Position numbers and translations under genes: made by a program. Shown here one piece after another: positions 1 to 64,000 of a stretch of 64,000 nt of DNA. Within the stretch, counting starts at the first letter, position 1; each line of letters begins with the position of its first letter. Source of the DNA: Methylobacter sp. S3L5C (GTDB lineage Bacteria; Pseudomonadota; Gammaproteobacteria; Methylococcales; Methylomonadaceae); assembly GCF_022788635.1 (NCBI RefSeq), contig NZ_CP076024.1, positions 1,426,001 to 1,490,000 of the forward strand. The letters are read 5' to 3'. Below the pieces are notes generated by a model. The model had not been told where the DNA came from, did no database searches, and worked only from the letters and a program-made list of their open reading frames with translations.

Positions 1-1108
1 GCGTATCATTTGGTGTCTGGTAGTTAGGGTGGTGTTGGCGCCAGTTAATAAGTCCTGACCAGCCGGGTAATTCAAGTGCCAGTCTGCGCAAATAACCGTG
101 CCACTGTTTTGATGGTATTTCTAACTGAGTCAGTTGCAGGATAATGGTATCGACTGCATCCTCAGGTAATTCTGACATTATCTGTTGCCAGTCAGGCAGC
201 TCATGTAAAAAAGGGTTGGCATCATAAATGACGGTTGCCCGCCAGGCAGCATAAAGCCCTAAATGACACCGTTCAGGGGTTTGCCAGGATGCAACACCTT
301 CGTCCATCGCTGATGCACAGATGCGGATCAGTTGTGGATGCACGTCATCAAGGATATCTACTCCACTTAATGCAAGAATAAAACCGCGTAAAGTGATGCT
401 CTCGCCTATTTGGGATAATAATTCATCCAGTGGGGTAAAGTCGTTACGATGCAGCGTTTCCAAAGGTTTTTTTGCGCTCTGGTAGGCTATCAGCCATTCT
501 TCAGCGTGCTCCAGTGACAAATCAAGGAGTGCTTCCGGGTGCAAGGTGGCTTGTTGTAAATGAAGTTTGTTTAAAATACTTTCCCAAAGCGTTTTTATAA
601 TGCTGCCTTGATGGCCGTCATCGGTAAATAACCGACTACGAATTGGCGGCGGTACATCTATTTGTACCGTATTCAAAGCCCCTAATTCTTCTATCTGCCA
701 ATTTAACTGACTAACGGTAATGCCGGTTAAATCAAATAATAGCGCGATGCGGTAAATATCTTTTCTCGTGATGACACGATTTTTTAACGTGCAAACAATT
801 TGCTCGGTCTTTAAGTCAGGACTCTTTGCCAATGCGGTGGTCAAGTCACTGTCGTTAATACGTCCTTGCTGATAAAAAAGGCGACTTTGTGCTTCAGGAA
901 GGTAAGCGCTAATGCCGGTTAATGTTGTAAATGTTGCCAGTGCGTCTTCAAACGGTAAATGTTGAAAGCCATGTAAGGTATTGTGATGAACAAAATCAAT
1001 AATCGGTGCCTGTCCGGGCAGGACATGATCCAAATCATTCAGCGCGGCTATGATCTGTTCTCGAGAGTTGGCAGAGTTTAAAGATGATTCGTGCATGGTC
1101 AACGTCAT
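1..1108 (-). CDS. dabA: DabA-type inorganic carbon transporter subunit (DUF2309), C-terminus outside window
   Basis: The first ~369 codons are visible; the gene runs off the left edge. The N-terminus carries the HHNTLHGFQHLPFE segment and, near the edge, RRLALELPGWSGLINW, both typical of the DUF2309/DabA family, the beta-carbonic-anhydrase-like subunit of the DAB energy-coupled CO2/bicarbonate accumulation complex. The catalytic Cys/Asp/His region is expected further on and cannot be checked. The ATG at 1108 overlaps the TGA stop of the upstream NuoM-like gene (ATGA), implying translational coupling; an alternative ATG is at 1096. Neither start has a clear Shine-Dalgarno. The partner gene matches the known dabB-dabA arrangement, so a membrane-bound CO2-hydrating pump is the likely role; the family call is firm, the transport function is inferred. 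Confidence 0.8.
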   Translation of the reverse strand, partial: MTLTMHESSLNSANSREQIIAALNDLDHVLPGQAPIIDFVHHNTLHGFQHLPFEDALATFTTLTGISAYLPEAQSRLFYQQGRINDSDLTTALAKSPDLKTEQIVCTLKNRVITRKDIYRIALLFDLTGITVSQLNWQIEELGALNTVQIDVPPPIRSRLFTDDGHQGSIIKTLWESILNKLHLQQATLHPEALLDLSLEHAEEWLIAYQSAKKPLETLHRNDFTPLDELLSQIGESITLRGFILALSGVDILDDVHPQLIRICASAMDEGVASWQTPERCHLGLYAAWRATVIYDANPFLHELPDWQQIMSELPEDAVDTIILQLTQLEIPSKQWHGYLRRLALELPGWSGLINWRQHHPNYQTPNDT

Positions 1109-2577
1109 AAAAGCCGCAGACTGATTTGTTGGTTTATCTGCGCAATGGTTGCCGCTGACAGCTCAATCAATGGCGCAGGGAGCAAGCCGAACAGGACAAT
1201 ACCGGCAACCAATAATCCTGCAGCCAATATTTCGGAGGTATTAAGGTCGGCAATTTGTTGCATTTGCGGTTTGACCGGGCCGGTAAACAAAAGCCCGATA
1301 GTACGCATGGCATAAGCTGCACTAATCAAAATGCTGATGCTGAAAAATATCATTAAGCCACCCCATTGCTGAAAGCCTGCGATAAGTGCATGCAACTCGG
1401 CAATAAAGCCAACTGAGCCGGGCAAGCCCATCGCAGCAAGTAACGTTAAGGTCATGAATAAGGTAAAGCGTGGCATTACCTGAACCAGAGAGCTGTAATC
1501 CTGAATGTTACGGGTATGAGTACGTTCATAAAGTAGTCCCACCAGCAGAAACATGGCAGCGGCAATCAGGCCGTGAGCGGTCATTTGCAAGACTGCACCG
1601 GTCATTCCGACTTCATTTAAGGTCGCAATGCCTAATAAAACAATACCCATATGACTCACTGAAGAATAAGCGACCATGGCTTTAAGATCACTTTGCCGCC
1701 AAGCCAGCAAGCCGCCATAAAGCATTCCGAACAGCGCCAGAAAAACCAGAAATGGCTGCAAGATATGCGCCGCCTCAGGGAGCATGGTTACCGCTCTTAT
1801 CAAGCCATAAGCGCCCATTTTTAGTAAAATTCCTGATAGCAAAATACTTACCGGGCTGGGTGCTTCAACATGGGCCAGGGGCAGCCAGCCGTGCAGTGGG
1901 AAAATCGGCATTTTAACGCCAAAACCGATTAAAAAGCCAAGCAGTACCAAAATTTGCTCATAGCGGGGCATGTCTTGTGCAGCCTGATGCATCGTCGTCA
2001 TTAAAGAGCCGCTGTGCTCAAGATCATACTGGCTAATGGCCAGTAGACTGACAAGCATAAAAACCGAGCCGCCCATCGTGTAGAGTACAAAGTTAAGGCT
2101 GGCGGTATGTCGACGCTTACCGCCCCAGCGACCGATAAGAAAAAATAGCGGGATTAGCGTGACTTCCCAAAATATATAAAATAGTGCCCAATCTTGTGCC
2201 AGAAAGACGCCTAACATACCAAATTCAAGCAACAAAATACAAATATGATAACCCTTGATGCTGCTGGAAACAGTAAAAGAAGCCAGTAAGGCAATAGAGG
2301 TAAGCAGGGTTGCCAAAATCAGCATTGGCATGGATAGTCCGTCAATACCTAATGCGTATGCACTACCCAGGTTGGGATTGAGTGGAAAATATTCACCAAA
2401 TTGCAGTGCTGCGTTGTGCTGGTCGTATAGGGTAAGTAACCAACAGCTCAGCAAAAATGCGAGAGTAGTAAACAGATTCGCAAGTATGCGTATGATGTGG
2501 GTATTCTGCCCTGGAGTAAAAGCCAGTAGTAAGACTCCAGCTGCCGGAGTCCAGAGCAGTAGGCTGAGAATCCCCAT
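1105..2577 (-). CDS. NuoM-like proton-translocating subunit, probable DabB partner
   Basis: 490 residues, almost all hydrophobic, with about 14 predicted membrane helices and the Proton_antipo_M signature. WEVTLIPLFFLIGRW carries the conserved helix-5 glutamate, and HGWLPLAHVEAPSPVS and LLKMGAYGLIR are typical of the complex I antiporter-like subunit NuoM. No other nuo genes are present around it: upstream is a divergent Rrf2/suf operon, downstream the overlapping DUF2309 gene. This stand-alone pairing is the signature of DAB carbon-uptake modules, in which a NuoL/M-like subunit (DabB) supplies cation flow to DabA. It could alternatively be annotated as a complex I subunit M on sequence alone, but the context argues against that. 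Confidence 0.82.
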   Translation of the reverse strand: MGILSLLLWTPAAGVLLLAFTPGQNTHIIRILANLFTTLAFLLSCWLLTLYDQHNAALQFGEYFPLNPNLGSAYALGIDGLSMPMLILATLLTSIALLASFTVSSSIKGYHICILLLEFGMLGVFLAQDWALFYIFWEVTLIPLFFLIGRWGGKRRHTASLNFVLYTMGGSVFMLVSLLAISQYDLEHSGSLMTTMHQAAQDMPRYEQILVLLGFLIGFGVKMPIFPLHGWLPLAHVEAPSPVSILLSGILLKMGAYGLIRAVTMLPEAAHILQPFLVFLALFGMLYGGLLAWRQSDLKAMVAYSSVSHMGIVLLGIATLNEVGMTGAVLQMTAHGLIAAAMFLLVGLLYERTHTRNIQDYSSLVQVMPRFTLFMTLTLLAAMGLPGSVGFIAELHALIAGFQQWGGLMIFFSISILISAAYAMRTIGLLFTGPVKPQMQQIADLNTSEILAAGLLVAGIVLFGLLPAPLIELSAATIAQINQQISLRLL

Positions 2578-2816
2578 GAATTGTATCTTCCTTAAGGCTA
2601 AATGCTGTCTAGCCGTTTACAGTAGCTTGCAATTATACGTTCAAGCGTTTAATTGGCAAGTTTTAGAGCCTAAAGTAAACAATCAGTCCGCGAGCTTCGT
2701 TGCGACCTAAAATAAAAGCATCCCTGTTCTGGACGATTTTCCTTTGTAAATTTAAGTGGGAAAGTTAGGCTTTATTCACGCGTCAATTACCTAGTGCTTT
2801 ACTGCGAATTTAAATA

Positions 2817-2831
2817 GGACTAGAATAGTAC
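2817..2831. promoter_or_regulatory. Candidate Rrf2/SufR operator
   Basis: An imperfect inverted repeat, GGACTA-gaa-TAGTAC, lies 19 bases upstream of the Rrf2 regulator start. It resembles the GACTA...TAGT half-sites of IscR-type sites and is well placed for autoregulation of the suf operon. The site is inferred from position and symmetry only. Confidence 0.4.
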
Positions 2832-2850
2832 ACAATCAATTGGAGCAGGT

Positions 2851-3315
2851 ATGTTACGGTTAAGTAAATTAACGGATTATGCAACAGTCATTTTAAGCTT
2901 TATGGCCAGAGATAAAACACAGTTGCATGCAGCAATGGAAATAGCTTCTGCTACGGGTATTGCCTTGCCTACCGTGAGTAAAATTCTTAAGCTTTTGGTT
3001 AACGCCAATTTGCTGATTTCAACACGAGGGGCCAAAGGAGGTTATGCCTTGGCCAGGGCGCCGGAAAAAATTAGCATAGCCGCCGTTATTAGTGTTTTGG
3101 AAGGGCCTATTGCGTTAACTGAATGCAGTATTTCTCATAAGGGTTGTGAGCAGGCTGCCGGTTGTGATATTCGTGACAATTGGAGTTTAATTAATCAGAC
3201 TATCCATAATGCGTTAGAGGCATTAACGTTAGCCGACATGATTAAGCCTGTTCAATCGCAAAATCCAGCCTGGAAACAAGAAATCCTGATCCCCATCGCC
3301 AGTTTATATCGTTAG
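2851..3315 (+). CDS. Rrf2-family SUF system regulator (SufR/IscR-like)
   Basis: 154 residues. An N-terminal winged helix (KLTDYATVILSFMA, then a recognition region around residues 28-60) precedes three cysteines at residues 92, 99 and 105, close to the IscR [2Fe-2S] ligands at 92, 98 and 104. Family knowledge: such proteins sense cluster status and control suf genes. It is the first gene of the suf cluster, ends 15 bases before sufB, and has a good ribosome site (GGAGCAGG). Probably a repressor of its own operon; an inverted repeat at 2817-2831 is a possible target. Confidence 0.88.
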   Translation: MLRLSKLTDYATVILSFMARDKTQLHAAMEIASATGIALPTVSKILKLLVNANLLISTRGAKGGYALARAPEKISIAAVISVLEGPIALTECSISHKGCEQAAGCDIRDNWSLINQTIHNALEALTLADMIKPVQSQNPAWKQEILIPIASLYR

Positions 3316-3330
3316 TATAGAGAGTTTTTT

Positions 3331-4779
3331 ATGTCAGCAAGTACACAAGAAATCAACAATCTGATCAATAAGGAATACAAACAAGGGTTTGTTACTGAAT
3401 TGGAAACCAACACCTTTCCGCCCGGACTGGATGAGTCGGTTATTTATAATTTGTCGAAGATTAAAAATGAACCTGAATTTATGTTGGAATATCGCTTAAA
3501 AGCTTTCCGACATTGGCAAACCATGAAATCTCCGGAATGGGCATTTGTTAAGTTCCCCCCTATAGATTATCAAGCTATCAGTTATTATTCCGCGCCTAAA
3601 CGTAAAGAGGATGGCCCACAAAGTCTGGATGAAATTGATCCGCAAGTTTTGGAGGCTTATAAAAAACTGGGTATTCCGCTGGACGAGCAAGAGCGTTTGG
3701 CTGGTATTGCGGTTGATGCTGTTTTTGATAGCGTCTCCGTGGCAACGACTTTTAAAGGCAAACTAAACGATGCCGGAGTTATTTTTTGCCCCATTTCTGA
3801 AGCCTTGCGTGATCATCCTGACTTGATCAAGCAATATTTGGGGTCAGTGGTGCCGCATACCGATAATTATTTTGCGGCTTTAAATGCGGCAGTATTTACG
3901 GATGGTTCTTTTGTTTATATCCCTAAAGGTGTGCGTTGCCCAATGGAATTATCAACGTACTTTAGAATCAACGCGGCCAATACCGGACAATTTGAAAGGA
4001 CTCTGATTATTGCGGATGAAGGCAGTCATGTCAGTTATCTTGAAGGTTGTACTGCGCCTATGCGTGATGAAAATCAGCTGCATGCGGCGGTCGTAGAATT
4101 AATCGTGATGAAAGATGCCGTAATTAAATACTCGACTGTGCAAAACTGGTATCCAGGTGATAAAAACGGCTTGGGTGGCATTTACAATTTTGTTACCAAA
4201 CGCGCTGATTGCCGTGGAGACAATTCCAAAGTGTCCTGGACTCAGGTAGAAACCGGTTCGGCAATTACTTGGAAATATCCCAGTTGTATTTTGACGGGTG
4301 ATAATTCTGTCGGTGAATTTTATTCAGTCGCACTGACCAATAATTATCAGCAAGCCGATACCGGCACCAAGATGATTCATATTGGCAAGAACACCCGTAG
4401 CACGATTGTTGCCAAGGGCATTTCTGCAGGTAAAGCACAAAATACTTACCGTGGTTTGGTAAAGGTATTGAAAAGTGCCGAAAATGCCCGCAATTATACC
4501 CAGTGTGATTCTTTATTGGTTGGTGATAAATGCGGTGCGCACACGTTTCCGTATATTGAGGTTAAACAGCCTTCTGCACAGGTTGAGCATGAGGCGACCA
4601 CTTCAAAAATCAGTGAAGACCAGTTGTTCTTTTGTCAGCAACGTGGACTTTCAGCAGAAGATGCGGTGTCAATGATCGTTAATGGTTTTTGTAAAGAAGT
4701 GTTCAAGGAATTACCAATGGAATTTGCAGTAGAAGCACAGGCTTTGTTGGGATTGAGTCTGGAAGGTTCTGTAGGATAA
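3331..4779 (+). CDS. sufB: SufB, Fe-S cluster scaffold subunit
   Basis: 482 residues, the normal SufB length. Recognisable blocks include [39 protein letters not shown] and the C-terminal [17 protein letters not shown]. In the SufBC2D complex SufB carries the nascent cluster. It lies directly after the Rrf2 regulator, and a 128-base gap separates it from sufC. The family assignment is secure. Confidence 0.96.
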
Positions 4780-4907
4780 AAGGACGCAATGATAGGGTTA
4801 TAAAACCGGTCAGTCATCCAGTAAATGCAAAAATTAAAAACACCCGGTAATTAAAACTGGCAACAGTCCCGGTGTAAAATCCATTAAATAACTCAGGTAA
4901 AAACAAC

Positions 4908-5663
4908 ATGCTTAGCATAAAAAATCTTCACGTTAGCGTTGGCGACAAACCCATTCTAAAAGGTATTAACCTTGAAATAAAAGCTGGTGAAATCCACGCG
5001 ATCATGGGACCCAACGGTTCCGGTAAAAGTACTTTGTCTCATATATTATCCGGTAAGAGTGGTTATACTGTCACCGCCGGAACTGCGACTTATCAGGGTA
5101 AAGACTTATTGGCAATGGCACCTGAAATAAGGGCGCGCGAAGGTGTGTTTCTGGCGTTTCAATATCCGGTAGAAATTCCTGGCGTCAGTAATATTTATTT
5201 ATTAAAAGCTGCGCTTAATTCTATTCGTAAACATCATGGGCAACCGGAAGTGGATGCAATGGATTTTTTAACGTTGGTAAAAGGCAAAATACGTTTACTG
5301 GAAATGGATGAGAAATTTCTTTATCGCGCAGTAAACGAAGGCTTTTCCGGCGGCGAAAAGAAACGTAATGAAATTCTGCAAATGGCCATTCTTGAACCCA
5401 AGTTGTGCATTCTGGATGAAACGGATTCAGGTCTGGATATTGATGCGTTAAAAGTGGTTGCAGAAGGCGTCAATTCTTTACGGTCTGCTGATCGTTCTTT
5501 TGTGATGGTAACGCATTACCAACGCTTGCTGGATTATATTAAGCCTGATTTTGTGCATGTTTTGGCGCAAGGTAAAATTGTTAAATCAGGCGGTGCAGAG
5601 CTGGCTCTGGAGCTTGAAGAAAAAGGCTATAGTTGGCTTGAAGATACTCAGGCGGCAGCATAA
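4908..5663 (+). CDS. sufC: SufC, Fe-S assembly ATPase
   Basis: 251 residues with all ABC-ATPase motifs: Walker [10 protein letters not shown] near residue 35, signature [10 protein letters not shown], Walker [13 protein letters not shown] and the switch histidine in VTHYQRLL. It has no membrane domain, as expected for SufC, which powers the SufB/SufD scaffold. The stop TAA shares its last base with the sufD ATG (TAATG), showing tight coupling. Confidence 0.96.
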
Positions 5664-6985
5664 TGATAACGGCATTGGCAAGCCGTTATACGGCAGAATA
5701 TCCAGCAATAGCGCCGGTATTGTGCGGGCAATCCTTGTCGTGGTTGCAGCAATTACGCGCCCAAGCCTTAAGCCAGTTTTCTGTACAAGGCTTTCCTTCT
5801 CCAAGAGAAGAAGAGTGGCGTTACACTAATGTGTCAGCAATCGAGAAAAAGTTGTTTTCGCCGGCAACAAGCATAGCGACAAGTGCTATTGATAAAGATT
5901 GGCTTAAATCACATCAATCAACAGATGCGTGGTCGGTCGTGTTGATTGATGGACATTTTTCAGACGAGTATTCGGTTTTAGACGGTTTGCCTGAAGCGGT
6001 TTCTGTTCTGAGTATGAGCGACGCTTTGGAAAAACAGCCGGAAACACTGGAAAAATATATTAATCAGGCAGTTAATAACGATAAGCACGGTTTTATCGCT
6101 TTTAACACCGCCTGGTTTAGCGATGGATTATTCATTCATATTGATGCCAAACAGGTGCTGGAAAAGCCGGTGCAAATCTTGCATCTGGCTACTCGCGCTG
6201 ATGTTTTGACTGTCACGCGCACGGTTATCGTGGCTGAGCAAATGGCAGAAGCCAGTATTATAGAAACCTTTGTCGGTTTGGATAATGCCTATTTATCGGC
6301 TGCTGTCACTGAAGTTTTTGTCGGTGCAAATGCTGATGTAACATTATATAAGCTGCAATGTGAGTCTGAAAAAGCCTATCACTTTGGCGGGACTTACGTT
6401 AAACAAGCCAGAGATGCGCGCTTTACCCATCATAATTTTGCTTTTGGCGGTTTGTTGGCGCGTTGCGATATTCATGTCGATTTGGATCATGCTTCCGAGT
6501 GTGAATTAAACGGTTTGTATTTAGGTGTCAAACGTCAACATATCGACAACCATACCCGCATTAATCATTTAAAGCCGCACGGCGTCAGTCGCGAACTTTA
6601 CAAAGGTGTACTGGATGATAGAGCCAGAGGTGTTTTTCAGGGGCGGGTGATTGTGGCTGAAGATGCGCAAAAAACTGATTCACAAATGAATAATCGCAAT
6701 CTGCTATTATCAAACGATGCCGAAGCCGATACCAAGCCACAGTTGGAAATTTATGCCGATGATGTTAAATGTGGGCATGGTGTTACTGTCGGGCAACTGG
6801 ATGAAAAGTCGATATTCTATTTGCAATCACGTTGCGTTGATGAAGAAACGGCGCGTAACATGCTGACGTTTGCTTTTGCCAACGAAATGGTCGATAAGAT
6901 TAAAATTAAAGATTTACATGATAAAGTGTTGGAGCAAGTGTTGGTCCGTTTCCCGCAGGAAGGCGTTAATAAGGAGTGGTTATGA
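5663..6985 (+). CDS. sufD: SufD, Fe-S cluster scaffold subunit
   Basis: 440 residues, homologous in fold to SufB (right-handed beta-helix core). Diagnostic segments are EEEWRYTNVSAIEKK near the N-terminus, FQGRVIVAEDAQKTDSQMNN, and CGHGVTVGQLDEKSIFYLQSR near the C-terminus, which contains the conserved Cys-Gly-His of SufD. It overlaps sufC by one base and sufS by four (ATGA). It forms the SufBC2D scaffold with its neighbours. Confidence 0.95.
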   Translation: MITALASRYTAEYPAIAPVLCGQSLSWLQQLRAQALSQFSVQGFPSPREEEWRYTNVSAIEKKLFSPATSIATSAIDKDWLKSHQSTDAWSVVLIDGHFSDEYSVLDGLPEAVSVLSMSDALEKQPETLEKYINQAVNNDKHGFIAFNTAWFSDGLFIHIDAKQVLEKPVQILHLATRADVLTVTRTVIVAEQMAEASIIETFVGLDNAYLSAAVTEVFVGANADVTLYKLQCESEKAYHFGGTYVKQARDARFTHHNFAFGGLLARCDIHVDLDHASECELNGLYLGVKRQHIDNHTRINHLKPHGVSRELYKGVLDDRARGVFQGRVIVAEDAQKTDSQMNNRNLLLSNDAEADTKPQLEIYADDVKCGHGVTVGQLDEKSIFYLQSRCVDEETARNMLTFAFANEMVDKIKIKDLHDKVLEQVLVRFPQEGVNKEWL

Positions 6986-8205
6986 CCGTGTTTGATGTAC
7001 AGAAAATACGCCAGGATTTCCCTATTCTTAAGGAGAAAATTCGTGGCAAGGATCTTGTTTATTTGGATAATGCGGCTACCTGTCAAAAACCACAAGCCGT
7101 TATTGACAGCATCGTGCATTTGTACAGCCATGATTATGCCAACGTGCATCGTGGCGTACATACGTTAAGTGTTCGCTCTACCGATAAATTTGAAGGCGCA
7201 CGTACCAAAGTTAAAGACTTTATTAATGCGGCCAGCGAAAAAGAAATTATTTTTGTTAAAGGCGCTACCGATGCCATTAATCTGGTTGCGCAAACTTACG
7301 GTAAAGCCAACGTAAAGCCCGGTGATGAAATTATCATCACCGCGATGGAGCATCATTCCAATATTGTGCCCTGGCAAATGCTCTGTGAGCAAACCGGTGC
7401 AGTATTGAAGGTTGCGCCCATAAACTTGCAGGGTGAATTGATATTTGAAGCGTTTGAAAAACTGATCAATGATAAAACCAAGCTGGTTTCCGTGGTCCAC
7501 ATGTCTAATGCGTTGGGCACGATTAATCCTGTTAAGCAAATTATCGCTGTAGCGCATGAAAAAAGTATACCTGTTTTACTTGATGGTGCGCAGGCGATTC
7601 CTCACATGCCAGTCGATGTGCAGGATCTGGATTGCGACTTTTATGTTTTTTCCGGACATAAGCTTTATGCCCCGACAGGTGTTGGTGTGCTTTACGGCAA
7701 ACAAGCGCTGTTGGAAGCTATGCCACCTTATCAAGGCGGTGGTGACATGATTCGCAAAGTCACTTTTGAAGAAACCGAATACAATGTATTGCCGTATAAA
7801 TTTGAAGCCGGTACGCCGAATATTGCCGATGTTGTCGGTTTGGGCGCAGCTATTGATTACCTAAATGCTATCGGTATGGATAAGATTGCAGCTTACGAGG
7901 CTGAGTTACTGGTTTATGCGACCGAAAAGGCGCAGCAAATTAAAGGCCTGCGAATTATTGGTGAAGCTGGCCATAAAGGTGCTATCTTGTCTTTTGTTCT
8001 GGATAAAATACACCCACACGATATTGGCACCATGCTTGATAGTTTAGGAATAGCCATCAGGGCGGGTCATCATTGTGCCATGCCGGTAATGGATTTTTTT
8101 CAGGTGCCTGCGACAGCAAGAGCCTCATTTGCCATGTATAATACTAAGCAAGAAATTGATGTGTTAATGAAGGGTATAGAATCTTTAATAGAGGTATTTG
8201 GCTAA
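6982..8205 (+). CDS. sufS: SufS cysteine desulfurase
   Basis: 407 residues from the ATG at 6982, chosen over an in-frame GTG at 6976 because AAGGAG (6970-6975) is correctly spaced and the ATG overlaps the sufD stop. The PLP lysine is in FSGHKLYAPTG and the catalytic cysteine in RAGHHCAMPVM, the group II (SufS) arrangement. It removes sulfur from L-cysteine and passes persulfide to the downstream SufU-type protein. Confidence 0.96.
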   Translation: MTVFDVQKIRQDFPILKEKIRGKDLVYLDNAATCQKPQAVIDSIVHLYSHDYANVHRGVHTLSVRSTDKFEGARTKVKDFINAASEKEIIFVKGATDAINLVAQTYGKANVKPGDEIIITAMEHHSNIVPWQMLCEQTGAVLKVAPINLQGELIFEAFEKLINDKTKLVSVVHMSNALGTINPVKQIIAVAHEKSIPVLLDGAQAIPHMPVDVQDLDCDFYVFSGHKLYAPTGVGVLYGKQALLEAMPPYQGGGDMIRKVTFEETEYNVLPYKFEAGTPNIADVVGLGAAIDYLNAIGMDKIAAYEAELLVYATEKAQQIKGLRIIGEAGHKGAILSFVLDKIHPHDIGTMLDSLGIAIRAGHHCAMPVMDFFQVPATARASFAMYNTKQEIDVLMKGIESLIEVFG

Positions 8206-8657
8206 TGTTTGATGATTTACGTGACCTTTATCAAGAGGTTATTTTTGACCATAATCGTAACCCACGAAATTTTCGTATCATTGAAAATGCCGATAGAAAA
8301 GTCGAAGGATTTAATCCGCTGTGCGGTGATCGCCTGACTTTATATTTGCAAATGGATGGCGACGTGATTACCGACGCCAGTTTTCAGGGTTCAGGTTGTG
8401 CTATTTCTACCGCATCTGTTTCGTTAATGACTGAAGTTGTTAAGGGAAAAACCGGGCAGGAAGCTGAAGCGTTATTTAAAAAGTTTCACGAAATGACGAC
8501 AGGTAAAGATGAAAATTTTAATCTTGAAGCCATAGGTAAGTTGGCAGTACTAGCTGGTGTGCGTGAATATCCGGCACGGGTTAAATGTGCGACACTGGCT
8601 TGGCATACCCTTGACGCTGCATTGAAAAATGAACAACAAGCCATTTCTACAGAATAA
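8205..8657 (+). CDS. sufU: SufU-type (NifU-like) sulfur acceptor/scaffold
   Basis: 150 residues of the IscU/SufU family, with three cysteines in NPLCGDRL, FQGSGCAIS and RVKCATLAWHTL. The ~20-residue stretch between the second and third cysteine regions is longer than in IscU, as in SufU. It starts on the last base of the sufS stop (TAATG). Family role: accept persulfide from SufS (a zinc-dependent transfer in SufU). No sufE or sufA is visible in the operon, which fits SufU doing the transfer. Confidence 0.9.
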   Translation: MFDDLRDLYQEVIFDHNRNPRNFRIIENADRKVEGFNPLCGDRLTLYLQMDGDVITDASFQGSGCAISTASVSLMTEVVKGKTGQEAEALFKKFHEMTTGKDENFNLEAIGKLAVLAGVREYPARVKCATLAWHTLDAALKNEQQAISTE

Positions 8658-8677
8658 GTATTATCACTAATAATTCA

Positions 8678-9445
8678 GTGCAAAAATACACCGGAAAACT
8701 GGCCGTACTCTATCAGGGGCAGGGCGATAGCCTGCCGTTTCAAGAGCTTGCACAAAGGCTAGGTGTTCCTTTATATCAATCCATTAATAATGACAGTCCG
8801 GAGAGTTTCTTTTTAACCTGGCGCGATGGTTGTTTAAAGCTACTGGATAAAGAACTACTTAAAAAAGGCGGACTGGTTGTCGATATAGAGCCGCGCAATG
8901 GTGAGCAGCGATCATGGCCAGCGCCCAAAGATGGTGCTTTGGCACATGCGCTCGGGCGAAAAACGAGAACGGTTGTTGATGCAACGACAGGATGGGGGCA
9001 AGATAGCTTACATATCTTTCGTATGGGCTATGAGGTGCTTTGCATGGAGCGTTCGCCTGTGATGGTCGAGTTGCTGCTTGATGGTTTTAAACGCCTGGCT
9101 GACTTGGAGTGGATGCAGAGTCTTAATCTTCAGTCGCCACGATTACTCATCGGTAATGCCATAGATCTGTTGGCAACTTTAGAATCTCAGCCAGACTGTA
9201 TTTATCTTGATCCGATGTTCCCGCCCAAGCGTAAAAAGTCCGCTCTGCCCAAGAAAGCAATGATGGTTTTACGTGATTTGTTGGGGGATGATCAAGATAA
9301 AGAGCAGCTTTTTGCGTCCGCTTTAATGGCTGCCGGAAAGCGGGTGGTAGTAAAAAGTCCGGATTACGCAGAGCCTTTAGGTGGTAAGCCTAATGAAAGT
9401 TTTCATGGGAAATTATTACGTTATGATGTTTATTTTAAAAGCTAA
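8678..9445 (+). CDS. rsmJ: RsmJ, 16S rRNA (guanine-1516-N2)-methyltransferase
   Basis: 255 residues from a GTG start; no ATG is available. The SAM-binding region VVDATTGWGQDSLHI and the catalytic-site segment YLDPMFPPKRKKSALPKK are characteristic of RsmJ. It sits 20 bases after the sufU-type gene and 17 before a Rieske gene, so it is probably carried on the suf transcript although its function in ribosome modification is unrelated. Confidence 0.88.
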   Translation: MQKYTGKLAVLYQGQGDSLPFQELAQRLGVPLYQSINNDSPESFFLTWRDGCLKLLDKELLKKGGLVVDIEPRNGEQRSWPAPKDGALAHALGRKTRTVVDATTGWGQDSLHIFRMGYEVLCMERSPVMVELLLDGFKRLADLEWMQSLNLQSPRLLIGNAIDLLATLESQPDCIYLDPMFPPKRKKSALPKKAMMVLRDLLGDDQDKEQLFASALMAAGKRVVVKSPDYAEPLGGKPNESFHGKLLRYDVYFKS

Positions 9446-9462
9446 AGATTCGGGAATAAAGA

Positions 9463-9783
9463 ATGTCTGATTGGGTAGATGTGATAGATCAAAATGCACT
9501 CGCAGATGGCGAAAATATGGTTGTTGATGTTGATGGAACTGATGTGGCGGTCTTTAAAATAAAGGGTGCTTTTTATGCCATTGAAGATGTTTGTTCACAT
9601 GACGGTGCGGAAATTGCCAGTGGACAACTGGACGGCGATGAGATTGTCTGTCCTCGGCATGGTGCGCGCTTTTGCGTTAAAACGGGTGAAGTTAAATCGC
9701 CTCCCGCTTATGAAAACATCACCTGTTTTCCGGTACAAATTAAAAACGACAGAGTTCAGGTCAGAGATAACCGCTGGGACTAA
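9463..9783 (+). CDS. Rieske-type [2Fe-2S] ferredoxin
   Basis: 106 residues. Both Rieske ligand pairs are present: C44-S-H46 in DVCSHDG and C63-PR-H66 in IVCPRHG. It matches the small non-haem-oxygenase ferredoxin group and has no signal peptide or membrane anchor, so it is cytoplasmic. It is the last gene of the suf operon; such Rieske genes recur at suf operon ends. It may be an electron donor for cluster assembly or a client, which cannot be decided here. Confidence 0.88.
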   Translation: MSDWVDVIDQNALADGENMVVDVDGTDVAVFKIKGAFYAIEDVCSHDGAEIASGQLDGDEIVCPRHGARFCVKTGEVKSPPAYENITCFPVQIKNDRVQVRDNRWD

Positions 9784-9808
9784 TGATTTTACAGTCAAAT
9801 TCAATTTA

Positions 9809-9855
9809 GAAGCCTGTCTTTTTATAGGTAACTTGCCTATAAAAAGACAGGCTTC
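9809..9855. terminator. Long perfect hairpin after the suf operon
   Basis: A perfect 20-bp stem (9809-9828 with 9836-9855) closed by a 7-base loop lies 26 bases after the Rieske stop. The outer stem begins GAAGCCTGTC and its complement ends GACAGGCTTC. No T-run follows, so it may work as an RNA-stabilising or processing end as well as a bidirectional terminator. Confidence 0.7.
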
Positions 9856-10111
9856 CCCCGCTTAATGTATAGTTTTTACTCGTATTGTGTAGTTCAAAAA
9901 GAATCCCCCCATTTACAAAAATCAAAAAAAACAGGTGTTTCAGGTTAAAGTGACAGGGTTTGTAAAATTAGTAAGATCGGTATATAGATTTAACTGCTAT
10001 ACCAATTTTACTTAATAGGCTGTTGTTATCGGGGAATGAACAATTCCTGACAATGCAGGATTGTTCATTTAGCCGGAATTTAATCAATTGTTGAATACTG
10101 CTGGGTATTTA
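9856..10111. other. Intergenic stretch between convergent genes
   Basis: No gene is seen. Besides the suf hairpin, a second hairpin occupies 10035-10069 (AATGAACAATTCCTG paired with CAGGATTGTTCATT, one bulge), placed to terminate the minus-strand gene that ends at 10112. Confidence 0.6.
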
Positions 10112-10531
10112 TCAGTCAGTCACGCCTGACACACCAATAATTGACCAGTTGTCAAAATCAAGAGCACCTTCTTCATTGTCACCGTTATTATAAGTGATGC
10201 GACAAGCATATTTTTTGCTGTTGTTACTCACTGTAACATCAGCGCTAATAAGATACTGATAATTTCCAAGAGTCCAGGCGTTTAAAGGTTTTTCAGGAAA
10301 GATAATGTTCGCATCAGGCCCAAGTTCGGATTTAATGTAATTATTGCAATGCATAAAAGCAATGCCGGACAGTGGGGTTGAAATTGCTATTTGACTGGCT
10401 TGATCCTTACTGTCCACCAGAAACAAATCTGATGCAACAATTTCGTATATAAATGGCATAACAATTTTATATTGACTGAAAAAAAGAACAGCTAATCCTG
10501 CTACAAGAAATAATATTCGGTATTTTTTCAT
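10112..10531 (-). CDS. Hypothetical protein with one N-terminal membrane anchor
   Basis: 139 residues from the ATG at 10531; a TTG nine bases upstream is a weaker start. Residues 5-22 (ILFLVAGLAVLFFSQY) form one hydrophobic helix, signal anchor or uncleaved signal, followed by a soluble domain with two cysteines (MHCNNYIK and KYACRITYNNGD) that could form a disulfide outside the cytoplasm. I do not recognise the family. It lies between the suf and pmo operons on the opposite strand and ends near a hairpin. Confidence 0.6.
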   Translation of the reverse strand: MKKYRILFLVAGLAVLFFSQYKIVMPFIYEIVASDLFLVDSKDQASQIAISTPLSGIAFMHCNNYIKSELGPDANIIFPEKPLNAWTLGNYQYLISADVTVSNNSKKYACRITYNNGDNEEGALDFDNWSIIGVSGVTD

Positions 10532-10666
10532 AAAATTCAAGTATTTAATTAAGGTTAATTAATGATATGTTGTGGGTGATTTTAACAGAACCAAGCTATT
10601 TAAGTGCAGTAAATTTAATGCGGATGCGAATAATTACAGAAAAATTAAATTGAGAATGTTTTTGAC

Positions 10667-10694
10667 TTGACAAGGTTACTTGAGCTGGTAGACT
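10667..10694 (+). promoter_or_regulatory. Sigma-70 promoter of the pmoCAB operon
   Basis: TTGACA at 10667-10672 and TAGACT at 10689-10694 are separated by 16 bases. Transcription from here would give a leader of about 120 bases before pmoC. The pmo operons of type I methanotrophs are known to use sigma-70 promoters. Confidence 0.65.
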
Positions 10695-10720
10695 GACTGC
10701 TCACTAAATTGACTTGGTGG

Positions 10721-10752
10721 CATTCCCTCTTAATTCGTTTAAGTAAGGAATG
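10721..10752 (+). promoter_or_regulatory. Stem-loop in the pmoC leader
   Basis: CATTCC (10721-10726) pairs with GGAATG (10747-10752), enclosing a second stem CTTAA/TTAAG around a TTCG-containing loop. It sits in the 5' untranslated leader and may protect the very abundant pmo mRNA or take part in regulation. Confidence 0.5.
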
Positions 10753-10821
10753 GGAAAATGGAGTTATACTATAGAGCCCTGGTCAAGAGACTTGGGATTT
10801 GTTAATTTTTAGGAGGTAGAA

Positions 10822-11574
10822 ATGGCAGCTACAACTGAATCAGTTAAAACTGATGCTGCGGAAGCACCGCTGTTAAACAAAAGAAATATGTTCCTAGGCG
10901 CTGCGCTCTATGTCGTATTTTATGGTTGGGTTCGTTGGTACGAAGGTGTCTATGGCTGGTCAGCCGGTCTTGACTCATTTGCACCTGAATTCGAAACATA
11001 CTGGATGAACTTCCTGTATATCGAATTTGTGTTGGAAGTAATCACTGCAGGCCTGTTATGGGGCTACCTGTGGAAATCTCGTGATCGTAAAGTGATGTCA
11101 ATCACTCCAAGAGAAGAGTTAAGAAGACATTTCACACATTGGACTTGGTTAGTAATGTACGGTATCGCTATTTATTACGGCGCTAGCTACTTTACAGAGC
11201 AAGATGGTACATGGCATCAAACTATTGTTCGTGATACTGACTTTACACCAAGTCACATCATTGAATTCTACTTGAGCTATCCTATCTACATCATCACTGG
11301 TGGTGCTTCTTTCTTATATGCTAAAACTAGATTGCCAACCTACCATAAAGGCTTGTCACTTATGTATTTAGTAACAGTAGTTGGTCCTTTCATGATCTTG
11401 CCAAATGTTGGCTTGAACGAATGGGGTCACACTTTCTGGTTTATGGAAGAATTGTTTGTTGCACCTTTACACTACGGTTTCGTATTCTTCGGATGGGCTG
11501 CTTTAGGTGTAATGGGTATTGTAAACATAGAAATTGGAGCTATCTCCAAGCTTCTGAAAAAAGACTTAGCTTAA
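10822..11574 (+). CDS. pmoC: PmoC, particulate methane monooxygenase subunit C
   Basis: 250 residues, an integral membrane subunit of about six helices. RDTDFTPSHIIEFYLSYP near residue 140 holds the conserved Asp/His cluster used for metal binding in PmoC, and the C-terminal NVGLNEWGHTFWFMEELF is a family hallmark. It is preceded by a perfect AGGAGG ribosome site. First gene of pmoCAB, the enzyme that oxidises methane to methanol in intracytoplasmic membranes. It could only be confused with amoC of ammonia oxidisers, which the fhc genes and the PmoA sequence exclude. Confidence 0.98.
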   Translation: MAATTESVKTDAAEAPLLNKRNMFLGAALYVVFYGWVRWYEGVYGWSAGLDSFAPEFETYWMNFLYIEFVLEVITAGLLWGYLWKSRDRKVMSITPREELRRHFTHWTWLVMYGIAIYYGASYFTEQDGTWHQTIVRDTDFTPSHIIEFYLSYPIYIITGGASFLYAKTRLPTYHKGLSLMYLVTVVGPFMILPNVGLNEWGHTFWFMEELFVAPLHYGFVFFGWAALGVMGIVNIEIGAISKLLKKDLA

Positions 11575-11600
11575 ATCAAGTCTAGGTTGTAATGTAAATA

Positions 11601-11657
11601 ACTATCTCCTCGCTGTTTCGTTATTTTTCACAACGAAACAGCAAAATGGAAGATAGT
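11601..11657 (+). promoter_or_regulatory. Hairpin between pmoC and pmoA
   Basis: An 11-bp perfect stem (GCTGTTTCGTT 11612-11622 with its complement 11632-11642) is flanked by the additional pair ACTATCT/AGATAGT. There is no T-run, so it is more likely an mRNA processing or stability element setting pmoC relative to pmoAB than a terminator. Confidence 0.6.
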
Positions 11658-11696
11658 CTTAATAAAAATAATTTAAATCCTTTAGGAGGTAAGCTT

Positions 11697-12440
11697 ATGA
11701 GCGCATCTCAATCAGCTGTACGTTCTCGCGCCGAAGCAGTAAAAGCTTCTCGCACGTTCGATTGGCTAATTTTGTTTACATTGTTCTTCGTTGTACTTGG
11801 TGGTTATCACATTCACTATATGCTAACCGGTGGTGACTGGGATTTCTGGACTGACTGGAAAGATAGACGTCTATGGGTAACCGTAGCTCCAATCGTTTCA
11901 ATTACATTCCCGGCTGCTGTTCAATCTATGCTTTGGTATCGTTACCGTTTACCTTTCGGTGCGGTAGTTTGTATTTTAGGTCTGCTCTTAGGTGAGTGGG
12001 TCAACAGATATTTAAACTTCTGGGGTTGGACTTATTTCCCAGTAAACTTCTGTTTCCCATCAAACTTAATGCCAGGTGCTATCGTTCTTGACGTTGTATT
12101 GATGTTGACAGGTAGTATGACAGCAACTGCAGTTATTGGTGGTTTGGCTTGGGGTCTTTTGTTCTACCCAGGTAACTGGCCAATCATAGCTCCATTACAT
12201 GTTCCTGTTGAATATAACGGCATGATGATGACACTAGCTGATTTACAAGGTTACCATTACGTAAGAACTGGTACACCTGAGTACATCAGAATGGTTGAAA
12301 AAGGTACACTAAGAACATTCGGTAAAGACGTAGCTCCAGTATCAGCGTTCTTCTCTGGTTTCGTTAGTATCTTAATTTACTTCTTGTGGCACTTCTTCGG
12401 CAAATGGTTCAATTCGACTTCATTCGTAGAGTCTGTATAA
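11697..12440 (+). CDS. pmoA: PmoA, particulate methane monooxygenase subunit A
   Basis: 247 residues from the ATG at 11697, the standard PmoA length and N-terminus (MSASQSAVRSRAEAVK); AGGAGG lies just upstream, so the longer frame from 11646 is rejected. Diagnostic sequences GGDWDFWTDWKDRRLWV (the usual pmoA forward-primer region) and VSAFFSGFVSILIYFLWH are present. Seven or so membrane helices. It is the standard phylogenetic marker for methanotrophs and the sequence reads as a Methylococcales type. Confidence 0.98.
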   Translation: MSASQSAVRSRAEAVKASRTFDWLILFTLFFVVLGGYHIHYMLTGGDWDFWTDWKDRRLWVTVAPIVSITFPAAVQSMLWYRYRLPFGAVVCILGLLLGEWVNRYLNFWGWTYFPVNFCFPSNLMPGAIVLDVVLMLTGSMTATAVIGGLAWGLLFYPGNWPIIAPLHVPVEYNGMMMTLADLQGYHYVRTGTPEYIRMVEKGTLRTFGKDVAPVSAFFSGFVSILIYFLWHFFGKWFNSTSFVESV

Positions 12441-12545
12441 GAACTGTTACAACGAAAATAAAAAAAGACTGGCGGCAGCTAAATAATTGTTATGTTGCCG
12501 TTAGATACTCACAAACTATAGATTCTCTATTATAGAGGAGGATAT

Positions 12546-13790
12546 ATGAAAATATTAAAAGACAAGGTTGCTAAGTTATCCTTTGTCGCACTGCTGATTA
12601 CTGTTACAGCAGCGATGTTTTACGTACCAACTGCATCTGCTCATGGTGAAAAATCTCAAGCCGCATTTATGCGTATGCGGACTATTCACTGGTTTGACCT
12701 TAACTGGTCAAAAGAAGAAGTAGCTGTTAATGATACAATGACAATTTCAGGTAAATTCTTTGTATTTACTGGATGGCCTGAAACTGTTGATAAACCAGAA
12801 ATCTCTTTCTTGAACATTGGTATTCCTGGACCTGTATTTATTCGTGCAGGATCTTGGATCGGTGGTCAATTAGTTCCACGTTCAGTTTCTTTGGAACTGG
12901 GTGAGACTTATGAGTTTAAAGTATTATTAAAAGCACGTCGTCCAGGTGACTGGCACGTTCACACTATGTTGAACGTTAAAGGCGGTGGTCCAATTATCGG
13001 TCCAGGTAAATGGGTAACTATTACTGGTTCTATGGCCTCTTTTGTAAACCCAGTTACTACTTTGACAGGCGAAACTGTTGATTTGGAAACTTATAACTTG
13101 GGTAATACTTACTTCTGGCATGGTTTGTGGTACGCTATTGGTCTAGTTTGGATGGCATACTGGATTCGTAAACCATTGTTTGTTCCACGTTCAATCGCTG
13201 TTGAAGCTGGTAAAGCTGATTCATTGATTAGTGGCGCTGACAGAAAAGTTGCGATGGGTTTTGCTGCTGGTACTATCATAATTGTTGCTATGTCTATGGC
13301 TAGCACCAATGAGAAGTTCCCAATCACAACTCCTTTGCAAGCTGGTTTGTTACGTGGTATTAAATCAATTGATATGCCTGCTACAACTGTAAAGGTTAAG
13401 ATTGAAGATGCTACTTACCGTGTACCAGGTCGTGCAATGCAAATGACCATGACTATCACTAACAATGGTGACTCATCTATTCGTTTAGGTGAATTTAACA
13501 CTGCTGGTGTACGTTTCATGGATGCTGATGTATCTGTTGATGAATCAGGTTATCCTGATGACTTGTTGGCTGAAGAAGGTTTGACTGTTAGTGATAACAG
13601 CCCAATCGCTCCAGGTCAATCAAGAACAGTTCAAGTTACTGCTTCTGATGCTGCATGGGAAGTTTATCGTTTAGCTGACTTGATCTATGATCCAGACAGC
13701 CGTTTTGCTGGTTTGTTATTCTTCTATGATGAAGCTGGCAACCGTCAAATGATAACAATTGACGCTCCATTAATTCCATCTTTCATCTAA
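12546..13790 (+). CDS. pmoB: PmoB, copper-binding subunit of particulate methane monooxygenase
   Basis: 414 residues. A signal peptide ends at ASA, so the mature protein begins with His33, followed by H48 (RTIHWF) and H137/H139 (GDWHVHTM); these match the copper ligands His33, His137, His139 and the nearby His48 of the Methylococcus enzyme. Two periplasmic cupredoxin domains flank two membrane helices near residues 185-260. Last gene of pmoCAB, 105 bases after pmoA, with AGAGGAGG as ribosome site. Confidence 0.98.
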   Translation: MKILKDKVAKLSFVALLITVTAAMFYVPTASAHGEKSQAAFMRMRTIHWFDLNWSKEEVAVNDTMTISGKFFVFTGWPETVDKPEISFLNIGIPGPVFIRAGSWIGGQLVPRSVSLELGETYEFKVLLKARRPGDWHVHTMLNVKGGGPIIGPGKWVTITGSMASFVNPVTTLTGETVDLETYNLGNTYFWHGLWYAIGLVWMAYWIRKPLFVPRSIAVEAGKADSLISGADRKVAMGFAAGTIIIVAMSMASTNEKFPITTPLQAGLLRGIKSIDMPATTVKVKIEDATYRVPGRAMQMTMTITNNGDSSIRLGEFNTAGVRFMDADVSVDESGYPDDLLAEEGLTVSDNSPIAPGQSRTVQVTASDAAWEVYRLADLIYDPDSRFAGLLFFYDEAGNRQMITIDAPLIPSFI

Positions 13791-13798
13791 TGAAATAA

Positions 13799-13824
13799 TT
13801 AACTGACACTTCGGTGTTAGTTAA
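13799..13824 (+). terminator. First hairpin after pmoB
   Basis: Stem TTAACTGACAC / GTGTTAGTTAA around a TTCG tetraloop, starting nine bases after the pmoB stop. Without a T-run it probably protects the 3' end rather than terminates alone. Confidence 0.65.
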
Positions 13825-13831
13825 GGAATTG

Positions 13832-13870
13832 AAAACCCCGTTGCTTATTTAGGTAACGGGGTTTTTTTTT
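13832..13870 (+). terminator. Rho-independent terminator of pmoCAB
   Basis: AAAACCCCGTT pairs with AACGGGGTTTT, followed by an unbroken run of nine T residues. A textbook terminator that separates pmoCAB from the small-protein genes beyond it. Confidence 0.9.
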
Positions 13871-14585
13871 AAAAGTTTTTGAAGATCAGTTTCTTGTTAT
13901 GGCTCAATCTTTTTTAAAAAAATGCACTAGAAATGTTGGCTATAGTTTCTGGGATAAATAAATTCGATGTGAACAGATGCCGTTTATTTGAAGAAGTAAG
14001 GGTTAGGATGACTTACCTGCGTTATATTATGCACGTCTCTTGTTTAAATAAAATTTGCATAACTTGATGCAAATACAAGATTTTAAAAGTTTGGCAAAAC
14101 CTTGCCTGTAAATCCGGCTAGTATAAGGCATCATTTTCTGTTCTCAAAAGTAATCAGCTTTAGGTGCAATTGGTTTATAATTGATATTGTAAAATGTAAG
14201 TGTCGTAGATATTTTATAAATCACAGTGCCATAAATGCCTTGGTAATTGTCAATTTTACGATTGTAACTTAATGATTAATAATGAACGGCAGTAGTATTG
14301 GCTGTTAATAATTTAATTAGTTATTATCCAATACAAATATGTGCTTTAAATAGGATATGTCTGTCGTTTGTTTCCATGTTCTTAAGTTAAATATTAAGAA
14401 AAGTTATTAGAGCTCTTAATTTCATATGATTTAATTTTTATCATTTATCTCTAATATATTTTTCTGTGCTAAAATCCCATATAGTACTTTGTTAATTAAT
14501 TTGACTGCTTATGTATAGCTATAAGCCTCATTTTAATTTACTGGTTCTAAAATAATTTTAATATCAATCTTGAGGTTAATAAGTA
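13871..14585. other. AT-rich non-coding stretch between pmoB and the first small exported protein gene
   Basis: About 715 bases with no credible gene in six frames. It is strongly AT-rich and presumably contains the promoter and leader for the 14586 gene; I could not settle on a convincing -35/-10 pair. Confidence 0.5.
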
Positions 14586-14969
14586 ATGCAAGTATTAAAA
14601 AAAGTTCTAATTTCTCTTGTTATGACAGCAGCTATGGTTGCAGTTTCAACATCAGCTTTTGCTGCACCTAAAGGCGAAGAAGCAGTTAAAGAAGCTATTG
14701 AAAGTACGCTTTCAGGCATCGCTGCTGCACAAGCTGAAATAAAAGCGGGTGACTTGCCTGCAGCTTCAAAAACTATTCTTGAAGCTGCTCAAGCTTCAAA
14801 AGAATTTCGTTTTGAAATTACTGAACGTCAACGTCAAAAAGCGACTGATCAATTGAAATCAGCTCGTAAATCAGTTGATGCAGGCGATGCAGCTGCTGCA
14901 GAAGCAGGACTAGCTACAGCTTTAAAGTCATTTTCAGAAATGAAAGCTAAATACGACGAAACACATTAA
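14586..14969 (+). CDS. Small exported helical protein, pmo-linked family member 1
   Basis: 127 residues. A clear signal peptide (LISLVMTAAMVAVSTSAFA, cleaved after AFA) precedes a ~100-residue, Ala/Lys/Glu-rich, wholly helical domain, so it is periplasmic. The second half (SKEF...LKSARKSV.AGDAAAAEAGL..ALKSF) is a pattern shared with the next two small genes, showing they are paralogues. No cysteine or histidine cluster is seen except the terminal His. I do not recognise a named family; a resemblance to helical metal- or stress-binding periplasmic proteins such as SmbP is only in style. Confidence 0.8.
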   Translation: MQVLKKVLISLVMTAAMVAVSTSAFAAPKGEEAVKEAIESTLSGIAAAQAEIKAGDLPAASKTILEAAQASKEFRFEITERQRQKATDQLKSARKSVDAGDAAAAEAGLATALKSFSEMKAKYDETH

Positions 14970-14994
14970 TAAATATATTCTGTAAAAGCAGATT

Positions 14995-15018
14995 CAATTA
15001 TCGCTTATGGCGTGATTG
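14995..15018 (+). terminator. Possible hairpin after small protein gene 1
   Basis: CAATTATCGC pairs imperfectly (G-T pairs) with GGCGTGATTG around a TTAT loop, 26 bases after the stop. Weak evidence. Confidence 0.35.
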
Positions 15019-15183
15019 GATTTGTTTGAAGGTATTTATAAATATAAAAAATTTCTTCACCAGTTTTTAACTATCTTAAAGATTAAATACTTACTGAATG
15101 TGATAGAATTGCAAGTGGCAAAAACTATAATGTTATGTTGCCGATATAATTAGAAATAACAACAACTTGAGGGCTAGTTGAAT

Positions 15184-15570
15184 ATGAAAACATTGAAAAA
15201 AATCTTATTGTCTTTATGCATTGCAGCTTCTATGGGCGCAGTTTCAACTTCGGCTTTAGCCGAAACTGACGCCGGTAGAGTTACTTACAAGCCTGCTGAA
15301 GCAATTGATATGGTAGTCGCTAAAATACAGCTCGCCATAGAAGGTATCAGTAAAGGTGCAAGTAATGATGAAGCTGCAGCTCTTATCAAGCCAGCGATTG
15401 ATTTAAGCAAAGAAATCAATGCTAATGATAAAGTAGATAATGCACGCTCAAAAGCTAATAGAAAATTAAAATCAGCTATGACACATGTTAAAGAATCTTC
15501 TTTACAAGAAGCTGAGCAAGAATTAAAAGATGCAAAAAAAGATTTTGAAGCACTGAAAAGCTTGATCTAA
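15184..15570 (+). CDS. Small exported helical protein, pmo-linked family member 2
   Basis: 128 residues from the ATG at 15184 (GAGGGC upstream); a TTG six bases earlier is less likely. Signal peptide ends SALA|ETDAG. The mature protein is predicted all-helical and shares SKEINANDKVDNARSKAN, LKSAM..VKE and EAEQELKDAKKDFEALKSLI with family member 3. A TATAAT at about 15127 is a possible -10. It has its own terminator hairpin, so it is likely a single-gene transcript. Function unknown; periplasmic. Confidence 0.8.
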   Translation: MKTLKKILLSLCIAASMGAVSTSALAETDAGRVTYKPAEAIDMVVAKIQLAIEGISKGASNDEAAALIKPAIDLSKEINANDKVDNARSKANRKLKSAMTHVKESSLQEAEQELKDAKKDFEALKSLI

Positions 15571-15580
15571 ATGCTATACG

Positions 15581-15616
15581 ACCCTATCTGGTTGCCTTTT
15601 GGTTTCCTGATAGGGT
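15581..15616 (+). terminator. Terminator after small protein gene 2
   Basis: ACCCTATC (15581-15588) pairs with GATAGGGT (15609-15616) and is followed by TGGTTGATTTTT, a partial T-run. Confidence 0.6.
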
Positions 15617-16418
15617 TGGTTGATTTTTCTGAGCTAACATTATTTACATCCTTCTTAAAAGACTATTTTCTTATATTATGCATGAGCATTTTACCTTTTC
15701 TAAGGTCATCACGATAAGAGCGAAAGTGTAATTTTTCATAATCAGATTTAATATTTTCTAAATGACCATATTTTTACAGGTGTTTAAATAAGTTCTAAGA
15801 ATCATATTTATACCTTCTAATAAAACCGGACTTAAACCGATTTTATCCAGTCTCGGATAAACCGCTCGCTAAATAATCATATCTTCATCCTCAGTTTTTG
15901 GATGTATATTTGTGGCATCCAGGCCAAATTTTTTTCTTTTGGGCAGTCTTATTCTATTTGTATTAAGCTATCCGTAATGCTTTCTGTCAATTGCCTGGTA
16001 ATACAATAAGCCTTTAAACTGTACTCATCTATGCTTAACTCATTATTATAAAACCTGTTTTTTCGAAAAGTGTAAATCAAGCGGATGAATAATGCCAAAA
16101 AATTTAGACTACAGATTATGGTTTCTTCATATTTATTTGTCCAAAAAAGAATGCTTGTAATCACTTTTTGCGTAGATCAATTTTTATGAGATACCGTTAT
16201 GATTGTTGTTAAGCCTATACGTTTATTAATAAAATCAGTTGCTTGTCAGATTTAACCTGCACCCGTAATCCACAACTGTCAGATATTATTTAATATTGAC
16301 AAGAGTTATGATAAAGTTCTAGCGGTTTTGTAACTAATTAAATATGTTTTCTATTCTCGGACAGTCTCCTAGTAGTTGCAGACCTAATAAAAATAACTAA
16401 TAACGAGGTTTACATTAT
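15617..16418. other. AT-rich stretch of about 800 bases without a supported gene
   Basis: Only a 71-codon minus-strand frame (15949-16164) is open, with no ribosome site and AT-driven composition; I do not call it. The last ~100 bases presumably hold the promoter of the 16419 gene. Confidence 0.5.
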
Positions 16419-16910
16419 ATGAAATTATTAAAAAGCGCTGTCGTAGCTACTACATTGGCTCTATCTTTAGGATCTTTTTCGGCTGCTGCTGATGTCTGTT
16501 TGGGTATGGCCTGTATGTATAATAAAATGACTGCAGCTGAAGGGATAGACGCCACTTTAGTCCAAGTCAATGAAGCTATGAAAGCCATCAACGACAAAGC
16601 AGAGGACGATGTCATTATAGCGAATATCAAAGAGGCATTAGCGGTAAGTAAAGAAATCAATGCTAACGATAAAGTTGACCGAAATCGTAACCGTGCCAAT
16701 GATTCCTTGAAAAAAGCGCGAGCAGCGGTAAAAGAAGGCGACTTGGCTAAAGCAACAGGCTTTTTAAAAGAAGGTGAGAAACGTTTTTCAGATCTTAAAG
16801 GTATGATCGATTTAACGCAAGCCGATAGAGCGTCACAACAGACGCATATGCTAAACCGCATTTTGGACACTAACGATAGCGCAGCTGGCGCAAAATCTGG
16901 CGGAAAATAA
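16419..16910 (+). CDS. Small exported helical protein, pmo-linked family member 3
   Basis: 163 residues. Signal peptide with cleavage near SAAA|DV; the mature N-terminus carries a cysteine pair (VCLGMACM) absent from members 1 and 2. The central block SKEINANDKVDRNRNRAN followed by LKKARAAVKEGDLAKATGFLKEGEKRF matches member 2 almost motif for motif. A ~35-residue Gly/Ser/Ala-rich tail (ending SAAGAKSGGK) is unique. AACGAGG precedes the start. Likely a periplasmic helical-bundle protein; the Cys pair could bind metal or form a disulfide. The long antisense frame opposite is a shadow. Confidence 0.8.
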   Translation: MKLLKSAVVATTLALSLGSFSAAADVCLGMACMYNKMTAAEGIDATLVQVNEAMKAINDKAEDDVIIANIKEALAVSKEINANDKVDRNRNRANDSLKKARAAVKEGDLAKATGFLKEGEKRFSDLKGMIDLTQADRASQQTHMLNRILDTNDSAAGAKSGGK

Positions 16911-16920
16911 AAATAAGCGC

Positions 16921-16964
16921 ATGAAAATGGTGGGTAGAAAAGTATGCCCACTTTACATTTTCAT
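16921..16964 (+). terminator. Hairpin after small protein gene 3
   Basis: ATGAAAATG (16921-16929) pairs with CATTTTCAT (16956-16964), with an inner GTGGG/CCCAC stem. It begins eleven bases after the stop codon. Confidence 0.6.
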
Positions 16965-17658
16965 AAAAAACCGGAAGTCAGGTTTAGTAATATTGCCTGT
17001 CACTTAATCTATAAGTTTTTAATTCTGGATTTTGGGGAATTCAGTGATAACAAGCATTAGGCGTAGGTTCTGGAATAAGATCACCAAAGCGTAGCGCGTG
17101 GCGGCGTTTCCGGCTCACTCGTATAGCATGCCGGAACGCTTGTTCTCGCTTACACTTGAAAAGCCTTATTCCTGCCTATATCTATTGGTCGTTGTGTTGC
17201 AGGTTATCCATGATCTTTAAAGTCAAAGTAATAAAACTAGAAAATCAAGTATGAGTTTTCTCATAGAGTAACGCTGGAACATAAAAAAAGTAATCGATAT
17301 TCATGCCAAGTTAAAGTTTTGACCCACTACCGAAGGTAATGCAGTCGCAGGCCAAAAAATCAATGGGTCGCAAGTAGTTGTGGATAATTATTTAAATACC
17401 CGTCGATTGAAAAATCAGCGTATTTTTTATGTTAGCCAGTTCTGTCTTATTCTTAAGCAATCTCTGCCATATTTTATGCACCTTACCACTGAAGTGCCTC
17501 GCCTTCAGGATTTGGCTACTGTCTTAAAATCGCACAGCACAAGTTAGGCCTGGTTGATAAGCTCCTTTACAAAATCAAAATTAAATCTATTCTACTATGC
17601 ACAATGCTATTTAACGTCCATCAGTAGCAACCTCAATATTTCAGGCAGATTATATAAC
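16965..17658. other. Intergenic stretch with a REP-like hairpin and a start-less open frame
   Basis: A G/C-rich hairpin lies at 17104-17139 (GCGTTTCCGGC with GCCGGAACGC, one bulge), like an extragenic palindrome. From about 17318 to 17545 one plus frame is open for ~75 codons (including VVVDNYLNTRRL) but lacks a start and a ribosome site; it may be a decayed gene fragment. No family recognised. Confidence 0.4.
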
Positions 17659-20052
17659 ATGACAAATAAACCGCTGGATGCTTCACAACTTTATAAGTCT
17701 TGCAGTATTGAACAATTAAAATTCGATTCGACTGAAGAGCTTGAAGATATAGATATTACTGTTGGTCAGGAACGCGCCATGGAAGCGATAAAATTTGGCA
17801 CTCGTCTACATAAAAATGGTTACAATATTTTTGCAATGGTACCTGCCGGTACCGGAAAATTGACCATAGTGAAACAGTTGGTTGAGCATGAAGCCAGTCG
17901 ACAAGATATTCCGTCTGATTGGTGTTACGTAAATAATTTCAGTATGCCTTCCAAACCATCGGCAATTGAATTAATGCCGGGGCAAGGCAAATATTTTAAG
18001 GCTGATATGGAGCAATTAATTGACAAGTTAGTTGTCGCTATACCGGCGGCTTTTGATGGCGATGAATACGGTTCCAGAGAAGGTGAAATTGAAAGTCAAT
18101 CCCGGCAACGAGAAATTAATGAACTTAGCCAATTACGTTATAAGGCTGCTAATGCACAGGTGGTTTTTATAGAAACGCCAACCGGTTACGGCTTTTCTCC
18201 CGCCGATGAGAACAATGAAATTATTAATCCAGAACAGTTTGCCAAGCTTGATAAAGATAAGCAGCATAAAATAAAAAATTCAATTATTTCGTTACAGGAA
18301 GATTTAGCCCAATTATTAAAAAACTTCCCAGCCTGGCGTAAGGAAGCCAAGCGGCAATTACAAGCTTTGAATCGAGAAACAGCTGAGTTAGCTGTCAATC
18401 ATACTATTGATGAATTGATTGAAAAGTATGCTAAACAGGAAGCTATTCTTGGTTATTTAAATGAAGTACAAAAGGATATTATTGAGCATGTCAGGGATTT
18501 TATACCGCATAGCGAAAAAGTAATTTCTTTTATGGAATTACCGCAAGAACCAAATCCGTTTAAACGCTATCAGGTCAATTTGATGGTTGATTTTAGTGAG
18601 ATGAAATCCGCACCGGTCATTTTTGAAAATCATCCAAACTACAGTAATCTTTTGGGTCGTATAGATCATCAGGCTTATATGGGTTCGCTTATTACTGACT
18701 TTACCATGATTAACCCCGGTGCCTTGCATAAAGCCAATGGCGGCTATCTTATACTTGATGCCAGAAAACTTTTAATCCAGCCTTATAGTTGGGAAACTCT
18801 TAAAAGAACTTTACAGGCGGGTGAAATACGTATTGAATCGCTGGAACGGGCACTGAGTTTAATTAGTACCTCATCATTGGAACCAGAGCCCATAACACTC
18901 AATGTTAAAGTTATTCTGGTAGGAGATCCGCTGATTTATTATTTGCTAAGTACCTATGACCCGGAATTTCATAATCTCTTTAAAGTTGCCGCTGATTTTG
19001 ATGACTCGGTTTCCAGAGAAAACAGCAGTCCTGATTATGCGCGATTACTGGCAACCATTGCCCGTCGCGAGAAATTAAAACCACTGAGTCAAAATGCTGT
19101 CGCCAGAGTTATGGAGCACAGCTCCAGAATGGTCGGTGATGCAGAAAAATTTTTAACCCATTTGGGAGCCATTAAGGATTTATTAACGGAATCTGACTAT
19201 TGGGCGGAGGATAACGGTCATGTCCATATAACTAATAGCGACGTACAACAAGCTATAGATCATAAAACCCATCGGCTCGATAAAATCAGGGAAAAATTAT
19301 ACGAACATATTGATCGAGGTACTGTCCTGATTGATCTTGAAGGAAAAGTAACCGGTCAGATCAATGCGCTATCCGTTTTGCAATTGGGCGAGTTTAGTTT
19401 TGGACAGCCCTCGCGCATTACCGCAACAACCCGGTTAGGTAGCGGTAAAGTGGTCGATATAGAGCGTGAGATTGAATTAGGCGGGGCTATTCATTCAAAA
19501 GGGGTGCTTATCTTATCCAGCTTTATTGCAGCCCGTTATGCACGAAACACACCGTTCTCGGTAGCCGCAAGTCTCGTTTTCGAACAATCCTATGGTCGTG
19601 TCGAGGGTGATAGTGCTTCTCTGGCTGAACTTTGCGTTATTTTATCTTCCATTGCCCAGATTCCTTTGCGTCAGGATATTGCCATTACCGGTTCAATAAA
19701 TCAATTGGGTCATGTCCAGCCTATAGGTAGCGTTAATGAAAAAATTGAGGGATTTTTCGATATTTGTAACCAAAAAGAACTAACGGGAACACAGGGCGTT
19801 ATTATTCCTGCAACCAACATCAAGAATTTGATGCTTCGTTGGGATGTCGTACATGCCGCTCAATCAGGTCAATTTAGTATCTATGCCGTAAAGACTGCAG
19901 ATGATGCATTGGAGTTATTGACCGGAATGGATGCCGGTATTACCAACGATCAGGGTATCTATCCGCCGGAATCATTTAGTGGTCATGTCGAGTGTCAGTT
20001 ATTGCAGTTTACCCAGCTTAAAAAAGATTTTAATCGTAAAGCTACTTATTAA
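17659..20052 (+). CDS. Lon-like ATP-dependent protease (AAA_32/Lon_C type)
   Basis: 797 residues from the ATG at 17659; the frame opens at 17554 but the extra 35 residues do not look conserved and have no ribosome site. An AAA domain with variant Walker A (PAGTGKLT) and a long coiled insert (about residues 170-290) leads to a C-terminal Lon peptidase domain with catalytic Ser in GRVEGDSASLAEL and Lys in GSVNEKIEGFFD. This is the LonB-like group without the Lon N-domain. Likely a cytoplasmic protein-quality-control protease; it opens a run of stress genes. Confidence 0.9.
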   Translation: MTNKPLDASQLYKSCSIEQLKFDSTEELEDIDITVGQERAMEAIKFGTRLHKNGYNIFAMVPAGTGKLTIVKQLVEHEASRQDIPSDWCYVNNFSMPSKPSAIELMPGQGKYFKADMEQLIDKLVVAIPAAFDGDEYGSREGEIESQSRQREINELSQLRYKAANAQVVFIETPTGYGFSPADENNEIINPEQFAKLDKDKQHKIKNSIISLQEDLAQLLKNFPAWRKEAKRQLQALNRETAELAVNHTIDELIEKYAKQEAILGYLNEVQKDIIEHVRDFIPHSEKVISFMELPQEPNPFKRYQVNLMVDFSEMKSAPVIFENHPNYSNLLGRIDHQAYMGSLITDFTMINPGALHKANGGYLILDARKLLIQPYSWETLKRTLQAGEIRIESLERALSLISTSSLEPEPITLNVKVILVGDPLIYYLLSTYDPEFHNLFKVAADFDDSVSRENSSPDYARLLATIARREKLKPLSQNAVARVMEHSSRMVGDAEKFLTHLGAIKDLLTESDYWAEDNGHVHITNSDVQQAIDHKTHRLDKIREKLYEHIDRGTVLIDLEGKVTGQINALSVLQLGEFSFGQPSRITATTRLGSGKVVDIEREIELGGAIHSKGVLILSSFIAARYARNTPFSVAASLVFEQSYGRVEGDSASLAELCVILSSIAQIPLRQDIAITGSINQLGHVQPIGSVNEKIEGFFDICNQKELTGTQGVIIPATNIKNLMLRWDVVHAAQSGQFSIYAVKTADDALELLTGMDAGITNDQGIYPPESFSGHVECQLLQFTQLKKDFNRKATY

Positions 20053-20130
20053 GTTCAGTTGCCTTACTGCTTTTAATCGCTGAAGTGATCTGCGATTTTT
20101 ATATCTACTGTATTTCTTGCCGAGGATTTT

Positions 20131-20721
20131 ATGATGACTACCCAACTTGAAATACTGCTCGATAAAATAAAAATCCTGGAAGCCGAGCTGATTGAGGAAT
20201 TACAAAAGCAAGAAGAAATATTTTCTTGTCAAATCAAAAAACGACAAATTCTTTTTGAAGAAAGTGTCATTATTCAGCATAAGCAATATGCCAAACAGTT
20301 ATTTCATTATATAGCTGACGCACCATTAAAACATATACTTAGTACTCCGTTTATCTGGAGTTGTATTATTCCTTCACTATTCATGGATGTGACTATCAGT
20401 TTATATCAAGGCGTTTGCTTTCCTGTTTATGGCATTCCTAGAGTAAAACGACAAGACTATATTATTTTTGACCGGCAACACCTTCAATATCTTAACCTGA
20501 TAGAAAAAATAAACTGTGCTTATTGCAGTTATATTAATGGATTATTTGCTTATGCTCAGGAAATAGCTGCACGTACCGAACAATTTTGGTGTCCTATTAA
20601 ACACGCCAAACGCATTAAAGGTCTGCATAGCCGTTATCAGAAATTTACTCGTTTTGGCGATGCAAAAACCTATCAAGCACATTTCAATACAATCAGGCAT
20701 GATTTTAAAGACTTGGAATAA
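20131..20721 (+). CDS. Conserved hypothetical protein with EIAARTEQFWCPIKHAKR motif
   Basis: 196 residues, no signal peptide. An N-terminal coiled coil (residues 3-40) precedes a conserved core: RQDYIIFDRQHLQYLN, EKINCAYCSYINGLFAYAQEI and ARTEQFWCPIKHAKRI. The NCxYCSY block and the later WCPIKH give three cysteines and a histidine that could bind metal. I recognise this core as recurring in uncharacterised bacterial proteins but know no function. It lies 78 bases after the Lon-like gene and is followed by a hairpin at 20773-20803, so the two may be cotranscribed. Confidence 0.75.
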   Translation: MMTTQLEILLDKIKILEAELIEELQKQEEIFSCQIKKRQILFEESVIIQHKQYAKQLFHYIADAPLKHILSTPFIWSCIIPSLFMDVTISLYQGVCFPVYGIPRVKRQDYIIFDRQHLQYLNLIEKINCAYCSYINGLFAYAQEIAARTEQFWCPIKHAKRIKGLHSRYQKFTRFGDAKTYQAHFNTIRHDFKDLE

Positions 20722-20772
20722 AATCATGGTATTTGTCCATGAAGTCGATATTTCGAACATCCTTGGCAATAA

Positions 20773-20803
20773 CAGATACCATTCCTTAAAGGGATGGTAT
20801 CTG
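20773..20803. terminator. Hairpin between convergent genes
   Basis: CAGATACCATTCC pairs with GGGATGGTATCTG (one G-T pair) around TTAAA; it lies between the hypothetical gene and the convergent HPF gene and could end transcripts from either side. Confidence 0.6.
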
Positions 20804-20984
20804 TATAAGCTTACAGCAACGTAAATTGGAAGTTTAATTTCAGAAAGACTATAGGAAGTTTTATCGGCAACTGCAAATGTTGCAAATTCAGCTCTTGCGA
20901 CACTATTTCGGTGAAAACAGACTTTACGGTTATCCTCAGGTTAAATAATCTCATGATTTTTTCTGGTACGAAATATCGTATGGT

Positions 20985-21341
20985 TCAGATGCTTTGTGAG
21001 CCATGTGTTTTAACATCGCCCCGCTGGACTCTGGCGTAATCTTCCAGTTGTCTGGTTGCTGCGTTAAAGGCGTCACGTATGGCTACATAAATATCTTCAT
21101 GTCCCTGTTTGTCATAGTGTTCCTTGCTGATAACCAGCTCTTTATTCGGCGTGGTGATATCGATGCGAATATGGTATTGATTACCTTGATGATGATGTTG
21201 GTGTTCGGCTTCAACCGCAACCCGGCAACTCATAATATGACTGTAAAACCTGTCCAGTTTATCGGCTTTTTCGCGAATTTTAGCCTCTACAGCATCAGAA
21301 TGAGGTATGCCGCGAAATGTGATTTGTAATGGTATTTGCAT
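20985..21341 (-). CDS. HPF/RaiA-family ribosome hibernation factor
   Basis: 118 residues of the sigma-54 modulation/ribosome-associated family: IREKADKLDRFYSHIMSCRVAVE and the C-terminal YVAIRDAFNAATRQLEDYARVQRG. It has only the short domain, no long-HPF dimerisation domain. Family members bind idle ribosomes in stationary phase or stress. A good GGGGAA site precedes the ATG. It sits first in the distal part of a minus-strand group of stress genes. Confidence 0.88.
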   Translation of the reverse strand: MQIPLQITFRGIPHSDAVEAKIREKADKLDRFYSHIMSCRVAVEAEHQHHHQGNQYHIRIDITTPNKELVISKEHYDKQGHEDIYVAIRDAFNAATRQLEDYARVQRGDVKTHGSQSI

Positions 21342-21419
21342 AATAATTCCCCTTTTTGTAGTAAATTCAGCTTATTTAAAGCAAATTGAGAAAATGCACT
21401 GCTTTAGTTTTTTACTATA

Positions 21420-21863
21420 TCAATGACTTGGTAAATAAGTGGGAAGATGTTTACGAATATCATCGATACTATGGGTAGTGATATTTTTATCAAGTTCAAA
21501 ACAGACCAGTTTTTTAATATTTTCCGATATTTGGTTACGTAGTAAGCCAAGAAAAGAAGGGTCTGCAATCATCAATAATTGTTCAAATTTATTGGCGTTA
21601 TGCTCTTCTTCCAAATAAAGGGCAATACGATGGGCAAAGTTATCTGCTTCATGTTTTTTCGGATCGGTAGCTTGTTCAAAAGCATGGCCCATTTTGCCAT
21701 CGCCTTTAACTTTTCCTGGCAGATCGGAGGTCATTTCCCTATCATGTAAACGGCCTTCCGTATGAGCCATGGCTTCGATTTCTTCTAAAGGCGAAGCCGG
21801 CGTTTCAGCAGTAAAAAAGCGGGCACGGCTGTGATCAGCGACGAGTATTAAGGTAGATTTCAT
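21420..21863 (-). CDS. Host-attachment-family protein (PF10116-like, BaeRF group)
   Basis: 147 residues. MKSTLILVADHSRARFF at the start and FEQLLMIADPSFLGLLRNQI in the second half are typical of the 'protein required for attachment to host cells' family, related to the archaeal/eukaryotic release factor 1 fold. The function in free-living bacteria is not established. Strong AAGAGG ribosome site. It lies between cbpM and the HPF gene on the same strand, which suggests a translation-stress role. Confidence 0.82.
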   Translation of the reverse strand: MKSTLILVADHSRARFFTAETPASPLEEIEAMAHTEGRLHDREMTSDLPGKVKGDGKMGHAFEQATDPKKHEADNFAHRIALYLEEEHNANKFEQLLMIADPSFLGLLRNQISENIKKLVCFELDKNITTHSIDDIRKHLPTYLPSH

Positions 21864-21954
21864 AATGATTTCCTCTTGGCTGGATTATTTTAAATAATAG
21901 TTTTCTGGGTAAATTCCGATATAGCCAATTTATAAAACAAAAAAAGCGGGTTGT

Positions 21955-22272
21955 TCAGACATGTTCCAGTGATGTTATTTGCTTACGCAGACTTTCAAGC
22001 TCTTCGAGCAAATCAAGTGCCAGAGCAATTCCGGCCAGATTAATCCCTAAATCACGTTGTAATCTTAGGGCAGCACGAGCGCGACTCATACTGGCCCCTG
22101 AAAAACGCCATAAGCGACTATTTTCGCCTTGCGGTTCAATAATACTTTCCTCAACGATACTGATTACCCAGTCGGCATGGACGTCACAGGCTCGGCAAAG
22201 TTGTGCGAGCGTCAAGCTGTCGTCTTCAATGACTGTTCCGGTATGCACTAATGATAAATCATGTGAGCTCAT
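21955..22272 (-). CDS. cbpM: CbpM-like chaperone modulator
   Basis: 105 residues from the ATG at 22272 (MSSHDLSL); the longer frame to 22374 overlaps cbpA and is rejected. It has a MerR-like helix-turn-helix (TLAQLCRACDVHADWVISIVEE) and a C-terminal amphipathic helix (ALALDLLEELESLRKQI). CbpM binds the J-domain of CbpA and inhibits it. Only four bases separate it from the cbpA stop, so the pair is an operon. Confidence 0.85.
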   Translation of the reverse strand: MSSHDLSLVHTGTVIEDDSLTLAQLCRACDVHADWVISIVEESIIEPQGENSRLWRFSGASMSRARAALRLQRDLGINLAGIALALDLLEELESLRKQITSLEHV

Positions 22273-22276
22273 GATT

Positions 22277-23224
22277 TTATACCCCCAAAGCTTGTCGTGG
22301 ATTAAAACTACATTCTTTTTGCATGTTTTGGTAAACCGCTTTGGCTTGCTCGGTGTTTGCCGGCGGTAGGGCAATTTGCAGTACTACGTAGAAATCGCCG
22401 GGTACTTGGGCAGGTAAACCGCGACCCGTTAAGCGCAGTTTGCTACCTTGCCTTGAATTGGCCGGTATTTTCAGATCAACACTACCATTTGGTGTTGGCA
22501 CTTTTATTTTGGCCCCTAAGGCCGCTTCCCAAGGCGCAACGGGAAGGTCAAGATAAACGTCAGTTTCGGAAACACGATAAAACGGATGATTATTAAAAGC
22601 GATTTCAAGGAACAAATCACCTGGTTGACCGGTACCTGATCCGGGATTGCCCTGACCTGTCAGTCTGATATGTTGGCTCGGCTTAACGCCTTTGGGAATC
22701 TTGATATTCAGATTTCTATGTTTAATCTGCACCTGACCTTGGGCATTCATTTCAGGAGTGCTCAGGGAAATATTACGCGTTGCACCATTAAAACTGTCTT
22801 CCAGATCAATGTAGATTTTTGCATGACTGTCTTGTCCGCGTGTATGGAGGCCATATTGCCCTTTGTTATCTGGACGGAATCCTGAGTGGCCAAATAATTG
22901 TTCAAAAAAATCACTGTAAGCTCTCGCTTCATCAGTCGTGAAGCCGCCACCTTTAAATTCAAAGCCCTCATTCCAGTTTGGTGGTGGCCTGAAATCCTGT
23001 CCCGCTTTCCAGTTGGCACCTAATTGATCATAAGCTGCGCGTTTTTCTGGATCTTTGAGCGCTTCATAAGCTTCTCCAAGTTCCTTAAACTTGGCCTCAG
23101 CATCTTTTTCCTTACTGACATCAGGATGATATTTACGGGCCAGCTTACGATAAGCGCGTTTAATTTCATCCTGACTGGTATCGCGGGATAGCCCCATGAT
23201 TTTATAGTAATCTTTATACTGCAT
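22277..23224 (-). CDS. cbpA: CbpA, DnaJ-like co-chaperone
   Basis: 315 residues. J-domain at 1-70 with the HPD triad (YHPDVS), then a G/F-rich linker and two C-terminal substrate-binding beta domains (KIPKGVKPSQHIRLTGQGNPG and GSVDLKIPANSRQGSKLRL). There is no cysteine-rich zinc finger, which distinguishes CbpA from DnaJ. Stimulates DnaK; some homologues bind curved DNA. Followed by cbpM. Confidence 0.93.
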   Translation of the reverse strand: MQYKDYYKIMGLSRDTSQDEIKRAYRKLARKYHPDVSKEKDAEAKFKELGEAYEALKDPEKRAAYDQLGANWKAGQDFRPPPNWNEGFEFKGGGFTTDEARAYSDFFEQLFGHSGFRPDNKGQYGLHTRGQDSHAKIYIDLEDSFNGATRNISLSTPEMNAQGQVQIKHRNLNIKIPKGVKPSQHIRLTGQGNPGSGTGQPGDLFLEIAFNNHPFYRVSETDVYLDLPVAPWEAALGAKIKVPTPNGSVDLKIPANSRQGSKLRLTGRGLPAQVPGDFYVVLQIALPPANTEQAKAVYQNMQKECSFNPRQALGV

Positions 23225-23436
23225 AGTGATGATTTTTTACCGGATTACAAGTCGCTTGGTCTGTTGATCAAGATAAAAGACCGTCTCCATCAGTGGAGGC
23301 TCAGTCCATGGGAAAGCTAATAAGCTGTAAATGAACTAACTATTCTGCTACAAAAAATACCATCGATTAGCTGATCATGAAATGATTTTTTTGTGATTCG
23401 ATACTTTATACCGGCGGAGATAACAAAAATCGAGAG

Positions 23437-23874
23437 TTATTCTTCTGACGATATAGTGATGCGTTTTGGCTTAACCGCTTCCCGCTTGGGAATAATAATC
23501 TCAAGTACCCCGTGTTTGCATTTTGCATTAATGGCTTCATTATCAGCAGAATCAGGTAGGCTGAAGCGTCGATAAAAAGAACCGGAAGTTCGCTCAACTC
23601 TTTTATAACCTTCTTTTTCAGTTTTAACTGTAGATTCTTTGGTACCTTTTACGGTCAGGACGCCGGCTTCCATGCTGACTTCAATATCCTCCGGTTTAAC
23701 GCCAGGGATATCGGCATGAATAATAAATTTATCAATTACTTCTTTTATATCAACCGCAGGTTCCCATTCGGCAGTTGCAATTGATCCTTCACTGTTTTTT
23801 TCATCCTGAGAACTTAATAATTCTCTTTGTAATTGGTTTAATAAACTCCAAGGTTCATAGCGGGTAATGGCCAT
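23437..23874 (-). CDS. Hsp20/alpha-crystallin small heat-shock protein
   Basis: 145 residues with an alpha-crystallin domain (residues 40-130) bounded by FIIHADIPGVKPEDIEVSM and FYRRFSLPDSADNEAINAKCKHGVLEIIIPK; the conserved A-x-x-x-n-G-V-L motif is present as AKCKHGVLEI. A C-terminal IXI-like motif RITISSEE. ATP-independent holdase. It has AAGGAG upstream and is transcribed in the same direction as cbpA, about 210 bases away. Confidence 0.93.
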   Translation of the reverse strand: MAITRYEPWSLLNQLQRELLSSQDEKNSEGSIATAEWEPAVDIKEVIDKFIIHADIPGVKPEDIEVSMEAGVLTVKGTKESTVKTEKEGYKRVERTSGSFYRRFSLPDSADNEAINAKCKHGVLEIIIPKREAVKPKRITISSEE

Positions 23875-24571
23875 TTTTATCTCCTTAAAATAAGTTGATT
23901 AGCAAGATGTTTTAGCAGTACCAAAAAATTATTATTCCGGTAGGTAGGATAGAAGCCAGAGTCATGGAGGGTATTATAGATGACTTTGATGTTTAAAAAG
24001 GCCTCTATATCCATACCAGGATCATGGTGCCGAGACTTAAGCTTTTTTGTCAAGCAGGTAGAATAATAATAAATATTAAAAGCCTTGCTTTTTCGTATCC
24101 AAAAATACTTTAAAGCAGGCAACGCGTGCGTTTTTTTAGGGTGCTTTTGTATTAATCCTTCAGACACGTGGGCGAGTTGTTCGCTTAAGTTAAGACCGAT
24201 TCATTCTGTTTATGTTAAAAAATTGTCAATTAATAGATAATTCAACTATATTTATAGGGAATTACTTTATACCAAAAGTAAAATAAGTGCTATAGGTGCA
24301 AATACTTAAGTATTTGTACCTATCAATGGTCGATATTGCTGGTAGCACTTAGTAACTAGATTTTGTTAAAGCTTTTTATTACCGTTTTTTCATTGGTGAT
24401 TGCTGTTCTTGGTTTTTTAATAGCAAACAGAATCTCAGAGAACGATTTTTTGGCATTGATATAATGTGATTAACGTTTATTCATACAATCTATGTAAGTA
24501 TATTCTTTAAACAATTATTTTGATGTGGGCCTTTTTTATATCAGTGAAGTAATCATACAAAGGTTGATTTA
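23875..24571. other. Divergent intergenic region with a 32-base palindrome
   Basis: No supported gene (a 96-codon minus frame at 23877-24167 starts only three bases from hsp20 and looks non-coding). A near-perfect 32-base palindrome is at 24292-24323, with outer AAGTGCT and AGCACTT forming further pairing. It could be an operator or cruciform upstream of the CheB/CheR gene or a terminator on either strand. Confidence 0.5.
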
Positions 24572-27520
24572 GTGAAATCCGTTAGTCACAAAAAAGGTAA
24601 TTACAATGGGTTAGCTATTGCAGCAGATAGCCAACTACCTGTTGTTGGTATAGGCGCTTCAGCCGGTGGACTGGAAGCGCTGGAAATATTTTTTTCTAAT
24701 TTATCTCCTCACACCGGTTTCGCTTTTATTGTTGTTACTCATCAACTCCCCGGACATATCAGTCTTCTGCCTGACTTGCTGACGAAATTTACCGACATGC
24801 CTGTTTTAGCTATCCATGACGGTATTTCTCTGAAAAGAGATCAGATTTTTGTGTGTCCACCGGGAAAAAATCTGGCCTTACTTAATCGTCAATTACACCT
24901 TATGGATTGTTATGATCACGGCTTTAAAAGCCTGCCAATAGACTATTTTTTGCGTTCACTGGCCGATGATGTTGAGGAAATGGGCATTGGTATTATTCTC
25001 TCAGGGACAGGGACTGACGGGACATTAGGCCTTAAAGCGATTAAGGACGGGTCGGGTATGACAATGGTTCAGGATCCCAAAACAGCCAAGTTTGACGGTA
25101 TGCCCAATAGTGCAATAGCGATTACTGATGTAGATTTTGTATTGCCTCCGGAAAAAATGGGTTGGCAGTTGATTGAATACAGTAAAAGCGTCCACTTTAA
25201 AAACATTAACCGGGACCAACCTGATGCGTCAGTGGATTCTGAATCCATCAAAAAAATATTCATTTTACTGCGTAACAGAACAGGCAACGATCTGTCGGCT
25301 TATAAGCCCACCACGATTAAACAGCGTATAGCCAGACGCATGAATATTCATCAGATTAAAAATTCAAGCAACTACGTGCAATTTTTACAGGAGAACCCCA
25401 GTGAGCTGGATAAGCTCTTCACGGAACTTTTAATCAATGTCACCAGTTTTTTCAGGGATGCTCCCGCCTTCGACGCATTGGGTTCGTTGGCTCTGCCCAA
25501 GCTCTTGGAAGACAAACCCGATAACTATGAATTGCGTATATGGGTTGCTGCTTGTTCCAGTGGTGAAGAGGCTTATTCAATCGCTATTCTGCTCAAAGAA
25601 ATCTTCGATAAGACAGGTAAACAGTTGCGCTTTCAGATTTTTGCTACTGATCTGGATGCGATGGCTATTAATCGTGCACGTGAAGGTGTTTATCCTGCCG
25701 GGATTATGGGCGATGTTTCCCCGGAACGTTTGCAACGTTTCTTTGCACTTCAAGACGGCCAGTATCGCATCAATAAAGAGATTCGCGATACAGTAATATT
25801 TGCTACGCAGAATTTGATTCAGGACCCGCCTTTTACACACGTAGATTTTATTAGTTGTCGAAATCTGTTGATCTACCTGAACGCTGATTTGCAAAAGGAT
25901 GTTTTTCCACAGTTTCATTATGCATTGAATAGTGGTGGCATTCTGTTTCTTGGTTCATCAGAATCCATTGGCAATTTTGATAACCTGTTCTCGGTAATTG
26001 ACAGAAAATGGAAGCTATATCAACGTAAAGATGCCTCGACCAGTTTCCTGCTATCAAAACTCGGTTCGTCCTCCTTTAATGAGGGCAATTTATTATCAGT
26101 TCCAGTTAAGTTGGGTAGTGCGGTATCCAAGATCGGTAATATTGCCCGGCAAATTGAACAATTATTACTTAATCGATATGCACCGGTTAGTGTCATTATA
26201 AATGAAGACGGTAAAATTGTTTATATTCACGGCCGCACAGGTAAATACTTTGAATTCGCGACGGGCCAGCCAAGCTGGAATATTAGTGAGATAGCCAGGG
26301 ATGGCTTGCAATTACCTTTGTTATTATTGCGTAAAGCGATTAAGAAAGGCAATAGAGTCGTTATTAGTCGTGGAGTTAAGGTAAAAACTAATGGCGATTA
26401 CGAAACCATAGATTTAACACTAGAAAAAATTATTGAAGCGGAAGCGCTAAGGGATTTATTTTTAATTACTTTTTATCCACAGAGCAAAGAACATGCATGT
26501 CAATTCACCGAGAGCATCAACAAGACTGCGATGCTTATCGATAATCCGGATGAGCAACAAAAACTTGAGAGTGAGCTTTTCTTTGTCAAAGAATCTCTTA
26601 GAACCACTATCGAAGAGCTGGAAGTGGCTAATGAAGAGCTTAAATCGTCTAACGAAGAATTACAGTCAACCATCGAAGAACTACAAAGTGCCAATGAGGA
26701 GTTAGAGTCTTCCAAGGAGGAAATGCAGTCACTCAACGAAGAGCTAAATAGCGTTAACAGTGAGCTACAAAAAAAAGTTGAATTACTTGCTGATACTAAT
26801 GATGATATGCAAAATTTATTAAATAGTACGGATATTGCCAATATCTTTCTTGATGGTGAATTAAAAATAAAACGTTTTACCCGACAAGCCAAAACAATTA
26901 TCAAGCTGATTGATAGCGATATAGGCAGGCCGCTTGCCGATCTGGTTTCAACACTTAAATACGATCATCTAATCGATGATGCTAAAACGGTGCTGAAAAC
27001 CCTTGTTTACAAAGATACCGAGGTACAGTCAGTAAATGATAACTGGTATTTGTTACGTATTCTTCCCTATCGGACTACGGAAAACATGATTGATGGACTG
27101 GTCATTAGTTTTGTTGATATAACCCGTATTAAAAAAGCAGAACAATCGATGCAGGCAGTCGGGTTAACAACGGCGATTGTTAATACGGTAAATCAACCAT
27201 TGCTGGTACTGGATGATAAGTTGGATATACTCATTGCCAATCCTGCATTTAATCAGGCCTTTAATAGTGAAAATAAAGGCTTGACCGGACAATCGCTATT
27301 GGCAGTCAATGACTCAGCGTGGGATTGCGTCCAATTACATAATCATTTAATAGACACATTAACTAGCCACATTGCTTTTGAGGGCTATTGTCTGGATGCT
27401 AATTTTCCGGTTATTGGTAACAAACGTTTAACGATCAATGGTTGCATTTTGAAACAATCACCAGGTAGTCAGGCCCTGATTTTGTTGGCTATAAAAGATA
27501 TCACTAAGGAAGTTAAATGA
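24572..27520 (+). CDS. CheB-CheR fusion with coiled coil and PAS domains
   Basis: 982 residues from a GTG start. CheB methylesterase domain (1-200) with Ser in GIGASAGG (S30), His in VVTHQLPGH (H57) and Asp in SGTGTDGTLG. CheR N- and methyltransferase domains (215-480) with NVTSFFRD, WVAACSSGEEAYSIA and ISCRNLLIYL. A long coiled coil (about 670-740) built from repeated EEL.S.NEELQS units, then two PAS-like regions (about 745-860 and 870-975). No CheB receiver domain and no chemoreceptor genes nearby, so it is a sensory hybrid rather than a chemotaxis component. Likely acts with the kinase and regulator that follow. Confidence 0.92.
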   Translation: MKSVSHKKGNYNGLAIAADSQLPVVGIGASAGGLEALEIFFSNLSPHTGFAFIVVTHQLPGHISLLPDLLTKFTDMPVLAIHDGISLKRDQIFVCPPGKNLALLNRQLHLMDCYDHGFKSLPIDYFLRSLADDVEEMGIGIILSGTGTDGTLGLKAIKDGSGMTMVQDPKTAKFDGMPNSAIAITDVDFVLPPEKMGWQLIEYSKSVHFKNINRDQPDASVDSESIKKIFILLRNRTGNDLSAYKPTTIKQRIARRMNIHQIKNSSNYVQFLQENPSELDKLFTELLINVTSFFRDAPAFDALGSLALPKLLEDKPDNYELRIWVAACSSGEEAYSIAILLKEIFDKTGKQLRFQIFATDLDAMAINRAREGVYPAGIMGDVSPERLQRFFALQDGQYRINKEIRDTVIFATQNLIQDPPFTHVDFISCRNLLIYLNADLQKDVFPQFHYALNSGGILFLGSSESIGNFDNLFSVIDRKWKLYQRKDASTSFLLSKLGSSSFNEGNLLSVPVKLGSAVSKIGNIARQIEQLLLNRYAPVSVIINEDGKIVYIHGRTGKYFEFATGQPSWNISEIARDGLQLPLLLLRKAIKKGNRVVISRGVKVKTNGDYETIDLTLEKIIEAEALRDLFLITFYPQSKEHACQFTESINKTAMLIDNPDEQQKLESELFFVKESLRTTIEELEVANEELKSSNEELQSTIEELQSANEELESSKEEMQSLNEELNSVNSELQKKVELLADTNDDMQNLLNSTDIANIFLDGELKIKRFTRQAKTIIKLIDSDIGRPLADLVSTLKYDHLIDDAKTVLKTLVYKDTEVQSVNDNWYLLRILPYRTTENMIDGLVISFVDITRIKKAEQSMQAVGLTTAIVNTVNQPLLVLDDKLDILIANPAFNQAFNSENKGLTGQSLLAVNDSAWDCVQLHNHLIDTLTSHIAFEGYCLDANFPVIGNKRLTINGCILKQSPGSQALILLAIKDITKEVK

Positions 27521-27640
27521 CAGCAGGAGCAAGCTTTGGTTATGTAGGTAATTACCTGAAACAGGGAGCTATTTTTTCTGTCGCTGAGTATTAAAACAAT
27601 TAATAATTATTTCACCAGTCTTTAAGATAAGGTATACACA

Positions 27641-29542
27641 ATGGTCACTGAAACGGTAGAGAAGGAGGATTCCGGAATGCTTCGAAAAGAAGCTGAGAAA
27701 TTAGTGACAATACACCAAGAGAATGCCAAAAAAGAAGCGGATTCCAGGCTTGGTAAATCAGGTGCTGATCTTGCCGGCATGTCTGATAGGGACATTGAAA
27801 AATTATTGTTTGAATTTCAGGTTCATCAAATAGAACTGGAGTTACAAAATGAGGAGCTGAAAAGAACGCATCACGAACTCAGTGTCTCTCATGATGACTT
27901 TGCACGAATTTATAATTTATCCCCCATCGCTTATCTGACGATAAATGAACAAGGTCTTATCATGAAAGCCAATATTGCAGCAACACAGCTATTAAGTCAT
28001 TCAGAAGAGCCATTGGTAGGCAAGAGGCTGGGCAAATTTATTCATCCTTCAGATCAGGATGATTATTATTTTTTTATGCGTGATCTTGTCGTAGATAAAA
28101 ATAAACACATTCTAAATGCAAAGCTGGTAGTTAAAAATAGTGAGGCTATAACATCTGAATGTCCGGGTTTTGGTCTTTATGGATGTTCACGGGCATTATG
28201 CAGCCACAATAGCGATCTTGTTTATGTAGAATTGCGTAGCACCGTTAACAATAACTTTGCTAATGATAGCCAAATATACCTGGCAGTTCAGGATGTCACG
28301 GGATATAAATATACTCAGGCGACTATCTCTTGCCTCAATAAAAAACTGGAACAAAAGATTTTTGAGCAGACCTCCAAGTTGATTGAAAGCAATCAGGAGT
28401 TAACCCAAAAAATTGAAGAGCTTAATTATTCAAAGCACCAGTTGTGGGAACGTGAAGCCAAGCTGACGGCTATTTTTGATGCCTCAATAGAGGGAATTAT
28501 TACTATTGATACGTCTGGTGTTATTTTATCGACAAACAAGGCTGTAGAAAATATTTTTGGTTACAGTGAACAAGAGCTGGTCGGTTGCAATTTTGACAAA
28601 CTCATGTCGCCCTTGCAGAAAAAAAAGCAGAGGAAAAATGTAATAGACAGTATGCCCGGTGTTATTGGCTTAACTCGTGAAGTAGATGGAATATGCAAAG
28701 ATGGATCTATCATCCCGCTGGATATTTCCCTGGTGGAATATGCAATAGATGGAGCAAATTATTTTACCGGCATTTTCCGCGATGTGAGTTTGCGTAAGCA
28801 TCAGGAGCAACAAGAGAAAGAACATTTGGAAGAGCTTGCTCATGTAACCCGTGTTGGTCTTGTGGGCGAAATGGGTTCAGGTATTGCACATGAAGTTAAC
28901 CAGCCGTTGACAGCGATTACTAATTATACACAAGCCTGTTTACGTTTTATTGGCGCTGAAAATCCTGATCTGGTTCAATTGGGTGAAATATTATTCAAGA
29001 TTCATCAGCAGGCGCTGAAAGCGGGGCAGATAATTCACCGCATGAAAAACTTTGTCAGTCCAAGAAAGATCTGTCGTACCAGTGTCAATATCAATACCTT
29101 GGTTGAAGATGCCGCCAGCTTAAGTGCCAATGCTTTTAAACAAAGCAAAATCAAGCTTGAACTTGATTTAGAAAAAAATCTACCTGAAGTCACTATTGAT
29201 GATATTCAAATTGAACAGGTTTTGTTAAATCTGCTTAGAAACAGTATTGACGCATTAAAGGATATGCCGCCAACAACACACCGAAAAATAAAGGTTCAGA
29301 CTAGTTTGAAGAATCTCAATGAGATAGAAGTTAAAGTGAATGACAATGGCTCCGGAATTGATGATACTCAAAAAGATAAAATACTAAATCCTTTTTTTAC
29401 CACAAAATCAACAGGAATGGGTATGGGCTTATCGATTAGTCGTTCTATTATTGATGCTCATGAGGGCATTTTTAATTTTAAAAGTAAACCCGAAAAAGGT
29501 ACTACCTTTTATTTCACCTTACCGATAAAGAGAAAAATATAA
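27641..29542 (+). CDS. PAS-domain sensor histidine kinase (FixL-like)
   Basis: 633 residues, no membrane helices, so cytoplasmic. An N-terminal coiled coil, PAS domain 1 (about 85-210), a coiled coil, PAS domain 2 (about 270-390, EGIITIDTSGVI...FGYSEQELVG), then HisKA with phospho-acceptor H417 in GSGIAHEVNQPLTAI, N-box LLNLLRNSIDALKD, G1 DNGSGI and G2 GMGMGLSISRSI. This is the FixL/DctB-type kinase core. It overlaps its cognate regulator by one base (TAATG) and lies 120 bases after the CheB-CheR fusion. Confidence 0.92.
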   Translation: MVTETVEKEDSGMLRKEAEKLVTIHQENAKKEADSRLGKSGADLAGMSDRDIEKLLFEFQVHQIELELQNEELKRTHHELSVSHDDFARIYNLSPIAYLTINEQGLIMKANIAATQLLSHSEEPLVGKRLGKFIHPSDQDDYYFFMRDLVVDKNKHILNAKLVVKNSEAITSECPGFGLYGCSRALCSHNSDLVYVELRSTVNNNFANDSQIYLAVQDVTGYKYTQATISCLNKKLEQKIFEQTSKLIESNQELTQKIEELNYSKHQLWEREAKLTAIFDASIEGIITIDTSGVILSTNKAVENIFGYSEQELVGCNFDKLMSPLQKKKQRKNVIDSMPGVIGLTREVDGICKDGSIIPLDISLVEYAIDGANYFTGIFRDVSLRKHQEQQEKEHLEELAHVTRVGLVGEMGSGIAHEVNQPLTAITNYTQACLRFIGAENPDLVQLGEILFKIHQQALKAGQIIHRMKNFVSPRKICRTSVNINTLVEDAASLSANAFKQSKIKLELDLEKNLPEVTIDDIQIEQVLLNLLRNSIDALKDMPPTTHRKIKVQTSLKNLNEIEVKVNDNGSGIDDTQKDKILNPFFTTKSTGMGMGLSISRSIIDAHEGIFNFKSKPEKGTTFYFTLPIKRKI

Positions 29543-30183
29543 TGAGCAGTAATAAATCCGATGCTTTGGTTTATTTGGTTGACGATGAATTTTCGGTACG
29601 TGATTCACTAGCACTGATGATTGAATCAACCGGGCAAGCGGTTAGAAGTTTTGATTCCCCCGAGGCTTTTTTAAATAACTATGATCCTAAACAGTTGGGT
29701 TGCCTGCTTTTGGACGTTAGAATGCCAACCATGAGCGGGCTTCAGCTTCAGGAAGAATTATTGATTAGGGATATCTTTATTCCCATTATATTTATCAGTG
29801 GTCACGCCAGAATTCCGGATTCGGCAAAAGCCTTTCGGGCAGGGGCGGTGGATTTTCTGGAAAAACCGTTTGATAATGAAATATTGTTGGAGCGCATTGC
29901 TGAAGCCTTAAAAAAAGACCTTACGAACAGAAATCAACTGGATGAATATAATAAAATAAAAAAACGTCTGGCTTATTTAACGTTACGTGAAGAGGAGGTG
30001 CTGTCTCTGATAGTTAAAGGTCTTTCCAATAAAGAAGTGGCAAAAATGCTGGAAATTAGTAATCGAACTGTAGAAGCCCACAGAGCTCGCATCATGGAAA
30101 AAATGCAGGCGGAATGTCTCGCTGATCTGGTGATGATGACAACACATTCTATTATGTACAGTATTGGGTTAAATAAAAGCTGA
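29542..30183 (+). CDS. FixJ-type LuxR-family response regulator
   Basis: 213 residues. Receiver domain with acidic pair in LVDDEFSVRD, phospho-acceptor D58 in LLLDVRMP, Thr/Ser position in FISGHAR and Lys in LEKPF. C-terminal LuxR/GerE helix-turn-helix: TLREEEVLSLIVKGLSNKEVAKMLEISNRTVE. Coupled by TAATG to the PAS kinase, forming a two-component pair. Targets unknown. Confidence 0.94.
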   Translation: MSSNKSDALVYLVDDEFSVRDSLALMIESTGQAVRSFDSPEAFLNNYDPKQLGCLLLDVRMPTMSGLQLQEELLIRDIFIPIIFISGHARIPDSAKAFRAGAVDFLEKPFDNEILLERIAEALKKDLTNRNQLDEYNKIKKRLAYLTLREEEVLSLIVKGLSNKEVAKMLEISNRTVEAHRARIMEKMQAECLADLVMMTTHSIMYSIGLNKS

Positions 30184-30289
30184 ATTTTGCTGTCAGTAGG
30201 TATTTATACGTATTGTCATCATTACCTTTTTATTTATAAAATAGAACTCTAAGCATGCATCTTTGTATTTTTGGATCCTGGGAGTAGAA

Positions 30290-30472
30290 ATGAAAACTGA
30301 CAATGATTTACTGTATGATATTGATGTTAGTGAAATTGATCTTGACGAATTTCACGAAAGGGTTGCAAAAAATGCTTATTACAGAGCCGAGAAAAGAGGT
30401 TTTGAAGATGGTTATGAGCTGGAAGACTGGTTTGAAGCCGAGCAAGAAATACGTGATGAAGGTCGATATTGA
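30290..30472 (+). CDS. Small DUF2934 protein
   Basis: 60 residues from the ATG at 30290, preceded by GGGAG; the longer reading from 30263 is rejected. The acidic sequence contains YYRAEKRGFEDGYELEDWFEAEQEI, the core of DUF2934 proteins. Function unknown; these small proteins often sit in stress islands. Confidence 0.72.
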   Translation: MKTDNDLLYDIDVSEIDLDEFHERVAKNAYYRAEKRGFEDGYELEDWFEAEQEIRDEGRY

Positions 30473-30871
30473 CATTAGCTCAGTAGCCCTGTAAATCCTG
30501 ATTTTCGATAACAGTCTAAATCAGACATGTTGGAATGAACGATGTCCATTTTCAAATATCCACTGTATTTACTACGTACTTCAGATCAAGTCGGATGTAT
30601 TGACAGTCCCTTTGATTTTCAAAAAATGCTGTTAACCTACTTTAATAAAGCCTAAGAAGTATTCAAAAATAATTGATTTTTATCGTTATAAAAAAACAAT
30701 CTTAACCAAATTACTAATTCCGTCATATAGAATCACTATACTGGTTTTATCAAACGATGATCCATGAATATTAAGTTATCGTTTTTTAATTGGTAGTAAT
30801 CATACTGACGGGAATTTTTCTTGAAAACACATTAATCCTCAAGCACATTAGCTAATTGACTACCCGACTAA
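30473..30871. other. Intergenic stretch of 400 bases
   Basis: No gene, repeat or convincing promoter seen. Confidence 0.5.
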
Positions 30872-31561
30872 ATGGTATTAAAAATGAAACGTAATAAAAT
30901 AATCGATGATAGTAAACACCATAGATTACAGCAGCATAAACAATGCATTGCTTTTCATGAAGCGGGGCATGCAGCGGGAATTTATTTAAATAATAAAGCC
31001 AGAAATCTGCCCCCTATTTTCTTTCAAATTATATTTAAGGAGATAAGCGATATGCCAGATTACGACGAATATATGTCTAAAGGCAGCCATCATGACTGTG
31101 TGGCAAGAGTGGAGGGTGGGCGCCTGATTCAATCCTTACCTTTTTCAGTTGACGGTCTGGCGCATAAGTTAATTGATCACAATGAAGCGATGGCCCCGCT
31201 GGTAAAGGATTACATAAAAGCCTTTGAAGCTGACATCATTAATTTACTTGTTGGGCCGTTGGCTGAAGCCAAATTTATTCATAACCGGGATGATGAGTTA
31301 TTTAATCATCAGCTAGTCAATTTGAAATCACTGGAAAATTATGGTGGCGGTTCAGATATTAGCCTGGTACGAGAGTATATCGAGAATTTTTCTGCAAGTC
31401 GTGAACAACAAGATGAAAAACTTCATGAGTTATTTGTCTTGGCATGTGATTTTGTAAAGGCTCCTTTAAACTGGAAGGCAATTACCGAACTGGCGAACTA
31501 TATACTGGACAGTGACAAAGCTATTATTAGCTGTGAAGAAGTCGCCTCTGTACTTCAGTAG
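30872..31561 (+). CDS. Stand-alone M41-like (FtsH-type) metallopeptidase
   Basis: 229 residues. FHEAGHAAGIYL gives the zinc motif H29-E30-x-x-H33 as in FtsH (HEAGHA), and LLVGPLAEAKF, then GGGSDISLVREYIENF, correspond to the FtsH segments GGRxAEE and S/TGASNDxxxA that supply the third zinc ligand. No AAA ATPase domain or membrane helix is present, so it cannot unfold substrates by itself. A second ATG is at 30884. It sits upstream of a decayed ftsH 3' fragment (31799-32094). Peptidase fold: good; activity: inferred. Confidence 0.75.
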   Translation: MVLKMKRNKIIDDSKHHRLQQHKQCIAFHEAGHAAGIYLNNKARNLPPIFFQIIFKEISDMPDYDEYMSKGSHHDCVARVEGGRLIQSLPFSVDGLAHKLIDHNEAMAPLVKDYIKAFEADIINLLVGPLAEAKFIHNRDDELFNHQLVNLKSLENYGGGSDISLVREYIENFSASREQQDEKLHELFVLACDFVKAPLNWKAITELANYILDSDKAIISCEEVASVLQ

Positions 31562-31613
31562 TAAAAAGATTGGCTTTTAAGTTAAAACATGACGCATGTA
31601 GAGGCAGGTTGGA

Positions 31614-31736
31614 ATGAGTGAGCCAAAATATACCATTATTCAGTTTATTGTTACTTTACTTGGTAATGTAGGCTTACCTGAAAAACAAAATAAGTTCATT
31701 ATTTGGCGTTCTATTCAGGCCAAATCCGGAGCTTGA
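31614..31736 (+). CDS. Possible 40-residue protein
   Basis: A short frame starting MSEPKYTIIQFIVTLLG, with AGGCAGG upstream. Too short to be sure; it may be part of decayed DNA between the peptidase gene and the ftsH remnant. Confidence 0.2.
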   Translation: MSEPKYTIIQFIVTLLGNVGLPEKQNKFIIWRSIQAKSGA

Positions 31737-31798
31737 ACTCAATAAGCCTGTAGATGCTCAATTACACCGGTTAAAGCAAAAAAGTTTCATTTTTACTG

Positions 31799-32094
31799 GG
31801 TGGACGTATGGCAGAAGAGATTACCTTGGGTAGTATTTCAACGGGCGTCTATGATTTATGGCAAGCGCCAACCGCTTCAGTTTCTGGAAGCAGAACTAAC
31901 AGAATATCGTAATTACAGCGATGAGAATGCCCGTATCATCGATACAGAAATAATAATACTGATTAAAGAAGGAGCTCCGCGCTCTGGAGATAATCATCAT
32001 AAACCGCAACTCGTTGGAAAAACCGGCTAATCTGTTACAGGAAAAACAAGTAATTAATCGGCAAGAGATGATAGCTTTGCTTGAGAGCAATTAA
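31799..32094 (+). pseudogene. Frameshifted 3' remnant of ftsH
   Basis: Reading three frames in turn restores the C-terminal M41 region of FtsH. The first gives GGRMAEEITLGSISTGVYDL (compare GGR-AEE..FG...TGASND), the second FLEAELTEYRNYSDENARI and IDTEIIILIKEGA (compare YSEETARIIDEEV), and the third ends NRNSLEKPANLLQEKQVIN before RQEMIALLESN and TAA at 32092. At least two frameshifts are needed and no N-terminal AAA domain is present in the window. It lies between the M41-like gene and an insertion sequence 16 bases downstream. Confidence 0.75.
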
Positions 32095-32110
32095 TATTTA
32101 ATGATTAAAA

Positions 32111-33095
32111 TGTGAATTAAGAGCTGAATAGAAGTCAGAACACTAGTTGGACTAGAATATTGGGAAAGACACGACTCCCCCCAACCTATAGGCAACCAAT
32201 GAACTGGCAAGAGCAATTAATAACAACTTATCTTTATGTATGCAAGTACTATCAGAATAACCTTTGGGTTTATAGTCAGCGCATGTCGAATTATTGAGAC
32301 CTGAGTTTTATCGATGAAGAAGTTATAGCGTTCTACCTATTTGGGGTCATTGATAAAAATAGAGAACTAAAAAAGATCTATGGTTATGCCGAGCGTCATT
32401 TGCGCGAATGGTTTCCGAAATTGCCCGGTTACACCGCTTTTGTGCAACGACTAAATAAAGTGGCTGATGTTTTCGCGCCATTGCTGGAAATCATTCAGCA
32501 AGAGCAAGAAGCAAAAAATCAAGGACAAGTCTGGTTGATAGATTCTTTTCCGGTGGCGCTGGCCAAGCAAGGACACAAGTTTAAAGCGCGCGTAGCAAGC
32601 GAGTTAGCCGATGCAGGTTATTGTTCAACCAAAAAATTATACTATTATGGGGATCGGGTTCATATCGTCGGGCGTCGCCAAGCGGGTACGTTGCCTAACC
32701 CTGAATATATTGGTGTAACGGGAGCAAGTTGCCATGATGGGACAGTATTTGATCAGATTAAGCCTGAATTGAATAACAACGCGCTTTATGGCGACAAGGC
32801 CTATCACCGATCCGATGCAAAAGAAGTCAGAGAGGCTCAAAACCTGACGGTATTAACGCCGGTGAAAAAACAAAAAGGCCAAACGTATTTGGAGCCACAG
32901 GATCAATGGTTATCGACGGCCATTTCTCGTGTCCGACAACCCATTGAAACCTTATTCGGCTGGATTGAGCAACAAACAGGCATTGAATGCGCTGGCAAGG
33001 TGCGATCATACAACGGTCTAATGGTTCATGTATTTGGCAAGTTGGCCGCCGCCATGTTCTTTTGGAATCATTTACGAGTTAGCTCTTAATTCACA
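32111..33095 (+). mobile_element. IS982-like insertion sequence
   Basis: 985 bases bounded by perfect 15-base terminal inverted repeats, TGTGAATTAAGAGCT (32111-32125) and its complement (33081-33095). A 6-bp direct repeat TTAAAA occurs immediately outside both ends (32105-32110 and 33096-33101), the target-site duplication. It carries one transposase gene. Confidence 0.9.
32199..33089 (+). pseudogene. IS982-like transposase interrupted by one stop codon
   Basis: An in-frame reading of 296 residues from the ATG at 32199 to the TAA at 33087, broken only by TGA at codon 33 (32295-32297) after YSQRMSNY. Downstream it continues DLSFIDEEVIAFYLFGVIDK and then the DDE transposase: WLIDSFPVAL, YGDKAYHRSD and RQPIETLFGWIEQ supply the acidic triad. 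The shortened product (from 32400) would lack the N-terminal region. The stop codon TAA lies inside the right terminal repeat. Probably recently inactivated, because the ends and duplication are intact. Confidence 0.85.
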
Positions 33096-33396
33096 TTAAA
33101 ATTTTGTCTTTACATTCATCGCTAATTGCCTGCGCTACAATAAAAATAAACACCTCTGTTTGGTAAGCTTTTTCTGTGTCATGCACAATAAACAAAGATA
33201 GAACTTTGTCGGTAAGGCTTAATAAGTTCTTTTATATATCATTGATTTATAAGTCATGTCATAATAAGAAATATTAAATTTATAAGTAATAATTCAGGTA
33301 AAAGCTGTTTTTACCGTAAGCTGCTTATTTGTAATTTGTTTCTAAAATGTTCATTATCACTTGATAATGAACGAGCTATCTTACCAGAGGTTTTTA

Positions 33397-34722
33397 ATGA
33401 CTTTCGAACAACTCGGATTAACCGAGCATCTCCTTAATGCTGTAGCGGATCAAGGCTACACCACACCTACACCGGTACAACAAAAAGCCATTCCATTAAT
33501 CCTTGAGGGCAGGGATGTATTGGCAGGTGCGCAAACGGGTACAGGAAAGACCGCCAGTTTTACGCTGCCATTATTGCAAAGGTTGGCCGAAAATCATGAC
33601 CCGCATCAAAAACCGCACAATATTCGTGCCCTGATTTTAGTACCAACCCGTGAATTGGCTGCGCAAGTTTATGAAAGTGTTGTCACTTACGGAAAACATT
33701 TGCCTTTACATGTGGAAACGATTGTTGGCGGTGCTAGTATTGGTGTGCAAACCCGCAATTTACGTAAAGGTTGTGACATCGTAGTGGCAACACCAGGGCG
33801 TTTGATTGACCACATAAAACAACGTAATATTAATCTGTCAAATGTAGAAATACTGGTTTTGGATGAATCTGACCGGATGCTGGATATGGGCTTTCTGCCT
33901 GATATCAAGCAAATTATGGCGTTGATACCCAAGAAACGGCAGAGTTTGTTATTTTCCGCTACCGTGCCTAATGCGATTAAATCTCTGGCATCACAGATGT
34001 TGAACAATCCCGTTGAAGTGGAAGTTGCCAAGCAAAATGCGACAGCTGAAAATGTGACGGAACTTGTTTATGGCATAGACCGTGAGTATAAGCGTGCCTT
34101 GCTGTCTTATTTGATTGGCAGCAATAACTGGAAACAGGTACTGGTATTTGTGCGTACCAAACATGGCGCCGACCGTCTGGAAAAGCAATTGATTGAAGAC
34201 GGTATTCGTACCACGGCATTGCATGGAGATAAAACCCAGGGCGCACGCAACAAGGCTCTGGAATATTTTAAAAATGGCAAGGTATCCGTGTTGGTCGCAA
34301 CCGATATTGCCGCGCGTGGTTTGGATATTGATGATTTACCGCATGTGGTTAATTTTGATTTACCGCAAGTACCCGAAGATTATATTCATCGTATTGGCCG
34401 TACCGGGCGTGCCGGTTTAAGTGGTGTCGCCTTGTCATTGGTTTGCCCTGAAGAAGCTTATTATCTGGTGGAAATTGAGCGGCTGCTCAAACGCCAAATT
34501 CCACGGATTGCTGATACCGGTTATGAGCCGGTGTCTTTGAAGATCGCTGACGCCCCTAAAAAGAACGCAGCCAATAAAGATACCGGTAAAAAAGATTTAC
34601 GGCACTCTAAAAAACCGGCAGCTCGAGCGGCTACCGCAAAGCCTGCTGACAGTAAACGGTCGGACAGCAAGCGTATTGAATCAAGAGGCAAGGGAAGATC
34701 AGGTTCAAGGCGAAAGGATTAA
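33397..34722 (+). CDS. DEAD-box ATP-dependent RNA helicase (RhlE-like)
   Basis: 441 residues from the ATG at 33397 (CCAGAGG upstream); the 12-codon extension to 33361 is rejected. All helicase motifs are seen: Q-motif around PTPVQQKAIP, AQTGTGKTASF, PTRELAAQ, SATVPN (motif III), ARGLD and HRIGRTGRAG. Motif II reads VLDESDRML, that is DESD instead of DEAD. A ~75-residue basic Ala/Lys/Arg/Ser tail follows the core, typical of RNA-binding tails. Cytoplasmic RNA remodelling or ribosome assembly. Confidence 0.92.
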   Translation: MTFEQLGLTEHLLNAVADQGYTTPTPVQQKAIPLILEGRDVLAGAQTGTGKTASFTLPLLQRLAENHDPHQKPHNIRALILVPTRELAAQVYESVVTYGKHLPLHVETIVGGASIGVQTRNLRKGCDIVVATPGRLIDHIKQRNINLSNVEILVLDESDRMLDMGFLPDIKQIMALIPKKRQSLLFSATVPNAIKSLASQMLNNPVEVEVAKQNATAENVTELVYGIDREYKRALLSYLIGSNNWKQVLVFVRTKHGADRLEKQLIEDGIRTTALHGDKTQGARNKALEYFKNGKVSVLVATDIAARGLDIDDLPHVVNFDLPQVPEDYIHRIGRTGRAGLSGVALSLVCPEEAYYLVEIERLLKRQIPRIADTGYEPVSLKIADAPKKNAANKDTGKKDLRHSKKPAARAATAKPADSKRSDSKRIESRGKGRSGSRRKD

Positions 34723-34735
34723 GCCAATCAACCAT

Positions 34736-34807
34736 GTCGGGTTAGCTTATTTTAAATATAGCAAGGTAATGTAACCCGACGTGGCGTGCCGCCGAGTTAC
34801 ATTATTA
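34736..34807. repeat. Overlapping hairpins after the helicase gene
   Basis: GTCGGGTTA (34736-34744) pairs with TAACCCGAC (34772-34780); the latter also belongs to a second stem, GTAATGTAAC (34767-34776) with GTTACATTATTAC. The two structures are mutually exclusive. Looks like an extragenic palindromic element and may end transcripts from both sides. Confidence 0.55.
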
Positions 34808-34910
34808 CTTGGTAATGCTGTTCCAGACGCGATTACAGCTTCCGTTGTTGATGGCTACACATATCTCTCCCATTCATCCGTAACCCGATTTACGAACTTT
34901 AAAAATCGGC

Positions 34911-35210
34911 TTACTTTTGAACCAAAATCCATGGTTTAACCACAACCGCCCAAACTTCGCTATCGGCTTCCAGCCATTCAAGGGCTTGCTGATCCGATAC
35001 CAAGGCAATCTGGTTGTTTTGCAGCCATTGTGCGACCTGCTCTTTATTGTCGATAGAAAATTGGTAGGCAACATCGACCAAATCTAGAGGGGAGGCAACA
35101 AATACCGCCGTACCACTGGCAAAAAAACGCTGTAATTCTTGCCAGGCAATTTTTGAGGTCTCCAGATTAACTTTTTCTCTGGCAATATCAACACAGTTTG
35201 ATTCATTCAT
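34911..35210 (-). CDS. DUF2288 family protein
   Basis: 99 residues. SKIAWQELQRFFASGTAVFV, PLDLVDVAYQFSIDN and the C-terminal WAVVVKPWILVQK match DUF2288. Cytoplasmic, function unknown; widespread in gammaproteobacteria and cyanobacteria. Single gene, divergent from the TPR gene. Confidence 0.8.
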   Translation of the reverse strand: MNESNCVDIAREKVNLETSKIAWQELQRFFASGTAVFVASPLDLVDVAYQFSIDNKEQVAQWLQNNQIALVSDQQALEWLEADSEVWAVVVKPWILVQK

Positions 35211-35297
35211 GGTTTAAACATTTAATAGTGTCGTTAGAAGTAGAGCTGTTATTCTATTATAATTTCATTCACAACCAATTATTCAGGAGTCAATGTC

Positions 35298-36053
35298 ATG
35301 TCGCTTTTAACATCGTTCACCAAAAAATCCAAACTTAAAGCAACCATTCAGCAGACTGCGCAGGCGCGTAAAAGCGAAGGTAATACCGCTGATGGCTTAT
35401 TTAAAGCCGCTTATCAAGGTTATGCAGATATTTTACATGATGATCCGTTGCGTGCTGAAGCTTTATATAATTGGGGCTTTGCTTTATTGCACCAGGCAAA
35501 AACCAAAACCGGTGACGAGGCGGCCTTGATTTATCAGGATGCTATTCATAAGTTTAATTTTTGTCTGCTGATTAATCCCGATTATCTGGCAGCGGCAATT
35601 AATGGCGGCGTCGCTTATATGGATTTGGCCAGACTTAAAAAAGTAAATCTGGATGATGGTTTGTACGAGTGTGCCAAAAAACAGTTCGACAATGCCAATG
35701 CTATTCAAAAAGGTGCGGCATCTTATAATCTGGCTTGTATTTATGGTTTGCGTGCTGATAAAGATGCATGCCTGAAAACACTGGAAAGCGCTAGAGACGC
35801 AGGCACTTTGCCGGACGCTGGCGAGATTTTGAACGATCCGGATTTGGCTGGTGTTAAAGATCAGGATTGGTTTGTCGAATTTATGGAAACGTTAAACAAA
35901 AAAGCAGAAGTAATGCCTGAAGATAAAGATCCCGATGTTAAGTCCACAGATTCTAAATGGAAAATGGTTGAAAAAAACTTTAATTCCGAAGAAATCGTAC
36001 CTGAAGAAGCAGCTACTTCTGAAGATCATGCTGGGGATGAAGAAGCGAAATAA
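35298..36053 (+). CDS. TPR-repeat protein
   Basis: 251 residues, no signal peptide. TPR-like helical pairs run from about residue 30 to 190: GLFKAAYQGYADILHDDPLRAEALYNWGFAL, INPDYLAAAINGGVAYMDLA and AASYNLACIYGLRADKDACLK each fit the TPR spacing of W/L-G/A-A-P. The last ~50 residues are acidic and low-complexity. Likely a cytoplasmic scaffold; partner unknown. CAGGAGT is upstream of the start. Confidence 0.75.
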   Translation: MSLLTSFTKKSKLKATIQQTAQARKSEGNTADGLFKAAYQGYADILHDDPLRAEALYNWGFALLHQAKTKTGDEAALIYQDAIHKFNFCLLINPDYLAAAINGGVAYMDLARLKKVNLDDGLYECAKKQFDNANAIQKGAASYNLACIYGLRADKDACLKTLESARDAGTLPDAGEILNDPDLAGVKDQDWFVEFMETLNKKAEVMPEDKDPDVKSTDSKWKMVEKNFNSEEIVPEEAATSEDHAGDEEAK

Positions 36054-36111
36054 TTTTTCCCAGTCGGGGTGTATGGCTTTACGCTTATACACCCTAAGGT
36101 TGGTTAGCCAT

Positions 36112-36663
36112 TCAAGATGGATAACACGCGGCCAATAATGCCTGCATTTTAGCAAGTCCCAATTTACGTGTTAACTCAATATTACGCTCCGGGATGTCTT
36201 CAGGATGCGGGTAGGTCGCTATCGCCTTTTCAAGACTGCTTTCCCGCAACAGATGTAATAGCGGGTAGGGCGAACGGTTGGTGTAATTAGCCGGATCGTT
36301 TTGTTTGGTACCTTCAAAACAGTAATCCGGATGAAAGCTGGCTAACTGGTAAACACCTTCATAATCCTGTTCAATTAATAGTGTTTCGGCAAGTTCAAGA
36401 AAATCCAGATAATCATCGAAGCAGATAAAAGCCTTGTCATAAATCAACAGCGTTGTTTCAATGCTTGGGTCGATATTTAAGCGGTCACATTCCAGCATTA
36501 AATTTAACAGGCAATTTTCAATTTCAGTGTCATGGTTTGCGACAAAACGAATACTCCCCCGCTCCAGTTCACGCTTGGCGAACGGACAAATGCTGTATTC
36601 AATGACAATGGTTTTTAACCATTTTTGCGTTGCATCTATCAATTGTTGATCATTATCTGCCAT
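36112..36663 (-). CDS. DUF1415 family protein
   Basis: 183 residues. The pattern TQKWLKTIVIEYSICPFAKRE near the N-terminus, with a CPFA motif, and YQLASFHPDYCFEGTKQNDPANYTNRSPYP later are hallmarks of DUF1415. Function unknown. It is convergent with the TPR gene. Confidence 0.82.
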   Translation of the reverse strand: MADNDQQLIDATQKWLKTIVIEYSICPFAKRELERGSIRFVANHDTEIENCLLNLMLECDRLNIDPSIETTLLIYDKAFICFDDYLDFLELAETLLIEQDYEGVYQLASFHPDYCFEGTKQNDPANYTNRSPYPLLHLLRESSLEKAIATYPHPEDIPERNIELTRKLGLAKMQALLAACYPS

Positions 36664-36852
36664 GGTTTGTATGGTATTTTTATAGGTTACGGGAAAATCT
36701 GTTGGTGATTATCGAAGAAGAAGGTATTAAATTTGGTAATTTTAAATCAAAAATGATCTGATGGTGTTGGTGAGTTTTGTCAGTATGTGATAATCCATTG
36801 CCGCTATAATATCTCAATTTAAGTTAGTTACCCTACCAATCACAAAAAAATC

Positions 36853-37218
36853 ATGACTCTATTATTATTTAATCTACGTGGCGTACCTGAAGATGAAGCT
36901 GATGAAGTCCGCGAATTATTAACTGCGGAGAACATTGATTTTTATGAAACTTCAGCTGGTAACTGGGGAATGTCGATGCCTGCCTTATGGCTGAGAGATG
37001 AAGCTGATCTGGAAAAAGCCAGGCAATTACTTAGCGTTTATCAACAGCAGCGATTTCTGACTTCCCGCGAGGATTATTTACAACTCAAAAAATTGAATCA
37101 GCAAAAGACACTGTTGAAAGCCTTTATGGAACAGCCGTTACTTTACTGTGCCTATCTGTTTGCGATGGCACTGGTTGTTTATGTCTCTGTTAAATTGTTG
37201 CTTGAATTGGGCTTGTAA
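36853..37218 (+). CDS. DUF6164 family small membrane protein
   Basis: 121 residues. A soluble N-terminal domain (LLFNLRGVPEDEADEVRELL, FYETSAGNWGMSMPALWL) precedes a C-terminal membrane helix at about residues 97-118. This matches the DUF6164 family by memory; function unknown. Possibly a signal-transducing or PII-like fold, but that is speculative. Confidence 0.7.
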   Translation: MTLLLFNLRGVPEDEADEVRELLTAENIDFYETSAGNWGMSMPALWLRDEADLEKARQLLSVYQQQRFLTSREDYLQLKKLNQQKTLLKAFMEQPLLYCAYLFAMALVVYVSVKLLLELGL

Positions 37219-37338
37219 GAGTCGGTTAAAATGAGACAGTACCAGCAATTAAGGTTAGAATGTCGGCACAACATCACCGGCAACTAGTGCTATAAAAGTG
37301 CCTGGTGAGTGAACTAACTATAATAAAAGGACAGCTGA

Positions 37339-38607
37339 ATGACCGAGATAATTGAAGTACCGAGTCCTTTTTGCGGTATTGGGACGGATGACCTGACCAT
37401 CAAGGTTGATGGTGTATTGCTGAAAGTAATTGACAATGGTTGTGCGGTTAATACGCCTGCATTTGAACAGCCAATTACCGATATCAGTGCCAGGGTTGAT
37501 GGCAAAGAAGTCAGTCTGGATATTGCCATTGCTAGAGCCGCAGCGATATTAAAAGACACCAGTCTACCTGTGATTGGTGGTTGTGCAACCGATGTTAACG
37601 GCATGCGAGGCTTGTTGGCCTTGGCGGATCGTTGTGGTGCCGTGGTTGATCATATCAATTTTACCGATGCCCGTAATAACTTTTTGGCGCTGCAAGATTC
37701 TGGCTGGATGAATACCACGCTGGCAGAAGTTAAAAATCGTTGTGATTGTTTGCTGGTTGTTGGTACGGATTTGGAAGCCTTTGCGCCACGCTTTTTTGAG
37801 CATTATTTGTGGAATAAAGAATCCATGTTTTTGGATGATACCAGTCATCGTGAAGTAATTTATTTAGGTACAGCGCCTTCGGGTGATGCATCAACCTCGC
37901 CAAAGGGTAAAAAAGCTCTGGTTTTTGAATGTGCCACTGAAGATTTGCCGGAAGTGGTTGCCGTATTGAGAGCATTGGTAAAAGGTCAATTGATCGGTGC
38001 TACAGCGGTTTGTGGTATAGCGGTTACTGATTTGCAAACGATTGCCGACAAATTAATCGCCGCCAAATATGGCGTAGTGATCTGGGCGGCGGGTGCTTTG
38101 GCTTATGCGCAAGCGGAATTAACCGTGCAGATGCTGTCAGAAATGGTTAAGGATGTTAATAATCAAGATACGCGCTGTTCCGGCTTGCCGTTAGGTGGCA
38201 AAGAGGGTGATCAAACAGCTAATCAGGTGTGCGGATGGACAACAGGTTTCCCGGTTCGCACCCGTTTTAGTTCCGGCTATCCTGAATATGATCCGTTTTT
38301 AAACGACACCAACGTGTTATTGGCAAACGGCGAAGCAGATGCTTTGGTTTGGGTACATGCCTTTAACGTTAAGGCGCTGCCACCGGTAACGGCTGTGCCG
38401 ACTATTGTGGTTGGTCGCTCAGGCATGACGTTCGCTACAGAACCGGATGTTTTTATTCCCGTGGGCACACCGGGTATTGATCATGTCGGTCATGCCTATC
38501 GTATGGATAATGTAGTCGCCATTCGTTTAAAGAAATTACGTGATTCCGGTTTGCCCAGTACTGCTCAAGTACTGAATGCCATTGAACAAGCTTTGCAGGT
38601 AAGATAA
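37339..38607 (+). CDS. fhcB: FhcB, formyltransferase/hydrolase complex subunit B
   Basis: 422 residues, homologous to archaeal formylmethanofuran dehydrogenase subunit B. Recognisable: PFCGIGTDDLTIKVDG at the start and SGLPLGGKEGDQTANQVCGWTTGFPVR near residue 290. Family knowledge: in methylotrophic bacteria the subunit has lost the molybdopterin redox role, and the Fhc complex hydrolyses formylmethanofuran to formate. First gene of fhcBADC, with AAGGA as ribosome site; stop and fhcA start overlap (TAATG). Confidence 0.93.
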   Translation: MTEIIEVPSPFCGIGTDDLTIKVDGVLLKVIDNGCAVNTPAFEQPITDISARVDGKEVSLDIAIARAAAILKDTSLPVIGGCATDVNGMRGLLALADRCGAVVDHINFTDARNNFLALQDSGWMNTTLAEVKNRCDCLLVVGTDLEAFAPRFFEHYLWNKESMFLDDTSHREVIYLGTAPSGDASTSPKGKKALVFECATEDLPEVVAVLRALVKGQLIGATAVCGIAVTDLQTIADKLIAAKYGVVIWAAGALAYAQAELTVQMLSEMVKDVNNQDTRCSGLPLGGKEGDQTANQVCGWTTGFPVRTRFSSGYPEYDPFLNDTNVLLANGEADALVWVHAFNVKALPPVTAVPTIVVGRSGMTFATEPDVFIPVGTPGIDHVGHAYRMDNVVAIRLKKLRDSGLPSTAQVLNAIEQALQVR

Positions 38608-40274
38608 TGTTTATAAAGTTAACAGGTGGAACTGTCTATGATCCCGCAAGCGGAGTTGATGGTCAGCAGCAAGATATTTACATACAAGACGGACGTATTG
38701 TTAAAAAACCGACTGAAGATGTTAAGGTCGATAAAGAATATGATTTAAAAGGTAAGGTCGTCATGTCTGGCGCGATTGATATGCACACGCATATTGGTGG
38801 CGGTAAGGGTAACATTGCCCGAACCTTGTTACCGGAAGATCATCGCAATGATCCGGTGCATCGCAGTGATATTACCCGTTCCGGCTGTGGTCATGCCATG
38901 CCCAGTAGCTTTGTTACCGGCTATCGTTATGCGGAAATGGGTTATACCGCCGGATTTGAGCCGGCTGTACTGCCAATTAACGCACGTCAGGCACATATGG
39001 AAATGGCGGATATCCCTATTCTGGATAAAGGCGGTTATGTCATGATGGGCAGTGATGATTATTTACTGCGCATGCTGACTGCCAAAAAAGACCAGAAAGC
39101 CATTAATGACTATGTGGCTTGGACAATGCACGCGGCTAAAGCTATCGGCGTTAAAGTCGTTAATCCCGGTGGTATTAGTGCGTTTAAATTTAACCAGCGC
39201 AAGCTGGATCTGGATGAGCAAAACGCACATTATGGCGTAACGCCGCGAGATATTTTGCGCGTATTGGCAACAGCGGTTAAAGAAATTGGTGTTACCCATC
39301 CTTTACATGTTCATGGCTGTAATTTGGGTGTACCGGGTAATATGCAAACGACGCTGGATACCATTCAGGGTATTGGCGGCCTGCCGATGCATTTAACGCA
39401 TATTCAGTTCCATAGTTATGGCACCGAAGGCGATTTCAAATTTTCTTCCGGCGTTGCCGAGATTGCCGAAGCCATCAACAGAAATAAAAATATCACCATT
39501 GACGTGGGCCAAATCCTGTTTGGTCAAACGGTTACGGCATCCGGTGACAGCATGCGTCAACATGCCAATCATAAACATGGCAGCCCCAATAAATGGGTGA
39601 CGATGGATATTGAATGTGATGCCGGTTGCGGTGTTGTCCCTTTTAAATATAAAGATAAAAATTTTGTTAATGCCTTGCAATGGGCGATTGGTCTGGAAAC
39701 CTTTTTACTGGTTGATGATCCATGGCGCATTTTCCTGACTACTGACCACCCGAATGGCGCGCCGTTTACCAGTTATCCGCATTTGATCCGTTTGTTAATG
39801 GACAGAAGTTTCCGTAATGAGGTGTTATCAACCATTCATCCTGAAGCACAAAAAATGACCACACTGGCCTCCATTGAACGTGAATACACGCTACAGGAAA
39901 TTGCCATTATGACTCGTGCCGGAGCGGCTAAATTGATTGGTTTAAAAGATCGTGGTGGTTTAAGTGCCGGTAACTGGGCTGATATTACCATTTACACCGA
40001 TAATAATGACCGTCAAAAAATGTTTGAAAAACCCGATTATGTGTTTAAAGATGGTCAATTAGTCGTGGTTGATGGCAAGGTCGTTTCTACCAAATGGGGC
40101 ACAACGCATGTGGTTAAGCCTGATTTTGACCCCTCGGTAGAAAAAGGTTTAAAAGATTATTTCGATCGTTTTCTGACCATGAAACTGGGTAACTTTAAAA
40201 TGAGTGATGATGAAATCACTGAGGATGGACGCGGTAGTATAACCGTGCATCCATTGAATGGAGATGTCGCATGA
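38607..40274 (+). CDS. fhcA: FhcA, formyltransferase/hydrolase complex subunit A
   Basis: 555 residues of the amidohydrolase superfamily. Metal-binding DMHTHIGGGKGN near residue 60, further histidines in HPLHVHGCNLG and LPMHLTHIQFHSYG, and the late aspartate in LTTDHPNGAPF form the binuclear zinc site that hydrolyses the formyl amide. Overlaps fhcB by one base and fhcD by four (ATGA). Confidence 0.95.
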   Translation: MFIKLTGGTVYDPASGVDGQQQDIYIQDGRIVKKPTEDVKVDKEYDLKGKVVMSGAIDMHTHIGGGKGNIARTLLPEDHRNDPVHRSDITRSGCGHAMPSSFVTGYRYAEMGYTAGFEPAVLPINARQAHMEMADIPILDKGGYVMMGSDDYLLRMLTAKKDQKAINDYVAWTMHAAKAIGVKVVNPGGISAFKFNQRKLDLDEQNAHYGVTPRDILRVLATAVKEIGVTHPLHVHGCNLGVPGNMQTTLDTIQGIGGLPMHLTHIQFHSYGTEGDFKFSSGVAEIAEAINRNKNITIDVGQILFGQTVTASGDSMRQHANHKHGSPNKWVTMDIECDAGCGVVPFKYKDKNFVNALQWAIGLETFLLVDDPWRIFLTTDHPNGAPFTSYPHLIRLLMDRSFRNEVLSTIHPEAQKMTTLASIEREYTLQEIAIMTRAGAAKLIGLKDRGGLSAGNWADITIYTDNNDRQKMFEKPDYVFKDGQLVVVDGKVVSTKWGTTHVVKPDFDPSVEKGLKDYFDRFLTMKLGNFKMSDDEITEDGRGSITVHPLNGDVA

Positions 40275-41167
40275 TTATTAACGGCGTAACTATAGACGCA
40301 ACGTTTGCCGAAGCGTTTCCAATGAAAGCCACCCGCGCCATTATCACTGCGCAAAACGCAAAATGGGCGCTGATTTCAGCGCAGGCGATGACCGGTTTTG
40401 CTACTTCAGTAATTGCTTGTGGTTGCGAAGGCAGCATAGAGCGTATTTTAGATCCGTCAGAAACGCCTGATGGTCGTCCCGGTGTATCGGTTATGATATT
40501 TGCCATGGGTGGCAAAGGCCTGGCCAAGCAACTGGAAACACGGGCAGGACAGTGCGTATTAACCTCCCCTACTGCGGCGTTATTTGCCGGCATTGATGGT
40601 GGTATCAGAATTCCTTTGGGTAAAAACCTGCGTTATTTTGGCGACGGCTTTCAGGTATCCAAACAAATTAGTGGTAAACGTTACTGGCGAATTCCGGTGA
40701 TGGATGGCGAGTTTTTAGCGGAAGCGACCACCGGTCAAGTCGATGCGATTGGTGGCGGTAACTTTTTAGTGTTGGCGGAATCACAACCGCAAGCGCTGGC
40801 CGCCTGTGAAGCTGCTATTGAAGAAATGCGTAAAATTCCCAATGTGATTATGCCTTTTCCTGGCGGCGTCGTGCGTTCAGGATCTAAAGTCGGATCAAAA
40901 TATAAAACTTTGGGTGCATCAACCAACGATGCATTCTGCCCGACTTTAAAAGGCATGACCAAAACCGAATTGTCACCCGAGATTGAATCAGTCATGGAAA
41001 TTGTTATTGATGGCTTAACCAAGGAAGACATCTCCAAAGCCATGCGGGTTGGCATTCAAGCCATCTGTGATTTGGGTGCAGCTAATGGCATTAAGCGTAT
41101 TAGTGCCGGTAATTATGGTGGCAAGCTGGGGCCGTTTCACTTTCATTTACAGGAGATTATGGCATGA
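40271..41167 (+). CDS. fhcD: FhcD, formylmethanofuran:H4MPT formyltransferase
   Basis: 298 residues, the normal Ftr length. Typical sequences: CGCEGSIERILDPSETPDGRPG, QLETRAGQCVLTSPTAALFAGIDGG and the C-terminal ISAGNYGGKLGPFHFHLQEI. Moves the formyl group between tetrahydromethanopterin and methanofuran. Overlaps both neighbours by four bases. Confidence 0.96.
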   Translation: MIINGVTIDATFAEAFPMKATRAIITAQNAKWALISAQAMTGFATSVIACGCEGSIERILDPSETPDGRPGVSVMIFAMGGKGLAKQLETRAGQCVLTSPTAALFAGIDGGIRIPLGKNLRYFGDGFQVSKQISGKRYWRIPVMDGEFLAEATTGQVDAIGGGNFLVLAESQPQALAACEAAIEEMRKIPNVIMPFPGGVVRSGSKVGSKYKTLGASTNDAFCPTLKGMTKTELSPEIESVMEIVIDGLTKEDISKAMRVGIQAICDLGAANGIKRISAGNYGGKLGPFHFHLQEIMA

Positions 41168-41979
41168 GCGCTTTAACTTTTACGTTAAAACACAGAACAG
41201 CACAACGTGTTGATATGTCGCCGCTGGTGTGTCACCTTTTGAAAGAGTTGGCAGTCGCTGATATTGCGGCTTTAACGTTGCAAAGCGGCAAGCGCAAGTT
41301 GCGTGTTGATGAATTATTCACCATTGACGGTTCTGATACACAAAATATCATTATTAAAAACAGCGTTGATAATCTTGATTTTATTGGTAAAGAACTTGAT
41401 GGTGGCTGCATAAGTGTCAGTGGCGATGCCGGTGCTTATTTAGGATTTGGTATGAAAGCCGGCGAGCTTAAAGTATCGGGTAATGCCGGACTTTATGCCG
41501 CTTGTGAAATGAAAAAAGGTTATCTTGAGATTGCCGGTAATACGGGTGATTTTTTAGGTGCGGCACTGCCCGGCAATAAAATGGGCATGAAAGGTGGTAC
41601 TGTTCTGGTTAAAGGTAATGCGGGTGAACGGGTTGGTGACCACATGCGTCGTGGTAATATCCTGATCGAAGGTAATGCCGGAGATTATTGCGGTTCACGG
41701 ATGACGGCAGGAACCATTGCGGTTATGGGGCAAACAGGGCGGTATTTAGGCTATGCGATGCACCGGGGTACTTTGTTGTTATGGAACCAACCGCAGTTGT
41801 CAGCCAGTTTTAATGATTGCGGCGCTCATACGTTGGCATTTTTACCTATTTTATTTGCGTCATTTAAGTCGTTGAACTCAAGGTTTGCTGATGCATCAAG
41901 TGCATTCAATCGTGTCCAGCGTTACGCAGGTGATATGTCGGAAACGGGCCATGGTGAAGTGTTGGTCAGAATAATTTAA
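41164..41979 (+). CDS. fhcC: FhcC, formyltransferase/hydrolase complex subunit C
   Basis: 271 residues, related to the C-terminal domain of glutamate synthase. A beta-helix of repeated G-x-x-G-x-x-x-G units runs from about residue 75 to 205 (e.g. SGDAGAYLGFGMKAG, KGNAGERVGDHMRRG, EGNAGDYCGSRMTAG). Structural subunit of the Fhc complex. Last gene of the coupled set. Confidence 0.94.
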   Translation: MSALTFTLKHRTAQRVDMSPLVCHLLKELAVADIAALTLQSGKRKLRVDELFTIDGSDTQNIIIKNSVDNLDFIGKELDGGCISVSGDAGAYLGFGMKAGELKVSGNAGLYAACEMKKGYLEIAGNTGDFLGAALPGNKMGMKGGTVLVKGNAGERVGDHMRRGNILIEGNAGDYCGSRMTAGTIAVMGQTGRYLGYAMHRGTLLLWNQPQLSASFNDCGAHTLAFLPILFASFKSLNSRFADASSAFNRVQRYAGDMSETGHGEVLVRII

Positions 41980-41988
41980 CTTAACGTT

Positions 41989-42696
41989 ATGGGGTTTGCT
42001 TTAGACAAAGTTGTGCCGTGGGGACGTTCTTACGATGAATACCTGGCCATGTTTGCTCTTACTGAAGTTGATTTAGGGCTTTCTATTCTTGGTTGTGGCG
42101 ATGGCCCGGCTGGATTTAACGCCGAACTGACCAAGCGGGGAGGGCGTATAGTTTCAGTTGATCCGCTCTATGTTTTTGATGCATTACAGATTAACAAGCG
42201 CATCTTGGAAACCCGCGAAACGGTAATGCTTCAAATATGTAAGAATCGGAACGACTACCTTTGGAATACTATCGCTTCTATTGAAGAACTGGAGCATGTT
42301 CGCATGTCGGCAATGGCTACATTCCTTGCTGACTACGAAAATGGAAAGAACAGCGAGAGATATATTAATGGAGAGTTACCGGTGTTACCTTTTGAAAATG
42401 GAAAGTTCGATCTTGCTTTGTCATCTCATTTCTTGTTTCTCTATAGCATGCACATGTCCGCCGAGTTTCATCTTCAAGCGCTTCAAGAAATGTTACGTGT
42501 CGCTCGCGAAGTAAGAATATTTCCATTGCTTACCCTTGATGGTACTTATTCGCCGCACTTGGATTTTGTGACTGAAAGCCTTGCTAACCAAGGTTATCGT
42601 ATTGAAATAAAAACTGTTTTATATGAGTTTCAAAAGGGTGGTAATGAAATGCTGATTATTCAATCTGGCTGTGATGGCGACGGGAATATAAATTAG
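41989..42696 (+). CDS. Class I SAM-dependent methyltransferase-like protein
   Basis: 235 residues. A Rossmann motif I (LSILGCGDGPAGFNAEL) and acidic motif II (IVSVDPLYVF) near residues 30-60 indicate SAM binding; FDLALSSHFLFLYS fits motif IV. Substrate unknown. It starts nine bases after fhcC, so it is probably cotranscribed, but its base composition and lack of recognised C1 role make a pathway link uncertain. Confidence 0.75.
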   Translation: MGFALDKVVPWGRSYDEYLAMFALTEVDLGLSILGCGDGPAGFNAELTKRGGRIVSVDPLYVFDALQINKRILETRETVMLQICKNRNDYLWNTIASIEELEHVRMSAMATFLADYENGKNSERYINGELPVLPFENGKFDLALSSHFLFLYSMHMSAEFHLQALQEMLRVAREVRIFPLLTLDGTYSPHLDFVTESLANQGYRIEIKTVLYEFQKGGNEMLIIQSGCDGDGNIN

Positions 42697-42743
42697 CGGT
42701 CAGCCTAAAATGTCACGATGAGTATGGAAATAAAAAAATAATG

Positions 42744-42800
42744 GGGAGATACAGTTTTCTATAAAAAAAGAGGTTTTTTTTATAGAAAACTGTATCTCCC
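42744..42800. terminator. 26-bp perfect inverted repeat at the 6S RNA 3' end
   Basis: 42744-42769 pairs perfectly with 42775-42800 around a 5-base loop; each outer arm begins GGGAGATACAG. The inner stem is A/T-rich (runs of A and T), so on both strands a hairpin with U-tract forms. It ends the methyltransferase transcript on plus and the 6S RNA transcript on minus. The right arm includes the 6S 3' end. Confidence 0.8.
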
Positions 42801-42973
42801 ACCTGCGCCGTTATGTACTTTCGTCCTTGAACCGGAAGTTCAAGTGGGGACTTAACCGGTAAATCAGGCTTTCCGTATAAAACGGACATGCGCACCAGTA
42901 ACGGAAGTCGTCCCCGGGGTAAATACAGGTTCAGGAAACACCCAGCACACTCTCGAACGCTGCAGGAGATACA
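42790..42973 (-). ncRNA. ssrS: 6S RNA
   Basis: About 184 bases on the minus strand directly downstream of zapA, where 6S RNA lies in gammaproteobacteria. The ends are complementary (TGTATCTCC near the 5' end with GGAGATACA at the 3' end), the 3' part contains TTGAACTTCCGGTTCAAGGA, matching the conserved TTGAACC..GGTTCAAGG hairpin of E. coli 6S, and CGGCGCAGGTGGG resembles CGGCGGCATCTCG near the E. coli end. It binds sigma-70 RNA polymerase. Ends are approximate. Confidence 0.88.
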
Positions 42974-42983
42974 GGGTAATATT

Positions 42984-43283
42984 CTAGCGGTTTTCTAAAA
43001 CATTTTCTATCTTTTGGCTTAATTTATTCAGGCATTCATTTAACTTTTGATTGAGTTGGTTATTCTGATTTTTCACTAACTCTAGTTCATGAGCCAAGTT
43101 AAGCGCTGCCATAACTGCAATTCTGTCCGGGCCATTTATTTTGCCGGAGTCGCGCATTTTACGCATTTGCATATCAAGCTTTTGAGCGGAATGAACAAGA
43201 GCATCCTGTTCTTCAGGATCGCAGGCAATTCTGTATTCTTTGGCCATAATCATCAGTGATATTGGCTGGGGTTTGTTATTCAT
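42984..43283 (-). CDS. zapA: ZapA, FtsZ-associated division protein
   Basis: 99 residues: ISLMIMAKEYRIACDPEEQD, then MAALNLAHELEL and a C-terminal coiled coil, as in ZapA, which bundles FtsZ at the division site. It overlaps the upstream coiled-coil gene by four bases and is followed by 6S RNA, the conserved order. Confidence 0.92.
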   Translation of the reverse strand: MNNKPQPISLMIMAKEYRIACDPEEQDALVHSAQKLDMQMRKMRDSGKINGPDRIAVMAALNLAHELELVKNQNNQLNQKLNECLNKLSQKIENVLENR

Positions 43284-43501
43284 GAGCCAAGCTCCATAGC
43301 TTTTAGTCGGTTAATCATTGCTTCTACTCGGGTTTTGGCTAACGTGGTCTTTTCCAGTAATTGCGCTTTTTCCTGAGCCAAGGTTTCTTGTTTAATTTTC
43401 AGGGAACTGTTTTCATCTTTTACATGCTGATAGTTGTCGATGAGCCTATCCAGTTTATCTTCGAAATCTTTTATTTCTAAAGGTAGAGAGTTGTCTGTCA
43501 T
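43280..43501 (-). CDS. ZapB-like small coiled-coil protein (TIGR02449 family)
   Basis: 73 residues, almost entirely one coiled coil (DFEDKLDRLIDNYQHVKDEN followed by further heptads). The position before zapA and size match the TIGR02449 family; role in division is likely but unproven. Ends in an ATGA overlap with zapA. Confidence 0.8.
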   Translation of the reverse strand: MTDNSLPLEIKDFEDKLDRLIDNYQHVKDENSSLKIKQETLAQEKAQLLEKTTLAKTRVEAMINRLKAMELGS

Positions 43502-43680
43502 GTTGGTAACTAAAGTTATTGCCAGTAATCGGGTGCTTATAAGAGTTTTTTGGGTAGCAACGAGTGACTTTTACTACGCAGAGTTACTCGCTCAGCAAGT
43601 TAAAGTGAACAAATATTAACCGGGTTAATTATCAATGGTAGCATAAGGTATATTTTTTTTTTAGTGATAGTGAAATTATT

Positions 43681-44223
43681 ATGTCTTATAGCGCGTGTAA
43701 CTCAATAATTGTACAAAGTGATGCCGAGCTTTCAGCTGCTGAAGCCCATGGCTTGGCGACCGGCTTGTTATGCATCAATGATCAGGCGGATAGCGCCTAT
43801 TGGTTGGCCGAGTTGTTGCAGGATAGCGATTCTGTGAATGATGAAAATCAATACATGCTAGTAAGATTGTTTGAGGAAACACGGCGCTTATTGGGAAGTG
43901 ACGAGTTTGAGTTTGACCTGTTTCTGCCGGAAGATGATATCTCGTTGGTCGAGCAGGCTGAAGCATTAAAAAGCTGGTGCAGGGGATTTCTGTTTGGTAT
44001 TGGCTCAGGGGCATCAGGCGCAAAATGGCCTAAAGAGGCTCGTGATATACTTAAAGATATTGCCGAATTTACCAAACTTGATGCCAATGCAGAAGGTGAG
44101 GAAGATGAGCAGGCTTTTATGGAAATTACTGAATATTTGAGGTCGGCTGTATTATTACTCCGCGATGAGTTGGGTAACCATAGCCGCGACAATGATGATA
44201 TTGACGATGACTTTATTGATTAG
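43681..44223 (+). CDS. ygfB: UPF0149 family protein (YgfB-like)
   Basis: 180 residues. LSAAEAHGLATGLLCIN near residue 20, LKSWCRGFLFGIGSG around residue 100 and an acidic C-terminus (ending DNDDIDDDFID) are typical of UPF0149/YgfB. Location divergent from zapA and upstream of pepP-ubiH is the conserved gammaproteobacterial order. Function not clear; a regulatory role is reported for YgfB in Pseudomonas. Confidence 0.88.
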   Translation: MSYSACNSIIVQSDAELSAAEAHGLATGLLCINDQADSAYWLAELLQDSDSVNDENQYMLVRLFEETRRLLGSDEFEFDLFLPEDDISLVEQAEALKSWCRGFLFGIGSGASGAKWPKEARDILKDIAEFTKLDANAEGEEDEQAFMEITEYLRSAVLLLRDELGNHSRDNDDIDDDFID

Positions 44224-44235
44224 GTGGCGAACAAT

Positions 44236-45546
44236 ATGAAACAAAGTGAGTTTAAAAAACGACGCAAGCAATTAATGCAAAGCGTTGGTAAAGGTAATAT
44301 TGCCTTGATAGGTAGTGCTTCAATGCACACGCGCAATCGGGATGTAGATTTTCCATTTCGGCAGGACAGCGATTTTTATTATTTAACCGGTTTTAATGAG
44401 CCGGACGCTCTGGCTGTATTTATCCCTGGACGCGAAAAAGGCGAATACATTTTATTTTGCCGTGAATTTGATGAAAAGAAGGCCTTATGGGAGGGCGCAC
44501 ATTCAGGGTTGGAAGGAGCAACAGCGCATTATGAGGCGGATGATTCTTTTCCGATAGATGATTTGGATGATATCTTACCGGGTTTGTTGGAAAACAAAAC
44601 GAAAGTTTTTTATCCGATGGGACATGATCTGGAGTTGGATAATAGCTTGCTGGAATGGATCAATCATATCCGCAGTCAGTCCAGAAGCGGTGTTGTGGCA
44701 CCTGCAGAGTTGGTTTGTTTGGACGTTATTTTGCATGAGATGCGCCTGTTTAAAAGTGCTGCCGAATTAAAGCTAATGCGTCGTGCGGCAGAGGTTTCGG
44801 CAAATGCTCATGTTAAAGCCATGCAGGTCTGCAAAGCCGGAATGTATGAATATCAGATAGAAGCTGAAATGATTTATCATTTTATCCAAAATGGTTTGCG
44901 TGCCGTGGCTTATCCCTCAATTGTTGCCGGTGGCAAAAATGCCTGTACGCTCCATTACACTGAAAATGCTTCCAAATTAAAAAGCGGTGACTTACTGCTG
45001 ATTGATGCCGGCGCAGAATGCGACCATTATGCCGCCGATATTACCCGTACCTTTCCAATTTCCGGGCGTTTTAGCGAGCCGCAAAAACAACTGTATCAGC
45101 TGGTTTTAGATGCACAGGCGGCGGCACTTGAACAAATCAAGCCGGGAGTGCCCTGGAATATGGCGCATGAGGCTTCAGTTGAAACCATTACGAAAGGATT
45201 GGTTTCTTTAGGCCTGCTTAAAGGCAAGTTGAAAAAACTGATTAAAGATGAAAAATATAAGTTATTTTATATGCATCGCATCGGTCACTGGCTGGGAATG
45301 GATGTGCATGATGTGGGTAATTATAAAATTGACCAGGAATGGCGATTGTTGGAAGCCGGTATGGTTTTAACCGTAGAACCTGGCTTGTATATTCCTGCTG
45401 ATTGTAAATCCGTTGATGAAAAATGGCGGGGTATCGGTATTCGTATTGAGGATGATATTTTGGTTACCGCTCAAGGTTATGAAGTATTAACCAGTAGTGT
45501 ACCCAAAGAGATAGCAGAAATTGAAGCATTAATGCAGGCAATCTAA
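44236..45546 (+). CDS. pepP: PepP, Xaa-Pro aminopeptidase
   Basis: 436 residues from the ATG at 44236 (AGGTGG 8 bases upstream; the GTG at 44224 is weaker). Pita-bread metallopeptidase with metal ligands in LLIDAGAECDHYAADITRTFP (Asp, Asp), HRIGHWLGMDVHD (His), and Glu in VEPGLYIP and GIRIEDD. Removes N-terminal residues preceding proline. In the ygfB-pepP-ubiH unit. Confidence 0.94.
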   Translation: MKQSEFKKRRKQLMQSVGKGNIALIGSASMHTRNRDVDFPFRQDSDFYYLTGFNEPDALAVFIPGREKGEYILFCREFDEKKALWEGAHSGLEGATAHYEADDSFPIDDLDDILPGLLENKTKVFYPMGHDLELDNSLLEWINHIRSQSRSGVVAPAELVCLDVILHEMRLFKSAAELKLMRRAAEVSANAHVKAMQVCKAGMYEYQIEAEMIYHFIQNGLRAVAYPSIVAGGKNACTLHYTENASKLKSGDLLLIDAGAECDHYAADITRTFPISGRFSEPQKQLYQLVLDAQAAALEQIKPGVPWNMAHEASVETITKGLVSLGLLKGKLKKLIKDEKYKLFYMHRIGHWLGMDVHDVGNYKIDQEWRLLEAGMVLTVEPGLYIPADCKSVDEKWRGIGIRIEDDILVTAQGYEVLTSSVPKEIAEIEALMQAI

Positions 45547-46745
45547 TGCAACAGAATTATGATTTGGTGATTGTTGGCGGTGGTTTGGCAGGTAATTGCC
45601 TGGCGTTGTCATTAAAAGATACCGGCTTGAGGATTGCTATTGTTGAGGCCAATACGCCCGAACAATTACAGGCTTCTTCTGCAGGTGACCGGGCTTTGGC
45701 TTTAGCGGCAGGTACTGTTATGGTGCTCAATACCTTGGGTATTTGGCAGGGTATTAGTCATGCAGCTACCCCGATACAGCATATTCATATCTCTGATCGT
45801 GGTCATTTTGGTAAAACGCGCCTGTCGGCACAAAAAGAACACGTAGATGCCTTGGGATATGTGATTAGTGCGCGGGATCTTGAGGCGTACGTTGCCAATC
45901 TGGTCGCTGAGTCGAGTATAGAGCTGATTTCTCCTGCGCGTGTGGTGGGTTTGATGTCTGGCGATAACGAGGTCTGCATCAGTTTAAAGCAGGGTAATGA
46001 TTCATTAACCCTATCAGCCCGGTTATTGGTCGGTGCTGACGGCGGTTTGTCATCAGTTAGGCAGTTGTTGGATATCGCTCAGCAGACCACGGAGTATGGT
46101 CAAACGGCGTTGGTTACTACGGTAAAATCAACACTCCCTAATAAAAATACCGCCTTTGAGCGCTTTACGGCTTCCGGGCCGTTAGCCTTGTTGCCAATCG
46201 CAAAAAATGAATGTGCAGTCGTCTGGACGCGCACGAATGAGGATGCTAACGCCTTGATGTTGGGGAGTGAGGCAGATTTTCTGGCCGAGTTGCAACACTG
46301 TTTTGGCTTTAAGTTGGGTCAATTTAGCTTAACAGCACCCAGACGCGCTTTTCCGTTATCATTAATTCGTGCAGAAAAAATGGTTGCCGGTCGGGCGGTG
46401 ATTATAGGTAATGCCGTACATCAGTTACATCCTGTTGCAGGGCAGGGCTTTAACTTAGGACTACGGGACGTTGTACAATTGGCTGAAATGCTGGTTAATC
46501 AGCATGAACAAAATCAAGATATTGGTGCGGCTGATTTTTTAAAAGACTATGCACTATCCAGAAAAAAAGATCATGACCGGACAATTGGCTTTACTGATAC
46601 GGTAGTAAAGATTTTCTCCAATGAGTGGTTGGCACTGGCAGTGGTTAGAAATATCGGCTTGGCATTACTTGATCATATTCCCGCTGCAAAAACTCTGCTA
46701 ACGCGCCATGCCATGGGTCTTGCCGGGCTTACACCGTCTGAGTAA
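45546..46745 (+). CDS. ubiH: UbiH-type FAD-dependent ubiquinone biosynthesis hydroxylase
   Basis: 399 residues. FAD motifs: dinucleotide fold VIVGGGLAGNCLAL at the start, LLVGADGGLSSVRQ near residue 165 and GNAVHQLHPVAGQGFNLGLRD near residue 295. This is the UbiH/VisC group that hydroxylates the benzoquinone ring. Overlaps pepP by one base (TAATG). Assignment to UbiH rather than UbiF rests mainly on context. Confidence 0.88.
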   Translation: MQQNYDLVIVGGGLAGNCLALSLKDTGLRIAIVEANTPEQLQASSAGDRALALAAGTVMVLNTLGIWQGISHAATPIQHIHISDRGHFGKTRLSAQKEHVDALGYVISARDLEAYVANLVAESSIELISPARVVGLMSGDNEVCISLKQGNDSLTLSARLLVGADGGLSSVRQLLDIAQQTTEYGQTALVTTVKSTLPNKNTAFERFTASGPLALLPIAKNECAVVWTRTNEDANALMLGSEADFLAELQHCFGFKLGQFSLTAPRRAFPLSLIRAEKMVAGRAVIIGNAVHQLHPVAGQGFNLGLRDVVQLAEMLVNQHEQNQDIGAADFLKDYALSRKKDHDRTIGFTDTVVKIFSNEWLALAVVRNIGLALLDHIPAAKTLLTRHAMGLAGLTPSE

Positions 46746-46773
46746 CCGGTTACTCAATAAATAACATGTCCTC

Positions 46774-46850
46774 GTAGGATGGCTGAACGTAGTGAAGCGC
46801 ATCGCTCAATTACCGTTGATGCGCTTCACTGTTGCTTGAGCATATCCTAC
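46774..46850. repeat. REP-like palindromic element
   Basis: 77 bases: GTAGGAT and ATCCTAC at the ends, with a central 13-bp perfect stem AGTGAAGCGCATC / GATGCGCTTCACT. Sits between convergent ubiH and the ComEA-like gene. Likely a dispersed extragenic element. Confidence 0.7.
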
Positions 46851-46904
46851 AAATGTGCTGGTTTACTATTGCGTCTTGACCAGGGCATTATGCCTTGTAA
46901 TAAG

Positions 46905-47225
46905 CTACTTGGCTTTTTTGGGTTCAGCGGCTGTTTTTGGTTCGGCAACGGCGGCAGGTTCCGCAGTGGGTGTGTCACTGAGCAAGATGTCTTTTTTGTT
47001 TTTTGCGAGGGTTTTTTCACCGATACCTTTTACGTTGGTTAATTCTTCAGCTGTTTTGAACAAGCCTTTTTCGGTTCGATATTTTACGATAGCTTCCGCT
47101 TTTTTCATGCCAATGCCTGACAGGGCATCCGAGATGGTCTTTGCGTCTGCGGTGTTAACGTTAACGGGTGTGGCAAAGGCATTGAAGGTAAATAAAGTTA
47201 ATAACAACAGCAGTAGTTTTTTCAT
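46905..47225 (-). CDS. ComEA-like helix-hairpin-helix protein
   Basis: 106 residues. A signal peptide (LLLLLLTLFTFNAFA) is followed by VNVNTADAKTISDALSGIGMKKAEAIVKYR, then NVKGIGEKTLAKNKK, two helix-hairpin-helix motifs as in ComEA. A Pro/Ala/Glu/Lys tail ends the protein. Periplasmic DNA-binding in transformation is the family role; competence here is inferred only. Confidence 0.88.
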   Translation of the reverse strand: MKKLLLLLLTLFTFNAFATPVNVNTADAKTISDALSGIGMKKAEAIVKYRTEKGLFKTAEELTNVKGIGEKTLAKNKKDILLSDTPTAEPAAVAEPKTAAEPKKAK

Positions 47226-47478
47226 GATTGTTCCCCTAAGAAAATTAAGTTGCCAAGAATAATTCTGTTACTGCAAAAAGGCATAAAATAATCTTTTTGG
47301 AAGCAAAGTCAAGTGCTTTTTTGGGGGTTTTATTTTGTTATATCTGTATGTAATCAGTTTCTTACGGGATATCAGTGTAACTTATCATTAAGCACCGGTT
47401 GGCATAAAGCCGTCCACATCTACCTTGCGTTTAAAAAGCCTTATTTCGTCTTATGGGGTTCCTGGATAAGGGGCGCTG

Positions 47479-48453
47479 TTACGCATTATTGGCAATAACA
47501 ATCGCCCGCTTTGGCGCCGGAAGGCCTTCGCAGGTTAACTCGGGGTTTTCTGGGTCAAGAAAATCCTTGAGGGAGTGAAACTGCATCCATTCGGTGCTGC
47601 GCTGTTCTTCAATACTGGTTGGCGTAACATCAATCAGGCGAATATTTTTAAAACCACAGCGTTTTAGCCAGCTTATCAAAGTTTCACAGGTAGGTAAAAA
47701 CCAGACATTACGCATTTTGGCATAACGATCTTCGGGTAATAATACTTCCCCTAATCCGCCATCAATAACCAGTGTTTCCAAGACCAGTTCACCGCCGGGT
47801 TTAAGGCAGTCTTTTAATTCCATCAGATGATCAATAGGCGAACGGCGATGGTAAAGCACGCCCATGGAAAAGACCGTATCAAACAGCTTTAAACCATAGG
47901 GCAGCTCTTCTATACCTAAGGGCAATACATAGATCGGTGCTTCGCCATGCAGTTTTCTAATCAATTGAAACTGCATGACATTAAGTAGCAAGGGGTCTAT
48001 ACCAACCACCATTTTTGCTCCGGCACCTAGCATACGCCAGCAGTGATAGCCATTGCCACAGCCTACATCCAGTACAAGTCGATGGTTAAGCGGTGTAATG
48101 TGGTTTTTTAGCCGGTCCCATTTCCAGTCTGAGCGCCATTCAGTATCAATGTTAATACCAAACAAGTTGTAGGGACCTTTACGCCACGGATGTAATGATC
48201 TGAGCAGTTGTTCAAGCTGCATTCTGTCAGCTTCAGACAGATCATTTGCCTGGCCTGTTTGTATGGCATCAGCATTCAGTAAACGGTGCGTGGTGGGGAA
48301 CTCAGGCAGGTTCTTGATTGCAGACTGCCATTGCGATAACGTGCCGTGTTTATTGGTATTAAACGCACTGGTAATCTGTCCGGGTAACAGATTGACCCAC
48401 GCATCGGCTTTTGCATCCAGTAAAATATTGTATAGCGGTTGATAATCAATCAT
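47479..48453 (-). CDS. cmoB: CmoB, tRNA U34 carboxymethyltransferase
   Basis: 324 residues. WRKGPYNLFGINIDTEWRSDWKWDR, SAM site LVLDVGCGNGYHCWRMLGAGAK and FDTVFSMGVLYHRRSPIDHL are CmoB signatures. It uses carboxy-SAM to finish 5-oxyacetyl-uridine at the tRNA wobble base. cmoA is not in the window. Confidence 0.93.
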   Translation of the reverse strand: MIDYQPLYNILLDAKADAWVNLLPGQITSAFNTNKHGTLSQWQSAIKNLPEFPTTHRLLNADAIQTGQANDLSEADRMQLEQLLRSLHPWRKGPYNLFGINIDTEWRSDWKWDRLKNHITPLNHRLVLDVGCGNGYHCWRMLGAGAKMVVGIDPLLLNVMQFQLIRKLHGEAPIYVLPLGIEELPYGLKLFDTVFSMGVLYHRRSPIDHLMELKDCLKPGGELVLETLVIDGGLGEVLLPEDRYAKMRNVWFLPTCETLISWLKRCGFKNIRLIDVTPTSIEEQRSTEWMQFHSLKDFLDPENPELTCEGLPAPKRAIVIANNA

Positions 48454-48552
48454 TTAAAAGTTATTTGTAGCATGGTTAAGCGTAAAGAGGGCTAACATTG
48501 GAAGCAGGTACTGCTTGATTGAGGATGTAACTGTGGCGGTTTTAAAAATATA

Positions 48553-48585
48553 AACCAACCCTGACGCTTGATGTCAGGATTGGTT
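48553..48585 (-). terminator. Terminator of mlaC
   Basis: AACCAACCCTGAC pairs with GTCAGGATTGGTT (one G-T) around 7 bases; on the minus strand it is followed by TATATTTTTA. Confidence 0.75.
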
Positions 48586-48599
48586 ATTGCTATTAAAAC

Positions 48600-49235
48600 T
48601 TACGAATTTTTAGCTGCAAGCGCTTCGGTATTACGTTTTGCCAACGAATCAATAACAGCGGTTAATGATCCCTTGGTTTGAATTTCGTTGGAAAAAGTCG
48701 TGCGGTAGTTAGTTACCAGGCTCACGCCTTCAATCATAATATCGTAGGCTTTCCAATCGCCGTTAGTTAGGAACATGCGGTAATTAACGGCAACAGGCTG
48801 AAGGCCGGGTTGTAATACTTCTGTTTTTACGATAACTTTTGCCGCGTCACCTTCCATTTCAATGGGCAAATACCGGATAGACCAGTCTTTAAACTCGACA
48901 AAGGCACGAGAATAGGTTCTTACCAACAATGTTTGAAATTCCTTTTTAAAATGATTGCGCTCGTCAGGTGTTGCTGTTCTCCAGTGTTTACCCAACACTA
49001 ATGAAGAAATTCTGTCGAAATCGGTATGTGGTAAGATAGCTTCATTAACAAAATGTGCGACTTTTGCAAAATCCTTAATGAAAGATTTATCCTGCATTTT
49101 TTGCTGTAATTTTGACGACGCACTTTCTATGGCTTGTTGTGGAGGTAGTAAATCTGCTGCCATCACTTGAGTAACGGGCATTAACGCTATCAATGCTGCA
49201 AAAAAACCAAATAACAGGTAGGGTTTAATGTTCAT
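48600..49235 (-). CDS. mlaC: MlaC-like phospholipid-binding periplasmic protein
   Basis: 211 residues. Signal peptide ending VMAA|DL, then the Ttg2D/MlaC fold: AHFVNEAILPHTDFDRISSLVLGKHW, VRTYSRAFVEFKDWSIRYLP and GDWKAYDIMIEGVSLVTNYR. Shuttles phospholipids between membranes. No other mla gene is adjacent, so it is an orphan copy. AGAGGA precedes the start. Confidence 0.9.
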   Translation of the reverse strand: MNIKPYLLFGFFAALIALMPVTQVMAADLLPPQQAIESASSKLQQKMQDKSFIKDFAKVAHFVNEAILPHTDFDRISSLVLGKHWRTATPDERNHFKKEFQTLLVRTYSRAFVEFKDWSIRYLPIEMEGDAAKVIVKTEVLQPGLQPVAVNYRMFLTNGDWKAYDIMIEGVSLVTNYRTTFSNEIQTKGSLTAVIDSLAKRNTEALAAKNS

Positions 49236-49345
49236 AAAGTCCTCTAAAATTAATCTAGTGTAGGGTTGTTATATTTTTCAAATATCAGTGGGTAGTTTCC
49301 CTGATACAATAAAATTTTTGATCTGTTGATCAGACAGGCCGTTGA

Positions 49346-50398
<1,053 letters not shown>

Positions 50399-50498
50399 TA
50401 TTTAAGCGCAGTAGCTTTTTACCATATTTTTTCATGACGATTAGCTGTATTTTTATTAATCGTTTATTTTTCCTGATAGATAAAGTAGAGCCTATGAC

Positions 50499-51035
50499 AT
50501 GCTAGAAGACGAAGACAGCGTAGCCCAAAGACGTTTTTATACCGAAGAACCTATTTTAATTTTACTGATTATCCTGTCCCTAGTTGGTGTGCGCATAACC
50601 GACTATTCGCCTATAGACGGCTATGCGTACTGGATGATTATGGTTTTTGTGTTTGCTTTTTTTTCAATAATTATTGGATGGTTGCAATCAAGGCAGCGTA
50701 TCACTGATTTTAAGAAAATATTACGAGAACAATCCATTCATTGGTTTACGTCTTTGCTGGTAGTGGAAGGTGTCTCTTTATTACAAAAAACGGATCACAT
50801 GACGCGAGAAAATGCTGCGTTGGTTATTATGATGGTTTTGGCACAGTCAACCATTCTTGACGGGTTGCGAGTCGGTTGGCGTTTTAGTGTGGTCGGTGTT
50901 TTTCTGGGAGTGTCCGCCATTATTGCCGCACACTGGCAACATTTTTTCTGGATTGAATTATTTATCGCCATATTAATTGTTGCAGGAACAATCATGGTGC
51001 AATCCTGGCTGGAAAAAAGAGTAAAAGCAGCATGA
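50499..51035 (+). CDS. Membrane protein of unknown function upstream of aroE
   Basis: 178 residues with four or five membrane helices (LILLIILSLVGVRI, WMIMVFVFAFFSIIIGW, NAALVIMMVLAQSTI, VVGVFLGVSAIIAA, LFIAILIVAGTIMV). I do not recognise the family. Its last bases overlap the aroE start (ATGA), so it is cotranscribed with aroE. Confidence 0.7.
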   Translation: MLEDEDSVAQRRFYTEEPILILLIILSLVGVRITDYSPIDGYAYWMIMVFVFAFFSIIIGWLQSRQRITDFKKILREQSIHWFTSLLVVEGVSLLQKTDHMTRENAALVIMMVLAQSTILDGLRVGWRFSVVGVFLGVSAIIAAHWQHFFWIELFIAILIVAGTIMVQSWLEKRVKAA

Positions 51036-51865
51036 GGATAGTCGATCACTATGCTGTCTTTGGTCATCCGATTAAACACAGTAAATCGCCACGTATTCAT
51101 AAGATTTTTGCCGAACAAACCGGACAGACGCTTGACTATAAGGCACAAGACGTGCCCGCTGACCAGTTTTCTGCGGCTGTGGCAGCTTTTTTTGCTAATG
51201 GCGGGAAGGGCTTAAATTGCACCATTCCGCTGAAAGAACTCGCCTGGGCTTATGCGGATGTTAAAACAGAACGCGCTTGTCTGGCCAAAGCGGTTAACAC
51301 CTTGGCGTTACAGGCGGATGGCTCTCTTCTTGGTGATAATACCGATGGCATTGGCTTGGTGACTGATTTAATCAGTAATCATGGCATTACTTTGGCAGGT
51401 AGCAGAATCCTGATTTTGGGGGCAGGTGGGGCAAGCAGAGGGATCATCGCTCCTCTTCTTGAACAATCGGTACATTCCATGGTTATTGCGAATCGCACTG
51501 TTGATAAAGCCATTAATCTGGCCGGCGAATTTAGTACCAAAGGTTTAATTACCGGCTGTGGTTTTAGTGATTTAAACGGCCGGCAATTTGATTTAATTAT
51601 AAATGCCACCTCAACCAGTTTGAGTGGTCAATTACCGCCCCTGCCGGAAGCCTTACTCGCCAAAAATGGCATCTGTTATGATCTTGCCTACAGTAACGAA
51701 CCAACAGTTTTTGTACAGTGGGGACAGCAAAATCAGGCGCTAAAAAGTCTCGATGGTTTGGGCATGCTGGTAGAGCAGGCGGCAGAAGCCTTTTTTATCT
51801 GGCGAGGCATTCGCCCCAAAACCCGACCGGTTATTGAGCTGCTTAATAAAGAACGAAAGCTGTAA
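51032..51865 (+). CDS. aroE: AroE, shikimate dehydrogenase
   Basis: 277 residues. Substrate-site HPIKHSKSPRIH and NCTIPLKE, DNTDGIGLVTDL, NADP fold ILGAGGASRGI and the late GLGMLVEQAAEAF. NADPH-dependent reduction of 3-dehydroshikimate. Confidence 0.95.
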   Translation: MRIVDHYAVFGHPIKHSKSPRIHKIFAEQTGQTLDYKAQDVPADQFSAAVAAFFANGGKGLNCTIPLKELAWAYADVKTERACLAKAVNTLALQADGSLLGDNTDGIGLVTDLISNHGITLAGSRILILGAGGASRGIIAPLLEQSVHSMVIANRTVDKAINLAGEFSTKGLITGCGFSDLNGRQFDLIINATSTSLSGQLPPLPEALLAKNGICYDLAYSNEPTVFVQWGQQNQALKSLDGLGMLVEQAAEAFFIWRGIRPKTRPVIELLNKERKL

Positions 51866-51883
51866 AAAAGCGGTTTTTCAAAG

Positions 51884-52423
51884 TTATGCTTTTTCCTGCT
51901 TCAAATATTCATTTTTTAAATGCACATACTGTTGTGCCGAATACTCCAAAAATTCTTTTTCGGATTCTTTTAAAGGTCTTGCCTGTTTGGCTGGAGAGCC
52001 AACATATAAATAGCCGCTTTCCAGTCTCTTTCCTGGTGGAACCAAAGAGCCTGCACCCAGCATGACATAATCTTCGAGAACCACATCATCCATAATGATT
52101 GCACCTATGCCAATCAGGCAATAATCGCCGATGGTACAAGCATGTACTACGGCTCTATGGCCAATAGTGACACCTTTGCCGATAGTTAACGGATGACCTT
52201 GAGGTGAAAACTTGCCGGCATGAGAGACATGCAAGACACAGCCATCCTGAACATTACTGCCGGCACCAATTTTGATGCTTTCAACATCGCCTCTGATGAC
52301 GGTTGCAGGCCATATGGATACATCACTGCCCAGCGTAACATCGCCAATAACAACGGCACTGTCATCGATATAAACAGACTCACCAATGATGGGCTCTTTA
52401 TCATTAAATTTTCTGATTGACAC
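51884..52423 (-). CDS. Gamma-carbonic-anhydrase-family protein (YrdA-like)
   Basis: 179 residues from a GTG start. Left-handed beta-helix hexapeptide repeats dominate (VTLGSDVSIWPATVIRGDVE, TIGDYCLIGIGAIIMDDVV) with metal-type histidines in CVLHVSHAG and VTIGHRAVVHA. Family members are often annotated gamma carbonic anhydrase or transferase; activity cannot be judged. Convergent with aroE. Confidence 0.88.
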   Translation of the reverse strand: MSIRKFNDKEPIIGESVYIDDSAVVIGDVTLGSDVSIWPATVIRGDVESIKIGAGSNVQDGCVLHVSHAGKFSPQGHPLTIGKGVTIGHRAVVHACTIGDYCLIGIGAIIMDDVVLEDYVMLGAGSLVPPGKRLESGYLYVGSPAKQARPLKESEKEFLEYSAQQYVHLKNEYLKQEKA

Positions 52424-52593
52424 AATACACGGCCTTATTTTTTAACATGGACTCGAAAAAATGGGATACTGATATAAAAGGTGGATTTAACTTCGAAGTG
52501 CAAGCGTTAAGCATAAACAGCTACCCGGACGCTTGACTATATTATGAAGCGATAAATTACCTAAGTCACTCACTCTGATTTTTAAGCCATCTC

Positions 52594-53295
52594 ATGACTG
52601 TCATACAAGGAAACGGCTTTGTTGCCGAAATAATTCGATCTCCCAAAAGAAAAACCTCAGCCATAAAAATACAAAAAGGTCAGGTATTTGTTATGGTTCC
52701 CGAGCGATTAAGTATGGCTGTCATTGAATATTTAGTCACTGAAAAGACTCGTTGGATAAAAGAAAAGCTGGCGCTACATCAGGAAATTTTTGCCATAAAA
52801 CCGAAAGAGTTTGTATCCGGTGAAGCTTTTTCTTATCTGGGCAAACAACATCGGTTAACTATTGAAACCGGACTTTATCCGACTATTACACAGCACAGTG
52901 ACGAACTGGTGGTTTCAGTCAGGGATAAAGCTGCCGATAATAGCAAGGCAATCAGGCAGATGCTGATTAAGTGGTACAAGCAGCAAGCCGAATCCGGGTT
53001 GCGACAAAAGACGGAGAGCTACTCCAGAATTATTGGCGTTAAGCCATCATCCGTTATTATTAAAGCGTTTAAATCCAGATGGGGGAGTTGTAATGCCAGC
53101 GGAGGCATTCAATACAACTGGAAAATTATTATCGCACCGGATTCGGTTATTAATTATGTCGTTGTTCATGAGTTATGCCACATCCTTCACCATAACCATT
53201 CGCCCTTATTCTGGAAAACCGTTGAAAGGTATTGTCATGATTACCGGGACTGTAGTGCCTGGTTAAAAATTAATGGTGCCCGTCTGGAGATTTAA
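52594..53295 (+). CDS. YgjP-like (M48-type) metallopeptidase
   Basis: 233 residues. Zinc site VVHELCHILHHNHSPLFW near the C-terminus (HELCH plus a downstream H), with FKSRWGSCNASGGIQYNW before it, as in the YgjP/WLM family formerly DUF45. Soluble cytoplasmic protein; a proteolytic or repair role is inferred. Confidence 0.87.
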   Translation: MTVIQGNGFVAEIIRSPKRKTSAIKIQKGQVFVMVPERLSMAVIEYLVTEKTRWIKEKLALHQEIFAIKPKEFVSGEAFSYLGKQHRLTIETGLYPTITQHSDELVVSVRDKAADNSKAIRQMLIKWYKQQAESGLRQKTESYSRIIGVKPSSVIIKAFKSRWGSCNASGGIQYNWKIIIAPDSVINYVVVHELCHILHHNHSPLFWKTVERYCHDYRDCSAWLKINGARLEI

Positions 53296-53324
53296 GCAGG
53301 GCACGCCCAGCTAGCCCTGGATAA

Positions 53325-53684
53325 TCATAGTTTAGCTTTTGGGTTAAACGATGTTAAGGCGATTATCAGAAAAATAATCAGCAGTATTGGCCAGAAAAAG
53401 GGTACAACAATGGCAATCCCCAGCAAGCCTATAAAGGCGGCCGTCATAAACAAAAACATGCCAACACCTAAAAACAATAACACGATTAGCACCCCCGTAA
53501 TTAACATGATCACTAAAGCTGACGGGATAGCCGCAAAATGCAGCAACGGACTGGCAACCGGGGCACCGTTTACCATCAGGCTAAATTGGCCGACATCAGG
53601 GTGAAATAAATAGCTGAATATCGCAATGATCAGTCCCACTATAAATACTTTTGTCATCAGTTTGGTTTTACCTTGGTGTTCCAT
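53325..53684 (-). CDS. Small membrane protein of unknown function
   Basis: 119 residues with three hydrophobic segments (VFIVGLIIAIFSYLF, LVIMLITGVLIVLLFLGVGMFLFMTA, IAIVVPFFWPILLIIFLIIAL). AGAGG ribosome site. No family recognised. Confidence 0.6.
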   Translation of the reverse strand: MEHQGKTKLMTKVFIVGLIIAIFSYLFHPDVGQFSLMVNGAPVASPLLHFAAIPSALVIMLITGVLIVLLFLGVGMFLFMTAAFIGLLGIAIVVPFFWPILLIIFLIIALTSFNPKAKL

Positions 53685-53802
53685 AAATTACCTCTCTTAC
53701 GAAGATTGGCTGGTTTTTTAAAAAAATTAAACAGTAAGTCCTTGAAACTTTACTGTGATTGAACTCTCCCCTCACATAGGCCTTTTATCCATAAACAACT
53801 TA

Positions 53803-55071
53803 TCAGGCATATTTATAAGTGTATAAAATTGAGATGATAAATAAAAATGCCAGCCATGCCGCGCCAAACAAGACAGAACGGTTTCTTGCCAAAGCAATGG
53901 CATAAGTGGCTTTTAACAAGTTATTACTACCGCTTGCCAATATCACGGCAGAGACCAGAGCCGAGTCCGAGACAATAAACTTACCGCTGAGTAATGATAG
54001 AATAAATGGATCAATATCAGTAAAACCGACAATGATAGCCATATATTTAAGGCCGTGGCTACCATAATTACTGGTTACATACTGCGTGATAAAGGCAAAC
54101 AGCATAAACAATAATGCAAATAAAATAGCGGTTGATAGCTCCAGAGGATGCTTTACTTCAGTGGTTTCGTGTAATATCGGCGCATGATTTCTAACGGTTA
54201 ACAAGCCAAAAACTGCCAATGCAGAAATAAAAATAATAACTATGAAGGGCGCGAGTAATTGCATCGCCACACTTTTGTCAAACACAAAAATAATCGCCAA
54301 TAAGCGCATGTACATCATGATTGTCGCAATAATAAGCGCTGACGATACTTTTCGTCCTGAGGTGCTATCAAGACTATGGGCCTGACGTCCGATAACAACA
54401 GTCGCAGCCGTGCTGGAATAAAGTCCGCCTAATAGTCCGGTAATCAACAGGCTGCGACTTTTAAAAAAATAACTGTTGATCAGGTAACTTAAGTAAGAAA
54501 AACCGGAGACGATAATCACGGCAAGCCATACCCGGTAGTAAGTAACCGGCAGCATCGGCGCGATGGCTTGGTCAGGCAGTAACGGCAAAATAACGCCGGA
54601 AATAATAAGAAATTTGGCCAATGTAGCTATTTCTTCATTAGCCAGTTGATCGGAAAAATGATGAATCAGCGTTTTTTCGCTTAATATCAAAATGAGTACG
54701 ACAATAAAAAGTACCAGAAACCAACCGGGAAACAGACTGGTGATAGGCCCTATTAAATAAATTAATAGGGCAAACAGAGTACTGAATAGTGAAAATTGTT
54801 TCGTTGCCGAGAGTCGCCAGTAAAAAACCAATAGCAAAGCACCCAGCAGCAATAAGCCGGCCGCAAATAATAATCGGCTGGGGTCCATGGTATAGAGGAT
54901 AAAACCCAACACACCAATCAGTACAAAAGTACGGGTACTACCAAAATGTAATTTGTAGTTATTAGCGTGATGGTAGCTGCGAAACTCAAGGCCGACGACA
55001 AAAGAGAAACCCACGGTCATGATAAATTGTAATAACAGCGGTGGAATGCCGCGATAAAACTCCATTAACAT
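53803..55071 (-). CDS. DUF4010 / MgtC-like membrane protein
   Basis: 422 residues, about 12 membrane helices, with MgtC/SapB-like N-terminal part (FSFVVGLEFRSYHH, RTFVLIGVLGFILYT) and a DUF4010 C-terminal half. GLLGGLYSSTAATVVIGRQA is a conserved segment. Possibly transport-related; substrate unknown. Overlaps the TVP38 gene start by 7 bases. Confidence 0.8.
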   Translation of the reverse strand: MLMEFYRGIPPLLLQFIMTVGFSFVVGLEFRSYHHANNYKLHFGSTRTFVLIGVLGFILYTMDPSRLLFAAGLLLLGALLLVFYWRLSATKQFSLFSTLFALLIYLIGPITSLFPGWFLVLFIVVLILILSEKTLIHHFSDQLANEEIATLAKFLIISGVILPLLPDQAIAPMLPVTYYRVWLAVIIVSGFSYLSYLINSYFFKSRSLLITGLLGGLYSSTAATVVIGRQAHSLDSTSGRKVSSALIIATIMMYMRLLAIIFVFDKSVAMQLLAPFIVIIFISALAVFGLLTVRNHAPILHETTEVKHPLELSTAILFALLFMLFAFITQYVTSNYGSHGLKYMAIIVGFTDIDPFILSLLSGKFIVSDSALVSAVILASGSNNLLKATYAIALARNRSVLFGAAWLAFLFIISILYTYKYA

Positions 55072-55775
55072 GAGGGGCTTGAGGGTTCTGTGCTTAGCCG
55101 ATTGATGGATTCACCGGCTATTTTGGTGACATAAAACAGTACGGTTAATAACACGATGACGCCTAGTGCCAATAGTGGGTAAGAGACACTACTCTGTTTT
55201 GTTGAGCCACTGACCAAGCCGGCCAGATGTTTAGTGGTATAGCCCATATACACCAAACTGCAATTGTAAATCAGGATGCCGCTGGTTGCGGACAGGTAAG
55301 TCCAAAATCTGACTTGGGTGACTGCCAGCGCATAACTTAACATGGCAAACGGCAACGGTGTTAGTCGCAGAAGAAACATTAGCTTAAATGGCTGACTGTT
55401 AATTGCGCTATCCAGAGCGGCCAAGTGTTGGTGTTTGGAAATAAAACTAATAACCCGGTCTTTAATTAAATAGCGACCCAGAAAAAAAATAAGCGCAGAA
55501 GCCAGATAGGTCGCTATCGCCATATACAATTCGGCAGTTCCCAATGAAAATAATAAACCTGCGGCAAAGCAGAGAGTATCGACCGAGACAAAAACCGGTG
55601 TCAACAACACAAATAAAACAATAAAACCAAGTGGCGCAAAAGCGCCGAGCTGCTCAATCTTTAATTCCAGATCAGGAAGATAAAGCTCCAGTTCATGGCC
55701 AATGACCACAATAACGGCGGCAAGCGCCAGAATGACTGACAGTTTCTTGGTGATGGACAGATCTTTAAGATGCAT
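55065..55775 (-). CDS. TVP38/TMEM64 (DedA-like) membrane protein
   Basis: 236 residues, about six helices, with the SNARE-associated-domain signature FAAGLLFSLGTAELYMAIATYLAS and KLMFLLRLTPLPFAMLSYALAVTQV. Members act as lipid scramblases or transporters. Cotranscribed with the DUF4010 gene. AAGGA before the start. Confidence 0.86.
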   Translation of the reverse strand: MHLKDLSITKKLSVILALAAVIVVIGHELELYLPDLELKIEQLGAFAPLGFIVLFVLLTPVFVSVDTLCFAAGLLFSLGTAELYMAIATYLASALIFFLGRYLIKDRVISFISKHQHLAALDSAINSQPFKLMFLLRLTPLPFAMLSYALAVTQVRFWTYLSATSGILIYNCSLVYMGYTTKHLAGLVSGSTKQSSVSYPLLALGVIVLLTVLFYVTKIAGESINRLSTEPSSPSC

Positions 55776-55858
55776 TATGTTGTTTTTCCTTGAGAAAACG
55801 GGCTACCAACCAAGGTCGCACGTAAAAAATAATATAGCAGTGCTTTAACATATATTGC

Positions 55859-56069
55859 ATAGGTATCTACACAGTTCGTCATCCCATTGGCAGGGAGAGC
55901 GAAGCGAGGGTTGGCCGGGATCCAGATGCCATGGATGGTAATATTGAATTATGCAAGCCATGTTTTAGCTATATCAAGCTACTTTTTATCGAATTTTTCA
56001 CATCCCTGTGTCCTGAATTCCGGCAATCCCTGCCGGAATGACGGCGATATGATTTGTGTAGACACCTAT
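55859..56069. repeat. MITE-like element with terminal inverted repeats
   Basis: 211 bases. The 15-base ends ATAGGTATCTACACA (55859-55873) and its near-complement (56055-56069) differ at one position; inner arms CGTCATCCCATTGGCAGGGA and TCCCTGCCGGAATGACG also pair. No coding capacity. The GTCATTCCGGCA-type core is common in dispersed bacterial repeats. Confidence 0.7.
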
Positions 56070-56149
56070 GGATATAGTAAGGGCGTGCCGTGCATGCCAG
56101 AGAGTATAAGTTTTAATACCCATAAAGGCGCGCGCAGTAAGCCCGGCTA

Positions 56150-56731
56150 TTACTGGCTATCTTTGTAGCGCAGGCTGATATTGACTATTGACCAGCCGCC
56201 TAAAAACAGATTAATACCAAAAAACAGGCCTAATAACCATTCCGCTGTTCCGGGCCAGCCTAGCCAAATGATTAGTGCCAAAATTAACGCCGTTACCCCG
56301 CTAAAAAATACCCAGCCCCAGTGTTTTAAGGGTCGCATCATTAGCGCGAAAGAAATCTTGGCAATACCTTCCAGAGTAAAAAAGAGTGCCATCAACAGGG
56401 TTAAGGTGAGCACCCCGCCTAACGGTTTTGCCAGAAATAGATAACCGATGACCAGTTGTAACAAGCCCATAAACAGCCATAAGCCGGAACCCGGCATACG
56501 TATAAAAAACAACGCCCGGGTCAGAAGAAATATACCTCCAAGCACAAGAATCCAGCCTAACGAGACGACTATGGCTACAGTAAAAAAATACGGGATTAAA
56601 ATGGCAATAGCGCCCAAGATAATAAGGAAAACACCTTCTGCAAAAAATAATTTCCAATGGCTCTGGAAGTAATGGTCCATTTGCTTTTTTAGCTGTTTTA
56701 TTTCAATAGTGCTGGTTTCTATTTCGGTCAT
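56150..56731 (-). CDS. HdeD-family membrane protein
   Basis: 193 residues with six helices, e.g. FFAEGVFLIILGAIAILIPY and TVAIVVSLGWILVLGGIFLL, and glycine-rich repeats typical of HdeD/DUF308 proteins linked to acid and stress resistance. ATGAGGAAACG precedes the start. Confidence 0.85.
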   Translation of the reverse strand: MTEIETSTIEIKQLKKQMDHYFQSHWKLFFAEGVFLIILGAIAILIPYFFTVAIVVSLGWILVLGGIFLLTRALFFIRMPGSGLWLFMGLLQLVIGYLFLAKPLGGVLTLTLLMALFFTLEGIAKISFALMMRPLKHWGWVFFSGVTALILALIIWLGWPGTAEWLLGLFFGINLFLGGWSIVNISLRYKDSQ

Positions 56732-57180
56732 GGCGTTTCCTCATAACAGGTTGAGTAATTTGTCGGTGTCGCGAGTTTTCAGACATTTTTTAAAGCGTAT
56801 CAGTGGTTTTCAGCTTGTTTACGGAATATACAAGCTGAAAGACTTACCCTTATAAAAAGTCACCGGGTATTATATATCGATATAAGGAAAATTACGCACT
56901 GGCAAACAGTCTGGCTATTTTCATACCGATTACCAATCGGTATAACTAATTTATCGATAGTGGTGCAAGGAGTTAGGGCAAAGTAAAGCGGCTATAGATT
57001 TTTAGCTAAAATAAAATGGATATTGACAGGTAATATTCCTTCAAGATATTAAGGATTATTATTTGTACCGACGTAAAACGATGTTCTTGCCTGGCATAAT
57101 GGAGCAATAAGCGCTGCCACTTAAAACACGACTTTATTATCCACTAGAGTCTTACGACGAAAAAAAACTGCCCTATCCGT
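56732..57180. other. Intergenic stretch with one inverted repeat
   Basis: No gene. ATACCGATT (56923-56931) and AATCGGTAT (56935-56943) form a perfect 9-bp dyad with a 3-base centre, operator-like or a hairpin. Confidence 0.45.
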
Positions 57181-57876
57181 TTAGTTACCTTTAACACTAA
57201 CATCCAACACCTTACTCCATTGTCCTACCTGTTCATCGTGCAGGCGGTAAATGCCACGATATTTCCAAAGTGCCACGGTATCGAATGGAGGCAAGGGGGT
57301 GGTGTCCTCAAAGCTGGGTGACATTTTAATGGTTAGCAAACTAAAGGTACCGGTACCATAATCCGCTTCCAGTTCCAGGGCGTCAGTGCCATTATGTTGC
57401 CAATGCAAAATCGGATGTCCGCCTTTAAAGGTAACGGTTAGTTCCGGTTGCAAGGTGGCATGATCCGGGCCGGGGCTTTGTGGGGCAATGATATGCAAGG
57501 CTTTACCAATCGCTTCAGTATAATTTTTATGTTTTTTAATACGCACAATCAAGGCACCGATAAAGCCGATAACATCACCATAAGGTACCGATGTCGGCGC
57601 AGTAGTAATCACCAGAGGCGCAGGTATATTAACCACTGTACTTTTTGGGCCATCTCGGAGCACCCGTTTAAAGGCATGAATACCATCGGTGTAATTTTGC
57701 GCCGCGTCTTCCAACTTAAGGCAATAATCGAACCAATCAAACCCTACCTTTACTTGTGCCAAATCAGCGGCACTGATTTCCAAAATAGTGGCATAGATCG
57801 TTAACTGGCTATTTAGATGTTGTAGAAGTGCTCGTTTACCGGCATCGGTAGTAGGAATAGTGGGTGTCTTGGTCAT
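57181..57876 (-). CDS. Hypothetical protein
   Basis: 231 residues from the ATG at 57876 (GAGG 9 bases upstream); an ATG at 57891 is possible. The N-terminal half is helical; residues ~135-230 look beta-rich, with a fibronectin-III-like pattern (GGHPILHWQHNGTDALELEADY, then VALWKYRGIYRLHDEQVGQWS). No signal peptide. Similar proteins with this layout occur in diverse bacteria; function unknown. No cotranscribed partner. Confidence 0.65.
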   Translation of the reverse strand: MTKTPTIPTTDAGKRALLQHLNSQLTIYATILEISAADLAQVKVGFDWFDYCLKLEDAAQNYTDGIHAFKRVLRDGPKSTVVNIPAPLVITTAPTSVPYGDVIGFIGALIVRIKKHKNYTEAIGKALHIIAPQSPGPDHATLQPELTVTFKGGHPILHWQHNGTDALELEADYGTGTFSLLTIKMSPSFEDTTPLPPFDTVALWKYRGIYRLHDEQVGQWSKVLDVSVKGN

Positions 57877-58035
57877 GATGGCAATCCTCATTGAACAGAA
57901 AATAAGTGTCTAGTTAAATTATCCGCCGCTAGATAATGCACTGTCTACAAGGTAAAAGGCAATATTTTTTTTAAGAACCGGGATATTTTAGGTAAATAGT
58001 GCCAATTTCCAACTAAATGCCGCCAGACTCAGGAT

Positions 58036-58347
58036 GTGGTTAGTGCCAAGCACGTTAAAACCCCCGGGATTTACATGAAGAAATCAGGGATTCACGTGAA
58101 GAATCCCGGGATTTACGTGAAGAATTCCGGGATTTACATGAAGAAATCCGGGATTCACGTGAAGAAATCCGGGATTCACGTGAAGAAATCCGGGATTCAC
58201 GTGAAGAAATCCGGGATTCACGTGAAGAAATCCGGGATTTACATGAAGAATGCCGGCATCCACATAAAAAAATCAGGTATTTACGTCAAAAAACCCGCTA
58301 GTTACATCCGGGTTAGTTATTGCCAAAACGTAGGTGGCGCTATTTGA
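58036..58347 (+). CDS. Doubtful repeat-encoded protein (KKSGIHV repeats)
   Basis: 103 residues from a GTG start without a good ribosome site, almost wholly the 7-residue repeat [KKSGI(H/Y)(V/M)]. Substitutions among units (H/Y, V/M, K/N, S/P) are conservative, but another open frame shows equally sensible heptads. Coding is unproven. Confidence 0.25.
   Translation: MVSAKHVKTPGIYMKKSGIHVKNPGIYVKNSGIYMKKSGIHVKKSGIHVKKSGIHVKKSGIHVKKSGIYMKNAGIHIKKSGIYVKKPASYIRVSYCQNVGGAI
58057..58308. repeat. 21-bp tandem repeat array (12 units)
   Basis: Twelve head-to-tail 21-base units, the central four or five identical (consensus AAGAAATCCGGGATTCACGTG). Outer units diverge, mostly by C/T and A/G changes. 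Each unit contains the palindrome TTCACGTGAA across the junction. In one plus frame the unit reads KKSGIHV, in another EEIRDSR (heptad, no start codon); because 21 is a multiple of 3 several frames stay open. Confidence 0.9.
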
Positions 58348-58532
58348 GGTAAGCTATAAATTACAACGCTATTGGTTTTAATAAGGCATTTACACCTTGA
58401 TCTGATATGGGCTTTACAAGTTCATTAATGATAATCGATGACTTTGTAAATTTATTGGATGGCTTTTACGGCGATACAGTAGCAAGCCGTTTACGCAAGA
58501 GTGCAGGCAATGGTAGTTTTTGCCCATAAAAA

Positions 58533-58561
58533 AAGCCGCGCCGGAATATCCGGTGCGGCTT
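58533..58561 (-). terminator. Terminator of the porin gene
   Basis: AAGCCGCGCCGGA pairs with TCCGGTGCGGCTT around ATA; on the minus strand it is followed by seven T residues. Textbook Rho-independent form. Confidence 0.9.
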
Positions 58562-58662
58562 GATAGAGCACTATCAAAAGAAGTTGTTATCGTGGCTTGG
58601 GTTAATGAAGAACCCAAGTCGCTATAACCAATAAGCGTGGACTTGTGATAGTGATCAGGGTA

Positions 58663-60312
58663 TTACCAATCCAGCTGAATACGGGTTTCAACCATATCCA
58701 AATCGGCTTTATTAAAGGCTTTTGATGTTGTGTTGGCAACGTTAGCTGTACTGATGTCCAATGCGTGAAGATAGTTAGCCATAACCCGAACATGTGAGTT
58801 TGGATACCAGTTAAGACCAGCTTTAAGGGTTGATGCGCGTCCACCGTTAATCCCGCCACCATTCAAATTCATATAGTCGTAACCACCGGCAACTTCCCAT
58901 GCTCCCCAACCGCCTTTCAAATCAAAGTTGCGAGTGGGTTTAATACGATCCCATGAGGCAGTTTTAGATTTATAATTGCGTGACTCACCGGTTAAAAAGT
59001 AAGTCGTATAACCGTAGAAACCGTTCATGGAGGCGTTGTCATAACCGCGACCTGAAACATCGGTTTGTATATATTCACCTTGCGCTGAAAACGGTCCGTA
59101 AATCAGCGCAGATTCTGCGCCAAAGCGGGTAAGGGTATTAGCTTGCTTACCTGTTGAATCATTGCCTGAAGTCAAATTACCGGTGTTTAATATAGCGGTA
59201 CGATCCACGTTGGCACCAACACCGTTGGCGAAAATAACGCCGCCGTTACTATAATTACCATTACCAAGGTAATTATTGTTGATGCTGATATACGATCCGG
59301 AAGTACCCACATGCAAGAATTTGGTTTTACTTGCCATCCACGGGGTACCTGCTATACGGGTATTAAATTCCCAACTGGTATCACCACCACCGCCACTACG
59401 GTTGACACCACCGTTATTGTTAAGACTACTTCCGGTACTTGTTCCAAGTCCATTACTGCCGTAAGCGCTATTGTAACCACCGATACCTTCGGTTTGTAAG
59501 GATGATGCAATCAGCCAGCGATCAGCCGAGTAGTTTGCACCAATACCGACTTTATAAGTATTGAGGTTATCGACTAACGTATTGACAACCATGTTACGTT
59601 CTATGAACGTCAGGTAACGGTTGCTGGTTGCTTCTTCCATGCTGAACGGTTCTTTAAAGGCACCTGCTTTAATTGAAAACGGTTTGGAAAAATTATAACG
59701 AATGTAAGCATCGGTAATGCCGCCCGCATTTAAACCATTGCCTCGGGTAAAATCGTATTCAAATTTATAGTCGGTTGCTTTAAAAAAAGTACCTTCAATG
59801 CCCAAACGGGCACGACGCAGGGTTGCGCCATTATCTAATTCGGCTGGCACGCCTAATTGATTTGGAGGTGAGCCGGCTGGGGCAGTGTTTAAATAACCCA
59901 CAGGCAGTTGCTGATTAACATTGGACTGTGAATCCACTTGCAAGCGACCGTTAATGCCCGCTGTGAAATTACCATCTCGGGTTGCAAAATGGATACCATC
60001 ATCAAGTTTAACGGTAACGGCATCCGGTTTTGTTGCTTCTGCGGCATGCTCAGACAACGCTTTAATTTCGTTGGTTTTTAATTCCAAATCTTGTTTAATG
60101 GCGGTTAGTTCGGCAGCTTGTGCTGCTGGTGCCGTTTTAACTGGCGCATCATCCACTTTTTGAAAAGAACCCATGAGTTCACGACCACGACCTGGTTCAG
60201 CATAAATTTGCTTGGTTTTGGTATCGACATAAAGCTCCATAGCAAAAGCGCTGAATGACACACTTGCGCCTAATGTTGTTGCAATCGCCAAAGTTAGTTT
60301 AGAAAATTTCAT
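58663..60312 (-). CDS. Phosphate-selective-type porin (OprP/OprO family)
   Basis: 549 residues. Signal peptide ending SAFA|MELY, a short coiled coil (residues 65-90), then a 16-18-stranded beta-barrel with LDDGIHFATRDGNFTAGINGRLQVD, LRRARLGIEGTFFKATDYKFEYDF and a C-terminal strand ending in an aromatic (IQLDW). This matches the porin O/P family (PF07396). The upstream region carries a Pho box (60364-60381), so phosphate uptake under starvation is the likely role. Single gene with its own terminator. Confidence 0.9.
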   Translation of the reverse strand: MKFSKLTLAIATTLGASVSFSAFAMELYVDTKTKQIYAEPGRGRELMGSFQKVDDAPVKTAPAAQAAELTAIKQDLELKTNEIKALSEHAAEATKPDAVTVKLDDGIHFATRDGNFTAGINGRLQVDSQSNVNQQLPVGYLNTAPAGSPPNQLGVPAELDNGATLRRARLGIEGTFFKATDYKFEYDFTRGNGLNAGGITDAYIRYNFSKPFSIKAGAFKEPFSMEEATSNRYLTFIERNMVVNTLVDNLNTYKVGIGANYSADRWLIASSLQTEGIGGYNSAYGSNGLGTSTGSSLNNNGGVNRSGGGGDTSWEFNTRIAGTPWMASKTKFLHVGTSGSYISINNNYLGNGNYSNGGVIFANGVGANVDRTAILNTGNLTSGNDSTGKQANTLTRFGAESALIYGPFSAQGEYIQTDVSGRGYDNASMNGFYGYTTYFLTGESRNYKSKTASWDRIKPTRNFDLKGGWGAWEVAGGYDYMNLNGGGINGGRASTLKAGLNWYPNSHVRVMANYLHALDISTANVANTTSKAFNKADLDMVETRIQLDW

Positions 60313-60363
60313 CTATTACACTCGAAGGATTAAAAAATAATGAGGCAAGGATAATAGGGAAAT

Positions 60364-60381
60364 GTGACAGTTTTATGACAG
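60364..60381 (-). promoter_or_regulatory. Pho box of the porin gene
   Basis: On the minus strand the 18-mer CTGTCATAAAACTGTCAC is two direct CTGTCA heads spaced 11 bases, matching the E. coli PhoB-box consensus. It is followed seven bases later by TATTAT (60351-60356), a -10, and lies 51 bases before the porin ATG. PhoB would replace the missing -35. Confidence 0.85.
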
Positions 60382-60962
60382 CGGCATTATATTTTTGTTA
60401 CAAAGCAACAAATAATAAGTCAAGTTACTTTTAAAAAAACATAAATAATAAATGGTTTTTGTTTCTTGTTGTTTTTTAACGATAAAAAGCCCCTTGTTTC
60501 GTTCGTTTTTTAACAACAAAAAGTTTATGTTTTATGTTTTATTGTTAATTAAATTTGAGGGAATTTTAAAATAAGCATATTTTTTGTACAATTTTGGCGT
60601 CATAGATAACGCAAAGGCGTCAATGATAAGGTGTAGTTTTGTCTATTTTGGATGTTCTAATGCCAACATGATTGCTTTTGTCGATTAAAAATCAGTTTTA
60701 ATTACTATTTTAGAATGGTAAATTTAGCGGATAAAATCATTGCCTGTTAATTATGACATTAATGCATTCTATGCAATGACTATAGTTTTGTCATGGATAT
60801 ATATGGAGTGGATGCGAGTCTTTTGGTGCAGGCGAGGCGAATCTATATTTGAAGAACTTTATAGTTGCTCGATGGGAGTAAGCTCTGGCACGCTATTGCA
60901 GAATGCCAGAGCTTGCAGGGTACAGTCGCCAATAAGGATGTTGGCGACTGGTTGAGCTTATC
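60382..60962. other. AT-rich region with two hairpins
   Basis: No gene. Two perfect 10-bp hairpins lie at 60881-60913 (AGCTCTGGCA/TGCCAGAGCT) and 60923-60950 (CAGTCGCCAA/TTGGCGACTG), downstream of the minus-strand lipoprotein gene and probably its terminators. Confidence 0.6.
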
Positions 60963-61133
60963 TTACTTGCTTTCAGTAGCAGGTGCTGCAGTTGGCGCCT
61001 CAGTAGTCGCTGGTGCGGTAGTGCTGGTAGAAGATTCGGGTGCTGCAGTTGTCGCAGGTTCTTCGGCTTTGTTACAGCCAGCCAAAAATGCTAAGGTAAT
61101 CAGAGTAGTAGCGATCAATAATTTGTTGTTCAT
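60963..61133 (-). CDS. Small Ala/Thr-rich lipoprotein
   Basis: 56 residues from the ATG at 61133 (MNNKLLIATTLITLAFLAGC), with a lipobox LAGC and acylation site cysteine at residue 20; the 23-residue N-terminal extension to 61202 is rejected. The mature part is Ala/Thr/Glu/Pro low-complexity. Membrane-anchored; function unknown. Confidence 0.72.
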   Translation of the reverse strand: MNNKLLIATTLITLAFLAGCNKAEEPATTAAPESSTSTTAPATTEAPTAAPATESK

Positions 61134-61428
61134 AATAGTTTTCTCTTTAAGTTTAAAATTGATACATAGCATATTTTTCAAAAAATGCCAGGTAGCTGTC
61201 ATGCTAACACAAGAGTTACTTGTATTGGCAATAAAACAACCGTTATTAAGCAGTTCTCGATTATCGGTATTTAGTGCTTGTCGTGTTGTATTTCTAAGCT
61301 AAATATTCCCTGATTAGTCACTAGTTGAGCAGGCATTACAATGCTTGGGCGCTTAACGTAAGCTGAATGGCTTTGCCAATAAAATAATGGTTTCTATGCC
61401 AACTAGTGAGTAAATTGCACGCTTTAGT

Positions 61429-61451
61429 TAAACGTTATATTATAACGTTTA
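61429..61451. promoter_or_regulatory. Zur box 1 (upstream of zur)
   Basis: A 23-base perfect palindrome with 11-bp arms (TAAACGTTATA) around a single central base, 24 bases before the zur ATG. It matches the gammaproteobacterial Zur-box form GTTATA-n-TATAAC and is nearly the same as the site at 62370. Suggests zinc-dependent autoregulation. Confidence 0.8.
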
Positions 61452-61475
61452 ATTTTCAGTAACTGATTTTTTGCC

Positions 61476-61982
61476 ATGACCATTCATAACCCCTCCAACC
61501 AGAATACTTTGCAATCTATAGAGCATAATCATAACGACTGTGTCAGTGAAGCCCTTGTTACTGCTGAGCATTTATGTGTCGATCGCGGTGTGCAATTAAC
61601 GCCCATTCGTCATAAAGTATTGGAGTTAATCTGGGAAAGTCATAAAGCCGTTAAAGCCTATGAACTTCTGGATCGGCTTAAACCTTTGCAACAGGCAGCA
61701 AAACCCGCGACTATTTACCGTGCGCTGGATTTTTTGATGGAGCAAGGTTTAATTCATCGCGTAGAAAGTCTTAATGCTTTTGTCGGTTGTCGTTGCTCCG
61801 GTCATCAGCATGAGCAATTATTACTGATTTGTAAGCTCTGCCAGGAAGTTGAGGAGCGCAATGCCAAAGAGGTGATGTTGGCTTTGTCAGAGGAAACCCG
61901 GCAAGCCGGTTTTATTGTCTACAGTAAAGCCATTGAAGTTCATGGTATTTGTGCAAAATGTCGGGATTTATCGACTGAGTAA
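61476..61982 (+). CDS. zur: Zur, zinc-responsive Fur-family regulator
   Basis: 168 residues. Winged-helix core (LTPIRHKVLELIWESHKAVKAYELLDRL, PATIYRALDFLMEQGL) and zinc sites GCRCSGHQHEQLLLICKLCQE and HGICAKC, the cysteine-rich arrangement of Zur rather than Fur. Represses zinc uptake genes when zinc is sufficient. Followed by a hairpin at 62006-62036. Confidence 0.93.
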   Translation: MTIHNPSNQNTLQSIEHNHNDCVSEALVTAEHLCVDRGVQLTPIRHKVLELIWESHKAVKAYELLDRLKPLQQAAKPATIYRALDFLMEQGLIHRVESLNAFVGCRCSGHQHEQLLLICKLCQEVEERNAKEVMLALSEETRQAGFIVYSKAIEVHGICAKCRDLSTE

Positions 61983-62005
61983 TGCTGATTATTGGGCAGG
62001 ATTTA

Positions 62006-62036
62006 GATCTTTCAGGTTTTTAAGCCCTGAAAGATC
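62006..62036 (+). terminator. Terminator-like hairpin after zur
   Basis: GATCTTTCAGG pairs perfectly with CCTGAAAGATC around nine bases, 23 bases after the zur stop. No long T-run. Confidence 0.65.
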
Positions 62037-62061
62037 GGGTGTTGTTATCTATGGGTAATTA

Positions 62062-62198
62062 GCTGTTACAAATACTGCGTAAGTAAGTATTCACCTCCCC
62101 CTTTGAAAAAGGGGGATTAGAGGGGGATTTATCTAATAAAATCTCCCCTAACCCCTCTTTTTCAAAGAGGGGGACTGAATAGTTACTTGCGTAACAGC
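62062..62198. repeat. MITE-like element with nested palindrome
   Basis: 137 bases. Outer arms GCTGTTAC and GTAACAGC, then TTACTTGCG-type arms, enclose a G/C-run palindrome (CCTCCCCCTTTGAAAAAGGG with its near-complement). Non-coding; it separates zur from the receptor gene. The CCCCCTTT-AAAGGGGG core is a widespread dispersed repeat type. Confidence 0.75.
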
Positions 62199-62369
62199 AG
62201 TTATTAATATTGTTGTAATGGCGATCAAGTAAACTGAATACAGCTAGCGTAGTTTATTATCTTCGTGAAACTCGCAAGCCATGATGGCGTGTTTTTGTAA
62301 AAGACTTTCCTTATTAATACGGTGTTGTTTCGATTATTAAATTGCAAGTACAATAAATAATATTTGCAA

Positions 62370-62388
62370 TATGTTATGTTATAACATA
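62370..62388 (+). promoter_or_regulatory. Zur box 2 (upstream of the TonB receptor)
   Basis: 8-bp arms TATGTTAT and ATAACATA around three bases. The central 17-mer agrees with that of Zur box 1 at 14 of 17 positions. It is 109 bases before the receptor ATG, so the receptor is predicted to be a Zur target. Confidence 0.78.
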
Positions 62389-62497
62389 CCTTATGCGCCA
62401 TAGCAGTACAAACTTACGCTCATAATTTATATCGAATGAGTCACTGAACACGCAAATTGCTTGTTTTGCCATTAATTTTCGTTAACTTAACCATTTT

Positions 62498-64000
62498 ATG
62501 AATAAAAAACTTGCCATTTTTTTCTTATCGACAGGCACGATAGGGTCTAATGCCTTGGCTGCTGATAATGACATTTACAAGATGAACGATGTGTACATCA
62601 CCAGCACGGGTTTAAAACAGTCAACTTCAAAATCAGCCCGCCCGGTAACGGTATTATCAGGCAATGATTTACAAACAAAAATCGGCACAACCATTGGTGA
62701 TACCTTGAAAGATGAGCTGGGAATTACCAGTCAATCGTTTGGTCCTGGAGTTGGAACGCCGGTTATTCGCGGTCAATCAGGGCCGCGTGTACGGGTTATG
62801 CAAAATAGCCTGGGCAACAATGATGTTTCGTCTTTAAGCCCCGATCACGCCAATGGTGTAAACCCGATCATCGCGGAACGAATTGAAGTTTTGCGTGGCC
62901 CTTCCACCTTATTATATGGGAATGGCGCTATCGGCGGCGTAGTGAATGTTATTGATAACCGTATTCCCGAACAAGTCCCTGATAAAGAATTGGGCGGTGC
63001 CGGGATGCAGCGCTATGACACGGCAACTGATCTGACCTCAAGCGCGCTTAAGCTTGACGGCGGCAAAGGCCCGTTTGCCTTCCATGTCGATGGTTTTTAT
63101 AACGATCAGGGTAATACCCATATTGGTGGGCAGCCAATAGATGAAGCAGCTGCACGTGCCACTGATCCTACCCTTCAAGGTACGCCGGTACTGGATAATC
63201 CAAAAGGCGTTATTAATAATTCAAACGGGCGCTCTCGTGGTGGATCGGCAGGTGCATCGATAATCGGTGATGTTGGTTTGGTGGGGGCGGCTATTAACAG
63301 CCTGGAAAATAATTATGGTATCCCGCCAAATGGTACAGGCGGTGCGCCAATCAGGGTTCAGATGAACCAAACCAAGTATGACTTTAAAGGCCAGCTCAAT
63401 AAACCTTTCGCACTGGCCGAAGAGCTGCGGATGAAATTCGGTTACACGGATTACAAGCATGTTGAATTGGATGACGGCATGCCTGCGACAACCTTTACCA
63501 ATCAATCTTACGAAAGCCGTCTTGAGCTTCAGCATCAGCCCATAGGCATCGTGAAAGGTGTCTTGGGCTTTCAGTCGGTTAACAGCCAGTTTGCAGCGCT
63601 GGGCGCTGAAGCGCTGGTACCCCAATCCGCCATTGATTCTTATGGTTTGTTTGCGGTCGAGTCTTTTAAAATTAAAGACGTGACTTATGAGCTGGGTGTA
63701 CGCGGTGAATGGCAAGGTATTACGCCGGAAACTACCTACAGCAGTGTTTCCTATGTACCGCTTAGCGGATCGGTTTCAGCGCTGTGGGACATTACCAAAC
63801 AGCATCAGCTGAGTCTGGCGGTAACCCAATCGCAACGGGCACCACAAGTACAGGAATTATTTTCCAATGGTGTGCATGAGGCCACCATGAGCTATGAAAA
63901 AGGCGATGTAAACCTGCAAAAAGAAATTTCTTATAATCTGGATCTGGGTTATCGATTTAATGCCAACTGGATGACGGCCGAGTTTAATTTGTTCCATAAT
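62498..64000 (+). CDS. znuD: ZnuD-like TonB-dependent outer membrane receptor, C-terminus outside window
   Basis: 501 codons visible. Signal peptide (IFFLSTGTIGSNALA), TonB-box-like segment VYITSTGL, plug domain (about residues 45-150) with VRVMQNSLGNNDVSSLSPDHANGVN, IEVLRGPSTLLYGNGAIGGVVNV, and the start of the barrel. The PDHANG and GNGAIGGVVNVI features fit the ZnuD group. Predicted zinc import receptor; substrate is inferred from the Zur box and neighbouring zur. The 164-codon antisense frame opposite (63221-63715) is a shadow. Confidence 0.85.
   Translation, partial: MNKKLAIFFLSTGTIGSNALAADNDIYKMNDVYITSTGLKQSTSKSARPVTVLSGNDLQTKIGTTIGDTLKDELGITSQSFGPGVGTPVIRGQSGPRVRVMQNSLGNNDVSSLSPDHANGVNPIIAERIEVLRGPSTLLYGNGAIGGVVNVIDNRIPEQVPDKELGGAGMQRYDTATDLTSSALKLDGGKGPFAFHVDGFYNDQGNTHIGGQPIDEAAARATDPTLQGTPVLDNPKGVINNSNGRSRGGSAGASIIGDVGLVGAAINSLENNYGIPPNGTGGAPIRVQMNQTKYDFKGQLNKPFALAEELRMKFGYTDYKHVELDDGMPATTFTNQSYESRLELQHQPIGIVKGVLGFQSVNSQFAALGAEALVPQSAIDSYGLFAVESFKIKDVTYELGVRGEWQGITPETTYSSVSYVPLSGSVSALWDITKQHQLSLAVTQSQRAPQVQELFSNGVHEATMSYEKGDVNLQKEISYNLDLGYRFNANWMTAEFNLFHN

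Follow-up and report, generated by a model that had tools for sequence, protein, structure and literature searches.

An undescribed family of exported four-helix proteins, with three genes downstream of pmoCAB in Methylobacter sp. S3L5C, is core to Methylomonadaceae

The window analyzed here, a stretch of 64,000 nucleotides from the Methylobacter sp. S3L5C genome, carries pmoCAB at 10822..13790 on the plus strand (pmoC, 10822-11574; pmoA, 11646-12440; pmoB, 12546-13790), and this pmoB encodes the single PmoB copy found in the genome. Three small genes lie downstream on the same strand and are designated X1 (14586-14969; 127 aa), X2 (15184-15570; 128 aa), and X3 (16419-16910; 163 aa). An in-frame TTG at 15178 is an alternative start for X2 that would yield 130 aa. 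By inspection, all three products begin like signal peptides (Lys, a hydrophobic core, and A-x-A), and X1 and X2 are exported four-helix proteins, with X2 a core member of the family. The first-pass annotation had described three exported helical relatives at this position, and alignment and a shared profile confirmed this. X1, X2, and X3 can be aligned end to end, with pairwise identities of 36% (X1-X2), 29% (X1-X3), and 39% (X2-X3), and one profile found all three together with two further members in the genome. Because the alignment is full length and a single profile recovers the three plus two more, the resemblance is not due to chance.

The sequence motifs were also largely as first described. 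SKE is common to all three proteins and INANDKVD is confined to X2 and X3; X1 carries SKEFRFEITERQRQKA in its place. X3 alone of the three has both a Cys pair and a long tail, as had been noted, and its mature N terminus reads C[LM]GMACMYNxMT. Among relatives, KEFR.E.TER.RQKA and a C-terminal EMK..YD..H are nearly invariant in X1, as are D.GR..Y.P and SKEINANDKVD.AR in X2. AlphaFold models are confident four-helix bundles of the small antiparallel kind typified by SmbP (PF16785), which is the closest known structure. X1, X2, and X3 are shown to belong to one exported family of SmbP-like four-helix bundles, within which they diverged long ago.

The two further members of the genome, X4 and X5, lie near 1,331,545 (∼110 kb upstream) and near 141,564 (1.3 Mb away), respectively. 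X5 (genome G000, near 141,558-141,923; loci L005 and L160) is unlinked to X1-X3. In G008, probably M. buryatense 5G, only two members were found. For comparison of loci, the best 80 of 156 X2 relatives in named genomes (49 to 91% identity) were kept as the closest loci; the named genomes with X2 relatives include Methylobacter, Methylovulum, Methylotuvimicrobium, Methylomonas, and Crenothrix. An X1 gene (at least 38% identity) is present on the same strand in 43 of these 80 loci, typically ∼600 bases upstream of X2. X3 behaves otherwise. Full-length matches of at least 52% identity occurred, among the matches listed, in 42 of 151 genomes of f1 (the bacterial family that we infer to be Methylomonadaceae), the window's genome included. 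Flanks of up to 1.5 kb at 19 other X3 loci showed no pmo genes and no separate copy of X1 or X2; the X1/X2 matches at those loci appear to fall on X3 itself. All 20 aligned X3 orthologues have C[LM]GMACMYNxMT, KEINANDK, and the conserved C-terminal tail. On these sequences, X3 is an ortholog group distinct from the X1/X2 pair. The description of the three genes as tandem paralogues holds in that they are relatives in one family; they are not the product of a recent local tandem expansion, X1 and X2 being a pair kept across genera and X3 belonging to a separate ortholog group.

The absence of a nameable function, asserted at first from the sequence, was borne out. Pfam and NCBIfam scans of X1, X2, and X3 gave only matches far below cut-off, a Pfam-type scan of 80 members taken singly gave only scattered weak matches, and no named or studied version of the family was recognized in a literature search; the family is thus undescribed. 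A profile search of the Methylococcales had been proposed as a check of linkage to pmoCAB. With a profile built from 80 members, the family was found to be widespread (260 of 301 Methylococcales genomes), and the linkage, treated below, proved to be genus level rather than a family rule. All 227 f1 genomes matched, a count obtained from the sort order of the match table as 260 minus the 33 matches outside f1; those 33, among 74 genomes, were weaker. In a sample of the class (369 genomes; E ≤ 1e-6), two genomes matched, both from f1, and none of the 365 genomes outside the order did so, nor did two further genomes of the order. The X family is thus shown to be core to Methylomonadaceae and absent outside the order in this sample. 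PmoB was found in 253 of the same 301 genomes. Listed genomes of f4/g32 and f7 have PmoB yet no detectable X family member, and some f1 genomes (G120 and G130 among them) have members and no PmoB match, for which assembly loss is a possible cause. The f4/g32 genomes, with pmoB and no detectable member, indicate that pMMO does not need the X family in general.

Signals for transcription were examined in the window and in relatives. An extended −10 element of X1, TGCTAAAAT (14467..14475, plus strand), is conserved in 43 of 44 X1 genes, and one of X2, TGATAGAAT (15101..15109, plus strand), is present in 68 of 78 X2 genes at about −86; the ten X2 genes that lack the pattern include that of M. buryatense (L078). 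Each X gene is followed on the plus strand by a hairpin, as had been noted, of terminator-like form: 14986..15030 after X1 (z, −6.6), 15579..15618 after X2 (z, −4.7), and 16921..16964 after X3 (z, −3.8), none of 200 shuffles giving as good a fold for any of the three. Two hairpins, the second followed by a T run, lie on the plus strand 3' of pmoB (13799..13866; z, −6.35), indicating that pmoCAB terminates ahead of X1. A sigma-70-type pattern scan returned 14 promoters versus 14.5 in shuffles, and a terminator pattern scan returned 4 versus 2.3 and missed the X1 hairpin. Given (i) the hairpins of the X genes, (ii) the strong terminator-like structure after pmoB, and (iii) the conserved extended −10 element of X1 itself, X1-X3 look like transcription units separate from the pmo operon.

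The X2 leader has a stem-loop (15116..15143, plus strand) directly after the extended −10 element, at the predicted 5' end of the transcript. Across X2 genes, the mean z at this position was −2.55 versus −0.42 in control stretches, and z was below −1.5 in 74% of leaders versus 14% of controls. Of the 68 leaders that have the promoter pattern, 34 were aligned to assess covariation. In 35 cells both partners of a pair had changed, versus 15.6 in shuffles (0 of 500 shuffles reached 35), and the covariation score exceeded those of all 500 shuffles and of all slid versions. The covariation concerns the stem base. The three basal pairs were intact in 96 of 98 cells, but only 62% of all cells were paired, and the number of further pair types in the stem (26 versus 23.3) was reached by 85 of 500 shuffles and so was not above chance. 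RNAalifold retained the three basal pairs of the alignment and nothing else; the upper stem is therefore not shared as a single structure. No such hairpin was found in the X1 leader, unlike that of X2 (mean z, −0.10 versus −0.23 in the control).

Codon usage was compared among 277 genes of the same genome, comprising the X genes and open frames of 100 aa or more taken from the window and 14 other stretches (∼7% of the genome). With a ribosomal-region reference, X1 ranked 1st, X5 2nd, X2 7th, X3 92nd, and X4 144th; with pmoCAB as the reference, the ranks were 2nd (X1), 5th (X5), 8th (X2), 38th (X3), and 40th (X4). X1 and X5 exceeded every sampled ribosomal-region gene in ribosomal-type codon usage, and X3 and X4 had no strong bias. 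In simulations that kept the amino acids and drew background codons, the ribosomal-region reference gave z values of 7.0 for X1 and 4.0 for X2. Relatives behaved similarly with or without pmo nearby: 33 of 34 X1-like and 53 of 58 X2-like genes were top ranked in loci of at least 12 kb, by weights taken from the window's pmoCAB. At one pmo-adjacent locus (L021), the genes ahead of the X genes are probably its own pmo genes. The codon bias of X1, X5, and X2, with the conserved promoter and leader hairpin of X2, predicts very high expression, and the products of X1, X2, and X5 are expected to rank with the most abundant proteins of the periplasm. The gene with the strongest ribosomal-type bias of the 277 encodes an exported protein without an assigned role, from a family present in all 227 sampled f1 genomes. 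In a transcriptome of Methylomonas sp. DH-1, four hypothetical proteins are reported among the ten most expressed genes (PMC6373157). If those hypothetical proteins belong to the X family, a major periplasmic component of methane-oxidizing cells has gone unstudied.

That adjacency to pmo in itself defines the system was not supported by comparison of loci. pmo lies beside X1-X2 in 4 of the 80 closest named loci (L014, L018, L021, and L023), where at least 3 kb of upstream sequence was present at 64 loci and less at 16; of the four pmo-adjacent loci, only L021 has at least 3 kb. Of 30 pmoB loci retrieved for the window's genus, 27 had at least 788 bases downstream, among them a divergent pmo-like locus (L112). 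Nine of the 27 have an X gene no more than 1.5 kb downstream, on the same strand in six (window included) and convergent in three. The X pair is ∼9 kb from pmoB in G231 and G302. Outside the genus, for genomes listed with both pmoB and X matches, only G088 (∼8 kb) and G278 (∼12 kb) show linkage among the matches listed. Downstream of pmoB, gene content in the genus is variable: X1-X2, an X2-X1 cluster, sucCD-like genes, a lon-like gene, or a TonB receptor. At L010, which we infer to be genome G166, X1-X2 directly follows a nirD-like gene (243 bases between), and pmoCAB lies elsewhere beside sucCD-like genes.

In a tree of 47 X2-like proteins, whose bootstrap had not settled, the genomes with the convergent or distant arrangement (G100, G127, G231, G233, and G302) group with L037 and L066 in a supported clade (99/97), separate from the one or more branches that hold the window and the other same-strand loci. 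Since these two sets occupy separate parts of the tree, pmoCAB came to lie beside X genes at least twice; by these sequences, pmo adjacency had at least two origins and is a feature of the genus level, not a rule of the family. Together with the terminator after pmoB and the X1 promoter, the counts of loci argue against X1-X3 being dedicated pMMO operon proteins, for which co-transcription or general adjacency would be expected. At L119, a locus of genome G231, as a separate observation, pmoB (∼14066-15307) is split by an in-frame stop, possibly an assembly error.

Genes of copper type recur near the X genes. At L066 and in the genomes with the convergent arrangement, X1-X2 follows an FGE-type gene (PF03781) and lies beside genes for a BNR-repeat protein, CopC (PF04234), a lipoprotein, and a HupE/UreJ_2 membrane protein (PF13795); the names come from Pfam for L117 and for the FGE-type genes of L116 and L121, and from similarity for the others. 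This cluster is conserved in L116-L119, L066, and L198, and in G233 and G302, of the window's genus, it lies between pmoCAB and sucCD-like genes. L037 has part of the FGE-type/CopC/HupE set, and L063/L121 (one contig) has the FGE-type gene and two X2 genes. A second, operon-like cluster type (L054 and L073) runs in one direction and contains two HupE genes, two X genes, genes for two small membrane proteins, CopC, a lipoprotein, and a TonB receptor; in L073 it spans 5738-13082. Of 237 family genomes, 37 have a homologue of the first of its small membrane proteins, and 6 of 30 fetched loci with this protein have X genes upstream within the 1.5-kb flank.

In 36 near-complete genomes, an X member lies within 3 kb of 13 of 64 CopC genes versus 0.34 expected (one further CopC match, the 65th, was under its cut-off and was left out). 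All 13 lie in 11 genomes of a single genus, g5, and are not independent. None of the other 11 genera of the sample has a CopC gene with a member within 15 kb, one of them having no CopC match. The X gene of g5 lies on the other side than in the L054/L073 cluster, and a HupE-like gene (32 to 40% identity to a Pfam-matched HupE) lies directly upstream on the same strand in 9 of 9 loci (8 genomes), which were chosen because the member is within 8 kb of CopC. The copper link is, on gene order, recurrent across genera and not universal.

The reading that we favor, tentatively and with a probability of about 0.38, is that X1-X3 are abundant periplasmic accessory proteins of copper/pMMO envelope biology that act by protein contacts, with X3 possibly binding copper. 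That the X genes occur time and again near CopC, HupE/UreJ, and TonB-receptor genes and near pmoCAB points to a role in supplying copper or supporting pMMO. Against this reading, the copper and pmo contexts are lineage specific. In the 80 closest loci, moreover, a short-chain-dehydrogenase-like gene is near 46 and MoxR/BatA-like operon genes are near 28 or 29 (names by eye), against 4 with pmo. The f4/g32 and f7 genomes with pmoB and no member, and the lack of strong codon bias in X3 and X4, also count against it.

The main alternative, which we consider a serious possibility but somewhat less probable, is a general envelope housekeeping protein, such as an abundant holdase or spacer with a Spy- or CpxP-like role, with no special tie to methane or copper. 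Its neighborhoods would then be coincidence or hitchhiking at rearrangement hot spots. The universality of the family in f1 whatever its neighbors would suit such a role, as would the variable genes downstream of pmoB, the nirD-linked pair at L010, and the fact that most of the 80 closest X2 loci have no pmo or copper-type genes nearby (with upstream sequence below 3 kb in 16 of the 80). Coincidence alone is, however, hard to accept where CopC proximity within g5 is far above chance, where separate copper cluster types occur in other genera, and where two different X2 lineages lie beside pmoCAB. Nor did X1-X3 give a match to CpxP near its cut-off: X1 fell far short of it (E, 0.068; 13.1 versus 160 bits), X2 and X3 were unlisted, and no Spy model was among the NCBIfam matches of X1-X3.

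A second and unlikely alternative is a periplasmic metal chelator or storage protein in the manner of SmbP. The shared fold, the copper-gene neighborhoods, the N-terminal C[LM]GMACM of X3, and weak matches to PF16785 (E ≤ 0.1 in 6 of 80 members, the best at 0.0041 and X3 itself little worse at 0.0066) all speak for it. The sequence relationship is distant: identity to SmbP is 17 to 18%, the 29-bit cut-off of PF16785 was not reached (X1, 11.8 bits; X3, 17.0 bits, the best seen; X2 unlisted), X2 alone matched no sequence of a solved structure, and the family alignment gave only weak helical matches in that set, SmbP having an E value of 2.6. The metal ligands of SmbP are mainly its many His residues. 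This set is absent from the X family, in which 192 distinct domains average 0.71 His (maximum, 3), 1.47 Met, and 0.21 Cys; 172 of them have no Cys, 19 have two, and one has three. In their mature parts, X1 and X2 lack Cys and have roughly one His apiece, and an evident soft-ligand motif occurs in the X3 group only. Because the ligands are absent, simple chelation by X1/X2 is argued against, and metal binding by them in the SmbP manner is unlikely. The suggestion of metal handling made at the outset is partly supported: the copper-gene clusters of several genera speak for it, and SmbP-type binding by X1 and X2 is improbable. A calcium or lanthanide site of the EF-hand kind in NANDKVD was rejected by eye, the spacing of acidic residues being unsuitable.

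Other known helical or methanotroph proteins were compared as well. The copper storage proteins Csp1 and Csp3 are four-helix bundles known from methanotrophs (PMC5171941). The X family shares that architecture; the cores of Csp proteins are lined with many Cys, whereas the mature parts of 45 X1 and 80 X2 proteins have none and X3 has two, at the N terminus. PmoD/AmoD proteins are periplasmic in methane and ammonia oxidizers, with genes that often adjoin pmo/amo, and are defined by a cupredoxin-type domain with a CuA site and a Cx7MxHxnC-type motif (PMC6189053). The X family, in contrast, is all helical in its models and lacks ligands of that type. X1 scored 17.1 bits against cytochrome b562 (PF07361; cut-off, 30 bits), with X2 and X3 unlisted. 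The heme ligand of cytochrome b562 is a Met in helix 1, and X1 has no Met in helix 1. YfdX (PF10938), also helical, matched X1 over ∼40 residues with 13 bits, half of the 26.6-bit cut-off, and gave weak matches in 11 of 80 members (best E, 0.00023; only E values were available).

The weakest alternative, that X1/X2 form an extrinsic lumenal subunit of pMMO arrays on the periplasmic domain of PmoB, as PsbQ does on photosystem II in the thylakoid lumen, is improbable, since PsbQ ranked level with unrelated four-helix bundles (b562 variants) so that fold says little, f4/g32 have pMMO without the X family, and close pmo adjacency was seen in one genus only.

Under the preferred accessory-protein reading, the X proteins would act in the periplasm, which in these methanotrophs forms one space with the lumen of the membranes that carry pMMO. 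Contacts with other proteins may involve the conserved end of the bundle at helices 2 and 3 and could serve to stabilize envelope machinery or to supply it with copper, pMMO and the CopC, HupE/UreJ, and TonB-receptor systems being examples; X1 and X2 would not chelate metal as SmbP does. X3 may be a specialized version in which a disulfide or a Cu(I) site could form at the conserved C[LM]GMACM start. Of all members, only X3 is a plausible direct binder of copper, having Cys, Met, Cys, and Met close to the N terminus of the mature protein; in its model, this segment is at low confidence (pLDDT under 50).

A bolder and quite unlikely extension would make X1/X2 an unrecognized extrinsic lumenal component of the methane-oxidizing membranes of Methylomonadaceae, present in amounts similar to those of pMMO and binding the PmoB periplasmic domain or copper-supply partners, with X3 as a copper carrier. 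If this were true, purified pMMO would have lost X1, X2, and X3, which could help to explain activity below that of whole cells. The lower activity of isolated pMMO relative to whole cells suggests missing components (PMC6189053). Purification would lose the compartment in which the X proteins sit, and they offer a short, testable list for this question.

Two further features of the window were recorded. A 6S RNA (RF00013; 42792-42971, minus strand; 76.5 bits) is the sole Rfam match at gathering score. Divergently upstream of pmoC, a minus-strand gene (10112-10540) encodes a 142-aa exported or membrane protein with no Pfam match. Of 237 family genomes, 206 have a homologue (among the matches listed, only four have two copies), and it adjoins pmoC in 16 of 18 fetched loci with enough upstream sequence. 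This protein is a better candidate for a pmo-linked protein of unassigned role than X1-X3.
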